DNA from: Gammaproteobacteria bacterium
Lineage (GTDB): Bacteria > Pseudomonadota > Gammaproteobacteria > Pseudomonadales > Azotimanducaceae
NCBI GenBank assembly: GCA_007694905.1
Contig: REEU01000153.1
Coordinates: 1-64,000 of the forward strand
Reading direction: 5' to 3'
Length of the DNA stretch: 64,000 nt
Part shown: piece after piece, positions 1-64,000 of the stretch
How the letters are laid out: each line of letters begins with the position of its first letter
Position numbering within the stretch: the first letter of the stretch is position 1
Translations under genes and position numbers: made by a program
The notes under the pieces: generated by a model
What the model was told of the DNA's origin: nothing
Seen by the model: the letters and a program-made list of their open reading frames with translations, nothing else
The model's database searches: none

Positions 1-67
1 GCGCGACGCGCCTTGCCACTGCACCGGCAATCACCCGCAGAGCCGTGGAGGAATTAATCAGCACTTC
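1..67. repeat. Dispersed direct repeat, copy 1
   Basis: About 67 bases that recur with roughly 90 percent identity at 15172-15240, in the same orientation. The shared block runs from GCGCGACGCGCCTTGCCACT to AGCCGTGGAG and ends in an ATCAGCACTTCC-like core. The last part can fold (GAGGAA at 50-55 with TTCCTC at 64-69). The left end is cut by the window edge, so the repeat may be longer. It lies directly after the stop of the transporter gene at 69-1445. The function is unknown. It could be a boundary of a duplicated or inserted block, or a regulatory element. Confidence 0.75.
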
Positions 68-68
68 C

Positions 69-1445
69 TCAGCGTGGGTCACGGTGCGAGGTCGCTCGCT
101 CTTCGCGGACGAACAGCATGCCGATGAAGCCGATGACAAAGAGGATGATCAGGGAGGCGTAGCCCACGCGTTGGCTGGCGAACGCTGCCGTCATGGCGCC
201 GACCATCCACGGCCCGAGGAAGGCCGTCGCAGTCCCTGAAAGGGCATAGAGGCCAAAGAACTGGGTCGTCATCGTCGGCGGGGAGATGCGGGCCATCATC
301 GTCCGTGAAGACGCGAACGCGGAGGTCACGAACATGGCGAAGCCAAGCCCATTACAGAAGTAGAGGAGCTCGGGCAGCGTATTGAAGTAGGGTGCTTGCC
401 AAAGGCGCGTGGCCGTGTCCGCGTCATAGGGAAACACGAACAAAATCTCTTCCGGTGTAATGGACACACCGGTGCACAGCAGCAGGGCTGTACCACCGAC
501 GCTGAGCAAGATGGCGCGCTTGGATCCTAGGCGGTCATCCATGCACCCGCCCACATAGCCGCCGATGGCTGCCGCGGCCGACATGAAGATGCCGAATAGC
601 AGCATGTGTACGGTGCCCCAGCCGAAGATGCCCGCCGCGTAGACGCCGCCGAAGATCAGGATGCCGACCAGGCCGTCGTTGTAGATCATCCGCGCCATCA
701 GGTAGGTGGCGATGTTGCGGTAGTGGGGCAATTCACGAAGCGTGTCGCGGACCTCCTTGAGCCCTTCGCGGGCGGCCGCGCGGATACCCAGTCCCTGGGT
801 GCCGTCCGGTGTGAACAGCAGCAGTGGCAGCGCGAACAGTAGCAGCCACGCTGCGGTCAGTGGGCCGACGATGCGCGCGTCCTCGAATCGCTCCTGGTCG
901 ATGCCGAACCAGGCTTCCGCCGGCACCCAGCTCCACTCAACGGTCCCCGGCAGCGCCAGCAGGAACAGCACGCTCACCATCAGCAGCAGTCCGGCCACAT
1001 TGCCGAGGCTGATCGCAAGGCCGCTGACGAAACCAATACGCGTCGCCGGCGCGACGTGGGGCAACATGGCATTGTGGAACACGGCTCCGAACTCGAAGCA
1101 CATGGCGATGACGATGATGCAGATCAGGGTCGGCAGGACGCCGATGCCGCCTTCGCCGGGCACCGAGAACCACAGTGCGGCCATAGCCGGCACCATGAGC
1201 AGGACGAAGCAAGCGATCCAGGGTTTGCGGCGACCGCTGCGATCGGCGATGGCGCCGGCGAAAGGAGCCAGGATTGCGATCATGAGACCGGCGTACTTGT
1301 TCGCATCGCCGAGCAGGGCCTGACCGCGCACCGGATCGCCCACCACCTGCGTCGAGAAGTAGGGTGCGAAGACGTAGATCGTCACCAGGATGACGTAGGG
1401 GTTGCGGGCCCACTCGAAGACGGCCCAGGAGCTCCAACCAAGCAT
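69..1445 (-). CDS. MFS transporter, UMF1/Atg22-like
   Basis: Predicted 458-residue inner-membrane carrier with about 12 hydrophobic segments. The start GWSSWAVFEWARNPYV resembles the GWALYDWANSAYA opening of UMF1/Atg22-like MFS proteins, and the first cytoplasmic loop carries DRSGRRKPW. A second MFS-type loop, DDRLGSKR, lies near the middle. The frame stays open upstream to 1781, but that extension is rich in Ser, Arg and Pro without hydrophobic character. The ATG at 1445 is therefore preferred; GTG at 1469 is an alternative. The substrate is unknown. The gene diverges from the oxidoreductase at 1804. Confidence 0.8.
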   Translation of the reverse strand: MLGWSSWAVFEWARNPYVILVTIYVFAPYFSTQVVGDPVRGQALLGDANKYAGLMIAILAPFAGAIADRSGRRKPWIACFVLLMVPAMAALWFSVPGEGGIGVLPTLICIIVIAMCFEFGAVFHNAMLPHVAPATRIGFVSGLAISLGNVAGLLLMVSVLFLLALPGTVEWSWVPAEAWFGIDQERFEDARIVGPLTAAWLLLFALPLLLFTPDGTQGLGIRAAAREGLKEVRDTLRELPHYRNIATYLMARMIYNDGLVGILIFGGVYAAGIFGWGTVHMLLFGIFMSAAAAIGGYVGGCMDDRLGSKRAILLSVGGTALLLCTGVSITPEEILFVFPYDADTATRLWQAPYFNTLPELLYFCNGLGFAMFVTSAFASSRTMMARISPPTMTTQFFGLYALSGTATAFLGPWMVGAMTAAFASQRVGYASLIILFVIGFIGMLFVREERATSHRDPR

Positions 1446-1803
1446 GCTGGCGGCCGGTGCGCCGGTGACCGTAATGCGGTCACTCGATACGAATACGTCG
1501 GGGTCGCCTGCGCCCTGCGGTGAGGCGGAAGAGCTGTCGTTTCTCAAAGGTACTCCGGAGCAGTTCGATGTCTGCCAGCTAGCATCGCGGATCGGGAACC
1601 GGATTGCAGCTGCCGCGGGTCTGCCGCAGATCGCCACGCCCGCGTTGCGGACGTGCGCTCCCACTGGCTTGTCGCAAGCTTCCCGCTGGCGGCTCGAATC
1701 AAGCGACGTCGAGGCTCGCGAGGTTTCGACGCGGACGGGGCTGTGAATATGGCGTTGTGTTGGGCCATCTGCTAGCGTCATGCAAGGTCAAGGGAGGTCG
1801 CAC
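1446..1803. other. Divergent intergenic region
   Basis: 358 bases between the transporter start and the plus-strand oxidoreductase. The minus-strand frame of the transporter remains open through most of it, but the translation looks non-coding. No convincing promoter pair was identified. The only clear signal is a GGGAGG ribosome binding site (about 1792-1797) serving the GTG at 1804. Confidence 0.4.
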
Positions 1804-2664
1804 GTGAAGATCGGTATCTTCGGAATCAACTTCGGTGTCTGCGCCGATCCCGACGCCATCTCGGAAGTGGCGGAGCTCGCCGAGGAGTTGGGGTTCGATT
1901 CGCTGTGGACCGGCGAGCACGTGGTACTTCCGGACCCGCAGGCGCCACCGTCGCCCGCACCACCGCTCACGCCCATGCTGCATCCGTCGACAGCGTTGGC
2001 CTATGTGGCCGCAGTCACCGATGAAATCCTGCTCGGTACAGGGATTACTCTGATCGCCCAGCGTAACCCACTTGTTTTGGCCAAGGAGATGGCCAGTCTC
2101 GATGTCCTCTGTGACGGACGCCTCATCCTCGGCATCGGGGCTGGCTACCTGAAGCAGGAGTTCGACGCGCTCGGCATTCCCTTCGAGGAACGCGGCCGCC
2201 GGACCGACGAGTTCATCGAGGTGCTGCGCGAGATGTGGTCCAGTGATCAGCCCAGTTTCGATGGCGAGTTCATCAGCTTCGACGGCATACAGTCCCGTCC
2301 GCGCCCCGCGCGAGGAGACAGGTTGCCCATCGTGGCGGGTGGCATGAGCATGGCCGCCTACCAGCGTGCGGTCGCGTCCTGCCAGGGTTGGTACGGCTTC
2401 GCCATGGATCTCGAGACCACCTCCGAGTCGCTGGAGGGCATCGAGGCTGCGGAAGAGCGCATCGACCGGCCCAAGTGGCTCGGTGATCTGGAGATCACCG
2501 TCACCCCGCGCGAAACGCCGACCTATGAAGACCTTGAGGCCTATGCATCGCTGGGTGTGGATCGACTCGTGCTGTTGCTGCCTCAGCGCAGCGTCGGTGC
2601 TGTCACCGAGTTCCTCGAGCGCATGGCGGAGGAGCTGATCGATGACGAGGACGACGAGGACTGA
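1804..2664 (+). CDS. LLM-class F420-dependent oxidoreductase
   Basis: 286-residue TIM-barrel flavin/F420 oxidoreductase of the luciferase-like monooxygenase superfamily. Typical elements are the N-terminal strand VKIGIFGINFG, the SLWTGEHVV segment (about residues 34-42), RNPLVLAKEMASLDVLC and GRLILGIGAGYL. The architecture fits the Rv2161c-type probable F420-dependent family. The GTG at 1804 is chosen because GGGAGG lies six bases upstream; an ATG at 1780 would only add an unlikely leader. The C-terminus ends in a run of Asp/Glu. Its position beside the F420 biosynthesis genes supports F420 rather than FMN as cofactor. The substrate is unknown. Confidence 0.85.
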   Translation: MKIGIFGINFGVCADPDAISEVAELAEELGFDSLWTGEHVVLPDPQAPPSPAPPLTPMLHPSTALAYVAAVTDEILLGTGITLIAQRNPLVLAKEMASLDVLCDGRLILGIGAGYLKQEFDALGIPFEERGRRTDEFIEVLREMWSSDQPSFDGEFISFDGIQSRPRPARGDRLPIVAGGMSMAAYQRAVASCQGWYGFAMDLETTSESLEGIEAAEERIDRPKWLGDLEITVTPRETPTYEDLEAYASLGVDRLVLLLPQRSVGAVTEFLERMAEELIDDEDDED

Positions 2665-2993
2665 CAGCGCTCAGTAATGACGGCCATTTCCGGTTGGCCA
2701 TTGACAAGCTGTTGGCACGAGCAGACTATCCGCAACCCTGAATCAGTACCCACGGAAGACGGATCGGTGATTTCCTCCCGCTGGATCAAGCACGGCACCT
2801 GCAGCGCACGCGACGACGCGATGCGCAAGGCGCAGCTGTTCGTCCAGCGCATCCGATCCACGGGGAGGAACGCCGACTGTTGATCGCCCCCATCTGACAG
2901 TCTGAAAGCGTCAAACAAAGAGCCCCGGTGGACATGGTCCATCGGGGCTCTTGCGTTTCAGGGCCGAAAAACAAGCACAACGAGTACGCCGTC
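2665..2993. other. Intergenic region with no supported gene
   Basis: 329 bases between the oxidoreductase and the next MFS gene. A 68-codon open frame (2677-2883) exists, but it has no ribosome binding site or recognisable family and is not called. The region ends in the strong hairpin described separately at 2914-2957. Confidence 0.5.
2914..2957 (+). terminator. Rho-independent terminator-like hairpin
   Basis: GAGCCCCGGTGGAC (2920-2933) pairs with GTCCATCGGGGCTC (2937-2950) around an ATG loop. That is a 14-base stem with one G-U pair, preceded by AAACAAA and followed by TTGCGTTT. The U-tract is short. It lies about 255 bases after the oxidoreductase stop and just upstream of the MFS gene at 2994, so it may separate the two transcripts. 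Confidence 0.65.
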
Positions 2994-4256
2994 ATGTCGA
3001 TCGAAGAAGCAAGGCAATCAGCTGAACGCGGTTCCCGCCTGCGGCGCAATCTGCTGGTCATTCGCCTCATGGCCTTTTTCCAGGTATTCCTGGTCATTGT
3101 TCCTGTGGCGGTGCCCCTGTTCAGTGACCGTGGCCTGACTCTCGCCGAGATCCTTCAGCTCCAGGCCCTGTTCGGGATCACCGTCGTGCTGATGGAGATT
3201 CCGTCGGGCTACATCGCGGACGTGTTCGGTCGCCGGCTCGCGCTGGTGCTCGGCGGGGTATTGGTGGGTGTCGGCCACAGTCTGCTGCTCATCGGCTACG
3301 ACTTCTTCACTCTGGCGATCTTCGAGATTGCACTCGGAGTCGGTCTGAGCCTGATTTCCGGCGCCGACGTGGCTGTGCTGTACGACACTCAGGTGGAGCT
3401 TGGGGATGATGCCCAAGCGCGGCAGAAGGGCCTCGGCAGTCTGTTCCTGCTGCGCTCCGTGTCGGAGGCCACGGCTGGCCTGGCCGCCAGCGTCGTGCTG
3501 CTGTTCGCCACGCTCAATGCGCTGGTGACGCTGCAGGTCGTGGTGGGCTGGTTGCCACTGCTGTTCGCGCTGCTGATCGTGGAGCCGCCGGTGGAGCGGA
3601 TGCGTGCGGGTGCCCATCTGGACAACCTGACGGAGGTGTTGCGTAAGCTGCTCAAAAGCGAGCGGGTCCTGCGACTCACGTTCCTGACCATGGGCATCTG
3701 GAGTCTGACGACCTACTACGCTGTGTGGCTGTTGCAGCAGAGCTGGCTCGACGCCGAAGTCGAACTGGCGGCGTTTGGCCTGCTCTGGGCATTGTTCAGC
3801 GTGGCTGCCGGTGTGGCGGGATGGCAGGCCGCGAACCTGGAGCGTCACCTGGGCGCGGCCTGGTTGCTGACGCTGGTGGCGCTGCTGCCAGTGCTGGGTT
3901 ATCTCGGTCTGGCGCTGGCGCCGGCTGGCTGGGCCCTGGTCATCGGTCTGGTGTTCTTCATCGCGCGAGGCGCAGGGTTCGTGTTGCTGCAGGAGGCGTT
4001 CAATCGTCGGCTCGAGGGACGGTATCGGGCGACCGCGAACTCATTGGTGAGCTTCCTGTTCCGCGGTGCGCTGGTGCTGACCGTCCCAGTGGTCGGAGCC
4101 CTGCTCGAACTGTGGACGTTGCGTGAGGTCTTCGCATTGCTCGCACTGGCTTCGCTGGCCGTTTTCGCGCTGCTGGTCCTGCCGTTGATCGCGGCCGTCC
4201 GCTGTCTGCCGCGCGCGGTGCCGCGGCCGTCAGTCGACGGCGTCGGGACCGGCTGA
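2994..4256 (+). CDS. MFS transporter
   Basis: 420-residue major facilitator with about 12 membrane segments. The hallmark loop MEIPSGYIADVFGRR lies near residues 64-78. The ATG at 2994 is preferred over an upstream in-frame start at 2928, which would lie inside the terminator hairpin. The soluble N-terminus MSIEEARQSAERGSRLRRN fits this start. The stop overlaps the convergent ABC ATPase gene by 27 bases. The substrate is unknown; a drug-efflux-type carrier is possible. Confidence 0.8.
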   Translation: MSIEEARQSAERGSRLRRNLLVIRLMAFFQVFLVIVPVAVPLFSDRGLTLAEILQLQALFGITVVLMEIPSGYIADVFGRRLALVLGGVLVGVGHSLLLIGYDFFTLAIFEIALGVGLSLISGADVAVLYDTQVELGDDAQARQKGLGSLFLLRSVSEATAGLAASVVLLFATLNALVTLQVVVGWLPLLFALLIVEPPVERMRAGAHLDNLTEVLRKLLKSERVLRLTFLTMGIWSLTTYYAVWLLQQSWLDAEVELAAFGLLWALFSVAAGVAGWQAANLERHLGAAWLLTLVALLPVLGYLGLALAPAGWALVIGLVFFIARGAGFVLLQEAFNRRLEGRYRATANSLVSFLFRGALVLTVPVVGALLELWTLREVFALLALASLAVFALLVLPLIAAVRCLPRAVPRPSVDGVGTG

Positions 4257-5018
4257 GGCTTGCGACACCCGGACCCGGACGCCAGGACCGGGTGTTTCCA
4301 GTTCAGTCCGGGCGTTGACTTGCCATCCCCGGGCGAGGATCTCAGGGGTCAGGGCGAGCTCGGGTGGCCCGTCTGCAAGCAGGCGACCGCGGGCGAGAAT
4401 CAGCATACGGTCGGCGTGCCGGCTCGCCAGTTCCAGGTCGTGCATGACCGTGAGAATGCCCCATCCGCGCCCTGCGCGGCTTTGCAGTGCCTGCATGACT
4501 CGCTGGACCCGCGCCAGATCGAGCTGGGTCACCGGCTCATCGAGCAGCAGCCAGGGTTGGATATCCCTGGCTGCTGCGCGTTCTCCCTGCAGCAGCACGC
4601 GGGCCAGTTGCACCAGCCGGCGCTCGCCGCCGGAAAGCTCGGTATACGTGCGGGGGAGCAGTTCCGCAGCCCCGAGCTCAGCCAGCGTGGCCGCGCGTGC
4701 TTCCGTGGCGGTCGTCGGATGTCCCAGCGCCACCACGTCGGCGACCGAAAACGGGTGCAGCAGCGCCGGGTTCTGGCTCAACACGGCACGTCGCCAGGCC
4801 AGCTCGGCGGTGTCGAGATCTCCCGGCACCTTGCCCTGCAGACGTACGCTGCCGCGAGACGGCAAGAGATCACCGGCACAGACTTCGATCAGGCTGCTTT
4901 TGCCGGCGCCGTTCGGTCCGCACAGGCAGATCATGACGCCGGGCTCGAGACTCACCTCGACATCCGCGAGTACGGCGCGGCCTGCGCGTTCGAGCCTGAC
5001 CTGTTCGAGTTCCAGCAC
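4230..5018 (-). CDS. ABC transporter ATPase, FecE/BtuD/HmuV type
   Basis: 262-residue ATP-binding subunit of a type II importer. It has Walker A GPNGAGKSS (about residues 31-39), signature LSGGERR, Walker B WLLLDEP followed by VTQLDLARVQ, and a switch histidine in TVMHDLELA. GTG at 5018 is chosen because GAGCGAGG lies just upstream and the strand LELEQVRLE begins there; longer starts add an unlikely Arg-rich leader. The gene follows its permease after 11 bases. The Fe-siderophore, cobalamin or heme family is inferred from the partner. No substrate-binding protein is seen nearby. Confidence 0.85.
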   Translation of the reverse strand: MLELEQVRLERAGRAVLADVEVSLEPGVMICLCGPNGAGKSSLIEVCAGDLLPSRGSVRLQGKVPGDLDTAELAWRRAVLSQNPALLHPFSVADVVALGHPTTATEARAATLAELGAAELLPRTYTELSGGERRLVQLARVLLQGERAAARDIQPWLLLDEPVTQLDLARVQRVMQALQSRAGRGWGILTVMHDLELASRHADRMLILARGRLLADGPPELALTPEILARGWQVNARTELETPGPGVRVRVSQASAGPDAVD

Positions 5019-5029
5019 GAACGCCTCGC

Positions 5030-6091
5030 TCAGACGGTTCCGCGTCGCACTTCGCGACGCAGAAGCAGCAGAAAGAATGGCGCGCCGAGCAGTGCGGTGA
5101 GCAGGCCGACGGGGATCTCCGCCGGAGCGGCCAGGGTGCGCGCGCAACCGTCGGCCAGCAGCAGGAGCAGGGCGCCGCCCAGTGCAGACTGCAGGAACCG
5201 GCCGCGGTGGCTGGCACCACCGAGCAGGCGCATGAAGTGAGGGACCATGAGGCCAATGAAGCCGATGATGCCGGCGCTGGCCACGGCCAGGGCAGTGAGC
5301 AGACTTGCCAGCAGGATACCTTGGCGCTGCAGGCCTCGGACATCAAGCCCCGCATGACGGGCCTCGGCATCGCCGAGTTGATAGAGGTCAAAGGCGGTGG
5401 CGCGTCGTTCGAGGACAATGGCCGCCATCGGCACGGCCAGCAGCAGCGCAATCAGAGCCGGCCAGCGGATCTCGGTGAGGCTACCGAACAACCAGAACGT
5501 GGTTGCGCGCAGCACTGGATCGTTGGCGAAGGTCAGCAGCAGCCCGACCAGGGCGCCCGCCAGCGTGTTGATGGCAACTCCGGCAAGCAGAATGGCGGCC
5601 AGCTGCAGACGACCCTGGACCGCACCGAGGCGCCACACGAGCAGCGTCGCCAGAAGGGCACCCAGGAACGCGGCACCTGGAACCGAAAGCAGTAGTGATA
5701 GACTCCCCGCGCCACCGATGGCCAGCATGCCGGCCGCGCCAAGTGCGGCACCCCCGGAGACACCAATCAGGGCAGGATCCGCGAGCGGATTGCGCAGCAG
5801 GGCCTGCAGCAATGCGCCCGCTGCGCCTAGGGCTGCGCCAATCAGCAGGGCGGCGACGACGCGGGGCAGACGCAGTTCGAAAAGGATCACGCGGGCGACT
5901 TCATCCGTGAACAGGTCGCCGGGCGTGACACGGACCGGCCCGATCCAAAGCGCCGCCAGCGCGGCGAGCGCGGTCGCTGCCGCCAGGATGCGTACGAGGC
6001 GATGCGGCGCACGCTGTTCCGTTTCCGCGTGCACGCCTCGAGTGATCGGATCAGAGATGCATGACGTCGACGAATTCCTGCTCTGTTTCAC
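5030..6091 (-). CDS. FecCD/BtuC-family ABC permease
   Basis: 353-residue inner-membrane permease with about ten hydrophobic helices. FecCD-family signatures include LRLPRVVAALLIGAALGAAG (near residues 75-94), QALLRNPLADPALIGVSGGA and GFIGLMVPH. Family substrates are iron-siderophores, heme or cobalamin; the specific one cannot be told. The first usable start is GTG at 6091, which overlaps the 3' end of cofGH by 41 bases. A GTG at 6034 is the alternative and would remove the overlap. Co-direction with cofC-cofGH suggests co-transcription with the F420 genes. Confidence 0.85.
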   Translation of the reverse strand: MKQSRNSSTSCISDPITRGVHAETEQRAPHRLVRILAAATALAALAALWIGPVRVTPGDLFTDEVARVILFELRLPRVVAALLIGAALGAAGALLQALLRNPLADPALIGVSGGAALGAAGMLAIGGAGSLSLLLSVPGAAFLGALLATLLVWRLGAVQGRLQLAAILLAGVAINTLAGALVGLLLTFANDPVLRATTFWLFGSLTEIRWPALIALLLAVPMAAIVLERRATAFDLYQLGDAEARHAGLDVRGLQRQGILLASLLTALAVASAGIIGFIGLMVPHFMRLLGGASHRGRFLQSALGGALLLLLADGCARTLAAPAEIPVGLLTALLGAPFFLLLLRREVRRGTV

Positions 6092-8597
6092 CCGGCTGAT
6101 AGCCGGTGTAGGGCAGGCTGTCCGTCAGATTCAAGCCGGGTCGCAGCAGGGTTACCCGACGGTGTTTCGTACTGCGGTCGTAGCGCCGGGCAGGTGTGTT
6201 CACCACCGGGATCAGGGTGCCGGCGCGCAGCCCCACCTCGGCGCGGTCCGCTGCAACGTCGCCGTAGGCGGTGGAACGCTGCCTGGGCGATCGGCCCAGG
6301 GTTTCGATCATGGCCCGCATCTGCTGTGGTGACGTCTCCTGGCCATGGGCGGCGCCGGCGGCGCGGGTGATCGTTTCGTTCATCAACGTGCCGCCAAGGT
6401 CATTGCAGCCGGCATTGAGGCATGCGCCTACGCCCAGGTGGCCCATCTTCACCCAGGACGCCTGAATGTTGGTGATCAGCGGATGCAGCGTGAGGCGGGC
6501 GACAGCGTGCATCAATACAGCTTCGCGAAACGTCGGCCCTTTGCGCGCACGACCCTTGAGGTAGAGCGGTGCCTCCATGTGGACGAAAGGCAGCGGTACC
6601 AGCTCGGTGAAGCCGCCTGTCCTGGCCTGCAGATCGCGGATGCGGAGCAGATGGCGCGCCCAGTGCTCGGGCCGATCCACGTGCCCGTACATGATCGTCG
6701 CGGTGGTGTTGATGCCCGCTGTATGGGCTGTCTCCATCACCTCGAGCCACTGTGCGGTGTTGATCTTGTCGGGACAGATGATGGCCCGCACCTCGTCATC
6801 GAGAATCTCTGCCGCGGTACCCGGCAGTGTTCCGAGGCCAGCAGCCTTCAGACGCTCGAGATAGGTGGTCAGATCGAGCCCGAGCGTGGCAGCGCCCTGC
6901 CAGATTTCCAGGGGCGTGAATGCATGCACGTGAATGTCAGGGCAGGCCTCTTTCACCGCTGCGACGATCGCAAGGTAGGTTTCGCCGGTGTACTCCGGAT
7001 GGATGCCGCCCTGCATGCACACTTCGGTGGCGCCGCGATCCCAGGCTTCGCTGACGCGTCGCTGGATTTCCGCCAGATCGAGGTCATAGGGGCGGCCGCG
7101 CAGGTTTTCCGACAGTTTGCCCTTGGAGAACGCGCAGAACTGGCATTTGAAGTAGCAGACGTTGGTGTAGTTGATGTTGCGATTGACGCAGAAGCTGACG
7201 ATATCGCCCTTCTCGCGGCGACGTAGCTGGTCGGCGGCGTAACAGACCGCAGTAAAGGCTTCGCCGCGGGCGGCAAAGAGCTGCACGATCTCGTCTTCAT
7301 CGAGGCGCTCGCCGGCCGTGGCGCGATCAAGTATGCGCCGCAGTGCAGGCGTGACCCAGCGCGGATCCGCCTCCCGCCCGATCCTGGCCAGATCCGCCGC
7401 CGGCGGGTCGACGTCGGCTCCGGGCGTCCAGTCGTCCGTGCGTGGCAGGCCCTCGGCATCGATCTGCCGCAGGACTGCGGTCTGCATATCCGCGTCGAGC
7501 CAGGTTGAGACATGCTGGGCGTAGCGGGGATAAATGGTGAGTCGCTCGTGCAGCAGCTTGCCGGCACCTGCGGTCTCTCGAGCCAGCTGTTCGAGATGGG
7601 GCCAGGGTGCTTCCGGATTGACGTAATCCGGAGTCACGGGCGAGACGCCGCCCCAGTCGTTGATCCCTGCGTCCACCAGCCGTGGCAGAACGCCGGGGCT
7701 GAGGTTGGGCGGTGCCTGGAGACTCATGTCCGGGCCGAAGACGATGCGAGCCATGGCCAGCGTCCAGAGCATCTCCTCGAGGTCAGGTTCCGGCGCGCTG
7801 GCCATGCGCGTGCCCGGCTTGGCACGGAAATTCTGGATGATCACTTCCTGGATGTGGCCGTGGCGGTCGTGGCTGTCGCGTATGGCGAGCAGCGATTCGA
7901 TGCGCTCCGCCCGGGTCTCCCCGATGCCGATGAGGATGCCGGTGGTGAAGGGCACCCGCGCCCGGCCGGCCTGCTCGAGGGTCTCTAGCCGGACGGCTGG
8001 AATCTTGTCCGGCGAACCATGGTGAGGCATGCCTTTCTCGGTGAGACGCTCCGCGGCGGACTCGAGCATGATGCCCATGGAGGCGGACACCTTGCGCAGG
8101 CGGGCGAATTCCTCCGGCGAGAGGTTGCCGGGATTGAGATGCGGCAGCAGTCCGGTCTCCTCGAACACGGCGCGTGCGGCAGCCTCCAGATAATCCACGG
8201 TGCTGGCATGGCCCATTGCGGCCAGGGCCTCGCGCGCGGCGCGGTAGCGGAGTTCCGGTTTCTCGCCCAGCGTGAACAGGGCTTCTCGGCAGCCCGCGGC
8301 TGCGCCGCTGCGGGCGATCTCCACCACTTTGTCGATAGGCAGATAAACCTGCTCGAGATTGCGCGGCGTGGTGGCGAAAGTGCAGTAGTGGCACACGTCC
8401 CGGCAGAGCTGGGTCAGCGGAATGAAGACCTTGCGGGAGTAGGTCATCACGCTGCCGAAACCTGCGTCGCGGAGTGGACGCGCGACCGCCATGAGGCCGG
8501 GCAGATCGTCTTCTGCCGCGAGCATCATCGCTTCGTTCGCCGACGGGCGATCTCCGAGGATCACCCGTGCCGTAATGGCTGCGCTCTCTGCTTTCAT
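6051..8597 (-). CDS. cofGH: FO synthase, fused CofG-CofH radical SAM enzyme
   Basis: 848-residue two-domain radical SAM enzyme that makes the deazaflavin chromophore FO from tyrosine and a flavin-pathway pyrimidine. The N-terminal CofG-like half has C65-x3-C69-x2-C72 (LCRDVCHYC). The C-terminal CofH-like half has C481-x3-C485-x2-C488 (CYFKCQFC). The length matches fused FbiC-type proteins of actinobacteria rather than separate archaeal CofG and CofH. The ATG at 8597 has GGGGGAAG just upstream and overlaps the cofC stop by four bases (ATGA), indicating translational coupling. Both iron-sulfur motifs are intact, so the enzyme should be active. Confidence 0.95.
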   Translation of the reverse strand: MKAESAAITARVILGDRPSANEAMMLAAEDDLPGLMAVARPLRDAGFGSVMTYSRKVFIPLTQLCRDVCHYCTFATTPRNLEQVYLPIDKVVEIARSGAAAGCREALFTLGEKPELRYRAAREALAAMGHASTVDYLEAAARAVFEETGLLPHLNPGNLSPEEFARLRKVSASMGIMLESAAERLTEKGMPHHGSPDKIPAVRLETLEQAGRARVPFTTGILIGIGETRAERIESLLAIRDSHDRHGHIQEVIIQNFRAKPGTRMASAPEPDLEEMLWTLAMARIVFGPDMSLQAPPNLSPGVLPRLVDAGINDWGGVSPVTPDYVNPEAPWPHLEQLARETAGAGKLLHERLTIYPRYAQHVSTWLDADMQTAVLRQIDAEGLPRTDDWTPGADVDPPAADLARIGREADPRWVTPALRRILDRATAGERLDEDEIVQLFAARGEAFTAVCYAADQLRRREKGDIVSFCVNRNINYTNVCYFKCQFCAFSKGKLSENLRGRPYDLDLAEIQRRVSEAWDRGATEVCMQGGIHPEYTGETYLAIVAAVKEACPDIHVHAFTPLEIWQGAATLGLDLTTYLERLKAAGLGTLPGTAAEILDDEVRAIICPDKINTAQWLEVMETAHTAGINTTATIMYGHVDRPEHWARHLLRIRDLQARTGGFTELVPLPFVHMEAPLYLKGRARKGPTFREAVLMHAVARLTLHPLITNIQASWVKMGHLGVGACLNAGCNDLGGTLMNETITRAAGAAHGQETSPQQMRAMIETLGRSPRQRSTAYGDVAADRAEVGLRAGTLIPVVNTPARRYDRSTKHRRVTLLRPGLNLTDSLPYTGYQPGETEQEFVDVMHL

Positions 8598-9298
8598 GCA
8601 CTTCCCCCTAGTTTCCGGGGCAACTGTTCCGCTGCAGGGTTCACAGCGGTCTCCAGCGCCAGTCGCGATGCTATACCGGAGCTGCGCAGGAACGCTACCG
8701 ACCGTCCCGCGTGCTCTGCAGCCAGCAGAACCCGCAGGTCGTCGGGGGAATCGACGTCCAACGCCAGACTTGGAATGGCGAGCTTGAGCGGCTCGATGCC
8801 GCGTTCGCAGGCGGCCGTCATGTGTGCTGAGCAGCTGTTCGAACCGAAACGGAATTCGATGATTTCAGGCGGCGAACATGCGAGGCAGTTGCTGCCGTCC
8901 TCGAGCGCGTCAGGCACGATGGTCACAGCGGGCGCTGTCCCATGAGCGCTGATCACCTCGGCGAAAGCGGAAGCACTGGCCAGCGGCAGGTCCCCGTGCA
9001 CCACCAGCACTCCCTTCGCGCCAGCCCTGGCTGCGGCAGCGGCGCCCAACGCGACGGCCGAGTTGAGGCCGCCGCGTTCGTCTGCGAGTACAACGGCACC
9101 GACGGCTTGCGCGAGTGCGGCAACAGCAGGATCCGCGGACACCACGAGAATGCGCTCAATGCCGGGCGTGGCGGCCAGGCTAGTGAGTACGTCTGTTGCC
9201 ATGGCACGCATGAGGGCCTGGCGTTGCTCAGGTTCGAGCACGGGCGCGAGCCGCGCCTTGGCGAGTTCGAAGTGTTTGATGGGGACGATGGCCCACAC
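8594..9298 (-). CDS. cofC: 2-phospho-L-lactate (or related) guanylyltransferase
   Basis: 234-residue CofC/FbiD nucleotidyltransferase that activates the small acid joined to FO in F420 synthesis. The N-terminus WAIVPIKHFELAKARL is the diagnostic nucleotide-binding opening of the family. VVHGDLPLAS (near residues 100-109) carries the metal-binding Asp. The start is GTG at 9298. Members differ in using 2-phospholactate, phosphoenolpyruvate or 3-phosphoglycerate, and the sequence alone does not settle this. Directly upstream lies a broken cofD remnant, while a second 5' stub of this gene sits beside intact cofD at 11096-11148. Confidence 0.92.
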   Translation of the reverse strand: MWAIVPIKHFELAKARLAPVLEPEQRQALMRAMATDVLTSLAATPGIERILVVSADPAVAALAQAVGAVVLADERGGLNSAVALGAAAAARAGAKGVLVVHGDLPLASASAFAEVISAHGTAPAVTIVPDALEDGSNCLACSPPEIIEFRFGSNSCSAHMTAACERGIEPLKLAIPSLALDVDSPDDLRVLLAAEHAGRSVAFLRSSGIASRLALETAVNPAAEQLPRKLGGSA

Positions 9299-9330
9299 GG
9301 CGGAGACGACCCTCCCGGCCGGATTCGGGA

Positions 9331-9735
9331 TCAGTGAATGGCACGCTTGGAGATGGACGCGACGAAGTCCAGAGTGGTCAGCGCCAGATTCATTTTATCG
9401 TGCAACGTTACCATGAGCGTAGGCGTTGCAACAGCCTGCAGGCTGAGGGCCTCGACCTCCGTGAGGCGGGGCGCGTCGCTGCTATCGAGCATGAATCCGT
9501 CCAGCAGGGCGCCGTAGTGCCTGGCGACGGCCGCCGCATCCCGGAGCATCCCGAGTCCCGTCATCATCTTCGCGGTCGGGCCCTTCGCCGTGCGACCGGC
9601 GACACGGCCACCACCGGAGTGGCTGCCGCCCCGAGCGCCTCACGAAGCCCCGGGGACTGCACGAATGGGATCAACGCTGACAAAAGGATTCGAGGGACAG
9701 ATGATGATCCCCTCGAGTTCGGCGTCAGCGAGCAG
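9331..9735 (-). pseudogene. Truncated, frameshifted cofD remnant (C-terminal part)
   Basis: About 400 bases nearly identical to the 3' part of intact cofD (constant offset of 1850 bases, stop at 9331 against 11181). The last 78 codons read in frame from 9567 and end DFVASISKRAIH like the intact copy. Further upstream, a 10-base deletion near 9600 and a one-base insertion near 9650 break the frame. Homology stops near 9735, where sequence from npdG begins. The first half of cofD is missing, so no functional transferase can be made. The 32-base spacing to cofC is preserved. Confidence 0.88.
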
Positions 9736-9736
9736 T

Positions 9737-9932
9737 CTTGTCATTCCAGGCCACCAGCACGTCGCATTCGATGCGCAACTCCGGATCCTGGAGCAGGTCG
9801 GCAGCGATGTTCTGGAATGCGGACACCACCTTCAGCTCGGCCCCAGAGCGTCCTGGGCACGCTCGCCCACTGACCCTTCCGCAGGGCGCTGCACCTTGCC
9901 CACCTTGGACGGCATTAGAGGTACCGTCACGT
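9737..9932 (-). pseudogene. npdG internal fragment fused to the cofD remnant
   Basis: About 196 bases matching the middle of intact npdG (13107-13305, offset about 3370). It still encodes the segment VVSAFQNIAADLLQDPELR in one frame. A one-base deletion near 9845 breaks the frame, and both ends of the gene are absent. The join to the cofD remnant near 9736 lies in a short similar stretch (TCTTGTC / TCCTTGTC), which fits a deletion that removed cofE and the first half of cofD from a duplicated copy. Confidence 0.85.
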
Positions 9933-10019
9933 GGGCGGGTGAAAACGTCGTCAGTCAGCTTTCCACCGGGATGCAAATCCTGATCTGAGTCAACGACAGC
10001 GCCGATTCGGACATCGATT

Positions 10020-10703
10020 ATGACATTTCCTATTCACTTCCGGAAATCATCGATGCCACCACCGCTACCGTTTCTACGCTCGCTTGCAGTACTGGTCGCC
10101 CTTGCCTGCACGATCCCGTCCGTCCATTCATACCAGGCGGGAGATTGGATACTGCGGGCAGGAAGCATCACGATCGACCCGACCAGCAGCTTTTCATCGG
10201 TTGCAGATGGCGCTTTCGAGTTACGCGCCGGTTCTGACACTCAGCTCGGTCTCAGCGTCACCTACATGGCCTGGGACCAGCTTGGCATCGAAGTCCAGGC
10301 GGCAACGCCGTTCACGCATGCAGTGAACGCCCGCGGTGCCGGCAAGGTCGCCAGCGTCAAGCACCTGCCTCCAACCCTGACGGCCAACTATTATCCGCTG
10401 GGCGGAACGGGCCGTTCCCTGCAGCCTTTTCTCGGAGCCGGAATCAATCACACGATCTTCTGGTCTGAAAAGCTCAATGATCTCGGCGCGACTGCGACGG
10501 GAGCCAGTCGACTCGATGCAGGTTCCTCCTGGGGCTTGGCTGCACACGCTGGCCTCGACTACCGCCTGAATGAACAGTTAGGCCTCGGTTTCTCGGTGTA
10601 CTACATCGATATCGAGAGCCGGCTGAAACTGGACGGTAATCGCATTGGCAAGATCAAGATCGACCCCTGGATCTATCGCCTGCAGTTGAGCTATCGCTTC
10701 TGA
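10020..10703 (+). CDS. OmpW-family outer membrane protein
   Basis: 227-residue protein with an N-terminal signal peptide (hydrophobic LAVLVALACTIPSVHS, cleavage near residue 37). An eight-strand OmpW-like beta barrel follows and ends in the outer-membrane signature LQLSYRF. Internal elements such as YYPLGGTGRSLQPFLGAGIN and GLAAHAGLDYRLNEQLGLGF fit the family. OmpW forms a narrow hydrophobic channel. An ATG at 10053 is an alternative start giving a shorter signal peptide. The gene runs opposite to the F420 genes and sits between the two halves of the duplicated cof segment, so it probably arrived after the duplication. Confidence 0.88.
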   Translation: MTFPIHFRKSSMPPPLPFLRSLAVLVALACTIPSVHSYQAGDWILRAGSITIDPTSSFSSVADGAFELRAGSDTQLGLSVTYMAWDQLGIEVQAATPFTHAVNARGAGKVASVKHLPPTLTANYYPLGGTGRSLQPFLGAGINHTIFWSEKLNDLGATATGASRLDAGSSWGLAAHAGLDYRLNEQLGLGFSVYYIDIESRLKLDGNRIGKIKIDPWIYRLQLSYRF

Positions 10704-10737
10704 CGCGTAACCGAGGCTGCGTCAAGAACCTCCCGCC

Positions 10738-10766
10738 GGTCGACGCTGGCTTACCAGCGCCGACCC
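10738..10766. other. Strong hairpin downstream of ompW
   Basis: GGTCGACGCTGG pairs with CCAGCGCCGACC around a CTTA loop, with one mismatch. It begins 34 bases after the ompW stop. There is no T-run after it, so it may stabilise the 3' end or act as a weak terminator. Confidence 0.5.
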
Positions 10767-10811
10767 GCGGGGCATGTCCGCTGTCTCCTTTCCGATGAGG
10801 GGTGCGGTCGG

Positions 10812-10950
10812 ATGACGGCGCTTCGTGTCGCGGTGATCGGCAAGGGCCCGATCGGCATTGCAGCCGGCCGCAACCTGGCCGAGGCGGCCGCGGGATGAAG
10901 TTCCACCATCCGTTGGGTTTTGTCGCTGCGGCAGGGGAAGGCAGTGACCT
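10812..10950 (+). pseudogene. Remnant of an FAD/NAD-binding oxidoreductase
   Basis: The first 28 codons read MTALRVAVIGKGPIGIAAGR and continue NLAEAA. This is a beta-alpha-beta dinucleotide-binding opening, although the usual third glycine position is Ile (GKGPIGIAAG). It hits a stop at 10896-10898. Soon after, another frame reads KFHHPLGFVAAAGEGSDLL, which may be a later part of the same gene after a deletion. The parent family cannot be named with certainty. Confidence 0.4.
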
Positions 10951-11095
10951 GCTTCCGGCCGCATCGGCCAGTTCGCTCAAGTGCTGCAAGCTTACCCGGT
11001 CGGAGAAGTCTGGCTATCGGATGGGAGCATCTGACGCAGACGTTCGAGCGGGCGCTGGACGCAATCCTGGCCAGTGAGGCGGGTTGTCACGAGCC

Positions 11096-11148
11096 ACGGG
11101 CCGTGCCTTGGCGAGCTCGAAGTGGTTGATGGGGACAATGGCCGACAC
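11096..11148 (-). pseudogene. 5' stub of a second cofC
   Basis: The first 16 codons of cofC are repeated here (MSAIVPINHFELAKAR against MWAIVPIKHFELAKAR). The GTG start is in the same place and the spacing of 32 bases to the cofD stop is the same. After codon 16 the similarity ends. This shows that cofC once followed this copy of cofD too. Confidence 0.85.
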
Positions 11149-11180
11149 GTCGAAGGCGACTCTCCCGGCCGGATCCGGGA

Positions 11181-12152
11181 TCAGTGAATGGCACGCTTGG
11201 AGATGGACGCGACGAAGTCCAGAGTGGTCAGCGCCAGATCCATTTTGTCTTGCAGCGTGACCATGAGCGTGGGCGTCGCAACAGCCTGCAGGCCGAGAGC
11301 CTCGACCTCTGCGAGCCTCGCTGCATCGCTGGAATCCAGTACGAAACCGTCCAGCAGGGCGCCGTAGTGCCGAGCGACGGCCACCGCATCCCTGGGCACG
11401 CCGAGTTCTGTCATCATCTTCGCGGTCGGGCCCTTCACCGCGCGACCGGCGATGATCGGTGACACGGCCACCACCGGGGCGGCTGCCGCCCCGAGCGCCT
11501 CCCGAAGCCCGGGGACTGCAAGAATGGGATCAACGCTGACAAAAGGATTCGAGGGACAGATGATGATCCCGTCGAGTTCGGCGTCCGCGAGCAGTTCGGA
11601 CAGGGCAACAGGCACACGGGCGCGTTCGCTTCCTTCGAAGCGAAATCCTATGACTTCGGGTGCACAGCGCTCCCGGACGAAGTACTGCTGGAAGGCAAGC
11701 TCGCCGGCGGGCGTACGAATCACGGTTGCGATCCGGTCGTCGCTCATGGGCAGCACCTGCTGGGGGATGTCGAGACCATGAGCAAGCCTCGCGGTGACCT
11801 CGGACAGGGATGCCCCCGCTCGCAGCGCCTCGGTGCGCAGAAGGTGGGTCGCGAGGTCCCGGTCGCCGAGCTTGAACCAGGTATCACCGCCGAGCTCTGC
11901 CAGCGTATCGAGGCAATGCCAGCTTTCCTCGCGCCGTCCCCAGCCGGTGTCCGGATTTGCCTCTCCTGACAGCGTGTAGAGGAGGGTGTCGATGTCCGGG
12001 CATATGGTGAGGCCCAGATGTTCGAAGTCGTCCCCGGTATTGACCAGGAAGGTCACCTGCTCGGGTTCCAGGACCCGTGCCAGACCCAGCGCCAGCTTGG
12101 CGCCGCCTACGCCTCCTGTGATCGCGAGGATGCGACGCACCTTCGCAGTCAC
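11181..12152 (-). CDS. cofD: 2-phospho-L-lactate transferase (CofD/FbiA)
   Basis: 323-residue transferase that joins the activated phospho-acid from CofC to FO, giving F420-0 or dehydro-F420-0. Family marks are ITGGVGGAKLALGLARVL (residues 10-27), NTGDDFEHLGLTICPDIDT, MSDDRIATVI and the C-terminal PSNPFVSVDPILAV. Its ATG overlaps the cofE stop by four bases (ATGA). It is the intact member of a pair; the other copy is the remnant at 9331-9735. Confidence 0.95.
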   Translation of the reverse strand: MTAKVRRILAITGGVGGAKLALGLARVLEPEQVTFLVNTGDDFEHLGLTICPDIDTLLYTLSGEANPDTGWGRREESWHCLDTLAELGGDTWFKLGDRDLATHLLRTEALRAGASLSEVTARLAHGLDIPQQVLPMSDDRIATVIRTPAGELAFQQYFVRERCAPEVIGFRFEGSERARVPVALSELLADAELDGIIICPSNPFVSVDPILAVPGLREALGAAAAPVVAVSPIIAGRAVKGPTAKMMTELGVPRDAVAVARHYGALLDGFVLDSSDAARLAEVEALGLQAVATPTLMVTLQDKMDLALTTLDFVASISKRAIH

Positions 12153-12925
12153 CTGAACAGGTCTTCCTGTCGGGGCCGAATGAGGTCGGCGGCGGTCGCG
12201 CTGCTGTCCTCGGCCGCGAGCCCTCGAACGAGTACTGCCGGGGTGCCCTCACCCGACTGCCCCATGACCAGGCTGGCCGCAGCAGCGATTTCATCACCGC
12301 GGCCGACCACCGTCACTTCGAGGGGGCGCCCGAATAGATCCGCATGGCCGCGCAAATCCTCCACCGCGGTGATGCCGGCGCTGCCGATGGCCGTGCCGCA
12401 GGTGCCCACGCGCCAGGCTCGGCCGAAGCTGTCGTTGATCAGCACGCCGACGTGGACATCGGTTCGGGCGTGAAGCGTTGCGCGCAGTCGAGCGGCCGAG
12501 GCGTCTGGATCCTCCGGTAGCAGCAGTGCCCAGGCCCCCGGATCGCCGCCGCTGACGTTGGACTGGTCGATACCCGCATTGGCATGGACCCAGCCGAGTC
12601 GGTGCTCCACTACGATGACGCCGGGATTGCCTTTGCGGACGCGCACCACGGCGGCGGATTCATTCAGGATGAGCTGCACCAGACGCGGATCTTTCCCCGT
12701 ATCGGTGGCCAATTGCTCCGCCTCGGGTGAAGGCTGGACGTCGGCAAGGCGGATCAGGCGACCCTCGGCCTTGGATACGATCTTTTGCGCCAGCACGAGA
12801 ACGTCTCCGGCGGCGAGGGTCAGCCCGGCCCGGCCCAGCGCCGCCAGCAGCAGCTCGGCGAGATCATCGCCCTCACCGACTTGAGGAATGCCGGGCAGGG
12901 CGAGGATGTCCAGGCGCGCGGCCAT
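12149..12925 (-). CDS. cofE: F420-0:L-glutamate ligase (CofE)
   Basis: 258-residue GTP-dependent ligase adding the gamma-linked glutamate tail to F420-0. Family elements include DVLVLAQKIVSKAEGR (near residues 42-57), GWVHANAGIDQSNV and NDSFGRAWRVGTCGTAIG. The length matches the single-domain archaeal CofE form; the C-terminal nitroreductase domain of mycobacterial FbiB is absent. It starts four bases after the npdG stop and overlaps cofD, forming a tight npdG-cofE-cofD operon. Confidence 0.95.
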   Translation of the reverse strand: MAARLDILALPGIPQVGEGDDLAELLLAALGRAGLTLAAGDVLVLAQKIVSKAEGRLIRLADVQPSPEAEQLATDTGKDPRLVQLILNESAAVVRVRKGNPGVIVVEHRLGWVHANAGIDQSNVSGGDPGAWALLLPEDPDASAARLRATLHARTDVHVGVLINDSFGRAWRVGTCGTAIGSAGITAVEDLRGHADLFGRPLEVTVVGRGDEIAAAASLVMGQSGEGTPAVLVRGLAAEDSSATAADLIRPRQEDLFR

Positions 12926-12929
12926 GGGA

Positions 12930-13595
12930 TCAGTGCGCGTCCTGACCCACGATCTTGATGCCGGAGTGGGAGATTTTGCCCTGGCGATTGATCTGGATCA
13001 GGATCGAGGTGAGCGCCTCAGCTGCCGCAGAGTTGGCAATCGGCCCGGCATGCCAGCCGTTCATCCCCGCCTCGGACGCCAGCTCGATCACGCGCTGCCG
13101 CGCTTCCTTGTCGTTCCCGGTCACCAGCACGTCGCATTCGATGCGCAACTCCGGATCCTGGAGCAGGTCAGCAGCGATGTTCTGGAACGCGGACACCACC
13201 TTTACCTCGGCCCCCAGAAAGTCCTGGGCACGCTTGCCCGCTGACCCTTCCGCAGGGAGCTGCACCGTACCGACCTTGGGCGGCATCAGAGGCACGGTCA
13301 CGTCGATGAGTATCTTGCCGCTGAGATGGGTTTTGACGGTCTCGAGGGTGGAGAGCTGATGGGCAAACGGAACAGTCAGGACGACCACGTCGCCGGCCTT
13401 GGCTGCATCCGCGTTTTCCATCGCTTCGGCGGGGGTGTCCGGGCTGATGTCCGCCAGCGCGGTGACGGCTGCCTGGGCCTTCTCCAGGGTGCGCGAACCG
13501 ATGATGATCCGGTGGCCAGCGCGAGACCAGCGAATGGCCAGGCCCGTGCCGAGATCACCGGTGCCGCCCAGAATGGCGATGGTTTCTTGTGCCAT
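12930..13595 (-). CDS. npdG: NADPH-dependent F420 reductase
   Basis: 221-residue F420:NADPH oxidoreductase moving hydride between NADP(H) and F420. The Rossmann motif AILGGTGDLGTGLAIRWSRA lies at residues 6-25, with NADP contacts in GSRTLEKA. Later family segments are VVLTVPFAHQ and VVSAFQNIAADLLQ. ATG at 13595 is chosen because GGGAG lies six bases upstream and the Rossmann strand begins at once. The frame open to 13727 adds only a non-conserved leader. It leads the operon and shares a divergent intergenic region with the oxidoreductase at 13828. Confidence 0.92.
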   Translation of the reverse strand: MAQETIAILGGTGDLGTGLAIRWSRAGHRIIIGSRTLEKAQAAVTALADISPDTPAEAMENADAAKAGDVVVLTVPFAHQLSTLETVKTHLSGKILIDVTVPLMPPKVGTVQLPAEGSAGKRAQDFLGAEVKVVSAFQNIAADLLQDPELRIECDVLVTGNDKEARQRVIELASEAGMNGWHAGPIANSAAAEALTSILIQINRQGKISHSGIKIVGQDAH

Positions 13596-13740
13596 GAAAA
13601 ACTCCCAGAAGTCGTGGGCATGCCCGTGTCGAGAAGTGTTGCCGCGGGGGACCTTCCCTAAGCGTTCCCGCGGCGAAGCGCGGCGCATTATTCCCCAAAC
13701 GCAGGCGGACGGCCAATCACGCCGCACGCTTGGTTTCCCC

Positions 13741-13768
13741 TAGGGAGGAATTGATCAGCACTTCCCTC
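13741..13768. repeat. Dispersed repeat, partial internal copy
   Basis: AGGGAGGAATTGATCAGCAC and the following TTCCCTCGG match the 3' end of the repeat copies at 1-67 and 15172-15240. The flanks AGGGA and TCCCT can pair. It lies in the divergent promoter region between npdG and the oxidoreductase at 13828, which raises a regulatory reading for this core. Confidence 0.6.
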
Positions 13769-13827
13769 GGTTTGCTTGACCCGACGCGCCTGCGCTGCCG
13801 TAATCCGCATCTGACCGGGAGTCATGG

Positions 13828-14760
13828 GTGAGCAGAATCATGCGCGTGGGCGTCATGTCAGGTGCTGAGGCACCAATGCCATTGAGCGGGTACGTGGAGC
13901 GTGCCCGCGCTATCGAGTCTGCGGGCCTCGACGATCTCTGGATGGCGCATACGTTTTCTTTCGATGCCATCAGCGCGCTCGGATGGGTCGGCTCGCAAGT
14001 GCCCCGCATCGGCCTGGGCACTGCGGTGACGCCGACGTACCCACGGCATCCCACTGCGCTTGCCCAGCAGGCGCTGACCGCCGCGGCCATGTCCGGAAAC
14101 CGGTTCACCCTGGGTATCGGGCTCAGCCACAAAGTGCTCATCGAGGACATGCTCGGGCTCTCCTATGCCCGACCTGCCGCGCACATGCGCGCGTATCTCG
14201 AGGCGCTGCTGCCCCTGCTGCAGGGCGAGCGGGTCGAGGTGAGCAACTCCGAGTACGCGGTCAAAGGCCTGCAGCTGGTGACTCCGGGCGCCGAACCGCC
14301 GCCGGTGCTCCTCGCCGCTCTCGGGCCCGCCATGCTGCGACTTGCCGGCGAACTCGCCGACGGCACCAGTCTCTGGATGGTGGGGGAGCGTACGTTGACG
14401 GAGCACATCATGCCGCGACTGCAGCGCGCCGCCGAGGTGGCCGCCCGGCCGCAGCCGAAAGTGATCCATGCCTTGCCGGTCGCTGTAGTCGCCGATCCGG
14501 ACGCCGCGCGGGAGAAGGTGGCCCAGGCATTGACGGTTTACGGTCAGCTTCCGTCCTATCGGGCGATGCTCGACAGAGAGGGGGTCTCAGGCCCCGCAGA
14601 CTTGGCGGTGCTTGGCGACGAAGCACTGCTGATGGCAACGCTGGATCGCTTGGCCGATCTCGGCGTCAGCCACTTCAACGCGTCCATCATGGACGTGGAA
14701 GAAGGTGCCTGGGCGCGGACGCAGACGTGCCTGGCCACCTGGTGCAGTCAACGGGCTTAG
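13828..14760 (+). CDS. LLM-class F420-dependent oxidoreductase
   Basis: 310-residue luciferase-like TIM-barrel enzyme. It shows MRVGVMSGAEAPMPLSGYVE at the N-terminus, LGTAVTPTYPRHPTALAQQA (near residues 66-85) and FTLGIGLSHK, the pattern of F420-dependent LLM families with a 5,10-methylene-H4MPT-reductase-like fold. GTG at 13828 is preferred because GGGAG lies six bases upstream; ATG at 13840 is an alternative. It is divergent from npdG and so probably linked to F420 metabolism. The substrate is unknown. Confidence 0.85.
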   Translation: MSRIMRVGVMSGAEAPMPLSGYVERARAIESAGLDDLWMAHTFSFDAISALGWVGSQVPRIGLGTAVTPTYPRHPTALAQQALTAAAMSGNRFTLGIGLSHKVLIEDMLGLSYARPAAHMRAYLEALLPLLQGERVEVSNSEYAVKGLQLVTPGAEPPPVLLAALGPAMLRLAGELADGTSLWMVGERTLTEHIMPRLQRAAEVAARPQPKVIHALPVAVVADPDAAREKVAQALTVYGQLPSYRAMLDREGVSGPADLAVLGDEALLMATLDRLADLGVSHFNASIMDVEEGAWARTQTCLATWCSQRA

Positions 14761-14794
14761 CGCCCCTCGCACGACACGACGAAGAGGGAGAGAC

Positions 14795-15061
14795 ATGAGT
14801 TCTGAAGCATTGGCAGGTGACAGCCTCGAGGGTTTGATCGCAGAGGAGGTATCCAGGGCGCGGCGTAAGGCGCGATTGTCACAGCGGGAGCTGGCCATGC
14901 GCGCCGGGTTGACCCAGGCAGCAGTGAGTCGGCTCGAGTCAGGTGATCGTCTGCCGCGACTCGAAACCCTGCTCGCACTGGCTGAGGCCAGTGGCCACGT
15001 GCTGGAAATCCGCCTGAAACGGCCGCGGCAGGCAGGTGGTGCATCCCTCCGGCGGGGCTGA
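14795..15061 (+). CDS. XRE-family helix-turn-helix regulator
   Basis: 88-residue DNA-binding protein, almost entirely one HTH_3 domain. It includes ARLSQRELAMRAGLTQAAVS (near residues 24-43) followed by RLESGDRLPRLETLLALAEA. ATG at 14795 has GGGAGAGAC directly upstream. It follows the oxidoreductase by 34 bases and may be co-transcribed. No toxin-like partner is adjacent, so an antitoxin role is not supported; a local repressor is more likely. Confidence 0.8.
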   Translation: MSSEALAGDSLEGLIAEEVSRARRKARLSQRELAMRAGLTQAAVSRLESGDRLPRLETLLALAEASGHVLEIRLKRPRQAGGASLRRG

Positions 15062-15171
15062 TGTCGGAGGCCGCGCGCCAGCCTGGAGCGCGGCCTGCCG
15101 GCTCCGAAGGGCGGGTGTCTGCCGGCGTTTTGGCGGTTTTGCGCCGCTTGTAAAGGCAACCAGCCTTCCCT

Positions 15172-15240
15172 GCGCGACGCGCCTTGCCACTGGACCGGCA
15201 ATTACCGCAGAGCCGTGGAGAAATGAATCGGCACTTCCCT
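15172..15240. repeat. Dispersed direct repeat, copy 2
   Basis: About 69 bases matching 1-67 in the same orientation, with a few substitutions and a two-base gap. It starts 110 bases after the XRE gene and ends about 95 bases before the methyltransferase start. With copy 1 it brackets the complete F420 block. No integrase or transposase gene is seen beside either copy. Confidence 0.75.
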
Positions 15241-15284
15241 AGACGGGTAGCCTCAATCGGAGCGGTCGGTTAGCCTGCGAACAC

Positions 15285-15322
15285 GCGGACGCACTCGCAG
15301 CCAAATGCGGACGCACTCGCAG
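15285..15322. repeat. Two 16-base direct repeats upstream of the methyltransferase
   Basis: GCGGACGCACTCGCAG occurs at 15285-15300 and again, identical, at 15307-15322, a period of 22 bases (about two helical turns). The second copy ends 13 bases before the ATG at 15336. The spacing would suit a dimeric regulator, but the element overlaps the ribosome-binding region, so an RNA-level role is also possible. Confidence 0.6.
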
Positions 15323-15335
15323 CAGAGGAACAGGC

Positions 15336-16004
15336 ATGGACGTACAGGGCGTGAGGGCCGTGTATAGGCGTTATGCGCGCCATTACGACTTTTATTTCGG
15401 GAAGGTGTTCCATCAGGGACGCAAACTTGCTATCGACCAGATGGGCATTCGTCCCGGCGAGCGTGTTCTCGAGGTTGGTGTCGGTACGGGGCTGTCATTG
15501 CCCGAGTACCCCGATGGTGTCCATTTGACGGGAATCGATCTATCTCCGGACATGATCAAGAGGGCTAAGACCCGCGTGGACGATCTCGAACTTCCGGACG
15601 TGGCCCTGCTGGAAATGGACGCCAGCGCCATGGATTTCTCGGACGCGAGCTTTGATCACGTGGTGGCCATGTACGTGCTCTCCGTCGCGCCGGAACCCGA
15701 GCGCGTGATCGCTGAGATGCGGCGCGTATGCAAGCCGGGAGGACGCCTTTACATCGTCAACCATTTCCGCAACCCGAATCCGGTGGTCAGTACGTTCGAG
15801 CGCGCGATCTCGCCGCTGTCGCGCCTGCTTGGATTTCGCCCTGATTTCGCCCTCGACGAGTTCGTCGAGCGTAACGACCTCGACGTGGTCGAGACCCAGC
15901 CGGTGAACCTGTTCGGATACTGGACTCTGCTCACCACCGCCAGGGATCCCGTTGCGCACAGTACGCCGAGCGCCGACCTTGAGCGTACGGTCCGGAGTCA
16001 CTGA
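15336..16004 (+). CDS. SAM-dependent methyltransferase, PmtA-like
   Basis: 222-residue class I methyltransferase. Motif I is VLEVGVGTGLSLPEYP (near residues 45-60), an acidic loop reads TGIDLSPDMI, and the post-I region is DASAMDFSDASFDHVVAMYV. The opening VQGVRAVYRRYARHYDFYFG resembles phosphatidylethanolamine N-methyltransferases of the PmtA type, which make phosphatidylcholine. That substrate is inferred from overall resemblance only. The next gene starts immediately after its stop, so the two are probably co-transcribed. Confidence 0.8.
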   Translation: MDVQGVRAVYRRYARHYDFYFGKVFHQGRKLAIDQMGIRPGERVLEVGVGTGLSLPEYPDGVHLTGIDLSPDMIKRAKTRVDDLELPDVALLEMDASAMDFSDASFDHVVAMYVLSVAPEPERVIAEMRRVCKPGGRLYIVNHFRNPNPVVSTFERAISPLSRLLGFRPDFALDEFVERNDLDVVETQPVNLFGYWTLLTTARDPVAHSTPSADLERTVRSH

Positions 16005-16580
16005 ATGAGCCAATCAGTCCGCGACCAGTTGTTGAAGCTGGGGCTGGCCGACGAACGCAAATTGTCGGAAGCCAAGCGTCAGGATCGTGCTGGTGCCCGC
16101 AAAGCGAAGAAGGCACGCAAATCAAAACCCCGCAATGCGGAAGCGACGGGCGCCGGTGCGGAGCCGGAAAACACCCGCTCGCGCGCGGAAGCTGCACTCA
16201 AACAGCGCGCCGAGCGCGACCGGGAAGCATCCCGCAAACGTCGTCTCAACGAGGAGCGCAGCGCGCGGAAGGCGCAGATCGCTCAGATCATCGATCGGCG
16301 GCGTGAACCCCGTTCGAAGGGAGAGATCCCCTACAACTTCGTTCATGGCAAGAAGATCAAGCGCATCTACGTGACCCAGGCGCTGCTCGAAGGCTTGAGT
16401 GGTGGTCATATGGGGGTCGTGCGTACTGGTGAGCGCTTCGAGGTGGTGCGTCGTGAGATCATCGAGCGCCTGCAGGAGATCGATCCGAATTGCGTCGTCT
16501 CGCTGCATGATTTGCGCAGCGAAAGCGACGCGGACGACCCTTACGCGGACAAGCCGATTCCCGATGATCTCATGTGGTGA
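16005..16580 (+). CDS. DUF2058 family protein
   Basis: 191-residue protein of the DUF2058 (YaiL-like) family common in Gammaproteobacteria. The N-terminal half (residues 20-95) is highly charged, rich in Lys, Arg, Ala and Glu, and probably a long helix or coiled coil. The C-terminal half holds the conserved IPYNFVHGKKIKRIYVT, followed by a globular part ending DKPIPDDLMW. A nucleic-acid-associated role has been suggested for the family, but the function is not established. The ATG directly abuts the previous stop codon. Confidence 0.85.
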   Translation: MSQSVRDQLLKLGLADERKLSEAKRQDRAGARKAKKARKSKPRNAEATGAGAEPENTRSRAEAALKQRAERDREASRKRRLNEERSARKAQIAQIIDRRREPRSKGEIPYNFVHGKKIKRIYVTQALLEGLSGGHMGVVRTGERFEVVRREIIERLQEIDPNCVVSLHDLRSESDADDPYADKPIPDDLMW

Positions 16581-16643
16581 TCAGTGAATCCTTCAGCCTG
16601 GGGGTAGCGATGATGTGCGCATGGTCCTGAAGGAGAGAAGGGC

Positions 16644-17273
16644 ATGACAAGGGCGAACGCGGATACGGTAGAACTGGCACCTGCGACGCCGGATCATCCT
16701 GGGCTCGTGGCGGAACTGATCCATGCCACGGAGCCTCACATCTTCGGCTATCTCCACGATCACGACATGCACCTGGTCCGGAGTCATCTCGGCTACCAAT
16801 GGCAGCAGCCCGACAGCCTGTTCTCGCACCGATTCTGCACGGCAGCGTTACTCGGCGAGGAGCTGATGGGTATCGAACTTGGTTTCGATGTTGTCCAGCA
16901 ACAGGCGGCGGCCGGTCCCATGGTGGCCTATGCCGAGGCCCACATGAGCGAGGCGCAGTTCGCTCATTTCGCCACCTGGTTCGACTATGGGCGCTTTGTC
17001 CTGCCGTCGGTTCCGGATGACGCCTGGTACCTGCAGCACCTGGCGGTGGTACCCGCAGCACGTGGCCGTGGTGTGGGCGAGCGCCTGCTGGCGAATGCCA
17101 TCGAACGCAGTCGGCAGGCCGGATACGGCCGGATACACCTGGATGTCTACGCGGCGAATCCGGCTGTACGCCTCTATGAGCGAGGTGGTTTCGAGGTCAT
17201 CGTGGAGACGCTGGTGCGGCCGCTGGAGCAGCACGGCATTCCGTTGCACTGGCGCATGGAGCGGAAGCTTTAG
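16644..17273 (+). CDS. GNAT-family N-acetyltransferase
   Basis: 209-residue acetyltransferase. The acetyl-CoA-binding motif A is LQHLAVVPAARGRGVGERLL (near residues 133-152), followed by the C-terminal IHLDVYAANPAVRLYERGGF typical of GNAT motif B. The N-terminal region (residues 10-80) is longer than in minimal GNATs and includes HIFGYLHDHDMH. An AAGGAGAGAAGGGC stretch precedes the ATG. The acceptor substrate is unknown. Confidence 0.85.
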   Translation: MTRANADTVELAPATPDHPGLVAELIHATEPHIFGYLHDHDMHLVRSHLGYQWQQPDSLFSHRFCTAALLGEELMGIELGFDVVQQQAAAGPMVAYAEAHMSEAQFAHFATWFDYGRFVLPSVPDDAWYLQHLAVVPAARGRGVGERLLANAIERSRQAGYGRIHLDVYAANPAVRLYERGGFEVIVETLVRPLEQHGIPLHWRMERKL

Positions 17274-17308
17274 CCCGCCCCCGTGGTGTCACGGGTCGCG
17301 AGATTGGA

Positions 17309-17378
17309 GTCCCGGGCAGACCGCTACGCATCCTGTCCGCTGCCCGTCGTTCAGGACGCCGGCCGATCTGCCCGGGAC
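17309..17378. other. Spaced perfect inverted repeat between convergent genes
   Basis: GTCCCGGGCAGA at 17309-17320 is matched by its exact complement TCTGCCCGGGAC at 17367-17378, with 46 bases between. It lies in the 182-base convergent gap between the acetyltransferase and the papain-like gene. No T-run follows on either strand. It could be a protein-binding site or a structured 3' end. Confidence 0.55.
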
Positions 17379-17455
17379 GGATTACAGGCTAGGGTGTGGG
17401 CGAGTCCGCCACCTTGATCCAGATCAGCAAAAGCCCGGTTTCTCCTCGGCCGAGG

Positions 17456-18889
17456 TCATAGCCACCGCAGTCGTACCATGCGGTCTATGGCGTCCTGGAT
17501 CGCCGACTCCCCGAGCATGGCGTCGAGCGCGAAGGTTTCGCGTCCATCGAGGTAGCGCTGAACGTTCGGCAGCAGTCGGCGCACCGCCCGGCCGAGATCG
17601 GCTTCCACGGGTGCAATGATGGCGAGCATCGGGTCGGGGCCGCGCGGCAGACTCAGGTGGTCGAAGCCCATGATCCTGGAAATGATCCTGCCCAGCCCGC
17701 TGCGACGGCGCATATGGCCGATACCCCAGTGGTTGATGTGGTGCATCAGAGGCATTCGGCTGGTGTCGAGTCGACCCCGCTCGAACAGGCGTCGGAAGCC
17801 AACCTCCACCAGTTCGCGAGCAAGAAGTCGGGGAAACTGATTGTTGTCCACCCACCCGACACAGCTGAAATCCGGATTGAGCAGAAAATCCACGGGTGCG
17901 AAAAATGGTTCGTACTCGTGATAACCGAGTCGAGCGAGGTTGTCCCGTATCCCTGGATGGCCGATGCGGCTCAGTGCAGGGATGGGTGGCAGGCCGATGC
18001 GCTGGTACACCACTTGCGCGAGGCTGGTGCAGCTTACGTACAGGGGGTCAGGATCACAGGTGTAGAAGTTGTAGCCCCGGGCCTGGGCAATGGCGTCATG
18101 CGCTGCCGCGCTTACTTCGTCGCCGTGTTCGGGCAGGATGTCGCGATGCCGATACACCTCCGCGTAGGCCACGTAGCGTGCATTCAGGAAAACGTTCAAG
18201 GGCACGGCCCGCAACCCTTTCTCGTAGGTCTCGACTACGGCTGGAAAACGCTTGCCATCGGCGCTGAGCACCGCGAATACGGCGGCATGGGGACAGTAAC
18301 CCTTGGGCTCGCTGAGCGAGGTGTATACGGAGTTGCCGTCGAGGTTGACGTTGGCGAGCAGGATGTCCCCAGGCTGCAGTTCCAGGCCCCGATAGCGCAC
18401 CCGATTGCCCTCGAACGCGTACTCCGCGAAGCCGTCAATCTGCTGCCACTTGCTGAAGGGCCAAGCGCTGGCGCGGTTGACCTTGATCTTCAGATCCATG
18501 TCGGGGCCGGCGAGCAGATGGTGTTCCGGCGCATCCGGCAGCCGCAGGCCCTGGTTGGCGAATACGGCGCCGAGCAGGGATCGATCCTGGAGTACGGCTG
18601 CGAGCCGCTGACGCTGGCGGTTATCAAGATAGAGGTTGAGTGCCGCTAAGTTGCTGACGAGCTGGATGGGATCGAGTCGGCCTCGCGCCGACTCCTGCTC
18701 GGCGGCGTTGAGCAGCCGCTCGAGTACCCGTGCCCGCCAGTGGGACTTGGCCAGCTTGGCGCCGAGGACGGCACGAGCGTCGCCCTCAGCGCGCGGAAAG
18801 TCCAGGTAGGCCTGGTTGTTGTCTGCGATGTGCTTGCCGAGTTCCATGGGACAGGCGGTGGCGGGGAGCACCGGATGAAAGGCGGTCAT
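17456..18889 (-). CDS. Papain-like hydrolase of the YiiX/YebB type
   Basis: 477-residue protein. A permuted NlpC/P60-like (YiiX/YebB, C92-like) segment is suggested by ELQPGDILLANVNLDG, the His-containing GYCPHAAVFAVL, VVETYEKGLRAVPLNVFL, and later the Cys-containing LYVSCTSLAQVVYQRIGL. His precedes Cys, as expected for the permuted fold. The N-terminal 150 and C-terminal 150 residues are of unknown function. ATG at 18889 is chosen for its AGAGG seven bases upstream. No signal peptide is clear. An amidase or thioesterase acting on lipid or peptidoglycan is possible; confidence in the activity is modest. Confidence 0.65.
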   Translation of the reverse strand: MTAFHPVLPATACPMELGKHIADNNQAYLDFPRAEGDARAVLGAKLAKSHWRARVLERLLNAAEQESARGRLDPIQLVSNLAALNLYLDNRQRQRLAAVLQDRSLLGAVFANQGLRLPDAPEHHLLAGPDMDLKIKVNRASAWPFSKWQQIDGFAEYAFEGNRVRYRGLELQPGDILLANVNLDGNSVYTSLSEPKGYCPHAAVFAVLSADGKRFPAVVETYEKGLRAVPLNVFLNARYVAYAEVYRHRDILPEHGDEVSAAAHDAIAQARGYNFYTCDPDPLYVSCTSLAQVVYQRIGLPPIPALSRIGHPGIRDNLARLGYHEYEPFFAPVDFLLNPDFSCVGWVDNNQFPRLLARELVEVGFRRLFERGRLDTSRMPLMHHINHWGIGHMRRRSGLGRIISRIMGFDHLSLPRGPDPMLAIIAPVEADLGRAVRRLLPNVQRYLDGRETFALDAMLGESAIQDAIDRMVRLRWL

Positions 18890-18980
18890 GGGAGAACCTC
18901 TGCCGGGTTTCACGCATCGGGCGTAGGCGGGGCCGATGGGCGGGCAAAAACGCGATGCGCCGATGATAGCGGCGAGGCGC

Positions 18981-19010
18981 AGAAAAAAAAGCCCGCAGCG
19001 GTTTCGGGCC
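18981..19010 (-). terminator. Rho-independent terminator
   Basis: On the minus strand, GGCCCGAAACCGCTGCGGGC (GCCCG pairing with CGGGC) is followed by eight T residues (18983-18990 as A on the plus strand). It lies 20 bases after the stop of the small gene at 19030-19308 and supports that gene as a real transcript end. Confidence 0.75.
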
Positions 19011-19029
19011 TTGTCAGGAGAGAGAGCGG

Positions 19030-19308
19030 TCAGGCGGCCCGACTGGAGAGAGATGGCGAGTCAGGCGCCTGTTGGTCATCGATCCACTGGCCAGAGGTCG
19101 ATGGTGGGGAGGTGGGGTCTGCGCGTGTGATCCGATCGGGGGAGGCTTCATCCGGATCAGCCAGCAGGACGGTTCGCAGACCACCAAGGTTCAGTGCATC
19201 AGCAATGCCGACCCAGGCATCAAAACTGTCCGCGAGCCAACCACCGATCACCGGGAAGCGCTCGAGAGCGTCCTGAGGTGACGTTGGATCTGCCGGATTG
19301 CGTTGCAT
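19030..19308 (-). CDS. Small hypothetical protein
   Basis: 92-residue protein of no family I recognise. The first 55 residues read like a folded domain with amphipathic segments (LERFPVIGGWLADSFDAWVG, ALNLGGLRTVLLADPDE). The last 35 are Ser/Pro/Asp-rich and probably disordered. There is no signal peptide or membrane segment. Support comes from the canonical terminator 20 bases downstream and a GTGAGG ribosome-binding stretch upstream of the ATG. Neighbouring genes give no functional hint. Confidence 0.55.
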   Translation of the reverse strand: MQRNPADPTSPQDALERFPVIGGWLADSFDAWVGIADALNLGGLRTVLLADPDEASPDRITRADPTSPPSTSGQWIDDQQAPDSPSLSSRAA

Positions 19309-19665
19309 CGTATCGGCCTCACTGCGGTTGGATGTCTATTCCTGGACCCATTGTGGTCCAAGTTAACGAATCAAATATTGCGCCAAGTCCTGCCGGACGC
19401 TCTTCCAGTGCTGAGCCAAGCGCCCCGCGAGTCTTTGGCTGAGAAGAAAAGGCCATATTAATCATGGCCCTAGCTTCTTCTCCTGGTCTGCCTCGGGCGC
19501 TGCAGCGAAGTCCGTGGCAGCGCATACCGTCGCGCCGTCGCGGCGATCTGCGACGCGCAGGAACGATGCTTCGTGGCGCATTGTGCAATGGACGCGCACC
19601 AGGACGATGCAGCGGCGGGGAGTATAGCGGAATCCTGGCCGCTGTCACGGGGCAGTCCCGATTGC
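19309..19665. other. Intergenic region upstream of the small gene
   Basis: 357 bases between the small gene and the symporter, both on the minus strand. It contains the long inverted repeat at 19441-19482 and an AT-rich patch at 19360-19385 (GTTAACGAATCAAATATTG). That patch is the best candidate for the small gene's promoter, though no confident -35/-10 pair could be assigned. Confidence 0.45.
19441..19482 (-). terminator. Long two-tier inverted repeat, probable terminator
   Basis: GAGAAGAA (19441-19448) pairs with TTCTTCTC (19475-19482), and inside it GGCCAT (19451-19456) pairs with ATGGCC (19464-19469). Read on the minus strand, the inner stem is followed by TTTTCTTCT, as in a factor-independent terminator. 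It lies about 185 bases after the symporter stop. Confidence 0.55.
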
Positions 19666-21276
19666 TCAGTTTGCGGCCAGAATCGTGAAGCCTGCGCCGA
19701 CTGCCAGGATCACCATGGCCCATGCCACAAGGCCCAGATAGGCGGGCCACCAGGCTCGCTGCAGACCGCTCCGGTCGAAGGTGGGCGCAGGTTGGCGCGG
19801 ACGGGCGCCTGCCGATGCAAGGATCAGGGCGGTTGCGCTGGTGACGACGAAGCCGGTCACGTTCCACCATAGCCATGAGATGTCCGGGTGAAAGAGCCAG
19901 AGCCAGATGTTGACTGCGAAGCCGGCTGCGAGGCCGCAGAGGACGCCGAACTCCCGCGTTCGGCGGGTCAGCAGGCCCAGCAGGAAGACCGCCAGCAGCG
20001 GGCCGTTGATGAGTGAGCCGATCATGTTGATCGCCACGAGCACCGAGTCAGCAATGGTCTCGACGAGAAACGCCATGCCTACGGTCAACAGGCCCCAGGC
20101 GACCGTCAGCAGCTTGGCCAGCAGGAACTCACGGCGCTCGGGCAGTGGCTTGGAACGAAAGCGCCTTACGAGGTCTTCCATGGTGGTGGCGGACAAGGCG
20201 TTCAGCACCGAGTCCAGTGATGACATGGCCGCAGCAAACAGGCCCACCATAACCAGTCCGACCAGACCTGGAGGAAACTGTTCGAACACGAACTGCGGCA
20301 CGGCGAGGTTGTAGTTCGGAGCCTGCTCACCGCCTCCGGTGTCCCGCAGCGGCAGGCGTTCGACGAAGCCCGGGTCGGCGGTCGCGTAGGCCGCGAGGCA
20401 GACGCCGAGCAGGCAGTAACTCAGCACCAGAGGAAAGCGCAGGAGGCCATTGAGAAGCAGTGCGCGATTGCCGTCCGCCACGGTCCGGGACGCCAGCAGG
20501 CGCTGGGTCTGGCTCTGGTCGCAGCCGTAGTAGCTCACGTAGAGGAACAGCCCCCCGATGAGCATGGGCCAGAACGCGTAGTCATGCCCATCACCCCATC
20601 CGGTGTGATTGAAGTCCAGACTCGTCAGGCGTTCTGCGGGAACCGTACTGACGACGGCCCTGACCCCGCCGAGGGCGTCGACCGCAACCCAGATCGCCAG
20701 CAGGATGGCGCCGCTGAGGACAATGAGCTGAATCACGTCGCTGACGATGACGGCGCGCAGACCACCGATGGCGTCGTAGATGATGGTCACGGCCGCAAGC
20801 AGCAGTACGGCCGTGAGAAAGTCGGTTTCCAGGCAGACCGCAAGCACTAGGCCGATTCCGTACACGGTGACGCCGGTAGCGAAGGCTCGGACCAGCTGGA
20901 ACACCAGGGACATCACGATGCGGGTCGTAAGGCCGAAGCGTTGTTCCAGATAGGCGTAGACGGAAACCAGACGGAGCTGGCGCAGGGTAGGGAGAATCAG
21001 CGCCATGATCACGATCATGGCCAGGGGTACCGCAAGCTCGTACTGCAGCCACAGCAACCCGCCGCCGACGGAGAATGCGACGAACGCCGGGGCCCCGAGA
21101 ATACTGTTGGTGGAACACTGGGTCGCCATGGTCGACAGGGCTATGCTGACCGGGCCCGAGCGATTGCCTGCAAGGTAGTAGTCACGCCGATCGCGCTGGC
21201 CGCGGGCGATGTACACGGCGAGCAGGATCATGCCCGTGAGATAGACGATCACGACCCACCAGTCGAGGTGGGTCAT
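19666..21276 (-). CDS. Sodium:solute symporter (SSS/SLC5 family)
   Basis: 536-residue inner-membrane symporter with about 13-14 hydrophobic segments. The opening HLDWWVVIVYLTGMILLAVY is followed by YYLAGNRSGPVSIALSTMAT and STNSILGAPAFVAFSVGGG, a pattern of SSS sugar/solute transporters. YVSYYGCDQSQTQRLLASRT is a conserved loop of SGLT-like members. ATG at 21276 is preferred; the frame upstream to 21441 has no hydrophobic or conserved content. It faces away from the glucosylglycerate cluster, and uptake of a solute or sugar is plausible but not shown. Confidence 0.85.
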   Translation of the reverse strand: MTHLDWWVVIVYLTGMILLAVYIARGQRDRRDYYLAGNRSGPVSIALSTMATQCSTNSILGAPAFVAFSVGGGLLWLQYELAVPLAMIVIMALILPTLRQLRLVSVYAYLEQRFGLTTRIVMSLVFQLVRAFATGVTVYGIGLVLAVCLETDFLTAVLLLAAVTIIYDAIGGLRAVIVSDVIQLIVLSGAILLAIWVAVDALGGVRAVVSTVPAERLTSLDFNHTGWGDGHDYAFWPMLIGGLFLYVSYYGCDQSQTQRLLASRTVADGNRALLLNGLLRFPLVLSYCLLGVCLAAYATADPGFVERLPLRDTGGGEQAPNYNLAVPQFVFEQFPPGLVGLVMVGLFAAAMSSLDSVLNALSATTMEDLVRRFRSKPLPERREFLLAKLLTVAWGLLTVGMAFLVETIADSVLVAINMIGSLINGPLLAVFLLGLLTRRTREFGVLCGLAAGFAVNIWLWLFHPDISWLWWNVTGFVVTSATALILASAGARPRQPAPTFDRSGLQRAWWPAYLGLVAWAMVILAVGAGFTILAAN

Positions 21277-21482
21277 GTTTATGTCCGATGCCGAAGTCGA
21301 GCTCACGTTGCTGTGAACCTGGGGTTCGCTACAGCAGCGCGATCTGCCACGATTACCGACACCTTGCGCGGCTGTGGCAACATGAACCCGAGCGTGGACG
21401 GGAGCCATGTCACCCTGGCAAGGCCGACGAACGGGATCCACGCGCGCGTGGGTCGCTTGGGTATTGATGTGGAAGAAACGAC

Positions 21483-23273
21483 TTGAATCTCCAAGGCCCC
21501 AATCTCGAAGTCTCGCGTACCGGTTTCGCGCAGCGGGTGCACGCGCTGCGGAATCTGCTTGCGCAGATCTATGGTGCCGATGCGGGCGCGGATGTCCTCC
21601 ATACCATCCTCGAGACCATTGCCGAATGCCGGAACTCCCTGCCGGATGGCATACGTCCGCAGCAACTGCGGCCGGGGCGCTGGTCTGCCGAAGACGTGGT
21701 GCTCGTCACTTACGGCAACACGCTCTCGCAGCCGGACGAAGCGCCGCTTGCCACGCTGCACCGCTTCCTCGGAAGCCGGCTCGAGGGGGTGGTGAATGCG
21801 GTGCATGTGTTGCCGTTCTTTCCATTCAGCTCGGACGATGGCTTCTCGGTCATCGACTTCTACAGCGTCGATCCGGCACTGGGCGACTGGTCGGACATCA
21901 GCGCCCTGAGCCAGGACTTCGCCTTGATGGCAGATCTGGTCATCAACCATGTTTCCCGGGAAAGCCTGTGGTTCATGGATTTCGTCAACGATCGTGAACC
22001 CGGTCGCGGCTTCTTCCTTGCACTGGAACCGGGCACGGACCTGACCCGGGTCGTGCGACCCCGAAACACGCCGCTGCTGGTGCCGATACACACCTACCGT
22101 GGCCTGCGTCACGTCTGGGCCACGTTCAGCGAGGATCAGATCGATCTCGATTTTAGCCAGCCGCGCGTGCTTGCGGAGATGGTGCGAGTGCTCTGCCACT
22201 ATCTGCGCGCCGGTGCACGGATGGTGCGCCTGGATGCCATTGCCTACCTCTGGAAGGAGCTTGGAACACCTTGCATTCACCATCCCAACACCCATGCGGT
22301 GGTGTGCATATTGCGTCTTGTGAGCGAGCTGTTGTGCCCTCCGGATGAGGATCCGGTGGTTCTCGTCACCGAAACCAATGTTCCCCATAGTGAGAACGTC
22401 AGTTACTTCGGCGCCGGTGACGAGGCGCACATGGTCTACCAGTTCTCGCTGGCGCCGCTGGTGCTGCACGCCCTCGTGCGAGGGAGCAGCCGTTATCTGA
22501 TGCAGTGGGGCGCGGTGCTGGAGCCACCGCCTCGCGGCTGCACCTTCCTCAACTTCATCGCGTCCCACGACGGAATCGGCCTGCGGCCGGCGGAAGGCCT
22601 TGTCCCCGAAGAGGACCTGCGAGGACTGGTGGAGCTGATGCACGAATTCGGCGGCTTCGTCAGCATGCGTATGCTGGCAGACGGCACCCAGCGGCCCTAT
22701 GAGATCAATATTTCCCTGTTCGATGCGCTGCGGGGAACGTTTGCGGGCGAGGATCACTGGCAGGTGGAACGCTTCCTGTGCAGCCAGGCGATTGCAATGA
22801 GCCTGCAGGGTGTTCCGGCGCTCTACATACACAGCCTGCTGGCGACGCCGAACGATCTCGAAGGCGTCGACCGCAGCGGTCGTACGCGTTCGATCAACCG
22901 CAGACAGTGTCAACTCGAGGACGTGGATGCGCTGCTTGGGGATCTGCGCACGCCCACGGCGCGGGTGTTCGGGGCGTTGACTGCGCTGCTGCGGTTGCGG
23001 CGCACGCTGCCGGCGTTTTCTCCTGATGCGAGGCAGCGCTTCGTCCCGCTCGGAGACAGCTGGGTGACCCTGGTCAGGGGTGATGGCGTCGATGCGGTTG
23101 CTGTAGTGATCAACGTGACCGCAGGTACCAAGCATCTTGATGCAGCCGCCCTCGGTGCACTTGGCTGCGCTGAGCTGGTCGTGGACCGGATTCGCGACCA
23201 GGCCTTCGCCATTGTCGACGGGATCGATGTGGCGCCTTATCGCTGTCTCTGGCTGCAAGGCTACGCTGCCTGA
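21483..23273 (+). CDS. GH13_18 glycoside phosphorylase, probably glucosylglycerate-acting
   Basis: 596-residue alpha-amylase-fold enzyme of the sucrose-phosphorylase subfamily. The catalytic triad is visible: nucleophile Asp251 in MVRLDAIAYLWKELG, acid/base Glu297 in VVLVTETNVPHSENV, and transition-state Asp363 in FIASHDGIG. LPFFPFSSDDGFSVIDF is the family's substrate-pocket strand. It stops exactly where the convergent gpgS gene stops, and gpgS plus an HAD phosphatase make glucosylglycerate. Reversible phosphorolysis of glucosylglycerate is therefore more likely than of sucrose. TTG at 21483 appears to be the only nearby start. Confidence 0.85.
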   Translation: MNLQGPNLEVSRTGFAQRVHALRNLLAQIYGADAGADVLHTILETIAECRNSLPDGIRPQQLRPGRWSAEDVVLVTYGNTLSQPDEAPLATLHRFLGSRLEGVVNAVHVLPFFPFSSDDGFSVIDFYSVDPALGDWSDISALSQDFALMADLVINHVSRESLWFMDFVNDREPGRGFFLALEPGTDLTRVVRPRNTPLLVPIHTYRGLRHVWATFSEDQIDLDFSQPRVLAEMVRVLCHYLRAGARMVRLDAIAYLWKELGTPCIHHPNTHAVVCILRLVSELLCPPDEDPVVLVTETNVPHSENVSYFGAGDEAHMVYQFSLAPLVLHALVRGSSRYLMQWGAVLEPPPRGCTFLNFIASHDGIGLRPAEGLVPEEDLRGLVELMHEFGGFVSMRMLADGTQRPYEINISLFDALRGTFAGEDHWQVERFLCSQAIAMSLQGVPALYIHSLLATPNDLEGVDRSGRTRSINRRQCQLEDVDALLGDLRTPTARVFGALTALLRLRRTLPAFSPDARQRFVPLGDSWVTLVRGDGVDAVAVVINVTAGTKHLDAAALGALGCAELVVDRIRDQAFAIVDGIDVAPYRCLWLQGYAA

Positions 23274-24527
23274 TCAGAGGGCGCGCTGCGCGACCACCCG
23301 CAGACTGGAACGGGCCTCCCGATAGTCCTGGTCGACGGCGGCGTGAAGCTGATCGAAGATGTCCGGCAGGGCGCTTCGGACCCGGTTCCAGCTGGGGATG
23401 AAGGGCGTTTCCTGAGGCTTGTCGAGAAAGATCTCCCCCGCAGTGAGGATGTTGGCGGCAAACAGCTCCACCGCCCGCTCCTCCTTGTCGCGATCTAGAG
23501 TCAGGCCGTTGATGAGAGCGTCGTTGTAGTAGCTCTGCACGAAGTCGAGAGCCATGCGGTAGTAGGTCGCCTTGATGGTGCGGATCGTACCCATGTCGAA
23601 CACTTCCCCCGTGGTCGCGAGCTTGCGGAACAGAGCCTTAGCGATATCCGTGCTCATGCGGGCAAGGCCTGCGCCCGGGTCGTCTACTGAAAGCGGTTGA
23701 TGTTTGTGGTCGTAGTTGTCTGCAATGTCCACTTGGCATACCTGTTGACTGCCGTAGTTGCGGAATATCTCGGAGAGAACGCCGATCTCGAGTCCCCAGT
23801 CGCTGGGTATGCGCAGGTCGCGCAGAACGTCCACCTGCATGGAGAATTCGCCTGCCAGCGGATAGCGGAAGCTGTCCAGGTACTCGAGGAAGGGGTTGTG
23901 GCCGAGGACCTGCCTCAGCGCACGACTCAGCGGAGTCACGAGCAGGCGACAGACACGGCCATTGAGTTGTCCGGATGCAACCCGCGGGTAGTAGCCTTTG
24001 CAGAAAGCGTAATTGAACAGTGGGTTCACAACTGGATAGATCAGCCGAGCCAGCATGCGGCGGTCGTAGGTGAGGATGTCACAGTCGTGCAGGGCGACGG
24101 CCTGGGCGATGCCGGAGGCCTGAATGTAGCCGAGGCAGTACCAGACGTTGCGTCCCTTGCCGAGTTCCATGGGCGCGAGCCCACGCTCGGCGAGACTGGC
24201 GTCGATCGCCGCAAGGCGCGGACCGTCGTTCCACAGGATTCGATGGTGCTGTGGCAGGCGGCCGAAATACCGCACCGCATGGCGGTACTGCTCCTCGTTG
24301 GCGCGGTCGAGTCCGATCACGATTTGACTGAGGTAGGGCACCTTGGCCAATTCATCGACGATGTGGCCCAGTGCGGGGCCCTCGAGTTCGGAAAACAGAC
24401 TCGGGAGCACCAGCGCCATGGGACGGTGGCGGGCGAACTGGACCAGTTCGGATTCGAGATCCTCGAGGGGGCGATGGGCGAGTTGATGCAGGGTGGTGAT
24501 GATTCCGTTCTGAAAGAAATCACTCAT
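23274..24527 (-). CDS. gpgS: Glucosyl-3-phosphoglycerate synthase (GT81)
   Basis: 417-residue GT-A glycosyltransferase that transfers glucose from a nucleotide sugar to 3-phosphoglycerate, the first step to glucosylglycerate. Visible are the family start FFQNGIITTLHQLAHR, the nucleotide pocket PSLFSELEGPALGHIVDELA, GLDRANEEQYRHA, and the metal-binding AVALHDCDILTY. SDWGLEIGVLSEIF matches the later conserved block. ATG at 24527 has GGAGG six bases upstream and overlaps the phosphatase stop by four bases, so the two are coupled. Confidence 0.9.
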   Translation of the reverse strand: MSDFFQNGIITTLHQLAHRPLEDLESELVQFARHRPMALVLPSLFSELEGPALGHIVDELAKVPYLSQIVIGLDRANEEQYRHAVRYFGRLPQHHRILWNDGPRLAAIDASLAERGLAPMELGKGRNVWYCLGYIQASGIAQAVALHDCDILTYDRRMLARLIYPVVNPLFNYAFCKGYYPRVASGQLNGRVCRLLVTPLSRALRQVLGHNPFLEYLDSFRYPLAGEFSMQVDVLRDLRIPSDWGLEIGVLSEIFRNYGSQQVCQVDIADNYDHKHQPLSVDDPGAGLARMSTDIAKALFRKLATTGEVFDMGTIRTIKATYYRMALDFVQSYYNDALINGLTLDRDKEERAVELFAANILTAGEIFLDKPQETPFIPSWNRVRSALPDIFDQLHAAVDQDYREARSSLRVVAQRAL

Positions 24528-25354
24528 GTCTCGCCTCCAGGGTCCTCGCGCAGCAGGCGCTCGATGCATTGTTGCCATCCGGCAGGTCCCGGCAACGGAG
24601 AGCGGATCACGCCTTCGCGGCGCTTGAGCGGCATCCAGCTTGCGTCCGGCCGGCGGATCACGACGGCCAGATCCGCCAGTTGCAACATTTCTGCATCGTT
24701 GGGGCTGTCGCCGGCTGCGATGACGCGATAACGCACGTCCGGATGGGCAGCGGTGAAGCGGCCGACCAGTTCCCGCATGGCCTCAGCCTTGTCGATACGG
24801 GGCATGATGTGAAGGAAGCGGCCGCCGCTGACCGCGCGCAGGCCTGCGCGCTCGAGTTCCGCAATGAAGTCCTGGCGAATCGCTTCGGAGCCTTCCCATA
24901 CTCCAGGTTCCGAGCCGTGGCGCTGTCGGGCGCGCTGAGCGGCGATTTCATCGAGTCCGGTGAGGGTGGCGACCTCTCTTGCCGTCATGTCGCCGAAGCC
25001 ACGGAACGGAAACTGATGACGTTCACGCAGGCGCGTCAGCGTGGCGCGGATCTCGGCATACGTCGGGCCGAAATGTTCGATTCGCAGGGGCGCTTGCGGG
25101 TTCGGGGTGGCGTTGTTGCGAAAATAATCTTCCGGGAGTGCGAGGCCGGCGCCATTCTCGAAGATGAGCGGATCGCTGATGTCCATGGCGCGTCGGAGCA
25201 GCCGCATTTCGGCGAGGGTCTTGCTCGACGTCAGGATGAGCGGAATGCCTCGTTCCCGGATCTCGGCCAGGATGGGACGGGCGTCATCGAAGCGATAATG
25301 CTCATCGAGCAGCGTGCCGTCGAGGTCTGTGAAGATGAGGAACTGCGTCCTCAT
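24524..25354 (-). CDS. HAD phosphatase, mannosyl/glucosyl-3-phosphoglycerate type
   Basis: 276-residue HAD-superfamily Cof-type phosphatase. Motif I is FTDLDGTLLDEHYRFD, motif II TSSKTLAEMR, and motif IV AAGDSPNDAEML. Its features (SDPLIFENGAG, GFGDMTAREVATLTG) fit the mannosyl-3-phosphoglycerate phosphatase family, whose members also act on glucosyl-3-phosphoglycerate. Coupling to gpgS makes dephosphorylation to glucosylglycerate, an osmolyte, the likely job. ATG at 25354 begins directly at the catalytic strand; the frame extends nine codons further upstream. Confidence 0.88.
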   Translation of the reverse strand: MRTQFLIFTDLDGTLLDEHYRFDDARPILAEIRERGIPLILTSSKTLAEMRLLRRAMDISDPLIFENGAGLALPEDYFRNNATPNPQAPLRIEHFGPTYAEIRATLTRLRERHQFPFRGFGDMTAREVATLTGLDEIAAQRARQRHGSEPGVWEGSEAIRQDFIAELERAGLRAVSGGRFLHIMPRIDKAEAMRELVGRFTAAHPDVRYRVIAAGDSPNDAEMLQLADLAVVIRRPDASWMPLKRREGVIRSPLPGPAGWQQCIERLLREDPGGET

Positions 25355-25570
25355 GGCCACCGCCCTGCGTGCGATATCCACGGATCAACGCTCCGCCGAG
25401 CCCTTGCGGGCAATAGCGGGGTGCAAGCAGAACCCGTGCCACGTCCCACAGCCACCGGGAGCGCCCCGAGGCGCCGGAATACAGCGCTTGCGGATTGTTT
25501 TGTATGATCCAGGCTTGTGCCTGACTGCCGCGTTGCACCAAAGAGGTGCGCGATCTGCGGGGCCTTGGCT

Positions 25571-26509
25571 TCAGGCTGCTGCAGCACGGTTCATAGCGTC
25601 CACCGCGGGCAGCACGTGCTCGATCAACTGACGGGTCTGGTCGAGCATGTCTTCGGTGTCCGCCGCCATCGGACGCAGGATGAACTTGTGTGCGCCGGCA
25701 GCATGGTAGTCGCGCAGGCGTTCGATGACCGTTTCGGCGTCGCCGATGGCCACGAAGGGCAAGGCATCCTTGCCGAGGCGCTTTTCGAGGGTATTGAGAT
25801 AGCCGCGCGATACCGGGTCGCCGGGTCCCCCGAAACGGAATCCAAAGCCTGCGCCGAAGTGATCCTCATCGATGTGCCGGCCGAGTTCGGCGGCGCGTGT
25901 CTTGATTGCGGCGATCACGGGCCGAATCTGCTCCGGAGTGTCGAGCCCTGCCTGCCAGCCGGTCCCCCAGCGGGCGCTGCGCTCCACGGCAGCATCAGCG
26001 GACCCTCCAACCCACAGCGGCATAGGATCCTGGATCGGCCGTGGCGAGATGGAGGCGCCGCGGTATTGATAGAAGCGGCCGTCGAAGTCCACCTCCTGTT
26101 CCCGCCACAGGCGAGCGATGAGTTCGAGTCCCTCGTTGGTGCGCTGGCCGCGTCCGCGCGTGGGTACGCCTCGCGCGGCATAGTCACTGCCCAGAGCGCT
26201 GCCGACAGCGAATGCGGGCAGCAGGCGACCGCCGGAAAGCACGTCGATCGTGGCGCACTGCTTCGCCATCAGGAACGGGTCGCGCAGACCGAGAGACGCC
26301 ACGTTCATGCCGAATTTCATGCGCCGCGTGGCGCCGGCAAGGGCCGCCATGACGCTCATGCATTCCAGGTTGGGCTCGCGGCCCACCAAGCGGTCGGACT
26401 GCCAGATCGAGTCGATTCCGCCTGTTTCGCACAGGTCCACCCAGCGCCAGAAGCCGGGCCCGTCCGCGAACGGGAAATTTCCGATGCCGATACCGGCGCT
26501 GATTGTCAT
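25571..26509 (-). CDS. LLM-class F420-dependent oxidoreductase
   Basis: 312-residue luciferase-like enzyme. The opening ISAGIGIGNFPFADGPGFWR is followed by SIWQSDRLVGREPNLECMSV, the pattern LRDPFLMAKQCATIDVLSGG and the family glycines in RLLPAFAVGSALGSDY. ATG at 26509 is chosen for GGGAG five bases upstream; the 80-codon extension to 26749 has no family features. The fold and residues suit F420 rather than FMN, though the cofactor is inferred. The substrate is unknown. Confidence 0.82.
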   Translation of the reverse strand: MTISAGIGIGNFPFADGPGFWRWVDLCETGGIDSIWQSDRLVGREPNLECMSVMAALAGATRRMKFGMNVASLGLRDPFLMAKQCATIDVLSGGRLLPAFAVGSALGSDYAARGVPTRGRGQRTNEGLELIARLWREQEVDFDGRFYQYRGASISPRPIQDPMPLWVGGSADAAVERSARWGTGWQAGLDTPEQIRPVIAAIKTRAAELGRHIDEDHFGAGFGFRFGGPGDPVSRGYLNTLEKRLGKDALPFVAIGDAETVIERLRDYHAAGAHKFILRPMAADTEDMLDQTRQLIEHVLPAVDAMNRAAAA

Positions 26510-26784
26510 GACTGCTCCCATGCGGCTGACGTGTGATGCGCGAACGAGGCAATCGAAGCATGCTCCGTCGCAGGTGGCAACCGGCGCCCCTGGCCGCCCC
26601 TCGATGCGGTTAGAATGTCGCTGTGCAGCTGCTCTGAGGTCTGCCGGTTCGCTGGAACGAGCGTGTTGGCGACCCGGGTCGATCATGACTCCGACGGGCG
26701 TCGAATCGACCGTCAAAAGGGCGCTGCCGGTCATCAGCCGGGAACCCACCGGCTTGCGTCGATCGACTACGGGATACCGTGCAC

Positions 26785-27201
26785 ATGCAGGTGGATGACA
26801 GCGAACTCAAACGGGCGGGCCTGAAAGTCACAGTGCCGCGTTTGAAAATTCTTGAGATCCTCGAACGAGCGGATCCACGTCACATGTCGGCGGAGGACGT
26901 TTACCGCAAACTCGTGGAGGCCGAAGAAAGTATCGGCCTGGCGACCGTCTACCGCGTCCTGACACAGTTCGAGGCGGCTGGACTGGTCGAGCGGCACAAT
27001 TTCGACGACGGCCATGCGGTCTACGAGATGGCCTCTGACGACCACCACGACCACATGGTGGATGTGGATACTGGCAGAGTGGTCGAGTTCTACGACGAGC
27101 GCATCGAAAAACTGCAGCGGGATATCGTGGACAAACACGGCTTCGAACTGGTGGACCACAACATGGTGCTGTTCGTCCGCCGGTCGCAGAAGCGCTCGTG
27201 A
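26785..27201 (+). CDS. fur: Ferric uptake regulator Fur
   Basis: 138-residue iron-responsive repressor. The winged helix spans roughly residues 10-80 (VTVPRLKILEILE, then ATVYRVLTQFEAAGLVERHN). The metal-binding stretch DDHHDHMVDVDTGRVVEF carries the regulatory histidines. The CxxC seen in E. coli Fur is absent here (positions read Val-Asp-Val-Asp-Thr), as in Pseudomonas-type Fur. ATG at 26785 or GTG at 26779 may start it. The LLM gene begins 13 bases after its stop, so the two may be co-transcribed. Confidence 0.93.
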   Translation: MQVDDSELKRAGLKVTVPRLKILEILERADPRHMSAEDVYRKLVEAEESIGLATVYRVLTQFEAAGLVERHNFDDGHAVYEMASDDHHDHMVDVDTGRVVEFYDERIEKLQRDIVDKHGFELVDHNMVLFVRRSQKRS

Positions 27202-27214
27202 GGTGCCCAACGTA

Positions 27215-28258
27215 ATGGCAGGCCTGCGTACCTCCATCGCCATCGGTGCAGCAGACTCCGGCCGCAAACGCGGGTTCGAGGACGTTGTGCGCTTCGTTCA
27301 GGAAGCGGAACGTCTCGGCGTCGACGACGTCTGGTCGGCGGAAGCCTGGGGTCAGGATGCGATCGCACCACTGGCATGGGTCGGCGCGTGTACGGAGCGG
27401 ATCCGGCTTGGAACGGGCATCATGCAGATCTCCGCACGGGTTCCGGCCATGACCGCCATGACGGCGATGACGATGGCATCCCTGTCCGGTGATCGGTTCG
27501 TGCTGGGCCTCGGCGCCAGTGGTCCGCAGGTCGTCGAGGGCCTCCACGGGCGACCCTTCCGGGCGCCGTTGGAGCGCATGAAAGAGACGATCGAGATCGT
27601 TCGACTCGCGTTTTCAGGCCAGAAGATCGAGTACCACGGGCGCCACCACAAGTTGCCGCTGCCCGGAGGTGAAGGCAAGCCCTTGCGCCTGTCACAGCCC
27701 GCGAACACGGCCATTCCGATTTATCTTGCCACTCTGGCGCCGAAGGCTTTGGAACTGACCGGCGCCATGGCAGACGGTTGGCTCGGCACCTCCTTCACGC
27801 CAGAAGGTGCCGAAGCGCACCTCGGTCCGCTGCGCAAGGGGGCGGAGGCTGTCGGCAGAAGTCTTGCGGATCTGGATCTGCAGGCCGGTGGCGTGGTGGG
27901 TTTCGGCGATCCCGAAGCGATGGCGGAACCGCTGAAACGGCAGCTCGCTTTCACCCTTGGAGCAATGGGCTCGGCGAAGACGAACTTCTACAACGACGCG
28001 TTCAAGCGCGGCGGCTGGGAAGAGGATGCCGTAGCCGTACAGGCACTCTGGGTTGCGGGCAAGCGGGACGAGGCTGTGGCGCGGGTGCCGACGGAAATGG
28101 TGCTGCAGGCCAACCTGCTCGGCGACGAGAGCATGGTGAAACAGCGGCTCACGGCGTTCCGTGACGCGGGCATCACGACGCTGCGCTTGAGCCCGCTGGG
28201 CGCTGATGACCACGCCCGCCTCGATACCCTCGGCAAAACCCTCGACCTGCTCCCCTGA
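27215..28258 (+). CDS. LLM-class F420-dependent oxidoreductase
   Basis: 347-residue luciferase-like enzyme. Family segments include DDVWSAEAWGQDAIAPLAWV (near residues 36-55), RIRLGTGIMQISARVPAMTA and FVLGLGASGPQVVEGLHG, the latter a phosphate-binding loop of F420 LLM enzymes. ATG at 27215 or GTG at 27203 may be used; GAGG of the fur stop region serves as a weak binding site. It is the fourth such gene in the window. The substrate is unknown. Confidence 0.88.
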   Translation: MAGLRTSIAIGAADSGRKRGFEDVVRFVQEAERLGVDDVWSAEAWGQDAIAPLAWVGACTERIRLGTGIMQISARVPAMTAMTAMTMASLSGDRFVLGLGASGPQVVEGLHGRPFRAPLERMKETIEIVRLAFSGQKIEYHGRHHKLPLPGGEGKPLRLSQPANTAIPIYLATLAPKALELTGAMADGWLGTSFTPEGAEAHLGPLRKGAEAVGRSLADLDLQAGGVVGFGDPEAMAEPLKRQLAFTLGAMGSAKTNFYNDAFKRGGWEEDAVAVQALWVAGKRDEAVARVPTEMVLQANLLGDESMVKQRLTAFRDAGITTLRLSPLGADDHARLDTLGKTLDLLP

Positions 28259-28296
28259 TCCCGGCGCCACGCTGATCGGCGCGTCCGCTTTGCGGA

Positions 28297-28352
28297 CACG
28301 CTCTCCCACTGCGCCACGCCAGAATCGTGTGATGCGTCAGTGGGAGAGCGTG
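28297..28352. other. 15-base perfect inverted repeat at the edge of the hairpin element
   Basis: CACGCTCTCCCACTG (28297-28311) is exactly complementary to CAGTGGGAGAGCGTG (28338-28352). The right arm belongs to the 115-base repeat element; the left arm is present only at this copy. A smaller hairpin, GTCCGC-TTT-GCGGAC, lies just before it at 28283-28297. The 39 bp convergent gap side suggests a strong RNA structure at the end of the oxidoreductase transcript. Confidence 0.7.
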
Positions 28353-28453
28353 CAACGAAGCTGTGCTGTTGCCCGCCATCCTTGGCGGGCACCCTCCGGG
28401 CGCGCTTCGCGCGACCGGATCTGCTCCCGGCAGATCCGTCCGATCGCGGACTG
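28336..28453 (-). repeat. Multi-hairpin dispersed element, copy 1
   Basis: About 115 bases with roughly 88-90 percent identity to the reverse complement of 53522-53636. It is built of consecutive hairpins: GAAGCTGTGC region, GCCCGCC/GGCGGGC (28371-28390), GCGCG-CTT-CGCGC, and GGATCTGC/GCAGATCC (28417-28437). It begins 20 bases beyond the stop codon of the enoyl-CoA hydratase gene. Relative to that gene it has the same orientation as copy 2 has relative to its glycosyltransferase gene. A 3'-UTR or REP-like element is the best reading. Confidence 0.8.
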
Positions 28454-28473
28454 CGCAGGATTCGAGCGGGGGG

Positions 28474-29259
28474 CTACTGCTTGCGGCCGCGCTCCTGGAT
28501 GGCTGCACGGCGCGCGGCGACGGCATCGGCGGTGACCTGCGTCTGCATGTGCTCGCGGCTGGCCGCATGTTCGATGGCCATGCCCTCGCCGAGGGTGGAA
28601 CTCCAGCCGTCATTCATGATCCGCAGCATCGTCTCCCGTGTCGTGCGGTCCGTACTGAGGATGTCCCGTGCAAGACTGCGTGCCGTGTCGATGAGCGCGT
28701 CGGGTGCGACCACGCGATTGATCATGCCCCATTCGTAGGCGCGTTCCGCGGTCAGGAAATTACCAGTGAGGGACAGCTCCTTGGCTCGTGGCAGACCGAT
28801 CAGTCTCGGCAGTCGTTGGGACAGGCCCCAGCCCGGGACCACGCCGACCCGCGCATGGGTGTCAGCGAACTTAGCGTCGCTGGAACAGATGAGGATGTCG
28901 CACATCAGTGCCAGCTCGAAGCCGCCGGTGATGGCGTAACCGTTGATGGCGCCGATGATGGGCTTGGGGTAGTCCGCGAGGGCCGCGCCGAGATCAGTAT
29001 CTTCCGCATTCCCGCCGGCTGCGGTGCCACCCTCCGTCTCGCCTCCGAGTTCCTTGAGATCGAGTCCCGCAGTGAAAGCTCGGCCGGCACCGGTGAGGAT
29101 CACGACCTCGGTGGCCGCGTCTGCGGCCAGCGTGCGAAAGGCTCGGACCAGGGCCTGCCGCATGCCGGTGGACAGGGCGTTCAGGGCATGCGGCCGATTC
29201 ATGGTCACCAGCGTGACCCCCGCGTCGTGCTCGGTGAGCACCAGCTCCCGCCCGCTCAT
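28474..29259 (-). CDS. Enoyl-CoA hydratase/isomerase family protein
   Basis: 261-residue crotonase-fold enzyme. Family elements include TMNRPHALNALSTGMRQALV (near residues 19-38), the oxyanion-hole strands GAGRAFTAGLDLKELGG and INGYAITGGFELALMCDILI, and ADTHARVGVVPGWGLSQRLP. The Glu of FELALMCD is near the usual catalytic pair, with the second position reading Pro-Gly-Trp-Gly. It acts on acyl-CoA intermediates in fatty or branched-chain acid breakdown. It overlaps the upstream alpha/beta hydrolase stop by four bases, so the two are coupled. Confidence 0.9.
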   Translation of the reverse strand: MSGRELVLTEHDAGVTLVTMNRPHALNALSTGMRQALVRAFRTLAADAATEVVILTGAGRAFTAGLDLKELGGETEGGTAAGGNAEDTDLGAALADYPKPIIGAINGYAITGGFELALMCDILICSSDAKFADTHARVGVVPGWGLSQRLPRLIGLPRAKELSLTGNFLTAERAYEWGMINRVVAPDALIDTARSLARDILSTDRTTRETMLRIMNDGWSSTLGEGMAIEHAASREHMQTQVTADAVAARRAAIQERGRKQ

Positions 29260-30188
29260 GCGAGACCCCCGCGAATGCGGTCCGGTGACAGCGGCCGGCT
29301 CGCCTCGACGCTGTGCAGGAAGTGACCGATGCGGGCCACGATCGTCGGCACCAGGCTTTCTGGAAGATCGTGGCCCATGTCCTTGACGATCTCGAGCTCG
29401 GCCCCGGGAATGGCGCGCGCGATAGACTCGCCTGCTGCCAGCGGTACCAACGGATCGGCATCGCCATGGATGACCAGCGTCGGCAGTTCCACCTGCCCGA
29501 GCCGCTCGACGCGACTGCCATCGGCGACGATGGCAGCGAGTTGGCGAGCGAACCCCTGAGGACTCACCATGCGGTCGACCGCGTCCGCAGCGAGCCGACC
29601 CATGCCTTCCGTTCTGGACGGATAGCGCTCACCTCCGATCACGTCCCACATGGCCTGCTGATACTGGATCAGGCTTTCGCGATCCGTTGCTGGAGGCGGC
29701 GTCACAAGGACGGCGGCGGCCTCCGGCGCGGGCGGCGGCAGCGCCGGATCACCCGTGGAAGACATGATGGCAATCAGACTCCGCAGGCGCTCGGAATGAC
29801 TGATCGCCAAGTGCTGGGCGATCATGCCGCCCATGGAGACGCCGAGGATGTGGGCGTCCTCGATGCCCAGATGATCCAGCAGCGCAATCGCGTCCGCCGC
29901 CATGTCGGCCAATGCGTAAGGGGCCTCGACTGCTTGCCCGGAAGCCATTGCTGTCAGCATGGCGGCGGCATCCACCTGACCGAGTGCGTCGAGTTGCTCG
30001 CTCAGGCCCATGTCCCGATTGTCCATGCAGACCACCCGCAGGCCTCGTTCCGCCAGACCTTGGATGAATGCCGGTGGCCACTGCACGAGTTGACAGCCGA
30101 TGCCATGCAGCAGCAGCAGCGGTGGATCGCTGCGGGCGCCGAACTGTTCGAAGCAGAGGTTGATTCCGTTGCCCGTAAAGGTTGGCAT
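29256..30188 (-). CDS. Alpha/beta hydrolase
   Basis: 310-residue hydrolase. The oxyanion loop is LLLLHGIGCQLVQWPPAF (near residues 25-42) and the nucleophile elbow GVSMGGMIAQHLA places Ser in GxSxG. The acid strand is LPTLVIHGDADPLVPL and the catalytic His is in KDMGHDLPE. ATG at 30188 has AAGGA seven bases upstream; the long open frame to 30500 lies antisense within the dehydrogenase and is discarded. Its coupling to the hydratase suggests ester or thioester cleavage within a catabolic route. The substrate is unknown. Confidence 0.88.
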   Translation of the reverse strand: MPTFTGNGINLCFEQFGARSDPPLLLLHGIGCQLVQWPPAFIQGLAERGLRVVCMDNRDMGLSEQLDALGQVDAAAMLTAMASGQAVEAPYALADMAADAIALLDHLGIEDAHILGVSMGGMIAQHLAISHSERLRSLIAIMSSTGDPALPPPAPEAAAVLVTPPPATDRESLIQYQQAMWDVIGGERYPSRTEGMGRLAADAVDRMVSPQGFARQLAAIVADGSRVERLGQVELPTLVIHGDADPLVPLAAGESIARAIPGAELEIVKDMGHDLPESLVPTIVARIGHFLHSVEASRPLSPDRIRGGLA

Positions 30189-30297
30189 GTTCGGTTCCTT
30201 GAGGTGGGTCAGGTCACGTCCGCCCGAGGTTGTCACGGCATTGGCCGTTATACCGATTGCGTTCCGAGGCAAGCAAGCAGGTTGCGGCCAGCCATGC

Positions 30298-31311
30298 TCA
30301 GCGCGCAGCGAGCCGGCTGCGTGCAAGCGCGACGGCGGTGTCCTCGGCCAGCGCATTTGTGGCCTGTGCGCGTTGGAGGATCTCAGCCACCGTGTTGCCG
30401 ATCCTGTCCACGCGACTTGCGATACTGGCGGCATCGAGCCCCTTCCACGCGAGCGCTGCGTGGATGACGCCGCCGCTGTTGATGACGAAATCGGGAACAT
30501 AGAGGATCCCGCGCGTTGCCAGAGCAGAGGCCACGCCGGGATGGGCGAGCTGGTTGTTCGCTGCGCCGGCGATAATGCGGCACTGTAGCGTCGGCAGGAT
30601 CATATCGTCGAGCACGCCGCCGAAAGCGCAGGGCGCGAGGACGTCGCAGGGCGCTGCAAGGATCTCGCCCGGATGGATCGCGCGGGCACCGGTGGCAGCT
30701 GCAACCGCCTGGGCCTGGCGCGCATCCACATCCGCCACCAGCAGCTCCGCACCTTCCGCTGCGAGCAGCTCGGCAAGCGCAGCACCGACATGCCCCACGC
30801 CCTGAATGGCGATGCGCACGCCCTCGAGCCCTCGTCCGAGGAGTGCGTCGACAGCCGCGCGAATGCCATGCGTCACGCCACGTGCGGTATGTGGCGACGG
30901 GTCACCTTCTTCGCCGCTGCATCCGGAAACGAAGCGTGTTCCGGTGGCGATGGCGTCCATGTCTTCGGTCTGGGTCCCGGCGTCCATGGCGGTGACATAG
31001 CGTCCGCCCAGCGTATTGACTGCGCGACCGAAGGCAGCGAAGAGCGCGCGGCGTTCGAACGTGTGCAGCGGGTAACGGAGCACCGCCTTGCCGCCTCCGA
31101 ACGGGATGCCGGCGAGCGCGTTCTTGAGCGTCATTCCTTCCGCGAGGCGGCAGGCATCTGCTTCGACCGCTGCGCCGTCGGGATAGGGGCGAAAGCGGCA
31201 ACCACCAAAGGCAGGCCCGAGGGTCAGGTCGTCGATGGCCACCACGGCATCGAGACCGGTCGCGGCGTCCTTGAAGCGGTGAAGTTCCAGCGGCTTCGTT
31301 ATGGCGGTCAT
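30298..31311 (-). CDS. Glu/Leu/Phe/Val dehydrogenase, probably leucine dehydrogenase
   Basis: 337-residue NAD-dependent amino acid dehydrogenase. The catalytic region shows LTLGPAFGGCRFRPYP and the Lys-containing LKNALAGIPFGGGKAVL (near residues 62-78). The Rossmann motif is IQGVGHVGAALAELLAAEGA. The length matches leucine/valine dehydrogenases and is far shorter than glutamate dehydrogenase. It converts branched-chain amino acids to 2-oxo acids. Nearby acyl-CoA dehydrogenase, hydratase and HMG-CoA-lyase-type genes fit a branched-chain catabolic theme. Confidence 0.88.
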   Translation of the reverse strand: MTAITKPLELHRFKDAATGLDAVVAIDDLTLGPAFGGCRFRPYPDGAAVEADACRLAEGMTLKNALAGIPFGGGKAVLRYPLHTFERRALFAAFGRAVNTLGGRYVTAMDAGTQTEDMDAIATGTRFVSGCSGEEGDPSPHTARGVTHGIRAAVDALLGRGLEGVRIAIQGVGHVGAALAELLAAEGAELLVADVDARQAQAVAAATGARAIHPGEILAAPCDVLAPCAFGGVLDDMILPTLQCRIIAGAANNQLAHPGVASALATRGILYVPDFVINSGGVIHAALAWKGLDAASIASRVDRIGNTVAEILQRAQATNALAEDTAVALARSRLAAR

Positions 31312-31404
31312 GTATCGATCCTCCCGGTGGGGATTGCACCAGGGTTGGAGGCGGGACGCGAGTAGCCGCGACAGGCATGGTGCGCTCGTCTATCCTCTCG
31401 CGCC

Positions 31405-32646
31405 ATGTCTGCCGCTGCACCCGCCCAATCTCGTCGCCTCATCGCGCTGCTTGCTGCGGTCACCGCGACCGGCCCACTCGCCATGCAGATCTTCCTGCCA
31501 GCGCTGCCCGCGGTGCAGGCAGATTTCGCCATTGGTGCGAACGTGGTGCAGCTCACGCTCAGCCTGTCGCTGCTGGCCATCGCGTTCTCGACCCTTGCCT
31601 ACGGCCCGCTCTCGGACCGCTTCGGCCGCCGCCCCGTCCTCCTGGTCGGCCTGGCCCTGTTCCTGGCGGGTACGCTCGTTTGTGCCCTCGCTCCTAATAT
31701 CGGGATTCTGATCGCCGGCCGCATCGTTCAGGCGTCCGGGGGGGCGGCCGGCATGGTGCTGGCGCGGGCGGTGGTCCGGGATCTGTGGGGCCATGACGAG
31801 GCCGCAGCAGTGATCGCGCGGCTGACGATGGTGATGGTGGTCGCACCCATGGTGGCTCCGGCTATCGGTGGCGCCTTGACGGACGTCTTCGCCTGGAGAG
31901 CCGTGTTCTGGTTTTCGGCGTTTGCAGGCGTGCTGATCGCATTCTGGACGGCGCTGCGGCTGCCGGAATCTCACCTCCAGCGGGGCCATGCCGAGGGCAT
32001 GCGGGGCATGCTGCGCGGCTTCGCCCATCTGCTGGGTTCCGGCCGTTTCTGCGGCTATGTGGCCCACACTGCGTTCTCGTCCATGATCTTCTTCGCGTTC
32101 ATCAGCGGCGCACCGTATTTGATGGTCAATGTCCTGGAGCGACCGGCCACCGAGTATGGACTGTGGTTCATGGCCGCCTCGCTGGGTTTCATGCTGGGCA
32201 ACTTTCTCGCCATCCGGACGTCCGGGCGCTGGAGTCTGCAGGGCCTGATGCTCACCGGCAGCCTGCTGTCGCTGCTCGGGGTCGCCCTCAGCGGCGGTCT
32301 GGTCGCCATGGGCCATCTCAGCCCCATGGGACTGTTTCTGCCCATCACCCTTACCATGGTTGGCAACGGGCTTGCGATGCCCAACGCTCAGGCCGGCGCG
32401 CTCAATGTCTTTCCCCATCGTGCCGGGACGGCGAGTGGCTTCAGCGGTTTCGCGCAGATGATGCTTTCCGCCGTTGCGATTCAGGCGGTTGGGCAGCTCC
32501 ACAACGACACCGCCTGGCCGATGCTCGCATTCATGGGGCTCGGTGCCTTCGGGGCGCTCATCGCCATTATTGCCGTGGCGAGACTTGAGAAAAGGTTGGC
32601 GGGAGCCCGCGCGGCGGAGCGGCAAGCGTCCCTGCACGGAGGCTGA
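31405..32646 (+). CDS. Bcr/CflA-family MFS multidrug exporter
   Basis: 413-residue 12-helix exporter. The Bcr/CflA pattern is clear: PLAMQIFLPALPAVQADF, then VQLTLSLSLLAIAFSTLAYG, the loop LSDRFGRRPVLLVGL (near residues 69-83) and the motif GGAAGMVLARAVVRDLWG. Family members export drugs, and in E. coli sulfonamides or dipeptides. It diverges from the dehydrogenase gene by 93 bases. Specificity is unknown. Confidence 0.9.
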   Translation: MSAAAPAQSRRLIALLAAVTATGPLAMQIFLPALPAVQADFAIGANVVQLTLSLSLLAIAFSTLAYGPLSDRFGRRPVLLVGLALFLAGTLVCALAPNIGILIAGRIVQASGGAAGMVLARAVVRDLWGHDEAAAVIARLTMVMVVAPMVAPAIGGALTDVFAWRAVFWFSAFAGVLIAFWTALRLPESHLQRGHAEGMRGMLRGFAHLLGSGRFCGYVAHTAFSSMIFFAFISGAPYLMVNVLERPATEYGLWFMAASLGFMLGNFLAIRTSGRWSLQGLMLTGSLLSLLGVALSGGLVAMGHLSPMGLFLPITLTMVGNGLAMPNAQAGALNVFPHRAGTASGFSGFAQMMLSAVAIQAVGQLHNDTAWPMLAFMGLGAFGALIAIIAVARLEKRLAGARAAERQASLHGG

Positions 32647-32746
32647 GGGCTGCGAGCTAGGCGGTCAGAGCGTCGAAAGCGCTGCCCTTGTCGCCCGCGA
32701 CGTCCCGTGCTGTCATTCACGGCTTGGTCATAGGAAGGATCATCCG

Positions 32747-33676
32747 ATGCAAGGCTTGGCTGGGAAGCCGGCAGACGACGCGGTCTGGCTCCGCGTGGAG
32801 GCCGCCGGCATCGAGCTGGCGGAGGCCGGCCAGCGCCTGCTGGCTGCAGGCGGAACGGGCCTCAACGGGCGTGACGTGCACGCCCTGCGGGTGATCTGCA
32901 AACGCCTGCGGGCGCTCTGGCGCATGCTCGAAGCTGATTTCACTGCAGATGTGACCCGGCCTCCGGAGCGCGCCCTGCGTGACGTGGCGCGGATGCTGGC
33001 GGGCCAGCGGGAAGCGTCCGTTAGGATCAAGACGCTGGCGAGACTTGCCCGCAAGGCCGATTCGCCGCGCAAGCAGGCACTGGCTGGAAGGTTCGGAGTG
33101 GCGCTGGCCAGTGTCCTTGAGACGTCGGCAACGCTGTGTACTCCAGAGCCTCAGATGCGGGCTGTCTTCGCCGACCAGATCCAGCGCTTGCGCGCCCTTG
33201 GTCCGCCGCCGACGACGATGACCCTGGCGGCCGGAATCACTGACAGTATGCGGCGGGCCCGTAAGTCCGGGCGACGGGCGCTGGCGAGCGGAGACGTCGA
33301 ACGCTGGCACCGCTGTCGCAAGTGGGTGAAATACGAGCATTACCAGCTTGAGCTGTGCATGGATCTCCGAGGGCGCTGGGAGCGTCGCCATGATCGGCTG
33401 CAGCGACTCGGCGTGCTGCTCGGCCGTTACAACGACCTGGAGGATCTGGCCTGCTACCTGGATCGGCTCTCGGCCGGGTTCGAGTTGCCGCCGACGACCT
33501 TGGCTGCAACCTGTGAAGACCTGAGGCGAAGCGGGGACGACCGGCGCCTGCAACGTCTCGTCGCTCGCGAGCAACGCAAGCTGGGTAAGCGCATCCGGCG
33601 TCGTCATCGTCGCCTCTATGGCGAGCGGCCGCGGCGCTTCGCAGTCCGTCTCGAGAAGCGCCTCAGCGGTCGCTGA
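32747..33676 (+). CDS. CHAD domain protein
   Basis: 309-residue helical protein with a CHAD domain. This is a polyphosphate-binding fold rich in conserved His, Lys and Arg, as in VHALRVICKRLRALWRMLEA (near residues 44-63) and the second repeat HRCRKWVKYEHYQLEL. The C-terminus is extremely basic (RIRRRHRRLYGERPRRF), fitting binding to polyphosphate or nucleic acid. No CYTH/triphosphatase partner domain is present in this protein or adjacent. ATG at 32747 follows GGAAGGA. The role is uncertain beyond polyphosphate association. Confidence 0.82.
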   Translation: MQGLAGKPADDAVWLRVEAAGIELAEAGQRLLAAGGTGLNGRDVHALRVICKRLRALWRMLEADFTADVTRPPERALRDVARMLAGQREASVRIKTLARLARKADSPRKQALAGRFGVALASVLETSATLCTPEPQMRAVFADQIQRLRALGPPPTTMTLAAGITDSMRRARKSGRRALASGDVERWHRCRKWVKYEHYQLELCMDLRGRWERRHDRLQRLGVLLGRYNDLEDLACYLDRLSAGFELPPTTLAATCEDLRRSGDDRRLQRLVAREQRKLGKRIRRRHRRLYGERPRRFAVRLEKRLSGR

Positions 33677-33742
33677 GCAGGGGTCCGGCCGGTGCTTTGC
33701 CGGAACTGACCAACGCGACGGCATCCTGCTAACATCGCGCCC

Positions 33743-33759
33743 CCCGTGATCGTCACGGG
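33743..33759. other. Hairpin before the mlaA start
   Basis: CCCGTGA TCG TCACGGG folds as a seven-base perfect stem, ending 19 bases before the TTG start of the next gene. It may be the end of the CHAD transcript or a leader structure. No T-run follows. Confidence 0.5.
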
Positions 33760-33778
33760 GATTCGCCGGGAGATCGAA

Positions 33779-34522
33779 TTGAATAGCGTCGCCTCCACAT
33801 ACTGCCGGGCCATGGCCTGCGCGATGGTCGTTGCGCTGTTGTCGGTGCTCTCGGTGACTGCTCTTGCAGAGGCCGAGGAGCCCCCGGACCGGGATCCGTT
33901 CGAGGCCTGGAATCGCCCGGTCCACAACTTCAATGAGACTCTGGACGTCAATATTCTGCAGCCGGTAGCCCGGGGCTACCGTGCTGTGACACCGCGCCCC
34001 GTAGAGCGGGCGGTGGCCAACTTTTTCGACAACCTGACTCTGCCCCTGAGCATCGTCGGCGGTATGTTGCAGCTCAATCCGGAACGCATGCTGACTGACA
34101 CGGGTCGCTTCGTGGTCAATTCGACCATCGGCGTTGGCGGGCTGTTCGATCCTGCATCATCCATGGGTCTCGAGCATCAGCAGGAGGACATCGGGCAGGC
34201 GCTTGAGAGCTGGGGTCTGAAGCACAGCCCGTATCTGGTGCTGCCCTTCCTGGGGCCCACGACGCTGGTGCAGATTCCCGACCGCGTCATTGCACCGCTG
34301 GTGGGACCGACTCTGATGGGCGGTTACTGGCATGAATCACTCTGGGCGATGGATTTCCTCAGCACCCGGGCAGAGCTGTTGGCGGGTTCGGCCCTGCTCG
34401 ACGAAGCCTCGGCGGACTCCTACATCTTCACCCGGGAAGCGTTTCTGCAGCGACGTCGCTTTCTGCTCTATGACGGCGAGCCGCCGATCGACGACTTCGA
34501 TGCCTTCTTCGACGACTTCTGA
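33779..34522 (+). CDS. mlaA: MlaA/VacJ-family lipid asymmetry protein
   Basis: 247-residue protein of the MlaA family, which removes phospholipid from the outer leaflet of the outer membrane with OmpC/MlaC. Conserved elements are DPFEAWNRPVHNFNETLD, RAVANFFDNLTLPLSIVGGM, FVVNSTIGVGGLFDPAS and YLVLPFLGPTT. TTG at 33779 is proposed because GGGAG lies six bases before it and a good signal peptide (AMVVALLSVLSVTALA) begins soon after. GTG at 33746 and ATG at 33812 are alternatives. Most MlaA proteins are lipoproteins; no lipobox cysteine is visible here. Confidence 0.88.
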   Translation: MNSVASTYCRAMACAMVVALLSVLSVTALAEAEEPPDRDPFEAWNRPVHNFNETLDVNILQPVARGYRAVTPRPVERAVANFFDNLTLPLSIVGGMLQLNPERMLTDTGRFVVNSTIGVGGLFDPASSMGLEHQQEDIGQALESWGLKHSPYLVLPFLGPTTLVQIPDRVIAPLVGPTLMGGYWHESLWAMDFLSTRAELLAGSALLDEASADSYIFTREAFLQRRRFLLYDGEPPIDDFDAFFDDF

Positions 34523-34542
34523 CGCTGCATGCCGACCCGGGA

Positions 34543-37500
34543 TCAGATGGATGCTGCGCCCACTTTTCGGCCTTGCTTGCTCTGCAGTTGGGCCAGCATC
34601 TCGTCAGCAGTGCAGGGTCGCCCATAGAGATAGCCCTGGCCGAACTCGCAGCCGTGGCTGGCGAGAAATTCGGCCTGCGCCCGCGTTTCCACCCCCTCTG
34701 CAACGACCTGCAAATTGAGCTTGTGGGCCATGGCGATGACGGCGGCCGTGATCGCCATGTCGTCGGCGCTCTCCGGAATGTCACTGACGAAGCCCTGATC
34801 TACCTTGATCAGGTTGATCGGCAGGCGCTTGAGATAGTTCAGGGAAGAGTATCCGGTGCCGAAGTCATCGATGGCCAGGCTGACGCCGAGGCGACGCAAG
34901 GCGCCAAGGGAGTGCAGCGTTGCGTCGAGTTCACTCATGAGCATGGTCTCTGTGATCTCGAGTTCCAGACAGCTCGGATCCAGCGTGGCTGCTGCCAGGG
35001 CGCGTTTGACCATGTCCGGAAGCATAGGGTCGGCGAACTGGCGGGCGGACAGGTTGATCGCGACATGCAGCGGCATGCACGTCAGTTCGCGCATGCGCGC
35101 TGCTTCGCTGCAGGCGTGGGTCAACACCCATTGCCCAATCTCGACGATGAGTCCGCTTTCCTCGGCAATCTGCATGAACTGATCGGGACGCAACAGGCCG
35201 CGCGTCGGATGGCGCCAGCGCAACAATGCCTCGATCCCAACGACGTCCTCGGTTTCGATGCGTACCTTCGGTTGAAAGTGGAGCTCGAAGTGATCGCCGG
35301 CGATACTACTGCGCAGATCGTTTTCGAGGATGAGCCGCTCCATGGCCCGCGTGTTCATCTCTTCGGCGAAGAACTGGTAGTTATCGCGTCCGCGCTCCTT
35401 GGCCCGGTACATGGCGAGGTCTGCATTCTTGGTCAGGATCGAAGGCTCGGTGGCGTCGTCAGGCGTCAAAGTGATGCCGATACTGGTCGTGACCCTGACT
35501 TCGTGACTCCCCAGCACGATGGGCTCCTGCAGCGTTCGTAGAATCTTGCGGGCGACCTTGCCTGCCGCTCGACCGTCCTGGACTTCCTGCAACAGGATGG
35601 TGAACTCGTCACCTCCGGGGCGGGCCACGGTGTCCTCGTCACGGACGCAGGTCCGCAGTCGGTCTGCAACGACCTTGAGGAGCTGGTCGCCTGCCTCGTG
35701 ACCAAGCGTATCGTTGACCCGCTTGAAGTTGTCCAGGTCCAGATAGAGCAGGGCGGCCGGCCGCCCGTGCCGCGTTGCCTGGCGTACCGCCTGCTCCAGC
35801 CGATCCGCGAACAGGCGGCGGTTTGCGAGGTCCGTGAGCGTATCGTAGAAAGCGAGGCGCTCCATGCGTTCCTGGCTCTGCTTCATCTCGGTGATGTCGG
35901 CAAGCTGAACGATGAGGTAGTGCACGGCGCCATCGACGCTGCGCTGGACGACCATATGGCGATTGGTCCAGATCTGATTGCCCCCAACAGCAACGTAGCG
36001 CGCCTCGCCGCTGACTTCCTCCATTTCACCCCTGAACAGGGCGAGGCAGATCGCGCGAAAATCGTCGCGGTCCACCTCGGCGACCAGGTCTTCACCGGCA
36101 GCGTCGATGAGTTCCTCCGGCTGCCGGCCGAGAAGGTGACAGAGCGTACGATTGACCTGTGCGATTCGACCGTCTGCCGCCAGCAGCATCATGCCGATGG
36201 GCGCATTCTCGAAGGCGCCGCGGAATCGAGCCTCACTCTCGGCGACCCGGTCCTGCGCCTTGCGCAGTTCGCGCATGTCCTTGATGAGCGTGATGGCGCA
36301 GGGGTCTCCCTGTATGTCTACCACCGTCGTGGATGCGAGCACCGGAATCGGGACGATGGGGCCCATGACCGTGAGTTCGGCGGTCGCGAAGCCACTGCCG
36401 TCGGTGTCCTGTGCCTCGCTCAGCTCGGCCCAGTGGCCGCGCATCACGTCCAGGGGCAGCATGGGCTCGAGTTCGTGCGCGCTACGTCCCACCAGGTCGG
36501 CGCGGTCTCGGTGCAGCAAGGCCTCGAAATTATCGTTGACATCGATGATCAGGTCGTCCGCAAGCCGGGTGATGAGCATGGCATCCGGGCTGCGATGGAA
36601 CACTCGGGCGAACTTGTCCTCGCTTTCCCGCAAGGCGGCTTCCGTACGGCGGCGTGCACTGATGTCCCGCAGCACGAGCACCACGCTCAGCTCGCCGTCG
36701 AGTTCGGCATAGCGCCCGGAGAGACTCGTTTCTCTGGCACGGCCGTCGGCCGTGATGACGACGGTTTCCAGATCCACCACGTGGTTTTCGGTTTCGAGCA
36801 GACGAAAGAATCGACTCAGGTCGTTGTCATCTGCAACCCGCAGCAGATCTGCGCTTGGACGTCCGAGCCCCGAGTCTCGCTCATGTCCTGTCAGGTCGGT
36901 GAAGGCTTCGTTGAAGTCCAGCGCGACGCCGTCACTTGCGCGCGTGAGGAGAATGGCATCGCGGCTGCTCTCGAACAGCGCGGCGAAGCGTGTTTCGCTG
37001 CGGCGCAGAGCGCGTTCCGCCTGGATCTGGCCGGTGATCTCCTGGCCGTTGACTACCGCGCCTTCGATTCCAGGTGTTGCATGGAGCCCCGTGATCTTGG
37101 CATCGAGAAATATCACGTTGCCGTCAGCGGGCTGCAGTCGGAGATAGGGAAGTGCGATGGCCGTCTCGGGGCGCTCCTGGGACCGTGCGAGGACCTTCTC
37201 GAACGCAGCCTGATCGCGTTCGCTCATGTATCGGGCAGGGGACTGGCCGAGCGCGCCCGCCGCATCGGTCTGCAGCAGGCGCAGGAAGGTGGGATTCGCG
37301 TAGCTGAGGCAACCGTTCCCATTAACGATGAACGTCACGGCGGAAGAGTGCTCGGTGATACCCCGAAACCGGGCCTCGCTCTCCCGCAGGGCCTGCTCCG
37401 CGCGATGGACAGGCGTTAGATCCGCGATCTGATCAATGATGAACGCTACCCGGCCGCGGCGGTCCGTGACGATTCCCGCGCTGACGCTTGCATGCAGCTT

Positions 37501-38124
37501 GAAGCCGTCGGCGCGTTCGAGCAGATACTCGCCAGCGGCGTCTCGTTGCTCGCCTGCCAGCAGGCGTCGGTGTTCGGCTTCGACCTCATCCCAGTCTTCG
37601 CTTGCCACCAGCGTCTTCAGCTCGGTGCCGGTGAGACTGGCGCGCGGCCGGCCCATCATCTCGGCGAGGGTGTCATTGGCGTAGAGCACACGCAGCTGGG
37701 GGCTGACCAGTACCATACCGGTCGGCGAGTGGTCGAACGCCTTCTGAAACGACGATCCCGAAAGCCACCATTCAGTTCCGGCGTCACGGATGCGGCCGAC
37801 GAGCAGAGCGAGGATCCAGGTGGCGATGAGTACCAGGACGCTGGCGAGGCGCAGCTGAGGTTCACCCGCGCCGGACTCCATGACCGAGAGCAGCAGCAGC
37901 ACCGCAGTGCCGAGGCCGGCGATCAGTAATGCGGTTGCAGGCCACTGTATCCGGCCGGCCAGCATGACGGCGCCGAGCAGGGGCAGATAGCTCACCGGAT
38001 GATCAATGAGGAACGGCGCGAGCAGGCCCAGCATGGCGAGCAGCAGCGTAAATGCCGCGATGATGCGCTGCTTTGCCTTAGGCCGCATGCTGTTCCCCGA
38101 ATTGGTCCGGACGCTATCCGCCAC
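34543..38124 (-). CDS. Membrane-bound five-PAS GGDEF-EAL protein
   Basis: 1193-residue c-di-GMP enzyme. Residues 20-110 hold about four membrane segments. Five PAS modules follow, opening with SSFQKAFDHSP, ESEARFRGITEHS, RSETRFAALFES, ESEDKFARVFHRSP and ESEARFRGAFENAP. Then come a GGDEF domain with intact active site (VARPGGDEFTILLQE, about residues 850-865) and an EAL domain with VGIEALLRWRHP and DDFGTGYSSLNYLKRLP. Both catalytic signatures look complete, so synthesis and hydrolysis are both possible; one may dominate. ATG at 38124 or 38088 may start it. Confidence 0.92.
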   Translation of the reverse strand: MADSVRTNSGNSMRPKAKQRIIAAFTLLLAMLGLLAPFLIDHPVSYLPLLGAVMLAGRIQWPATALLIAGLGTAVLLLLSVMESGAGEPQLRLASVLVLIATWILALLVGRIRDAGTEWWLSGSSFQKAFDHSPTGMVLVSPQLRVLYANDTLAEMMGRPRASLTGTELKTLVASEDWDEVEAEHRRLLAGEQRDAAGEYLLERADGFKLHASVSAGIVTDRRGRVAFIIDQIADLTPVHRAEQALRESEARFRGITEHSSAVTFIVNGNGCLSYANPTFLRLLQTDAAGALGQSPARYMSERDQAAFEKVLARSQERPETAIALPYLRLQPADGNVIFLDAKITGLHATPGIEGAVVNGQEITGQIQAERALRRSETRFAALFESSRDAILLTRASDGVALDFNEAFTDLTGHERDSGLGRPSADLLRVADDNDLSRFFRLLETENHVVDLETVVITADGRARETSLSGRYAELDGELSVVLVLRDISARRRTEAALRESEDKFARVFHRSPDAMLITRLADDLIIDVNDNFEALLHRDRADLVGRSAHELEPMLPLDVMRGHWAELSEAQDTDGSGFATAELTVMGPIVPIPVLASTTVVDIQGDPCAITLIKDMRELRKAQDRVAESEARFRGAFENAPIGMMLLAADGRIAQVNRTLCHLLGRQPEELIDAAGEDLVAEVDRDDFRAICLALFRGEMEEVSGEARYVAVGGNQIWTNRHMVVQRSVDGAVHYLIVQLADITEMKQSQERMERLAFYDTLTDLANRRLFADRLEQAVRQATRHGRPAALLYLDLDNFKRVNDTLGHEAGDQLLKVVADRLRTCVRDEDTVARPGGDEFTILLQEVQDGRAAGKVARKILRTLQEPIVLGSHEVRVTTSIGITLTPDDATEPSILTKNADLAMYRAKERGRDNYQFFAEEMNTRAMERLILENDLRSSIAGDHFELHFQPKVRIETEDVVGIEALLRWRHPTRGLLRPDQFMQIAEESGLIVEIGQWVLTHACSEAARMRELTCMPLHVAINLSARQFADPMLPDMVKRALAAATLDPSCLELEITETMLMSELDATLHSLGALRRLGVSLAIDDFGTGYSSLNYLKRLPINLIKVDQGFVSDIPESADDMAITAAVIAMAHKLNLQVVAEGVETRAQAEFLASHGCEFGQGYLYGRPCTADEMLAQLQSKQGRKVGAASI

Positions 38125-38202
38125 GCCACGCCCCCGTGCCGTCGGGCATGAGTCAGTCCGGTTTGTGACGGTTCCCGATCAATCGATTCTACTTTGGAAA
38201 GT

Positions 38203-38257
38203 GCATCGCGTCGTCGCGCGGGAGCGTCGACGCGATGCAGGTCACCGTGACGGTGAC
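38203..38257. promoter_or_regulatory. Two perfect hairpins upstream of the GGDEF-EAL gene
   Basis: GCATCGCGTCG (38203-38213) pairs with CGACGCGATGC (38228-38238). Just beyond, GTCACCG-TGA-CGGTGAC (38241-38257) forms a second stem. They lie 79-133 bases before the GGDEF-EAL start and 32-86 bases after the stop of the gene at 38289, both on the minus strand. They may terminate the upstream transcript or form a leader structure. They do not resemble the c-di-GMP riboswitches known to me. Confidence 0.55.
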
Positions 38258-38288
38258 AGACGGTCCATCCCTGGGGACGGAATGACGG

Positions 38289-38681
38289 TCAGTCTGCTCC
38301 GGGTAGGACCGGTCCGACGCCCATGAGCTTACCCAAGCGGCTGAGATGATCACGGTGAGCGCCCGGGATGCGCAGGCGCTCCATGGCCTGACGGCCTGCG
38401 CTTCCGAGCAGATAGCGGAAACTGTCCTTGACAGGCTCCTCGCCGCCAAGTATGTCCTGGCCGGCAGCGTTCAGGAAGTCGTAAAATATTTCCAGTTCTG
38501 AAGTCTCGAGCCCGGCCCGCTCTGGTTCCATGACCGCATTGGACCAGAGGGTCGCGAGGTAGATGCAGTAGACGTCTTTATCCAGGAAGGTTTCGCCCAC
38601 TCGCGAGAGTTGCTCGACTTCAGCGAGGACGGGTGCAAAGCGCTTGGCGATATTGCGGACAGCTTGCTGCTGATCGACCAT
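38289..38681 (-). CDS. Hypothetical protein
   Basis: 130-residue soluble, mostly helical protein of no family I recognise. It opens MVDQQQAVRNIAKRFAPVLA, has a conserved-looking acidic aromatic middle (DKDVYCIYLATLWSNAVMEP) and ends GVGPVLPGAD. There is no signal or membrane segment. ATG at 38681 has GAGG close upstream. The longer frame to 38831 is rich in Arg and Pro and unlike protein. It is divergent from the acyl-CoA dehydrogenase genes and tandem with the c-di-GMP gene. Confidence 0.55.
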   Translation of the reverse strand: MVDQQQAVRNIAKRFAPVLAEVEQLSRVGETFLDKDVYCIYLATLWSNAVMEPERAGLETSELEIFYDFLNAAGQDILGGEEPVKDSFRYLLGSAGRQAMERLRIPGAHRDHLSRLGKLMGVGPVLPGAD

Positions 38682-38878
38682 TGGCCTCGCACCTGGCTGC
38701 AATCGGTTTCGAAGCGGGCATGGTACCGAGCCATCGCCGGGACGCAACGCCGCAGATGGCAGCCCGGGCGGAATGCGCGCGGCTGCAGTTTGCATTGCCC
38801 GGGCCCGAACGCTAATGTCCGGCGCCGACACTTGATCGGCACTTCTTTGCGGGCGCGTTTTACCGGAGGCTGTTTCTG

Positions 38879-40018
38879 ATGGCTCAGGCCCTTACATTCG
38901 CACCGGTTAGGCTCCCGCCCGAAGCGGAGGCCCTCCGGGTCGACGTTCGAGCGTTCGTCGCCGACACGCTCGATCCCGACTACCTTTGCAACTCCGATTT
39001 CGGCTCCGGCCACGATGCTGACTTCAGTCGTGCGCTAGGCGCACGAGGCTGGATCGGCATGACCTGGCCGGAACGCTACGGTGGTGGCGGGCGGAGTTTC
39101 TTCGAGCGCTACGTCGTCACCGAGGAATTGCTGGCCGCAGGGGCGCCGGTGGAGGCCCATTGGATCGCAGATCGCCAGAGCGGACCGGTCATGCTGCGCT
39201 ACGGCACCGAAGCACAGCGGGAATTCTTCCTGCCGCGGATCGTTCGCGGCGAATGCTTCTTCTCCATCGGCATGAGCGAGCCGGACTCAGGTTCGGATCT
39301 CGCGTCCGTCCGGACGACGGCGTCCCAGGTTCAGGGCGGCTGGTTGCTCAACGGCACGAAGCTTTGGACCAGCGGGGCCCACCGCAACCACTACATGATC
39401 ACGCTGGTGCGTAGTGAACCTCAGGGCGACAACCGCCACGCGGGGTTGTCGCAATTCATCGTCGACCTGAAAGACTCGGAAGGATTGACCGTTCGTCCCA
39501 TCGCCAACATGGCGGGTGATCGCGATTTTAACGAGGTGGTGTTCGAGGATTGTTTCGTGCCGGATGAGCACTTGCTTGGCACCGCCGGTAACGGCTGGGA
39601 GCAGGTCACCAGCGAACTCGGCTACGAGCGCAGCGGGCCGGAGCGGTTTCTGTCGTCCTTTCGGCTCCTCGTCGAGCTGATACGCGCCGTCGGTCCGGAT
39701 CCGGAACCGGCCCAGGCTGCCGCCATCGGCCGCCTCGCCGGCCACCTCGTGACGCTGCGCAACATGTCGATTTCAGTGGCCGGCATGCTGCAGAACAATC
39801 ACAACCCGGTGGTGGAAGCCGCGCTGGTGAAGGAACTCGGCAACAACTTCGAGAAGGAGCTGCCCGAGCTGGTCCGCCTGGTGGCGCCGGCGAAAACTGG
39901 GCGTTTGTTCCGGCTCACGCTCCAGGACACGCTGCTGCACGCACCCTCGTTTTCCCTGCGCGGCGGGACCAGGGAGATTCTCCGCGGCATGATCGCACGG
40001 GGGCTGGGGCTACGATGA
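38879..40018 (+). CDS. Acyl-CoA dehydrogenase family protein
   Basis: 379-residue FAD enzyme oxidising acyl-CoA to enoyl-CoA. Family marks are LGARGWIGMTWPERYGGGG (near residues 51-69), FFSIGMSEPDSGSDLASVRT with the FAD-contacting Ser/Asp, GTKLWTSGAHRNHYM, the central EVVFEDCFVPDEHLLG, and the C-terminal SLRGGTREILRGMIARGLGL. GGAGG lies nine bases before the ATG. It overlaps the second dehydrogenase by four bases (ATGA). Adjacent unequal pairs of this sort often form heteromeric enzymes, as in actinobacterial steroid-side-chain catabolism. Confidence 0.92.
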   Translation: MAQALTFAPVRLPPEAEALRVDVRAFVADTLDPDYLCNSDFGSGHDADFSRALGARGWIGMTWPERYGGGGRSFFERYVVTEELLAAGAPVEAHWIADRQSGPVMLRYGTEAQREFFLPRIVRGECFFSIGMSEPDSGSDLASVRTTASQVQGGWLLNGTKLWTSGAHRNHYMITLVRSEPQGDNRHAGLSQFIVDLKDSEGLTVRPIANMAGDRDFNEVVFEDCFVPDEHLLGTAGNGWEQVTSELGYERSGPERFLSSFRLLVELIRAVGPDPEPAQAAAIGRLAGHLVTLRNMSISVAGMLQNNHNPVVEAALVKELGNNFEKELPELVRLVAPAKTGRLFRLTLQDTLLHAPSFSLRGGTREILRGMIARGLGLR

Positions 40019-41142
40019 GCGTCTCAGTCAACGAGGCCGGAGAGGCCGGCCGCCTGATCCTGGATACAGCTGATCGCCTGCTCAGGGAGCAATGCAGCAA
40101 GGAACTGGTGGACGCCGCGGAGGCCGGGACCTGGCCCGAGGCGCTGTGGCAGACCTTGATGGACACCGGGCTGCCCTGGGCGGCGGCACCGGAACGGCTC
40201 GGGGGTGCAGGGCTCGAGCTGGCTGATGCACTTGCGCTGTTGCGTCTCGTCGGCAGTCACGCGGCCCCGGTGCCGTTGGCCGAGACGCTGGTTGCTGCGG
40301 CCCTGCTTGGCGAAGACCCTGCCGTCACAGCGCTTCCCGAGGGTCCGGTCAGCATCGCGCTGCCGAACGCGGACGACACATTCAAGGCGCGTTCGGACGG
40401 CGCGGTATGGCAACTCGAGGGGGCCATCGCCGATGTGCCCTTCGCAACTGTGGCGGAATCGATTGTGGTCGTTGTCGACGCCCCTGACGGTCTCGTTCTG
40501 CTGCGGGTGGAGCCGTCGAAAGTCGTCATACAGGCCGCCGTGAGCATCGCGGGCGAGCCCGTTGCCGATCTCGAGTTCGGGGGCATCGAACTTCCTTCAG
40601 ACCGGGCGACGAAGGTGCGAAGCCTGCATACCTTGGAGCAGTTCCTGGCGCTCATGGCTCTCACGCGGGCGCTGATGACGGCAGGCGGCATGCAGTCGCT
40701 GCTGGACCTGTCCGTGGGGTACGCCCTGGAACGCAAGCAGTTCGGGCGACCGATCGCCCAGTTCCAGGCCGTTCAGCAACAGCTTGCGGTGCTCGCGGGC
40801 GAGGCGGCGGCCGCCATTCGGGCGGCAGATGCCGGCCTGGAGGCCCTTGCCGAAGCCCTTTCGGGGGATGGCCTGGAGGGACGCTTCGAGGCGGCGGTGC
40901 GTGCAGCGGGCGTGGCGAAATCCCGGGCCGGTGAGGCCGCCGGCCGGGGTGCCGAGATCGCGCATCAGGTCCACGGCGCCATGGGTTTCACCTATGAACA
41001 CCGCCTGCATCATCGCACGCGGCGGCTCTGGGCCTGGCGTGACCAGTACGGCAGCGAAAGCTACTGGCAGTCGCGTTTTGGACGGCAGCTCTGTGCCGCA
41101 GGCGCCGACGCTTTGTGGGATGAATTGACCCGACCACTTTAG
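40015..41142 (+). CDS. Acyl-CoA dehydrogenase-like second subunit
   Basis: 375-residue protein of the same fold but more divergent. The N-terminal half keeps GLPWAAAPERLGGAGLELAD, and the C-terminal helical domain keeps YALERKQFGRPIAQFQAVQQ and HQVHGAMGFTYEHRLHH. The middle FAD-contact region (SEPDSGSD of its partner) is not recognisable; instead it reads VSIALPNADDTFKARSDG. This fits a partner subunit with partial catalytic residues. It is translationally coupled to the previous gene. Confidence 0.88.
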   Translation: MSVSVNEAGEAGRLILDTADRLLREQCSKELVDAAEAGTWPEALWQTLMDTGLPWAAAPERLGGAGLELADALALLRLVGSHAAPVPLAETLVAAALLGEDPAVTALPEGPVSIALPNADDTFKARSDGAVWQLEGAIADVPFATVAESIVVVVDAPDGLVLLRVEPSKVVIQAAVSIAGEPVADLEFGGIELPSDRATKVRSLHTLEQFLALMALTRALMTAGGMQSLLDLSVGYALERKQFGRPIAQFQAVQQQLAVLAGEAAAAIRAADAGLEALAEALSGDGLEGRFEAAVRAAGVAKSRAGEAAGRGAEIAHQVHGAMGFTYEHRLHHRTRRLWAWRDQYGSESYWQSRFGRQLCAAGADALWDELTRPL

Positions 41143-41144
41143 AG

Positions 41145-42560
41145 ATGGAAACGCTTGAGCTGGTCTGGTTTCGCAATGACCTGCGCTGTCGCGATCAGTC
41201 CGCGCTGGCGCGGGCGCGGGAGCAGGGGCCGGTGGTAGCAGTGTACTGCTTCTGTCCCGAACAGCTCGCCCGCCATGGCGTCGGTGGCAATCGGATTGCC
41301 TTCCTGCTGCGCTGCTTGAAGGCACTGCGCAAGGAACTCGATGACCTCGGCATGCCGTTGAAGGTGCTTCGCTGCCCTACCTTCGATGCCGTGCCGAAGG
41401 GCCTGCTCAGCCTCGCCAGGACCATCGGTGCCCGAAGGCTCTGGTTCAACGATGAGTATCCCGTGAACGAACGTCTTCGCGATAGCGGAGTGGAGGATAT
41501 CTTTGCTGGCGCGGGCATCGATATCGTGCGCGGCAGCGACACGGTCATCCGTGCCCCCGGGACGGTACTGACGCAGGCCGGAACCCCGTACACGGTGTTC
41601 ACGCCCTTTCGACGTCGTTGGCTCGAAAGCATTCATCCCGAGGACCTCGCACCGCTACCACGACCGCGACGCCAGACACGACCGGATATCAGCAGTGACG
41701 ACATTCCGGATCTGCCCAGCGGATGTGAGGTCCAGGCGCCTGCGGACATGTGGCCCGGCGGCGAGGACGAGGCGCTGAAACGGCTCGAGCGTTTCGTAGA
41801 CGTGGGCCTCGAAGGCTACCGTGAGCAGCGTGATTTTCCGGCAATGGACGGTACGAGCACCCTGTCTCCATGGCTCTCGGTCGGCGCGGTGTCGCCACGC
41901 CAATGTCTGCACGCAGCACTCGAGTGCAATGACGGTCGGCTCGATGGTGGCAGTGCCGGCGCCACGACCTGGATCACGGAACTGATCTGGCGTGAGTTCT
42001 ATCGTCACGTGACGGCAGCTTTTCCACACGTGTCGAGGGGGCAGGCGTTCAGGCCTGACTATGATGCTATGCAATGGAGGGCGGATCCGGAGCAGTTCGA
42101 TGCCTGGCGCGAAGGCCGGACGGGGTATCCACTGGTGGACGCTGCCATGCGCCAGCTCGCTCAAACGGGATGGATGCACAACCGGCTGCGCATGGTGGTG
42201 GCCATGTTTCTCAGCAAGAACCTGCTGCTCGACTGGCGCCTTGGGGAGGCGCACTTCATGGAACACCTTGTGGACGGTGACTTCGCGTCGAACAATGGTG
42301 GCTGGCAGTGGAGCGCGTCCACGGGCACGGACGCGGCACCGTATTTCCGTGTGTTCAACCCCGTCACTCAGTCGCGACGCTTTGATCCGGACGGACATTT
42401 CATCCGTCGTTATGTGCCTGAGCTGGCTTCGTTGGGCCTCCCACAGCTGCATGCCCCATGGAAGGCGCACGATGCGCTGCTGGAGTACCCTGGCCCGCTG
42501 GTGGACGCGGCTGCATCGAGGCGGCGCGCCATCGACGCTTTTCGGGCGCTGGGCGGCTGA
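41145..42560 (+). CDS. phrB: Deoxyribodipyrimidine photolyase
   Basis: 471-residue class I photolyase/cryptochrome. The antenna-binding Rossmann domain starts LVWFRNDLRCRDQSALARAR. The FAD domain shows WITELIWREFYRH, the DNA/FAD region GYPLVDAAMRQLAQTGWMHN, MFLSKNLLLDWRLGE and ASNNGGWQWSASTGTDAAPY. The tryptophans of the electron chain appear present. It repairs cyclobutane pyrimidine dimers with blue light, which suggests an organism exposed to light. The start lies two bases after the previous stop. Confidence 0.94.
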   Translation: METLELVWFRNDLRCRDQSALARAREQGPVVAVYCFCPEQLARHGVGGNRIAFLLRCLKALRKELDDLGMPLKVLRCPTFDAVPKGLLSLARTIGARRLWFNDEYPVNERLRDSGVEDIFAGAGIDIVRGSDTVIRAPGTVLTQAGTPYTVFTPFRRRWLESIHPEDLAPLPRPRRQTRPDISSDDIPDLPSGCEVQAPADMWPGGEDEALKRLERFVDVGLEGYREQRDFPAMDGTSTLSPWLSVGAVSPRQCLHAALECNDGRLDGGSAGATTWITELIWREFYRHVTAAFPHVSRGQAFRPDYDAMQWRADPEQFDAWREGRTGYPLVDAAMRQLAQTGWMHNRLRMVVAMFLSKNLLLDWRLGEAHFMEHLVDGDFASNNGGWQWSASTGTDAAPYFRVFNPVTQSRRFDPDGHFIRRYVPELASLGLPQLHAPWKAHDALLEYPGPLVDAAASRRRAIDAFRALGG

Positions 42561-42564
42561 ACTC

Positions 42565-42586
42565 GCGGGCCCGCGTTCGGGCCCGC
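42565..42586 (+). terminator. Perfect GC-rich hairpin after the photolyase
   Basis: GCGGGCCCG (42565-42573) pairs with CGGGCCCGC (42578-42586) around CGTT, starting five bases after the photolyase stop. The T-run is missing, so termination is likely but not certain. The next gene starts 25 bases later. Confidence 0.55.
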
Positions 42587-42611
42587 AGGACGACGACACG
42601 GGGAGCAGCAC

Positions 42612-44252
42612 ATGACGGCTGGCACCTCCGGATCAGATCGCGCGGGTGAGGACATGTTGAGCCACCTGATGGCGATGCTGTCGGCCGCACTCTGGGAGTG
42701 GGATCTCGAGCACGATCGTGTTCGATATGTGGGTACGGAAGTCGAGCTGGCAGGCTATCCGCTGAACGTCCTGCCCACGGACCTCGAAGGGCTGTTCGAA
42801 CTGATTCACGAACAGGAGCGTGCTGCGGCGCGCCGGGCCCTCGACGATTACGTATCCGGGCGGGCTGACCGCTACCGGGTGGAGTACCGGCTGCGTCAGG
42901 CTGACGGAAGTTACCGTTGGCTCCTCGCCCGGGGTCGGATTGTGGCACGGGACGCTGACGGCCGCCCGCTGCGTCTGCTGGGATTGTTCACTGATATCGA
43001 CGTTCTCCGTCGCCGCGAATTGGAGCGCAGCCGCCTTGAGTCCCAGCTGCGCCACGTCCAGAAGCTCGATGCGCTCGGCCAGCTCACCGGCGGCATTGCC
43101 CACGACTTCAACAACATTCTCGCCAGCGTGCTCGGCTATGCCGAGCTCGGGTTGCTCGAGTCCAGCTCGCCCCGTTCCCTGGAGTACTTCAAGGAAGTCG
43201 CCCGTGCTGCGGAACGTGGCCGCGACCTCATTGCCAAGCTGCTTGTGTTTACCCGAGCGGGGGCCGATTCCCAGCAGTCGGGCGTCACCACATCGCTGGG
43301 AATCGTTCCCGACACGCTGCGCATGCTGCGACCGATGCTGCCGGCGACTTTGCACCTGGAGGTGGACGCGGCACCGGCACTGTCCGACGTACAGATGGAT
43401 GCCAGCGCCCTGCAGCAGCTCGTGCTCAATCTGGCGATCAACGCCCGCGACGCCGTCGGCGAAAACGGCCGTATCAACGTGGTCCTGCGTCGCGGCGTAG
43501 GTGGGCCGGCCGTGTGTGCGTCCTGCGGTGCTGCCATCGACCGCGGTCCGGATTGGATCGAACTCGCTGTGGCGGACGACGGATCGGGGATGACTGAGGA
43601 GATTCGGTCCAGGATCTTCGATCCGTTTTACAGCACCAAGGAGTCAGGGCGCGGGTCCGGGCTCGGATTGTCCGTAGTGCATGGCATCGTTCACGAACAC
43701 GGCGGGCACATCCTGCTCGACACTGACCCAGGCAGCGGCAGCTGCTTTACGGTTCTGCTGCAGCCCGCGGCCAGCTCGGCGCCTGCTGCCGTCGAGCCGG
43801 AGCATGATCCCCTGCCGATCCGAGGCGGTGGCCGCCGACTTCTGGTCGTGGACGACGATCCCGCCATCGGTAGCTTCCTTTGCACCCTGCTCGAGGGGCA
43901 TGACTTTCGGGTGGATCTTCACCAGGATTCCGATGCGGCGCTGGTTCAATTCGAATCGGATCCCGAGCGCTGGGATCTGGTCATCACGGATCAGTCCATG
44001 CCGGGACTTTCTGGCGTGGAACTCGCAGATGAACTGCTGGCGCTGCGGCCTGACTTGCCTATCGTGATCTGTTCCGGATTCAGTGAATTTGTGGATGTGA
44101 GCAACGCCCGTGAACTGGGTTTCTGCGCCTTTTTGCAGAAGCCCGTGAGCGTACGTGACCTGCTGCAGGTGCTGGCGCGCTATCTGCCTCCGGAATGCGA
44201 TCGGGAAACGGGCTCGAATGGGACTGGGCCTGAGTCCGTGCGCGAAAACTGA
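42612..44252 (+). CDS. Soluble PAS hybrid histidine kinase
   Basis: 546-residue cytoplasmic kinase without membrane segments. A PAS_3 domain spans residues 15-132. The HisKA H-box [11 protein letters not shown] has phospho-acceptor His164. The ATPase domain has N-box [10 protein letters not shown] (Asn277), G1 ADDGSGM and G2 [13 protein letters not shown]-terminal receiver (residues 408-530) has DDD at 414-416 and phospho-acceptor Asp460 in VITDQSMPG. Between the N and G1 boxes sits a Cys-pair insert [14 protein letters not shown] (residues 302-315), which could bind a metal or sense redox state. No separate regulator gene lies adjacent. Confidence 0.92.
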
Positions 44253-44317
44253 ACTGTGGCCGTTTTTGAATTCGCCGCGCGGCAGGCGCCGCCAGCGGCC
44301 TCTTTGGGAGTGGAATC

Positions 44318-45175
44318 ATGCATCCCGCAGTAGCGGAATTGCTCGAGTTGCTCACACTCGAGCGCATCGAAACGAACCTCTTTCGGGGTCAGAACGAAAG
44401 TCGATCCGGGCCACGCGTCTTTGGCGGTCAGGTTCTCGCGCAGGCATTGCGAGCCTGCGCAGCCACAGTCGAGACGCGGATGCCGCACTCGCTGCATGGG
44501 TATTTTCTGCGGCCAGGAGACAGTCGCCTGCCGATCCTGTTCGACGTTGACCGGATTCGCGACGGCTCGAGCTTCACCACGCGGCGGGTGCGCGGCATTC
44601 AGAATGGCGAACCCATCTTCGCCATGTCCGCATCCTTTCAGGTGGCAGAGGCGGGTCTAGACCATCAGGTGCCGGCGCCGGACTGGCCCGCTGCGGAAGT
44701 GCTCGAGGACGACACACGGGTAGCTCAACGGCTTCAGGGTACCGATCCCAACGTGATGCCGTGGGCCACGCGGGAGCGCCCGTTCGAATCCCGCTCGGTG
44801 TATCCCGTCGGTACGCCGCAACCCGAGGCGCCGGTCAAGCCGGCCTGGTACCGACTGCGGGCCGAGGTCGAGGAGGATCCGGTTCTGCACTGCTGTCTGC
44901 TGGCCTACTGTTCGGACATGGGCCTGATGTCCACCTCGCTGGTACCCCACATGGCGCATACGCCCCGTGCGCACATCATCGGCGCCAGCCTCGATCACGC
45001 CATGTGGTTCCATCGACCCCTGCGGGTGGACCACTGGTTTCTCTATGATCGCGACAGTCCCTGGGCGGGGGGAGCACGCGGGTTCAACCGCGGCAGCTTC
45101 TACGATCGCACCGGGCGGTTGCTCGCGTCCGCCGCGCAGGAAAGCCTGGTCCGGGTACGCCGGGACATGGAGTAG
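44318..45175 (+). CDS. tesB: Acyl-CoA thioesterase II
   Basis: 285-residue double-hotdog thioesterase hydrolysing medium/long-chain acyl-CoA. The first hotdog shows GPRVFGGQVLAQALRACAAT and LHGYFLRPGDSRLPI. The second holds the catalytic Asp in SLDHAMWFHRPLRVDHW, and GSFYDRTGRLLASAAQESLV near the end. Length matches E. coli TesB. A GGGAGTGG stretch precedes the ATG. It fits the acyl-CoA metabolism theme of the region. Confidence 0.94.
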   Translation: MHPAVAELLELLTLERIETNLFRGQNESRSGPRVFGGQVLAQALRACAATVETRMPHSLHGYFLRPGDSRLPILFDVDRIRDGSSFTTRRVRGIQNGEPIFAMSASFQVAEAGLDHQVPAPDWPAAEVLEDDTRVAQRLQGTDPNVMPWATRERPFESRSVYPVGTPQPEAPVKPAWYRLRAEVEEDPVLHCCLLAYCSDMGLMSTSLVPHMAHTPRAHIIGASLDHAMWFHRPLRVDHWFLYDRDSPWAGGARGFNRGSFYDRTGRLLASAAQESLVRVRRDME

Positions 45176-45232
45176 GGTCCTGGGCGATCCTCTCGGCCCC
45201 AGCAACGGCAACCGGCGGCGCCGTGTTCGTGC

Positions 45233-46480
45233 TCAGCCGGCAGGATCGATTTCGATGATCTCGATACTGGAGCGTTTCAGTGCGAGCTGGAGGTCGAGCT
45301 GGCCTCCGGGATCATCGGGAAACCGCAGCCGCGCGGCGTCAGCGCCGACCTGATCCCAGGTGGGGTCGACGCTCAGCCAGGTGGCGCCGATGCGGACCTC
45401 GTTCCAGGCATGGGGGGCGAAGCCACCACGCTCATCGCCCGCCCATGCCAGGCCGGTGACCAGCCGGGCATCGAATCCCGCGCGCTGCGCCAAGGCGGAG
45501 AACAGGGCTGCGAACTCGTAGCAGTCGCCACGGCCATCCGTCAGTAAAGCGTTGAGGCTAGGCGGCGCTGCGCCGGGGTGGTAGCGCACCTGCCGACGCA
45601 CTTCGGCCACCATGGCTTCCAGCAGTCGACGGTCGTCAGCATCCAGTTCAGCAGCGGCGTCGAGGCGTCGACCGTGGAGCTCGATACCTGCGTCATTGCT
45701 GTGCACTTCGAGGCCGGGTCCCGACCGGAACAGCTCGGCGGCGGGACCGATGACACGTACGCTCAGGCGGTCGATGCGGGCGGCATCGCCGAGGCGGGCG
45801 GAAACCTCCATCAGCAGAGGGCTGCTGCGTTCCACTGGCAGTACAGGCGCTTCGCCGACACGACGCAGAGTGAAGCCCGCTCCGATCCGGTAGCGCTCCG
45901 GCGTTCCATCTGGAGCCAGCCAAAGTGCCACTTCTGCGCCGTCGTCCCGCTGACCTCGAGCGTGGGTGCCTGCCGAGTCCCGGGACGCCACCTCCCAGGC
46001 AGTGACCATGCCTTCCCCTTCCCCGGTACCGAACAACCCGCGCTGTCGAACCTGCGTGCCTATCGGAGCGGTGGCAAGTTCCAGGGTATCGTCGAGATCA
46101 GCCAGCGTCGGCGCGCCGAGCTCGTCGCCGCGCGATACCTCATGGTGTTCGATGCCGCTGGGCGTTCGGGTGAAGCGCGTCCGCTGCAGCAGCACATGGG
46201 GCGGGTCGGCGGCGAATTGCAGCCGCTCCTCGCGCAGCATCAGGCCGCTGCCCGGCAGCACCATTTCAACCAGAGTGTCCATGCGCGGAGCACCTGCGGA
46301 GGTGCGCCCGCGCCGCTCCTCGATGCGCCCGGCGGTGTCGCCGTCGAGCTCGATGACGTAGATCCGCTGCGTGCCCGCCCCGTCGAAACCGCCGGGCAGG
46401 CCCGGCTCGCCGCTGCAGCCCGCCAGCAAGGCGATGGTGCAGGCGATCACCAGTTTCAGTCGCGGGAGCGCATAGGTCAT
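45233..46480 (-). CDS. Transglutaminase-like domain lipoprotein
   Basis: 415-residue predicted lipoprotein. The signal ends in LLAGC at residues 18-22 (lipobox), followed by Ser-Gly-Glu, so outer-membrane sorting is possible. The C-terminal transglutaminase-like domain has Cys in GRGDCYEFAALFSALAQRAG, His in GFAPHAWNEVRIG and Asp in WLSVDPTWDQ, forming the papain-like triad. The N-terminal 250 residues have no clear family. Such domains act as proteases or peptide-bond crosslinkers. It is divergent from glnS by 115 bases. Confidence 0.82.
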   Translation of the reverse strand: MTYALPRLKLVIACTIALLAGCSGEPGLPGGFDGAGTQRIYVIELDGDTAGRIEERRGRTSAGAPRMDTLVEMVLPGSGLMLREERLQFAADPPHVLLQRTRFTRTPSGIEHHEVSRGDELGAPTLADLDDTLELATAPIGTQVRQRGLFGTGEGEGMVTAWEVASRDSAGTHARGQRDDGAEVALWLAPDGTPERYRIGAGFTLRRVGEAPVLPVERSSPLLMEVSARLGDAARIDRLSVRVIGPAAELFRSGPGLEVHSNDAGIELHGRRLDAAAELDADDRRLLEAMVAEVRRQVRYHPGAAPPSLNALLTDGRGDCYEFAALFSALAQRAGFDARLVTGLAWAGDERGGFAPHAWNEVRIGATWLSVDPTWDQVGADAARLRFPDDPGGQLDLQLALKRSSIEIIEIDPAG

Positions 46481-46595
46481 GATGCAGTGGGCTCTTCCAA
46501 TGGCGAAAACCGCGGGCCGGCAATGGGTGCGGGACAGGGCAGGGTGCGGCGTTTAGAATGTCCGCCCTTCACAGCATGAGCGGTGACGCACCTAA

Positions 46596-48272
46596 ATGAC
46601 CGATAATGGTACGGACAACGCACGTCCGGACAACTTCATCGAGCAGATCATCCATAAGGACAACGCCAGCGGCAAGTTCGCCGGCGGCGTGGTCACCCGG
46701 TTTCCTCCGGAGCCGAATGGATATCTGCACATTGGGCACGCTAAATCCATATGCCTGAACTTTGGTGTCGCCGAGCGTTTCGGTGGGCACTGTTTCCTGC
46801 GCATGGACGACACCAATCCGCTGAAGGAGACCGCTGAATACGTCGCTGCGATCCAGCGTGACGTGCGCTGGCTCGGGTTCGAGTGGGGCGAGCGGGAGAG
46901 CCATGCCTCGGACTACTTCGAGCAGCTCTACGAATTCGCGGAGGAGCTGATTCACCGTGGTTGCGCATTCGTATGCAGCCTGTCGCTCGATGAGATCCGG
47001 GCCACTCGCGGGACCCTTACCGAAGCAGGCACGCCGAGCCCGTACCGGGATCGCAGCGTCGAGGACAACCTTGAACTCTTCCGGCGCATGCGGGCGGGTG
47101 AGTTCGCCGATGGGGATCACGTCCTCAGGGCCAAGATCGACATGGCGTCGCCGAACATCAATATGCGTGACCCTGTGCTGTACCGGGTGCGCCGCGCCCA
47201 CCACCAGCGCACGGGAAATGCCTGGTGCATCTATCCCATGTACGACTACACCCACTGCCTCTCGGATTACCTGGAGGGCGTCACCCACAGCCTGTGTACC
47301 CTGGAATTCGAGGACCACCGGCCGCTGTATGACTGGGTGCTCGACACTTTGGCGACACCGCATCATCCACAGCAGATCGAATTCTCGCGGCTGAATCTCG
47401 AATACACGGTGCTGTCCAAGCGCGTCCTGAATACGCTGGTGGCGGATGGCCACGTCGAGGGCTGGGATGATCCGCGCATGCCGACGGTGGCGGGTCTGCG
47501 ACGGCGAGGGGTGCGGCCGCAAGCGATCCGGGAGTTCTGTCACCGCATCGGCATCACGCGCTCCGACGGTACGGTGGAGATGAGTGCGCTGGAACGCTGC
47601 ATCCGCGACGATCTCGAGGCGATGCCGCGGGCGCTGGCCGTCGTGGAGCCGCTGAAAGTGGTGCTGACGAACTATCCGGAGGATCGCGAGGAGTGGTTTA
47701 CGGCGCCGAATCATCCTCAGGTGGAGATGCTTGGTACCCGCGAGATCCCGTTCTGCCGTGAGTTGTGGATCGAGCGTGACGACTTCATGTTCGATCCGCC
47801 GAACAAGAAGTACAAGCGCCTGTCCCCGGGGGCTGAGGTGCGTCTGCGCTACGGCTACATCATTCGCTGCGACGAGGTGGTGACCGGCAATGAAGGCGAG
47901 GCGGTCGAATTGCGCTGCAGCGTCGATCTCGAGTCCCGGGCCGGTGGCGCCAATGCCGAGCGCAAGGTCAAAGGCGTGATTCACTGGGTGAGTTTGCGGC
48001 ACGGCGTAGCGGCAGAAATGCGGCTGTACGATCGCCTGTTCACTGAATCGAATCCAGGTAGGCTCAAGGACGGCCGTCGCTTTACCGATGTGCTGAACCC
48101 TGATTCCCTGGTGTTGCGTGAGGGTTTCGTGGAACCCTACCTGGCCGGGCTCGACGTCGGCGCTCGCGTGCAATTCGAACGGACGGGCTGGTTCTACCTG
48201 GAGCCTGAACGGTCGCGGCCGCAGCGGCCGGTGTTTAATCGCATCATCACCTTGCGGGATAACTGGGCTTAA
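46596..48272 (+). CDS. glnS: Glutaminyl-tRNA synthetase
   Basis: 558-residue class I aminoacyl-tRNA synthetase charging tRNA-Gln. The HIGH-type motif is PPEPNGYLHIGHAKSICLNF (residues 38-57), and the KMSKS-type loop is VLSKRVLNTLV. The anticodon-binding beta barrels include FTAPNHPQVEMLGTREIPF. Length matches E. coli GlnS. Presence of GlnS means direct glutaminylation, typical of Gammaproteobacteria. Two in-frame features (GTDNARPDNFIEQIIHKDN) match the usual N-terminus. Confidence 0.97.
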   Translation: MTDNGTDNARPDNFIEQIIHKDNASGKFAGGVVTRFPPEPNGYLHIGHAKSICLNFGVAERFGGHCFLRMDDTNPLKETAEYVAAIQRDVRWLGFEWGERESHASDYFEQLYEFAEELIHRGCAFVCSLSLDEIRATRGTLTEAGTPSPYRDRSVEDNLELFRRMRAGEFADGDHVLRAKIDMASPNINMRDPVLYRVRRAHHQRTGNAWCIYPMYDYTHCLSDYLEGVTHSLCTLEFEDHRPLYDWVLDTLATPHHPQQIEFSRLNLEYTVLSKRVLNTLVADGHVEGWDDPRMPTVAGLRRRGVRPQAIREFCHRIGITRSDGTVEMSALERCIRDDLEAMPRALAVVEPLKVVLTNYPEDREEWFTAPNHPQVEMLGTREIPFCRELWIERDDFMFDPPNKKYKRLSPGAEVRLRYGYIIRCDEVVTGNEGEAVELRCSVDLESRAGGANAERKVKGVIHWVSLRHGVAAEMRLYDRLFTESNPGRLKDGRRFTDVLNPDSLVLREGFVEPYLAGLDVGARVQFERTGWFYLEPERSRPQRPVFNRIITLRDNWA

Positions 48273-48303
48273 GGTGCCGACGTTCGAAGGAAGGAGTTGC
48301 CGG

Positions 48304-49218
48304 ATGCTTGAGGAAGTGACGTTGTTCGAGGTGTCGCCTCGAGACGGCTTACAGAACGAGCCTGGCGTCCTGCCCACAGCCGCCAAGCTCGAACTAATCG
48401 AAGACGCCGTTGCCGCGGGTGTCCGTCGCATCGAGGTGGCGAGTTTTGTGCACCCGGAGAAGGTGCCGCAGATGGCCGATGCCGAGGCGGTGTGCGCCGG
48501 TCTGCCCGCGGCGCCTGATGTGCGCTACACGGGGCTGGTCCTGAACATGCGTGGCCTGGAGCGAGCTCTGGCCACCGGCCGGCTGCACGAAGTCGGCATG
48601 GTGATACCCGCCAGCGATACGTTCGGCGTGCGCAATCAGGGCATGGACGTGGAGCGCGCGTTGTCGGTGGCGGAGGATGTCATCGCCCGTGCGCGCGAGG
48701 CCGGCATCGGCGTGCAGGTGACCATTGCGGTGGCTTTCGGCTGTCCATTCGAGGGCGAGGTGCCTGCCTCCAGAGTGATCGATATGGCGCGTCGTCTGGC
48801 CGCAGCGGCTCCCGATGAGCTGTGCCTTGCGGATACGGTAGGAGTCGCCGTGCCCGGTCAGGTACTGCATCTATTTCCTGCGATTCGCGACCTGCTCGCG
48901 GCTCCGCTGCCCCTGCGCGCGCATTTCCATAACACCCGCAACACGGGCATCGCCAACGCTTTTGCGGCGTTGCAGGCCCACGTGGATGTCCTTGACGCCA
49001 GTATCGGCGGGATTGGCGGTTGCCCGTTCGCGCCCAAGGCGACCGGTAATATTCCCAGCGAAGACCTGCTCTACATGCTGGAGCGCATGGGCGTTCGCAC
49101 CGGCGTCGATCTCGCCAGCATGATCCGTGCCGCCGAGCGGCTCGCTGATCGCCTCGGCCGCTCCTTGCCGGGCCTAGTGAGTCGCGCCGGCGGCTTCCCC
49201 AAGCCGGAGGCCGCCTGA
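48304..49218 (+). CDS. Hydroxymethylglutaryl-CoA lyase family protein
   Basis: 304-residue TIM-barrel lyase of the HMGL-like family. Active-site elements are LFEVSPRDGLQNEPG (Arg-Asp, residues 7-21), VEVASFVHPEKVPQMADAE and the glycine-rich loop GGIGGCPFAPKATGNIPSED with the catalytic Cys. It cleaves 3-hydroxy-3-methylglutaryl-CoA to acetoacetate and acetyl-CoA in leucine breakdown, though some members act on related CoA thioesters. ATG at 48304 follows AAGGAGTTG. It overlaps the CoA-transferase gene by one base. Confidence 0.9.
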   Translation: MLEEVTLFEVSPRDGLQNEPGVLPTAAKLELIEDAVAAGVRRIEVASFVHPEKVPQMADAEAVCAGLPAAPDVRYTGLVLNMRGLERALATGRLHEVGMVIPASDTFGVRNQGMDVERALSVAEDVIARAREAGIGVQVTIAVAFGCPFEGEVPASRVIDMARRLAAAAPDELCLADTVGVAVPGQVLHLFPAIRDLLAAPLPLRAHFHNTRNTGIANAFAALQAHVDVLDASIGGIGGCPFAPKATGNIPSEDLLYMLERMGVRTGVDLASMIRAAERLADRLGRSLPGLVSRAGGFPKPEAA

Positions 49219-50399
49219 TGCCTGGACCGCTCGAAGGCCTCCGAGTCCTGGAGCTCGGGCAACTCATTGCCGGCCCCTTCTGCGGCCAATTGCTCGGTGA
49301 TCTCGGTGCCGACGTGATCAAGGTGGAACCGCCCGGTAAGGGCGACGCCATGCGCGAGTGGGGCCAGGGGAAGCCGGTGTGGTGGCCGGTGATCGCCCGC
49401 AACAAGAAATGCATCACCCTCGATCTGCGGCGCGCAACCGGTCAGAGGATCCTTGCGGATCTGGCCGCAGAGGCGGACATTCTGATCGAGAACTTTCGCC
49501 CGGGCACACTGGAGAAGTGGGGGCTGGGACCGGAGTCCCTGCACGGGCGCAATCCGGGTCTGATCGTGGTCCGGGTGAGCGGATTCGGACAGACCGGCCC
49601 GTACGCTGCGCGCGCCGGCTACGGTTCCATCGGCGAAGCGATGGGCGGCATGCGCCATCTGGCGGGCGAGCCGGATCGTCCGCCGAGCCGGGTGGGTTTA
49701 TCCATCGGTGACGCGTTGGCAGCCACATTCGGTTGCGTCGGGGCGCTCGCCGCTCTGGAGCATCGGCGTCGCACCGGGCGCGGCCAGGTGGTGGACTCGG
49801 CGATATACGAAGCGGTACTCGGCATGCTGGAAAGCACCGTTGCGGAATACACGGAAGCCGGCGTCATTCGTGAGCGTACCGGTGCCATTCTGCCGAAAAT
49901 CGCGCCGTCGAACGTCTATGGAACGGCCGACGGGGAGATGGTGCTGGTGGCTGCCAATCAGGACAGCGTGTTCGCGCGTCTGGCCGAGGCCATGGGCGAA
50001 CCGGAGCTGGCCCGTGACCCGCGTTACGCCACCCATGTGGCCCGTGGTGAACACCAGGCAGAGTTGGACGCGCACATCGACGCCTGGACCCGGACGCTGG
50101 CTGCGGCGGATCTGCTCGAGCGCTGTGAGCAGCACGGGGTACCGGCAGGGCGCATCTACCGGGTTCCGGAGATGCTGAATGATCCCCAGTTCCAGGCGCG
50201 GGAGGCGATCGTCAAGGTGGAGCATCCGGAATTACCGAATCTGCACATGCAGAACGTCTTTCCGCGGCTGTCAGAGACACCCGGAAGCATCCGCTGGGCA
50301 GGTCCTGCGCTTGGTGCGCACACAGACGAGGTGCTTGGTGATCTGCTGGGCTACGATGCCGAGCGGCTAGCCGCACTGCGTGCGGAAGGACACATCTGA
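49218..50399 (+). CDS. CaiB/BaiF family III CoA-transferase
   Basis: 393-residue CoA-transferase. It opens GPLEGLRVLELGQLIAGPFC, followed by LLGDLGADVIKVEPPGKGD and the catalytic Asp in VGLSIGDALAATFGCVGAL (near residue 163). ENFRPGTLEKWGL is the standard CoA-binding strand. It probably transfers CoA between acids in the same pathway as the overlapping lyase. Its acceptor is unknown. Confidence 0.92.
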   Translation: MPGPLEGLRVLELGQLIAGPFCGQLLGDLGADVIKVEPPGKGDAMREWGQGKPVWWPVIARNKKCITLDLRRATGQRILADLAAEADILIENFRPGTLEKWGLGPESLHGRNPGLIVVRVSGFGQTGPYAARAGYGSIGEAMGGMRHLAGEPDRPPSRVGLSIGDALAATFGCVGALAALEHRRRTGRGQVVDSAIYEAVLGMLESTVAEYTEAGVIRERTGAILPKIAPSNVYGTADGEMVLVAANQDSVFARLAEAMGEPELARDPRYATHVARGEHQAELDAHIDAWTRTLAAADLLERCEQHGVPAGRIYRVPEMLNDPQFQAREAIVKVEHPELPNLHMQNVFPRLSETPGSIRWAGPALGAHTDEVLGDLLGYDAERLAALRAEGHI

Positions 50400-50474
50400 C
50401 GCGCCCAACATCGCACGCACCGCCGTGCAATCACGTTCACGAACGATTTCCTGAGATGCATGAGGAGGGACAAC

Positions 50475-50870
50475 ATGGGTTTGGCACTGACTAAGGATTC
50501 CATCGACCTCGGGATCATCAGCCGCAATGCGGGTCCGATGGTCACGTTCTATCGGGACGTGCTCGGCTTCGAGGACGACGGCACCATGGAGGTGCCCGGC
50601 ATCGGCACCATGTACCGGCTGCGTTGCGGCAGCAGCGCGATCAAGATCACCGAGGCGCAGCCAAAGGCGGATGCGGCCCCAGGCGGGTTGATGGGCAGCA
50701 CGGGCCTGCGCTACTGGACCATTTCCGTCGCCGACGTCGATGCCGCGACGGACACCTGCCGTAAGGCAGGCCATGAACCGGTGATTCCGCCACGCGACAT
50801 CCGCCCCGGCGTACGCATTGCCATGTTCGCCGACCCGGACGGCAACTGGGTGGAGTTGCTGCAATCGTGA
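50475..50870 (+). CDS. VOC/glyoxalase-family protein
   Basis: 131-residue single-domain VOC protein. Paired beta-alpha-beta modules are seen at SIDLGIISRNAGPMVTFYRD and TGLRYWTISVADVDAATDTC, with metal-type residues near FADPDGNWVELLQS. The E-x-P glyoxalase I pattern is not evident, so it may be a lyase, dioxygenase or epimerase-like member. ATG at 50475 has GAGGAGG six bases upstream. Its last bases overlap the GTG of the dUTPase gene by four. Confidence 0.82.
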   Translation: MGLALTKDSIDLGIISRNAGPMVTFYRDVLGFEDDGTMEVPGIGTMYRLRCGSSAIKITEAQPKADAAPGGLMGSTGLRYWTISVADVDAATDTCRKAGHEPVIPPRDIRPGVRIAMFADPDGNWVELLQS

Positions 50871-51514
50871 CGGGCGTAAGTGCCGATCGCGTCCGCGCCA
50901 TGCTCGAAACCATGGCGCGTCTGCAGGACGACCACAACTGCAAGGTTGCGTCGGACTGGCGTGATCGGGGCTTTCCCTATGCCCGAGCGGTATGGGTCGA
51001 GTGTGCGGAGCTGCTGGATCACTTTGGCTGGAAGTGGTGGAAGCAACAACACCCGGACCTCGGGCAGGTACGACTGGAAGTGGTCGACATCTGGCACTTC
51101 GGTCTCAGCATGCTGCTGCTCGAAGGTGAGGTCGATGCAGGAACAGTCAAGCTATTCCAGACCCGGGTCGGGCAACCGCGTTCCCTGGATGCGTTCCGCA
51201 GTGATGTCGAGGCATTGGCGGTGGCTGCGCTGGCAGATCAGCGCTTCGACATTGCAGCCTTCATCGATCTGCTCAATGGGCTCGACATGGACCTTGCCGA
51301 TCTGACGCGTGAGTACATCGGCAAGAACGTGCTGAACAACTTCCGTCAGGCGCATGGGTATCAGGACGGCAGCTACCGTAAGGTCTGGGGCGGTCGGGAA
51401 GACAATGTGCACCTGCTCGAGGTGATCGAAGCTCTCGACGCCGGCGCGCCGGAGTTCGCCGATCGACTCTGGGATGCCCTGGTCGCCCGCTACCGATCCA
51501 CCGCGACGGCCTGA
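50867..51514 (+). CDS. Dimeric all-alpha dUTP diphosphatase
   Basis: 215-residue NTP pyrophosphatase of the dimeric (MazG-like) dUTPase type, converting dUTP to dUMP. The metal-binding helices are visible as AVWVECAELLDHFGWKWWKQ (residues 39-58, E-x2-E-x14-pattern) followed by VRLEVVDIWHF with the second E-x2-D pair. Gammaproteobacteria usually carry the trimeric Dut enzyme, so this form is notable; it is more typical of Campylobacter, trypanosomes and phages. Whether a trimeric Dut is also present cannot be seen. GTG start at 50867. Confidence 0.82.
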   Translation: MTGVSADRVRAMLETMARLQDDHNCKVASDWRDRGFPYARAVWVECAELLDHFGWKWWKQQHPDLGQVRLEVVDIWHFGLSMLLLEGEVDAGTVKLFQTRVGQPRSLDAFRSDVEALAVAALADQRFDIAAFIDLLNGLDMDLADLTREYIGKNVLNNFRQAHGYQDGSYRKVWGGREDNVHLLEVIEALDAGAPEFADRLWDALVARYRSTATA

Positions 51515-51627
51515 AGCCGGGCGTCACACGATCGTCACGATAGATTCATACTTCCTTGTTGGGCGCGTCACGCGCCCGTCACGCTCCCCTATCAGTCTGG
51601 GTCAAACCAGCAGAGCAGGAAGGGAGC
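51515..51627. promoter_or_regulatory. Gap with hairpin upstream of the LpxH-like gene
   Basis: 113 bases carrying GGGCGCG-TCA-CGCGCCC (51561-51577), a seven-base perfect stem, and ribosome binding sequence GGAAGGGAGC before the ATG at 51628. The hairpin may mark the end of the VOC-dUTPase transcript or the leader of the next one. Confidence 0.45.
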
Positions 51628-52431
51628 ATGGCGCAAACCGAGACAATACCCCATCACTACCGCACCATATGGCTGTCCGACATCCACCTCGGAACCCGCG
51701 GCTGCCAGGCGGATGTTCTTCTCGACTTCCTCAAAAACCACACCTGTGACCGGCTCTATCTCGTGGGAGACATCATCGACGGCTGGCGGCTGTCGAGCAG
51801 TCTGTACTGGCCGCAGAGCCATTCCAACGTCCTGCGGCGCTTCCTTACGCTGGCCAAACGTGGGACGGAAGTGGTCTACGTGACCGGCAATCACGACGAG
51901 TTTCTGCGCCGTTTCTCCGACCACAGTTTCGGCAATATCCGCCTTGTGGATCGTGCAGTGCACCGCACCGCTGACGATCGCACGCTGCTGGTGGTGCACG
52001 GCGACGAGTACGACGTCATCACCCGCTACCATCGCTGGATCGCCTGGCTGGGCGATCTGGGCTATCAGTTTTTGCTCGAGGTCAATCGGGTGAACAACGT
52101 GATCCGGGAGCGTCTTGGATACGGCCGCTGGTCGCTGTCCGCCTGGGTCAAGCACCGTGTGAAACGGGCCGTCAACTTCATCAGCGAGTTTGAAATCGCG
52201 GTGGCGCGGGAGTGCGAACGTGAAGGCTTCGACGGAGTGGTATGTGGCCACATTCACCACGCCGAGATTCGCGACATCGGAGAGGTCTGCTACCTGAACT
52301 GTGGCGACTGGGTTGAATCATGCACTGCCCTGGTCGAAGGGGCGGATGGCGACATCCGCGTGCTCCACTGGCATGGCGAAGAGCCTGCAGATTTGATTCT
52401 GCTTCCGACGCGCGAGGAGCGCGCCGCATGA
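51628..52431 (+). CDS. LpxH-like UDP-2,3-diacylglucosamine diphosphatase family
   Basis: 267-residue calcineurin-like phosphoesterase. Metal ligands are in WLSDIHLGTRG (Asp, His), VGDIIDGW, VTGNHDEFLRR and CGHIHHAEIRD. Its closest look is to the COG2908 LpxH-like group, which acts on lipid A precursors. The paired GT4 glycosyltransferase, coupled by ATGA, suggests a lipid or glycolipid step rather than canonical LpxH. ATG at 51628 is chosen for its strong binding site; a longer frame upstream is unsupported. Confidence 0.85.
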   Translation: MAQTETIPHHYRTIWLSDIHLGTRGCQADVLLDFLKNHTCDRLYLVGDIIDGWRLSSSLYWPQSHSNVLRRFLTLAKRGTEVVYVTGNHDEFLRRFSDHSFGNIRLVDRAVHRTADDRTLLVVHGDEYDVITRYHRWIAWLGDLGYQFLLEVNRVNNVIRERLGYGRWSLSAWVKHRVKRAVNFISEFEIAVARECEREGFDGVVCGHIHHAEIRDIGEVCYLNCGDWVESCTALVEGADGDIRVLHWHGEEPADLILLPTREERAA

Positions 52432-53468
52432 CCATCCTCATTGTTACCGATGCATGGCGACCGCAGACCAATGGTGTCGTCACGACGCTGGAGCAGGTGG
52501 TTGCCGGTGTGCGCGAGCGCGGCACGGATGTCGAAGTCCTGGAACCTGGCCGTTTCACGACGTTGGGGCTGCCCGGCTACCGTGAGATCCGTGTGGCCAT
52601 CAATCCGTTCTCGGTGGGTCGCCGGATCAGGGCGCTCGAGCCGTCTGCGGTGCACATTGCCACCGAGGGACCGCTGGGGCTGGCGGCGCGACGCTACCTT
52701 GCGCGGCACGACCTGCCGTTCACCACGTCGCTGCACACCAAGTTTCCTGAATACATGCGGGCCCGGGTCGGGCTGCCGTTGCGATGGGGCTATGCGTTCC
52801 TGCGCTGGTTTCATCAGCCCGCCTACAGCACGTTGGTGACGACGGAGCGGCAGCGTGAGGAGCTCGCCGCCTGGAGACTCGAGCACCTGCGGGTCTGGGG
52901 ACGGGGAGTCGATACCGAGGCCTTCTTCCCGCGCGCCCGCGTCGAAGGCTACGACGGGCCGTTGCTGCTTTACGTGGGCCGGGTCGCGGTAGAGAAAAAC
53001 CTCGAGGCGTTTCTGGAACTCGATTGCGCCGGCCGTAAGGTGGTGGTGGGAGATGGCCCGCTGCGTCGCTCGCTGGAGAGGCGCTATCCGGACACTGAGT
53101 TCGTCGGCTACAGCTACGGTGAGGCCCTGGCGGACTGGTACGCGCGGGCTGACGTCTTCGTGTTTCCTTCCAGGACCGATACCTTCGGTCTGGTGATGCT
53201 CGAGGCTATGGCCTGCGGTACGCCTGTGGCGGCGTTTCCGGTGACAGGGCCTCTGGGTCTGGTTACCGAGGGCCTGACCGGGGCGCTCGATGACGACCTC
53301 GCAGCGGCCATCGAACGGGCACTGGAATGCGACCGCAGTGCCTGCCGCAGTTTCGCCGAGAGCCAGAATTGGGATGCCGTCGTCGATCGCTTTCTCGAGG
53401 ATCTGGAGACCATCGTCTGGCCGCGCGCCGACCTGCCCCCGCTGATGGCGACAGGCTCCCAGCGCTGA
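52428..53468 (+). CDS. GT4-family glycosyltransferase
   Basis: 346-residue GT-B glycosyltransferase. It begins TILIVTDAWRPQTNGVVTTL and has the acceptor region TTSLHTKFPEYMRARVG. The donor-binding domain contains YVGRVAVEKNLEAFLEL and the E-x7-E region FVFPSRTDTFGLVMLEAMAC. It resembles GDP-mannose-dependent or diacylglycerol-type GT4 enzymes. ATG overlaps the phosphoesterase stop by four bases, so the two form a pair, perhaps building a glycolipid. The donor and acceptor are unknown. Confidence 0.9.
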   Translation: MTILIVTDAWRPQTNGVVTTLEQVVAGVRERGTDVEVLEPGRFTTLGLPGYREIRVAINPFSVGRRIRALEPSAVHIATEGPLGLAARRYLARHDLPFTTSLHTKFPEYMRARVGLPLRWGYAFLRWFHQPAYSTLVTTERQREELAAWRLEHLRVWGRGVDTEAFFPRARVEGYDGPLLLYVGRVAVEKNLEAFLELDCAGRKVVVGDGPLRRSLERRYPDTEFVGYSYGEALADWYARADVFVFPSRTDTFGLVMLEAMACGTPVAAFPVTGPLGLVTEGLTGALDDDLAAAIERALECDRSACRSFAESQNWDAVVDRFLEDLETIVWPRADLPPLMATGSQR

Positions 53469-53521
53469 CATCGGATCATGACGAGGTTAGGGTGTCGCTC
53501 AGGTGTCGCCGGATTCTGGAT

Positions 53522-53636
53522 CAGTCGGCGATCGGACGGATCTGCTGGGAGCAGATCCGGTCGCGCGCAGCGCGCCCGGAGGGTGCCCGCGAAGGGTGGC
53601 GGCAACAGCGCAGCTTCGCTGCACGCTCTCCCGTTG
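53522..53636 (+). repeat. Multi-hairpin dispersed element, copy 2
   Basis: Inverted copy of 28336-28453. It starts 53 bases after the glycosyltransferase stop and ends 32 bases before the NUDIX frame. It contains GGATCTGCT-GGG-AGCAGATCC (53538-53558, nine perfect pairs), a GCGCGC stem, a weaker CCGC/GCGG stem and GCAGCGAAGCTGC (53610-53622). Several differences between the two copies keep pairing in the stems (for example T-G against T-A in the last loop). No open frame crosses it. Confidence 0.8.
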
Positions 53637-53667
53637 ACACCAGCAAACACCACGCAACTTCAACACT

Positions 53668-54225
53668 ATGTGTGTTGTACCTTGGGAGTGCTCGTTGGAT
53701 CAGTATGCGTCACGGCAGCTTCTCGAACTGCACCGGAGCGCTGCTTACGGCGGTGCTGCGCAAGCCACGCTCATGTATCTGTGCCAGTTGGATCGAGTGC
53801 TGCTGATGCACAAGCGGCGCGGTCACGGCGCCGGATTGATCAACGCGCCAGGCGGCAAGCTCGAAGCCGGTGAAACCCCCTTGGCCTGCGCGCTGCGGGA
53901 AACCCGCGAAGAAGTGGGGCTCGAGGTGGAGGATGCGCGGCTGCTTGGCGAGCTGCGCTTTCTCGATGTCAGCGGTGACCGCACTCTGGGCTGGGCGTTT
54001 CGCGCTGGGCGTGCCTCGGGTGAAGCGCTGGTCACGGCGGAGGCGGCGCCCATGTGGTTTCCTGTGGATGCCATCCCCTACTCGAGAATGTGGCCCGGTG
54101 ATCGCTTCTGGCTGCCGTGGTTGTTGTCTGGGTCCCCATTCCGGGCCAGCCTGCTGTGTGACGGCCAGCAGGTGGTGGAAGCGCGTGTTTCAGCGATGCC
54201 CCGGCACTGGCAGAATTCTTGCTAA
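53668..54225 (+). CDS. NUDIX hydrolase (8-oxo-dGTP diphosphatase-like)
   Basis: 185-residue NUDIX protein. The NUDIX box is intact: GGKLEAGETPLACALRETRE then EVGLEV (near residues 63-88). The strand ATLMYLCQLDRVLLMHKRRG before it is typical of MutT/Nudt1-type enzymes that clean oxidised nucleotides. Start options are ATG at 53668, TTG at 53695 (GGGAG six bases upstream) or ATG at 53773. The middle option keeps the complete first strand with a better binding site. An inverted pair CAACAC/GTGTTG lies at the first ATG. Confidence 0.85.
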   Translation: MCVVPWECSLDQYASRQLLELHRSAAYGGAAQATLMYLCQLDRVLLMHKRRGHGAGLINAPGGKLEAGETPLACALRETREEVGLEVEDARLLGELRFLDVSGDRTLGWAFRAGRASGEALVTAEAAPMWFPVDAIPYSRMWPGDRFWLPWLLSGSPFRASLLCDGQQVVEARVSAMPRHWQNSC

Positions 54226-54329
54226 ATGCCTTCAGCCCTATCGGGCATGACACGTCAGGGCCCGCATGGGCGTCGTCGTTGCAATGAGCGCGCGCACTGT
54301 GGGTGTGCGCGACAAAGAGCGAGCAGACC

Positions 54330-54809
54330 ATGAAAGTGCATGGAATCCGGCCATGCTCGGTGCTGGTGGCATCGCCGCAGGCAGGCGCTGCGTCCGGGGA
54401 AGGGACCCTCACGGAAATCGTCGTCTCGGGTACGCGACTGCCGGAGGCTGGCAGCGAGGGCCCGATTCCTGTGGGGGTGGTCACCCGCGCCGACATGGAG
54501 CAGGGCATCACCGGCGACGAGATCGGTGTGGTGTTGGTCGTGCGTTGGCTGCAAGGTCGTCTCGAAACGGGTACCCGGCTGCTGTACGCCGCCGCCCAGA
54601 AGCGGTTGCTGCTGGGCCCGAACCAGGTTCCGGAGACGTCGTCCCATCAGCTGGTCGATCTGTTCGCGAGCTGGTTGCCGACCCCCTCGCTGCGGGAGGA
54701 TCTGCGGGTCGACAATCTCACCGACGAGGCCTTTCGGCGGCATCTGTCCCGAATCAAGGATCCGGGACGCAGCGTGCGCCTGCAGGTGAGCTGGCGTGGC
54801 GGCGTCTGA
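54330..54809 (+). pseudogene. Collapsed TonB-dependent receptor
   Basis: A 159-codon open frame that keeps only the two ends of a TonB-dependent receptor. Residues 25-58 look like a TonB box and plug start (LTEIVVSGTRLPEAGSEGPI then PVGVVTRADMEQ). The last hundred residues look like the final barrel strands (LVDLFASWLPTPSLREDLRV then DNLTDEAFRRHLSRI and PGRSVRLQVSWR). About 500 residues of plug and barrel expected between are missing, and the signal peptide is degraded. The frame is intact across the join, so a short product could still be made. Its stop overlaps the following ABC ATPase start by 14 bases. Confidence 0.72.
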
Positions 54810-55548
54810 CGCCGGCGGCCACTGGCCGCTGGAGCTGATCGGCCTGCGCAAGCGCTTCGGTCCGGTCCAGGCCCTGGCCGGGCTCGACCTCCGCGTCGGG
54901 GCGGGTGAGTGCTACGCGCTGCTCGGGCCTAACGGCGCCGGTAAGACCACGGCCCTGAACATCCTGCTTGGTTTCCTGCAGCCGGATGCGGGCACCGCCC
55001 GCATCGCCGCCGTAGACGTGCAGGCGGATCCCGATCGCGCCCGCCGCAATCTGGCCTACATCCCGGAACAGGTTCAGCTCTATCCCCGGCTGTCAGGGCT
55101 CGAGAATCTGGCGTACTTCCATGGTCTCGGTGCCAGCGAAGCGATGGCGGACGCGTCGTTGCGGGATTGCCTGCGGCAGGCGGGCCTGGCGGATGCGGCG
55201 TACGAACGCCGCGTTCACACGTATTCCAAGGGCATGCGCCAGAAAGTGGGTATCGCGATCGCGCTGGCGCGCCGCGCGCCGGTGATGCTGCTGGACGAAC
55301 CAACTTCCGGCCTCGACCCGGAGGCGGCCTTCGAACTCAATAACAGCCTTCGCGATCTCGCTGCGCGCGGGGTCACGATCCTGATGGCCACCCATGACCT
55401 GTTTCGTGCCCGGGAGGTGGCTTCCCGGATCGGGATTCTGGTGGCCGGACGCCTGCAGCAGGAGGTGGACCCGGCATCGGTGGGTGGGGCCGAACTCGAG
55501 TCCCTCTATCTGGCGGCGGTCAGGGACCTGCTCGGGCGGGCGTCGTGA
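54796..55548 (+). CDS. ABC transporter ATPase
   Basis: 250-residue ATPase of an ABC-2-type exporter. Walker A is LLGPNGAGKTTALNILL (near residues 41-57), the signature-equivalent is TYSKGMRQKVGIAIALARRA, and Walker B is VMLLDEPTSGLDPEA. Overall it resembles NosF/CcmA-like ATPases. GTG start at 54796. It overlaps the next gene by four bases. With the following two permeases it forms a complete export module of unknown substrate. Confidence 0.9.
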   Translation: MAASDAGGHWPLELIGLRKRFGPVQALAGLDLRVGAGECYALLGPNGAGKTTALNILLGFLQPDAGTARIAAVDVQADPDRARRNLAYIPEQVQLYPRLSGLENLAYFHGLGASEAMADASLRDCLRQAGLADAAYERRVHTYSKGMRQKVGIAIALARRAPVMLLDEPTSGLDPEAAFELNNSLRDLAARGVTILMATHDLFRAREVASRIGILVAGRLQQEVDPASVGGAELESLYLAAVRDLLGRAS

Positions 55549-56942
55549 TCGCACGGCTGGTCGCCAAGGAGCTGCTGGAACTCCGGCGCGATGGCCGTAT
55601 CTGGATGCTGCTGGCCATTCTCGGTGTGCTCGCTGCCGGCGCGGCTCTCAGCACCTGGCAGCAGGTCCGGACCCAGCATGCAGCCTGGCATGCGGCCAGT
55701 GCCGGAGAGCAGGAACGCTGGCTGGCTCAGGACGAGAAGCACCCGCATTCGGCAGCCCATTACGGCGTCTATGCATTCCGGCCGCCGGGGCCGCTGGCGA
55801 CGTTCGATCCTGGCCTCGACCCCTATCTTCCGGTCACGGTGTGGATGGAAGCCCATCGCCAGAACGAGGCGCTGTATCGACCCGCTCAGGATGCCGGGTC
55901 GGCGGTCAGGTTCGGCCGGCTTACGCCGGCCACCATCGTCGGTGCGCTGCTGCCGCTGCTCATTGTGCTCGTTGCGGCGCCTGCGATCAGCGGCGAGCGG
56001 GAGCGGGGAACCCTCACGCAACTGCTCGCACAGGGGGTGGCGCCGGGGCGCTGGGTTCTGGGCAAGGGCCTGGCGCTTGCCACGCTGCTCGCAGGGCTGC
56101 TCCTGCCCCTGTGGTTGTTGGTGACGGCCGTCCTGATCGTCGCTTCCGCGCCAACAGATACGCTGGCGCGCTGGCTGGCCGCGGGCGCGCTGGTTGCGCT
56201 TTATCTGGGCGGATTTCTTCTGACCTGTCTGTTCGTGTCCGCCTGCAGCCGGTCGGTCCGGACCGCGCTGCTCGTTCTGCTCTCGGTGTGGGCCGTCTCC
56301 ACCCTCATCGCGCCGCGCGCGGTGCTGGAGTGGGCACAGTGGCGCCACCCCACGCCGTCGAGCTTCGAGTTCAGACAGGCGCTGCAGGCGGACTTGCGGG
56401 ACCGGAGCGAACTTGATGCAAGGCTGGCGCGACGTGCCGCGGAGCTGCTGGAAGCGCATGCTGTGGACCGAGTCGAACAGCTCCCAGTCAATTTCGACGG
56501 ATTCCGACTGCAGGCGGCAGAGGAGCACGATTACGCCGTGTTCGACGCCCACTTCGGGCGCCTGCACGAGGGCTACCTGGCCCAGGAACGCCTACTGCAA
56601 TGGTTCGGCGTCCTCGCGCCCTATCTGGCCTTCAGTGCCGCGTCGAGCGGCCTGTCGGGCACCGACCTTCTCCACTACCGCCACTTTGCTGACAGCGCCG
56701 AACAACACAGACGGGTGATGCAGGAGATGCTGAACGAGGCCATCTATCGCAATCCCGAGGTTGACGGGCAGCGTTATCTGGCCGGCCCGGAGTTGTGGGC
56801 CACCGTTCCCGAGTTCGAGTACTCGGCCCCGTCCCTTGGTCGCATCATCAGCGGCCATGCGCCGGCGTTTGCCGTGCTCACAGGCTGGTTGCTGCTGCCA
56901 CTGATGGGCCTGCTGCGGGTCGCACCGCGCCTGCAGCCATGA
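55545..56942 (+). CDS. ABC-2-type permease, DUF3526-like, first
   Basis: 465-residue membrane protein. It starts MIARLVAKELLELRRDGRIW with a first membrane helix, then a large periplasmic loop (residues 40-115), a helix cluster with PLLIVLVAAPAISGERERGT, a second large soluble loop, and a final helix near residue 445. This two-loop layout is that of DUF3526/ABC-2-like permeases found next to TonB receptors. It begins in the last four bases of the ATPase gene and overlaps the second permease by four. Confidence 0.82.
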   Translation: MIARLVAKELLELRRDGRIWMLLAILGVLAAGAALSTWQQVRTQHAAWHAASAGEQERWLAQDEKHPHSAAHYGVYAFRPPGPLATFDPGLDPYLPVTVWMEAHRQNEALYRPAQDAGSAVRFGRLTPATIVGALLPLLIVLVAAPAISGERERGTLTQLLAQGVAPGRWVLGKGLALATLLAGLLLPLWLLVTAVLIVASAPTDTLARWLAAGALVALYLGGFLLTCLFVSACSRSVRTALLVLLSVWAVSTLIAPRAVLEWAQWRHPTPSSFEFRQALQADLRDRSELDARLARRAAELLEAHAVDRVEQLPVNFDGFRLQAAEEHDYAVFDAHFGRLHEGYLAQERLLQWFGVLAPYLAFSAASSGLSGTDLLHYRHFADSAEQHRRVMQEMLNEAIYRNPEVDGQRYLAGPELWATVPEFEYSAPSLGRIISGHAPAFAVLTGWLLLPLMGLLRVAPRLQP

Positions 56943-58384
56943 ACAGCGCCGTCGTCCGCGGTGAGGTTCGGCTGCTGCTGCGTGATCCTGCGGTGTGGAC
57001 CGTGCTGCTGGTCCTCGTCGTCACCCTGATCGGCGCGGTGATTCAGGGCGTGCTTCGCAAGCACGCAGAGATCGCCGTCTTCACGGAAATGGCAAATGCC
57101 GATGCTGCCAGGCTGGAGTCGGCGACCTGGGACGCCATACGCCTGGAAGAGCAGGGTGGAAACGTCTCGCGATTTCGTGATCCGCGCAACGCAGACGTGG
57201 TCGGGCGGCGACTGGCAGTGCAACATCTGATTCTGCCGCCGACGGGACTGGCTGCGCTGGCTGTTGGCCAGAGCGACCTGCACCCGGCGTGGCATCCCGT
57301 GTCCTTGGAACCGCGCGACCAGCTGCTCGCCGAAGGCGAGCTCAATGCTCCACGGCAGCTGGCCGTGGGTCGCTTCGACGTCAGTTTCGTGGTGGTGTTC
57401 GTCGCGCCGCTGTTGCTGCTCGGTCTGCTGGCAGGGTCCCCCGCCCGCGAGCGGGAGTCGGGGATACTGCCTCTGCTGGCCGTGCAGCGGGGTCGACTCG
57501 GTGGTTGGCTGGCGCTGCGTACAGGACTGCGCCTGCTGATTGTCCTGCTGCCCATCCTGGTGGTGGGCGTCGTGGTGGCATGGCTTCCCGGCCCTGGCCC
57601 ACTCGAGACCGCGGCATCCGAGACGTGGCTGCGCCTTGGGCTTTGGGGCTTGGCGGTTGCAGGTTACCTGACGTTCTGGGCCGCCCTCGGCGTCTGGATG
57701 GGTACGCTGGCGCTGGATACCGCCCGCGCTGTGCTGGCGCTTGCGGCGGCGTGGCTGCTGCTGGTGATCCTCCTTCCCGCCATCGCGAACGTCGCGCTGG
57801 AGCTGAGTTACCCACAACCGTCCCGCATCGAGTACGTGGATGCCATGCGCGCCGCAACGGATCTTGCCCGCGCGGAAGGCAGCGAGGTTCTGCAGCAGTA
57901 CCTGGAGGATCACCCGGAGATGGCGGGCGACGACGTCGACGTGGACGACTTCTTCGCTCAGCGCCTGCTGGTTCAGGCGCGGGTCGAGGAGGCGCTGCGC
58001 CCCTTGTCGACCGCCTTCGAACAGCAGCGGCAGGCGCGTGCCCGTCAGGTGCGCTGGTTGCGCTGGGCGTCGCCGGCCATGCTCACCTCGGAGGGGCTCG
58101 CGGATGCCGCGGGGACCTCCGAGTCACGGCAGGCCGACTTCCTGCAGCAGGTGCATGGGTTTCATGATGCCTGGCGGGATTTCTTCGGGCCTCGGGTGCT
58201 TGCGGGACGGCCGTTTTTCGACCATGACCGCATTCCGACCTTCGAGTATTCGCACGAGCCCCCGACTCGATTGGCGGCACGAATGGCTGTGGTCATGCTC
58301 GGTTGCTTCGGGCTCAGTGTCGCCTTGGGTCTGCTGGCGTTGCGTCGCGCTCGCAGTCTCCCTAAGGTCATGGGCAACGAGTGA
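56939..58384 (+). CDS. ABC-2-type permease, DUF3526-like, second
   Basis: 481-residue membrane protein with the same layout as its neighbour: N-terminal helix (VWTVLLVLVVTLIGAVIQGV), a large loop, a helix cluster with LLLLGLLAGSPARERESGIL, a second soluble loop (residues 300-450) and a C-terminal helix. The two permeases are clearly related but diverged, so the exporter is probably a heterodimer. ATG at 56939 is in the four-base overlap with the first permease. Confidence 0.82.
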   Translation: MNSAVVRGEVRLLLRDPAVWTVLLVLVVTLIGAVIQGVLRKHAEIAVFTEMANADAARLESATWDAIRLEEQGGNVSRFRDPRNADVVGRRLAVQHLILPPTGLAALAVGQSDLHPAWHPVSLEPRDQLLAEGELNAPRQLAVGRFDVSFVVVFVAPLLLLGLLAGSPARERESGILPLLAVQRGRLGGWLALRTGLRLLIVLLPILVVGVVVAWLPGPGPLETAASETWLRLGLWGLAVAGYLTFWAALGVWMGTLALDTARAVLALAAAWLLLVILLPAIANVALELSYPQPSRIEYVDAMRAATDLARAEGSEVLQQYLEDHPEMAGDDVDVDDFFAQRLLVQARVEEALRPLSTAFEQQRQARARQVRWLRWASPAMLTSEGLADAAGTSESRQADFLQQVHGFHDAWRDFFGPRVLAGRPFFDHDRIPTFEYSHEPPTRLAARMAVVMLGCFGLSVALGLLALRRARSLPKVMGNE

Positions 58385-58417
58385 CCTCACGGCATCGACG
58401 CTAAGGAGTGCAGCACG

Positions 58418-59047
58418 ATGAACGCTCCGGATCCCGACCTGCGGGAGCGGATTCTGGACGAAGCATTGGCGCTGGCGGCGCTGGATTCATGGGAAGCGGT
58501 GCGGCTGCACGCGGTGGCGGATCGCCTCGGAATCGGACTGGACACGATCCGCGGCCACTTCGCGGAGAAGGAGGATCTCGTCGAGGCCTTCTTCGATCGG
58601 GCCGATGCCGCCATGCTGCGGTGTTCGGAACAGCAGGATCTCTTGCATCTCGATCCGCGCGCACGCCTGCAGACGCTGATTCTGGCTTGGCTCCATGCGC
58701 TGGCGCCGCATCGGCGCGTCGTACGTGAGATGATCGCGGGCAAGCTGGAACCCGGTCACCTGCACGTTCAGATTCCAGGCCTGTTGCGCGTGAGTCGCAC
58801 CGTGCAGTGGCTGCGTGAGGCCGCCGGTCTCGATGCGACGTTTCTGCGGCGGGCGCTGGAGGAGACCGCGCTCACCGGCATTTACCTGGCCACATTTGCA
58901 CGTTGGCTGAACGACGATTTGGACGATTTTGCGGCCACCGTCCGCTTCCTCGAAGGTGCCCTTGGGGGCGCTGAGCGGCTGGCGGAAGGCTTCGGGGGCT
59001 GGGGTCGCTCGGAGGCGGCGTCGACGCACGGACCCAAGGATTCATAG
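58418..59047 (+). CDS. TetR-family transcriptional regulator
   Basis: 209-residue regulator with an N-terminal helix-turn-helix. DPDLRERILDEALALAALDS and the recognition region LHAVADRLGIGLDTIRGHFA end in EKEDLVEAFFDRADAAML. The C-terminal ligand domain resembles COQ9/TetR-type proteins, which is weak evidence. AAGGAG lies nine bases before the ATG. It follows the ABC permeases by 33 bases and may control them or the dynamin-like gene. Confidence 0.82.
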   Translation: MNAPDPDLRERILDEALALAALDSWEAVRLHAVADRLGIGLDTIRGHFAEKEDLVEAFFDRADAAMLRCSEQQDLLHLDPRARLQTLILAWLHALAPHRRVVREMIAGKLEPGHLHVQIPGLLRVSRTVQWLREAAGLDATFLRRALEETALTGIYLATFARWLNDDLDDFAATVRFLEGALGGAERLAEGFGGWGRSEAASTHGPKDS

Positions 59048-59125
59048 TGGGTCGGTTGCAGCGCGCAACAACATCGAATCGCAATTCACGGCCCAGGGTC
59101 ACCACGGCTAGCGGCGGAGGTAGCA

Positions 59126-61255
59126 ATGACTGCTGAAGATAGACACGAAGACCGGAGCGCCAGCGGACCGATGCAGGGACTGTTGAGCCACTTCTGCGAA
59201 GCGCTTGAGCATGGCCTCTCGCCGCTGCTCAAGCCCATCTCCGAAGTGGCGGACGACTTCAATGCTCAAGCCACTGCCGTACCCGCCGTACTGCCGCCCA
59301 TGAGGGAAGTTGCCGATCAGATTTCGCTGCTGGTGGACAAGATGGCGGAGCAGCAAGCCTACGTGCTGATCTTCGGCCCCCTGAAGAGCGGCAAGAGCAC
59401 GCTCATGAATGCGATCTGCGGCAAGTACGTCAGCGAAGTGAGTTGCCTGCCGGCCTATCCCTGCCTCGTGCACGTCGCGCATGCGGAGCAAACCCGTTTC
59501 CAGGTGACACGCTACAACGGCAGCACGAACACCATCGTTGACGAACCGGCGCTGGCGCAGGCGGTGGCCGACGACCACAAGGTGCTGGTCGAAGCGCTGC
59601 GCAGCTGTGAAGCCGCCGGCATCGACTTCGAGCCGCAGCAGCATGCCACCACGGCCATCAGACGTATCGATATCCGGGTGCCGGCGGGCGATCTGGCTCA
59701 GTCGGGTGCGGTGCTCGTGGACACGCCTGGGCTGTATACGCGCATGAAGTTCGGCTACGACAGGATGACCCGCGATTTCCGCAACGCGGCAGCCTGCGCG
59801 ATCTTCGTCGTCAAGACGGACAATCTTTTTCTGGATCAGGTGTTTGCCGAGTTCGAGGACCTGCTGGAACTGTTCGGGCGCATCTTCCTGGTGGTGAACC
59901 TGGACTCGACCAAACAGGACCTGCAGTCCGATGGCACGCTGGCGCCGTCCCTGGAGCACGCGGATCCGCAGGCGATTGTGCGGGCGTTCGAGAATTTGGC
60001 GATGACGGCGCCGCTGCGCGAGGCGCGGCAGGACGGTCGCTTGCAGATCTATCCGGTGGATCTCCTGCGGGCTGCCAGTGGGCGCATCGGCAGGCAGGAA
60101 CAGGAGCAGGTAGAAGCCGAAGGCGCCCGGGATTTCGCTGCCCTGCTCGAGGACCTCACCGAGTACCTCAACAGCAACGAGTACCTGCGTGGTTTCGTCG
60201 CAGACGGGCTGCAGCGGGCCGCCGCTCTGCTGGATGACCTCGGCGACCTGCTCGAGCATCGCGACGTTTTGAGCTTGCAGGGCCGGGGTCGAACGCTGGC
60301 GGAACGCAAGGCGCAGCTCGAATCAGCGGATGCTGCGCTCGACCGGATCGTGGCCATCGATTGGCGCGCCCTGGCAGCGCGGCAGGGCGCGCTGCTGCGC
60401 GAGCGCGTCGAATCCGAGATCGAGCCCCTGCGGTCGTCGGCTCGACAGACCCTGCATGACGCCCTTGCAGCCTGGTTCGAGAACGACAGCAGCCTCGCTG
60501 CGCTGTGCCGCGACAGTCTGGCGCCGGAGCTGGAACGCGTGCACGAGGAACTCGGGCGCCTGCTGCGCGACGAGTGCGAGAGTCAGCTCGGCCCGGCGGC
60601 GGCCATGGCTGATCTGGATGCGGAACCGGCATCGGATCTGGAAACGGCCGGCGTCGATCTCGCGTCGGCGCTGCGTGATGTGCTCGATGAGCGCCCCCTA
60701 GCTGCGGGCCTTCCTACGCCGGTCACGGTGCTGGACAGCCTGCAGCTGCCCGTGCGCCGGCGCATCATCGACTGGTTGTTGCTGCGCCGGCCGGCGACGG
60801 TACGGCGCTACTTCTTCGGGCCGCCGGAAGCACCGGAGATTCGCCTCACCGCCGCAGAGAAGGCACGCCGTCTCGGTGATTCCGGCCGTGAGGCCATGGC
60901 CGACCAGCTCGATGCCTTGCTTGAGCCGATGTTCGAGTGTGCCGGGGGCAGCATGCTGGAAGCGTGGGTGAGCCGTCATCAGGGCGAATTGGCGGCTCAG
61001 CTCGACCGCCGCAGCAGCGAGCGGCGGGCGGCGATCCTCAGCGAGCTCGATGAGGTCAGCGCGGAGCTTGCGCAGGTGCAGCGGGTCGTGGATCGACTCG
61101 GGGCGCTGCGGCAACTGGCTGCGCAACGCAGCAGTCTCGTCTCTGCGCTTATGGACGAACTCGCGGCACTGGATCCTTCAGCCCTCGGCCGGCCGTTGGA
61201 CTTTCTCGCCGCTTCCGAAACCGAAGTGGACACGGCTGAGGACGCACGGGTCTGA
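59126..61255 (+). CDS. Dynamin-like GTPase
   Basis: 709-residue protein with an N-terminal dynamin-type GTPase. G1 is LIFGPLKSGKSTLMNAICGK (near residues 82-101), G3 is VLVDTPGLYTRM, and the G4-equivalent is FLVVNLDSTKQD. After it comes a long helical stalk (residues 330-460) and a C-terminal helical region (residues 560-700) with PVRRRIIDWLLLRRP near residue 545. Bacterial dynamins remodel membranes, some in stress or phage defence. No partner gene gives a role here. The length is right for a full single-domain bacterial dynamin. Confidence 0.8.
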   Translation: MTAEDRHEDRSASGPMQGLLSHFCEALEHGLSPLLKPISEVADDFNAQATAVPAVLPPMREVADQISLLVDKMAEQQAYVLIFGPLKSGKSTLMNAICGKYVSEVSCLPAYPCLVHVAHAEQTRFQVTRYNGSTNTIVDEPALAQAVADDHKVLVEALRSCEAAGIDFEPQQHATTAIRRIDIRVPAGDLAQSGAVLVDTPGLYTRMKFGYDRMTRDFRNAAACAIFVVKTDNLFLDQVFAEFEDLLELFGRIFLVVNLDSTKQDLQSDGTLAPSLEHADPQAIVRAFENLAMTAPLREARQDGRLQIYPVDLLRAASGRIGRQEQEQVEAEGARDFAALLEDLTEYLNSNEYLRGFVADGLQRAAALLDDLGDLLEHRDVLSLQGRGRTLAERKAQLESADAALDRIVAIDWRALAARQGALLRERVESEIEPLRSSARQTLHDALAAWFENDSSLAALCRDSLAPELERVHEELGRLLRDECESQLGPAAAMADLDAEPASDLETAGVDLASALRDVLDERPLAAGLPTPVTVLDSLQLPVRRRIIDWLLLRRPATVRRYFFGPPEAPEIRLTAAEKARRLGDSGREAMADQLDALLEPMFECAGGSMLEAWVSRHQGELAAQLDRRSSERRAAILSELDEVSAELAQVQRVVDRLGALRQLAAQRSSLVSALMDELAALDPSALGRPLDFLAASETEVDTAEDARV

Positions 61256-61330
61256 GCGGGTATCAGGTTGTGACCATCCCGGGTCAACCGTAGACTGGGC
61301 GGTTCGGCACATGTCTTTGGAGGGCGGTGC

Positions 61331-61876
61331 TTGCACGAGCTGGATACGGAGCGCCTACGTTTGCGAGCGTTTGCCGTGGAGCATCTCGATGCGCTTCACG
61401 CGCTGTGGACCGATCCGGACGTGCGTCGCTATCTGTGGGACGACCGCGTCATCTCCCGTGAACGCGCAGCCAAGGTGATCGCAGACAGCGAGCACAATTT
61501 TGAGGAGCGCGGTTTCGGATTCTGGGCGATGCTACTGCGTGCCGAGGGCGATGCCCTGATCGGGTTCTGCGGCTACCGCCTGTTCGAGGAGACCGGAGAA
61601 CCGGAATTGCTCTACGGGATCCTGCCTCGCTTCTGGGGCAAGGGTTTGGTGTCCGAGGCTGCCCATGCCGTCATCCGTGATGGCTTCGAACGCTGTGGCT
61701 TTCAACGCATCATTGCCGCCACCGATACGCCCAATCAGTCATCCGTTAAGGTGATGCAGCGCCTCGGCATGCTGTTTCTCAAGCGGGGCAAATTCCATGG
61801 TCTCGATACCGTGTTTTTCGAGCTTTCGCCGGCGGACTATGCGGACCATCTCGAGCTTGGGGCGCGCAGCACCTGA
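61331..61876 (+). CDS. GNAT acetyltransferase, RimJ/RimL type
   Basis: 181-residue acetyltransferase. It opens ELDTERLRLRAFAVEHLDAL, and motif A is LLYGILPRFWGKGLVSEAAH (near residues 95-114), followed by IAATDTPNQSSVKVMQRLGM. This is the layout of RimJ/RimL-like enzymes that modify protein N-termini, or small-molecule relatives. TTG at 61331 is the only near start and has GGAGGG upstream. It abuts the acylphosphatase gene by one base. Confidence 0.85.
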   Translation: MHELDTERLRLRAFAVEHLDALHALWTDPDVRRYLWDDRVISRERAAKVIADSEHNFEERGFGFWAMLLRAEGDALIGFCGYRLFEETGEPELLYGILPRFWGKGLVSEAAHAVIRDGFERCGFQRIIAATDTPNQSSVKVMQRLGMLFLKRGKFHGLDTVFFELSPADYADHLELGARST

Positions 61877-62154
61877 TGAACGTCGATGCGTTCGAAGTCC
61901 GGGTTCGAGGGCGGGTGCATGGGGTGTGCTTTCGCGCCTCGACCCGGCGGGCCGCGCCCGAACTCGGACTCGTCGGCTGGGTCCGCGACGAGGCGGATGG
62001 GAGTGTCGCCATGCACGTTCACGGCCCACCGGGCGCGCTGGAGCAGTTTCAGGCTTGGACCCATCGTGGCCCTCCCGGTGCCCGTGTTGATACGGTCGAA
62101 GTTGCGTCTGTTGCCGTGGAGTCCCGGCTCGAGACATTCGAGGTCCGGCGATGA
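61876..62154 (+). CDS. Acylphosphatase-like protein with altered catalytic residue
   Basis: 92-residue protein of the acylphosphatase fold. The phosphate loop VRGRVHGVCFRAST (residues 9-22) keeps the catalytic Arg. The family's catalytic Asn, normally in GWVRN, reads Asp here (GLVGWVRDEADGSV). This change usually weakens acylphosphatase activity, so the enzyme may be inactive or altered. It overlaps the DUF503 gene by four bases. Confidence 0.88.
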   Translation: MNVDAFEVRVRGRVHGVCFRASTRRAAPELGLVGWVRDEADGSVAMHVHGPPGALEQFQAWTHRGPPGARVDTVEVASVAVESRLETFEVRR

Positions 62155-62435
62155 CGCCAGACATCGTGCTGCTGAGCGTCAGTTTCCATCTCGATGGCTG
62201 TCGGTCCCTGAAGGAGCGAAGGCAGCGTCTCGGTGGTCTGCGTCAGCGCCTGGGGCGGGAGAGTGGTGTCGCGCTGTGTGAGCATGCTTGCGATGATCCG
62301 GAAGCGTCGATCTGGAGTATTGTGATCGTAGCGAGCAGTCGGCGCGGGGCGACCGATCTCGCCGGCCGAATCGAACGGGATCTGGAGTCCCGGGTCGATG
62401 CTGTCATTCAGGATCTGACCCGGGAGTGGTTGTAG
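62151..62435 (+). CDS. DUF503 family protein
   Basis: 94-residue protein of the DUF503/YlxP-like group. It has the beta-strand VLLSVSFHLDGCRSLKERRQ with the characteristic SLKERR pair, and later IWSIVIVASSRRGATDLA. The family is small and of unknown function. Start overlaps the acylphosphatase stop (ATGA). It is followed by the DUF3080 gene after 35 bases. Confidence 0.82.
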   Translation: MTPDIVLLSVSFHLDGCRSLKERRQRLGGLRQRLGRESGVALCEHACDDPEASIWSIVIVASSRRGATDLAGRIERDLESRVDAVIQDLTREWL

Positions 62436-62470
62436 CTTTCTCGAAACGGGCGTGACCGGAGGTCACACAG

Positions 62471-63544
62471 ATGTTCCCGAACCGGTCACGCCGGAGAGCG
62501 CCTGTCCTGCTCATCTGCCTCGGTCTTTCGCTGCTGATGACCGGGTGTGCGCCTGAAGATCCGGCGGCCACGATGCTCGCGGAGTACCGAATCCGCATCG
62601 CCCGCGTCGTGGACGTCGACCTGGAACCTGCGGCGATGCCCCCGCTTGCAACATGGCCGCGAAATCGGGAGCGAACCCTCGTCGTCCCGCCCCTGCGGGC
62701 AGGACTTGGCCGCTTTCTGAGCCTGCATCGCTGCGACCTCGGCAGTCTCATCGGGGAACGCAGCTCCCAGCTCGGCCGGGTGATGCGGCCGAGTCAACTG
62801 CTCTCCTACGAGCATCGATTCCTGTTGGCGGCGGAGCGCTGCCTCGTCCGACTCGAGGGTGATTCGGGCCAGGAGGCGCTGCGGGCGGATCTCGCCGACA
62901 TCGTCGCATTCAAGCGTGAGCGGCTGCCGCTGCTGGCATGGAATGCGACGCTGGGCGGTGAGGACCTGGCGGGCGCCCATGCCCTGGATGTCCCTGCTCT
63001 GCCACCCGATCGCACGGAACTGGCAGGGCAGGCCGAAGCCGAGGCGCTGCGACTGCTGGCGGATCGATTGCCGCGTCTAGGCTGGGATGACCTGGACATG
63101 GCCGCATGGGATGCGCCCTGGGAGGTCTTGAGTCGAAGTGCCTTCCCTGGGCGTGCTCGGCGGGGCGTGCAGTTGCTCACCCACTATCTTGACGAGGTTG
63201 CGCGCCTGCTGGAGGCGCGGCAGGCGCAGCGACCCCTGTGCCCACAGGGGCGGCCGACCCGCGATGCGGACATCCTCGTCAATGTGTTCAGGGGGTATCA
63301 TGCAGACTCCGTGCAGCCCTACCTGGTGGCCATCGATGGCGCCCAGCGTCGCTGGTTTGCGGCCATCGATACGCTGGCGGCCGCGCAACGGGTGACGCCG
63401 CCGCAAGGATTTGCGGAGTTCGCAACCGAGGTGCTCGAACCCTCAGGTAGCGCGTGGCAAAGTTTCGTCACGGCCCGGCAGCGGCATACCGCGGCCTGGC
63501 AGGATGTGCTCGATCGTTGTGCTCTGTCGCCCACTGCCGGGTGA
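62471..63544 (+). CDS. DUF3080 lipoprotein
   Basis: 357-residue predicted lipoprotein. The N-terminus is basic, then hydrophobic, ending in the lipobox LLMTGC (residues 21-26). The mature protein carries the DUF3080 domain, known from Gammaproteobacteria, seen here as LGRFLSLHRCDLGSLIGERS and MRPSQLLSYEHRFLLAAERC. The next residue after Cys is Ala, so outer-membrane anchoring is likely. The function is unknown. Confidence 0.85.
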   Translation: MFPNRSRRRAPVLLICLGLSLLMTGCAPEDPAATMLAEYRIRIARVVDVDLEPAAMPPLATWPRNRERTLVVPPLRAGLGRFLSLHRCDLGSLIGERSSQLGRVMRPSQLLSYEHRFLLAAERCLVRLEGDSGQEALRADLADIVAFKRERLPLLAWNATLGGEDLAGAHALDVPALPPDRTELAGQAEAEALRLLADRLPRLGWDDLDMAAWDAPWEVLSRSAFPGRARRGVQLLTHYLDEVARLLEARQAQRPLCPQGRPTRDADILVNVFRGYHADSVQPYLVAIDGAQRRWFAAIDTLAAAQRVTPPQGFAEFATEVLEPSGSAWQSFVTARQRHTAAWQDVLDRCALSPTAG

Positions 63545-63564
63545 CACTAGAGGATATTCACGTT

Positions 63565-63966
63565 ATGCGTCTGCTTCTGATCGCCGCCTTGATTGCCGGA
63601 GTCGCCTGGGTGCTGCTGCGCAACGTGCAGGAGCGCCGACAGGCGTGGCTTGCGCGTCTGGCCCTGCCTGGCCGCTGGCAGGGTGATCAGGACGGTGTGC
63701 ACTACCGTCTCGAGCTCAGCGGCGGCCTGGACGGGGGCCAATACCAGGAAGTCAATGAAGGTCCGTCCGGACGCCACGAGGAGGCGGGCAGCTGGCGCCT
63801 CAGCGGGAACAGCGTCGTCTTTGAACCCGAGGGAGGAGCCGCCTGCTCATGTGATCTCCGGTTGTTCGAGAGTGGCCGCATCGGACTGCATGGGCCAGGC
63901 CGCGAGCGTCGGGTTTACGTACGGCAAGGGGACAACGTGGTCATGCTTCCTCGCCGCCGCGGGTGA
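63565..63966 (+). CDS. Hypothetical membrane-anchored protein
   Basis: 133-residue protein. It starts with one hydrophobic helix (MRLLLIAALIAGVAWVLL), so it is anchored in the inner membrane or exported. The remainder is a small beta-rich domain with a lipocalin-like look (LPGRWQGDQDGVHYRLELSG, EAGSWRLSGNSVVFEPEG). Two nearby cysteines (CSCDL) could form a disulfide. No family is recognised. ATG at 63565 follows GAGGATATTC. Its stop overlaps a minus-strand partial gene by 26 bases. Confidence 0.6.
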   Translation: MRLLLIAALIAGVAWVLLRNVQERRQAWLARLALPGRWQGDQDGVHYRLELSGGLDGGQYQEVNEGPSGRHEEAGSWRLSGNSVVFEPEGGAACSCDLRLFESGRIGLHGPGRERRVYVRQGDNVVMLPRRRG

Positions 63967-64000
63967 GGCTCACGGCGACGGCCACGGCGCCTGCGAACAG
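63941..64000 (-). CDS. Partial gene at the window edge
   Basis: The last 19 codons of a minus-strand gene are visible, ending GAVAVAVSLTRGGEEA at stop 63941-63943. The hydrophobic run before the charged tail suggests a membrane protein. The rest lies beyond the window, so the family cannot be named. Confidence 0.35.
   Translation of the reverse strand: MFAGAVAVAVSLTRGGEEA

Follow-up and report, generated by a model that had tools for sequence, protein, structure and literature searches.

A collapsed heme-type receptor gene at the head of an ABC/DUF3526 operon and its repeated in-frame loss among congeners

The window, that is the whole stretch of 64,000 nucleotides analysed here (contig REEU01000153.1 of the gammaproteobacterial assembly GCA_007694905.1), carries a 159-residue remnant of a TonB-dependent receptor directly ahead of an ABC ATPase gene and two DUF3526 permease genes. 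Beyond what an earlier note on this DNA had described, the lost receptor is of the heme type, it has been lost twice among the congeners, and its loss accompanies a separate hmu operon. The event in the window is ordinary reductive decay of one operon gene, and what sets it apart is that it happened more than once, that it kept the frame and that it coincides with a second heme system. As congeners with and without the receptor carry the same putative exporter, comparing them amounts to a natural deletion experiment on this uncharacterised transporter, from which it may be learned which part is dispensable.

The receptor remnant and its intact counterpart

In this part of the window the genes all run in the same direction, in the order NUDIX gene, 159-aa frame, ABC ATPase, two DUF3526 permeases, TetR/COQ9-like gene and dynamin-like GTPase (Table 1). 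The TetR/COQ9-like gene (58418-59047), directly downstream of the cassette, is present in the window, G005 and G002; it was not found in the stretches retrieved for G001 and G003, and the G004 contig ends before its position. In G001, a 671-aa PQQ-enzyme/BamB-like frame (L022 1974-3989) separates the NUDIX region from the receptor.

When 58 related genomes were searched with the stub, 18 showed some match, and in the congeners its two ends match the ends of long receptor frames. The congener set comprises six genomes, namely that of the window (G000) and G001 to G005, all of them MAG-like assemblies of 92-98% completeness. Open receptor frames span 689 aa in G001, 671 aa in G003 and 670 aa in G005 (661 codons counted from ATG), and in G004 the receptor is divided between two contig ends, in pieces of 582 and 260 aa, the overlapping parts of which are non-identical and perhaps reflect a strain mixture.

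The earlier note had proposed an in-frame loss of about 500 residues that spared the TonB box, the plug start and the last barrel strands, and DNA alignment to G005 bears this out, as 1491 bp or 497 codons (2013 - 507 - 15) are missing between the early plug and the late barrel. The stub matches the G005 receptor at 84% over its residues 58-159 and at 75% over residues 5-63. The same alignment reveals a second gap, absent from that note, of 15 bp or 5 codons in the signal core; it could be an insertion in G005 rather than a loss in the window, its direction being undecided because the signal regions of the other congeners are too divergent. Both gaps keep the frame, and the stub contains zero internal stops.

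Table 1. Features of the collapsed receptor gene and the adjoining exporter genes in the window
Feature	Position	Strand	Remarks
Stub ribosome-binding site, weakened	54314..54319	+	AAAGAG, against GAGGAG in G005
Collapsed TonB-dependent heme-type receptor, 159 aa, in frame	54330..54809	+	matches the intact receptor of G005 at either end
15-bp in-frame gap relative to G005	between 54371..54372		within the hydrophobic core of the signal peptide
TonB box and plug start, retained	54405..54512	+	
Junction of the 1491-bp deletion	54512..54513		position ambiguous within a few bases; ends share no more than micro-homology
Retained receptor end: final 98 codons with stop (last barrel strands)	54513..54809	+	
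AGGTGA and GTG start of the ABC gene	54784..54798	+	inside the last receptor codons; GTG at 54796
ABC transporter ATPase, 250 aa, intact	54796..55548	+	PF00005 108.2 bits; dN/dS 0.07 vs G005
Permease 1, DUF3526 / ABC2_membrane_2, 465 aa, intact	55545..56942	+	PF12040 100.5 bits, PF12679 70.3 bits; dN/dS 0.097 vs G005
Permease 2, DUF3526, 481 aa, intact	56939..58384	+	PF12040 87.1 bits; dN/dS 0.188 vs G005

The heme-receptor model TIGR01785 matches the C-terminal part of the stub (E 3.3e-10), and the whole-protein score of 39.1 bits lies below the curated cut-off of 316.85. In a Pfam search no receptor domain was recognised, the sole match being to an unrelated domain (E 0.051); neither the plug (PF07715) nor the barrel (PF00593) appeared at E up to 1, and a search against PHROGs returned nothing useful. 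The region in which heme-receptor motifs would be sought is itself deleted in the window.

The nature of the lost protein can be read from its intact counterpart in G005, which scores 461 bits against TIGR01785, above the cut-off, and contains both the plug (93.6 bits) and the barrel (186.9 bits). Its closest solved structures are the outer-membrane heme/hemoglobin receptors 9dir and 9dhe together with ShuA (3fhh), with E values from 2e-57 to 4e-56, the ShuA alignment covering residues 46-579 at E 4e-56. It carries FRAP, NPDL (NPNL in ShuA) and two histidines aligned with those of ShuA, which we take to be the heme-binding ones. The FRAP and NPNL motifs and two conserved histidines are given as marks of heme receptors by Bracken et al., as cited in PMC6449446. 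Judged by homology, the receptor that headed the operon in the window is thus a ShuA-type TonB-dependent heme receptor, and heme is the likely ligand of the cassette receptor. The orthologue resembles the ShuA-type class (TIGR01785; 3fhh, 9dhe) in profile score, in its alignment to ShuA and in motifs and histidines; it differs in that its gene sits with an ABC/DUF3526 pair and, in the window, has collapsed.

Several traits of the stub point to decay beyond the large deletion. Upstream of its start, the best pairing with the anti-Shine-Dalgarno sequence reaches -4.5 kcal/mol, compared with -6.6 to -10.2 in the five congeners and with a median of -3.3 for 2000 random 22-mers; the best 10-residue hydropathy of the signal is 1.37 as opposed to 2.22-2.88, making the core in the window the least hydrophobic of the six, where start codons for both comparisons were the analyst's choice. 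At sites constant in the intact congeners, the stub shows the replacements T to A, P to S, Y to F and N to K. In its C-terminal part, the window branch carries 7 polarised replacements with 5 silent changes and the G005 branch 1 with 4 (5 and 8 being unpolarised), and its mature N-terminal part has one replacement on each branch. This 7:1 bias makes for a weak test of selection, with a Fisher p of 0.29 (not significant) relative to the G005 branch and of 0.033 relative to the G001-G003 pair, and several neighbouring genes likewise show more replacements on the window branch. Structure prediction is uninformative in both directions, AlphaFold having given a mean pLDDT of 36.3 for the stub (alignment of 5 sequences) and of 27.7 for the intact receptor of G005, modelled as a control (4 sequences). 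Neither a promoter nor a terminator was found in a scan of 54100-54900.

Independent loss in G002 and a separate heme-uptake operon

The comparison with relatives carrying full receptors, which the earlier note had recommended, shows that the six congeners fall into two with the receptor collapsed in frame, three with a full receptor and one with a receptor split by contig ends; a cassette receptor with a broken frame was not seen among these six genomes. The second collapsed gene occurs in G002, at the same locus and in the same neighbourhood, as a 239-aa frame that lacks about 71 plug codons and about 396 barrel codons relative to G005, both in frame, and the last 20 residues of which are identical to those of G005. 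Unrooted trees of the flanking genes and of the exporter genes agree, with 100% support, in placing the window and G005 as sisters, G002 apart, and G001, G003 and G004 as a third group. This placement, together with the different breakpoints, argues that the losses are separate, and by this comparison G002 lost the same receptor independently of the window. Three of the five congener records bear CSSed names, the form used for bins from Cock Soda Lake metagenomes in PMC6704655 (names alone compared), and the named relatives probably include genomes from soda-lake sediment.

ShuA-type receptors are usually partnered by an HmuTUV-type importer. Each of the six congeners has exactly one locus above the TIGR01785 cut-off; it is the cassette receptor in G001, G003, G004 and G005, and a separate receptor in the genome of the window and in G002. 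These two separate receptors are 85% alike and only 37-39% like the cassette receptors. In the genome of the window (G000:C5) the separate receptor (TIGR01785, 491.7 bits) lies together with HemS (243), a binding protein (Peripla_BP_2, 104.4), a FecCD permease (304.6) and a heme-type ATPase (ABC_tran, 93.7), in the manner of an hmuRSTUV operon, the ATPase falling just below the heme-specific cut-off (NF010068, 255.4 vs 261). The corresponding locus of G002 has typed HemS and FecCD genes and a binding protein at 79%, and its ATPase is represented solely by a 6.8-kb DNA alignment at 76.5%.

HemS occurs in two of the six congeners, the very two with a collapsed cassette receptor, and a close HmuT binding protein is likewise confined to them, the other four having just 29-32% matches that the two also possess. 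The association of hmu with the collapsed receptor is therefore 2/2 against 0/4 (p = 0.067 by our own arithmetic on six genomes), a reciprocal pattern of hmu and intact cassette receptor that is suggestive, in assemblies whose MAG-like character and 92-98% completeness mean that the hmu absences are not proof. The hmu contig resembles the window in composition (GC about 0.63 vs 0.65; tetranucleotide correlation 0.98), a weak fit given that a locus from an unrelated family reaches 0.96. An empty site for the hmu contig could not be demonstrated among the six genomes because its flank proteins are not shared, the right one occurring in 2/6 and the left one in 1/6, the genome of the window included.

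Overlap with the ABC gene and competing explanations

The end of the receptor gene overlaps the start of the ABC gene by 14 bases in the window and in G005 and by 11 in G002. The ribosome site of the ABC gene pairs weakly, at -3.8 in the window and G005 and -4.1 in G002, near the random median, which was obtained from slightly longer stretches. In G001, G003 and G004 a TTG that follows the receptor stop by 4 bases shows stronger ribosome-site pairing (-5.8 to -8.4), so that the overlapping start is possibly not the true ABC start everywhere. All three polarisable large receptor deletions are in frame, which would happen by chance 1 time in 27, or 1 time in 81 when the 15-bp gap is included (own arithmetic, independence assumed). 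Translational coupling and Rho polarity are established effects according to PMC12548453, where it is also stated that coupling weakens as overlaps lengthen and that spacings other than 14 bases are the most efficient. The receptor/ABC pair resembles the coupled gene pairs described there in its overlap of 14 bases (11 in G002), and differs from them in that coupling is here inferred and the overlap exceeds the most efficient spacing. Moreover, the weak ribosome site of the stub would itself lower coupling to the ABC gene. Given the long overlap, this weakened site and the alternative TTG starts, any filter on frame is better regarded as inferred than as a strong dependence.

On balance, we lean towards the explanation that the stub is a decayed ShuA-type receptor, redundant beside hmu, which decayed twice under a filter by coupling or polarity for in-frame loss, while the exporter has a job independent of it. 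Under this mechanism, the cassette receptor would be redundant beside another heme receptor and would decay; with the ABC start lying within the last receptor codons behind a ribosome site that is itself weak, any loss that broke the frame would reduce expression of the exporter, through failed coupling or through Rho polarity; deletions that keep the frame would hence be favoured, and the exporter would retain a job that needs no cassette receptor. The further decay of the stub, visible in its ribosome site, its signal core and the replacements in its C-terminal part, counts for this explanation, and the weak statistics of the 7:1 replacement bias and the distribution of a second cassette (G000 and G002, but G001 too) count against it. 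The repeated in-frame collapse at an overlapping gene pair turns the shaping of gene decay by operon coupling into a testable idea.

Plain neutral decay, by which the receptor was lost through redundancy, the in-frame state is chance and coupling is irrelevant, appears rather doubtful: it can draw on the small number of polarisable large deletions (only three), on the AGGTGA of the ABC gene itself, on the better-placed TTG start in three congeners and on the weakening of the receptor ribosome site, but every deletion seen is in frame, and the two stubs are free of stops and both run on to an end that overlaps the ABC start. An assembly or binning artefact, with the receptor intact in the organism and the contig collapsed or chimeric, might be suspected in a genome of 315 contigs, the more so as the G004 receptor is itself split over two contig ends with overlapping parts that differ. 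Judged from the sequence around the junction, it is highly unlikely as the cause of the stub, since the 120-base stretches around the two G005 boundaries share no word longer than 7 and the deletion ends (read from G005, G001 and G003) share just a few bases at the junction; repeat-driven collapse is disfavoured because it needs far longer identity. In addition, the weakened ribosome site, the shortened signal core and the replaced conserved residues represent decay beyond an assembly fault, and G002 has collapsed independently.

The open frame, the retained TonB box and C-terminal strands and the dN/dS of 0.20 against G005 would be expected had the stub been kept as a functional short protein, such as a leader peptide or a periplasmic regulator. 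This is very improbable in view of the same three signs of decay, and G002 has retained different middle parts. Finally, TonB receptors are known as phage and colicin receptors, and repeated loss would also fit selection against the receptor (by phage, bacteriocin or heme toxicity) in place of redundancy; such selection would not predict the match with the hmu operon, and we regard it as barely credible.

The putative exporter and DUF3526 cassettes at large

The exporter genes had been described as looking intact, and their domain scores and rates of change sustain that description. In the window, two permeases exceed the PF12040 cut-off of 25 bits beside an ABC ATPase; permease 1 also exceeds that of the ABC2 membrane domain PF12679 (27.2 bits), permease 2 remaining below it at 21.9 bits, and a profile comparison matches NosY weakly (PDB 7o0y, E 0.0011). 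The likeness to NosY-type ABC-2 permeases consists of PF12679 in permease 1 and of this weak match, and the difference is that the cassette has two unlike permeases, each with DUF3526, plus a receptor gene in the operon. Compared with the 0.20 of the stub, dN/dS relative to G005 is 0.07 for the ABC gene, 0.10 for permease 1 and 0.19 for permease 2, and polarised changes on the window branch (replacement:silent) number 2:11, 8:12 and 13:11, respectively. These values span the time before and after the collapse, and therefore leave selection since the collapse unproven by themselves; exporter dN/dS may be weak as evidence of receptor-free function because the collapse is possibly too recent. Silent divergence from G005 is uneven along the locus (dS 0.19 in the ABC gene, 0.16 and 0.26 in permeases 1 and 2, and 0.24 to 0.64 in the flanking genes). 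Identity to G005 over 50500-62500 is likewise a mosaic, mostly 90-97% at 54716-57400, 78-87% just upstream, 96-98% at 50501-51500 and 76% at 57516. Such unevenness suggests recombination tracts.

PF12040 exceeds its cut-off in 37 of 206 family genomes, 9 of 369 in the class sample and 21 of 398 in the phylum sample (the genome of the window being included in each), compared with 1 of 14 control genomes, and a relative of permease 1 is present in all six genomes of the genus. With profiles built from the loci themselves, 67 loci with PF12040 matches were mapped (L024, which carries the remaining part of the G004 receptor but no permease, was excluded); in this mapping four have one permease only and seven have no ABC gene alongside. 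The claim that receptor, ABC ATPase and two DUF3526 permeases form a recurring cassette is upheld, as a receptor frame of 550 aa or more lies within 2 kb at 52 of the 67 loci, 43 times upstream in line (counting L093, whose frame is broken, as well as L023 and L068, which lie near contig ends), five times downstream and four times in divergent orientation. The remaining 15 comprise the two collapsed loci (window and G002), one cut by a contig end (L056) and 12 without a receptor within 2 kb; among the latter, a contig end is close by at L067, L078, L086 and L090, a receptor lies at a distance of about 3 kb at L083, L091 and L092, and the stretches fetched for L072-L075 and L115 contain none. 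L072-L075 belong to a single genus (g8) and have low-scoring DUF3526 permeases, L073 having only 1.5 kb downstream.

Receptors of these loci are of mixed class. Of 20 that were typed, 14 exceed the cut-off of TIGR01783 (siderophore class) and six match no family at E 1e-60 or better, and none of the 20 is of the heme class at that threshold; of two typed separately, that of L058 is of the siderophore class and that of L055 exceeds no cut-off. It follows that the same exporter core is found with receptors of different classes, and some loci lack a nearby receptor. Function of the exporter without a receptor is plausible from the two collapsed loci and the few loci lacking one nearby. Against reading it from the collapsed loci, both of those genomes hold a second DUF3526 cassette: in the genome of the window it is a complete receptor-ABC-DUF3526-DUF3526 set (L055 4789-10334, on G000:C5) with a 665-aa receptor, and others occur in G002 and in G001. 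More tentatively, receptor and exporter could be separable modules, with the exporter handling a substrate of its own, with heme or siderophore receptors recruited and discarded and with coupling forcing in-frame shrinkage to a short leader as a recurrent non-polar route of loss, a generalisation that we consider possible though doubtful. A literature search, with subscription papers mostly outside its scope, returned no account of DUF3526 itself or with TonB receptors, of a NosY/TonB exporter pairing, or of in-frame pseudogene deletion with coupling; on TonB receptor pseudogenes, heme uptake and gene loss it yielded a paper on Xanthomonas.

Two loci show variant arrangements at the receptor position. 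In G587 (L093 8040-10498), the receptor is split into overlapping frames of 646 and 180 aa, by a frame break or a sequencing error. At L058 (9255-10415), an HGSNAT/acyltransferase-like membrane protein (PF07786) lies between the receptor and the ABC gene, and other family loci have gaps of about 1 kb at the same position.
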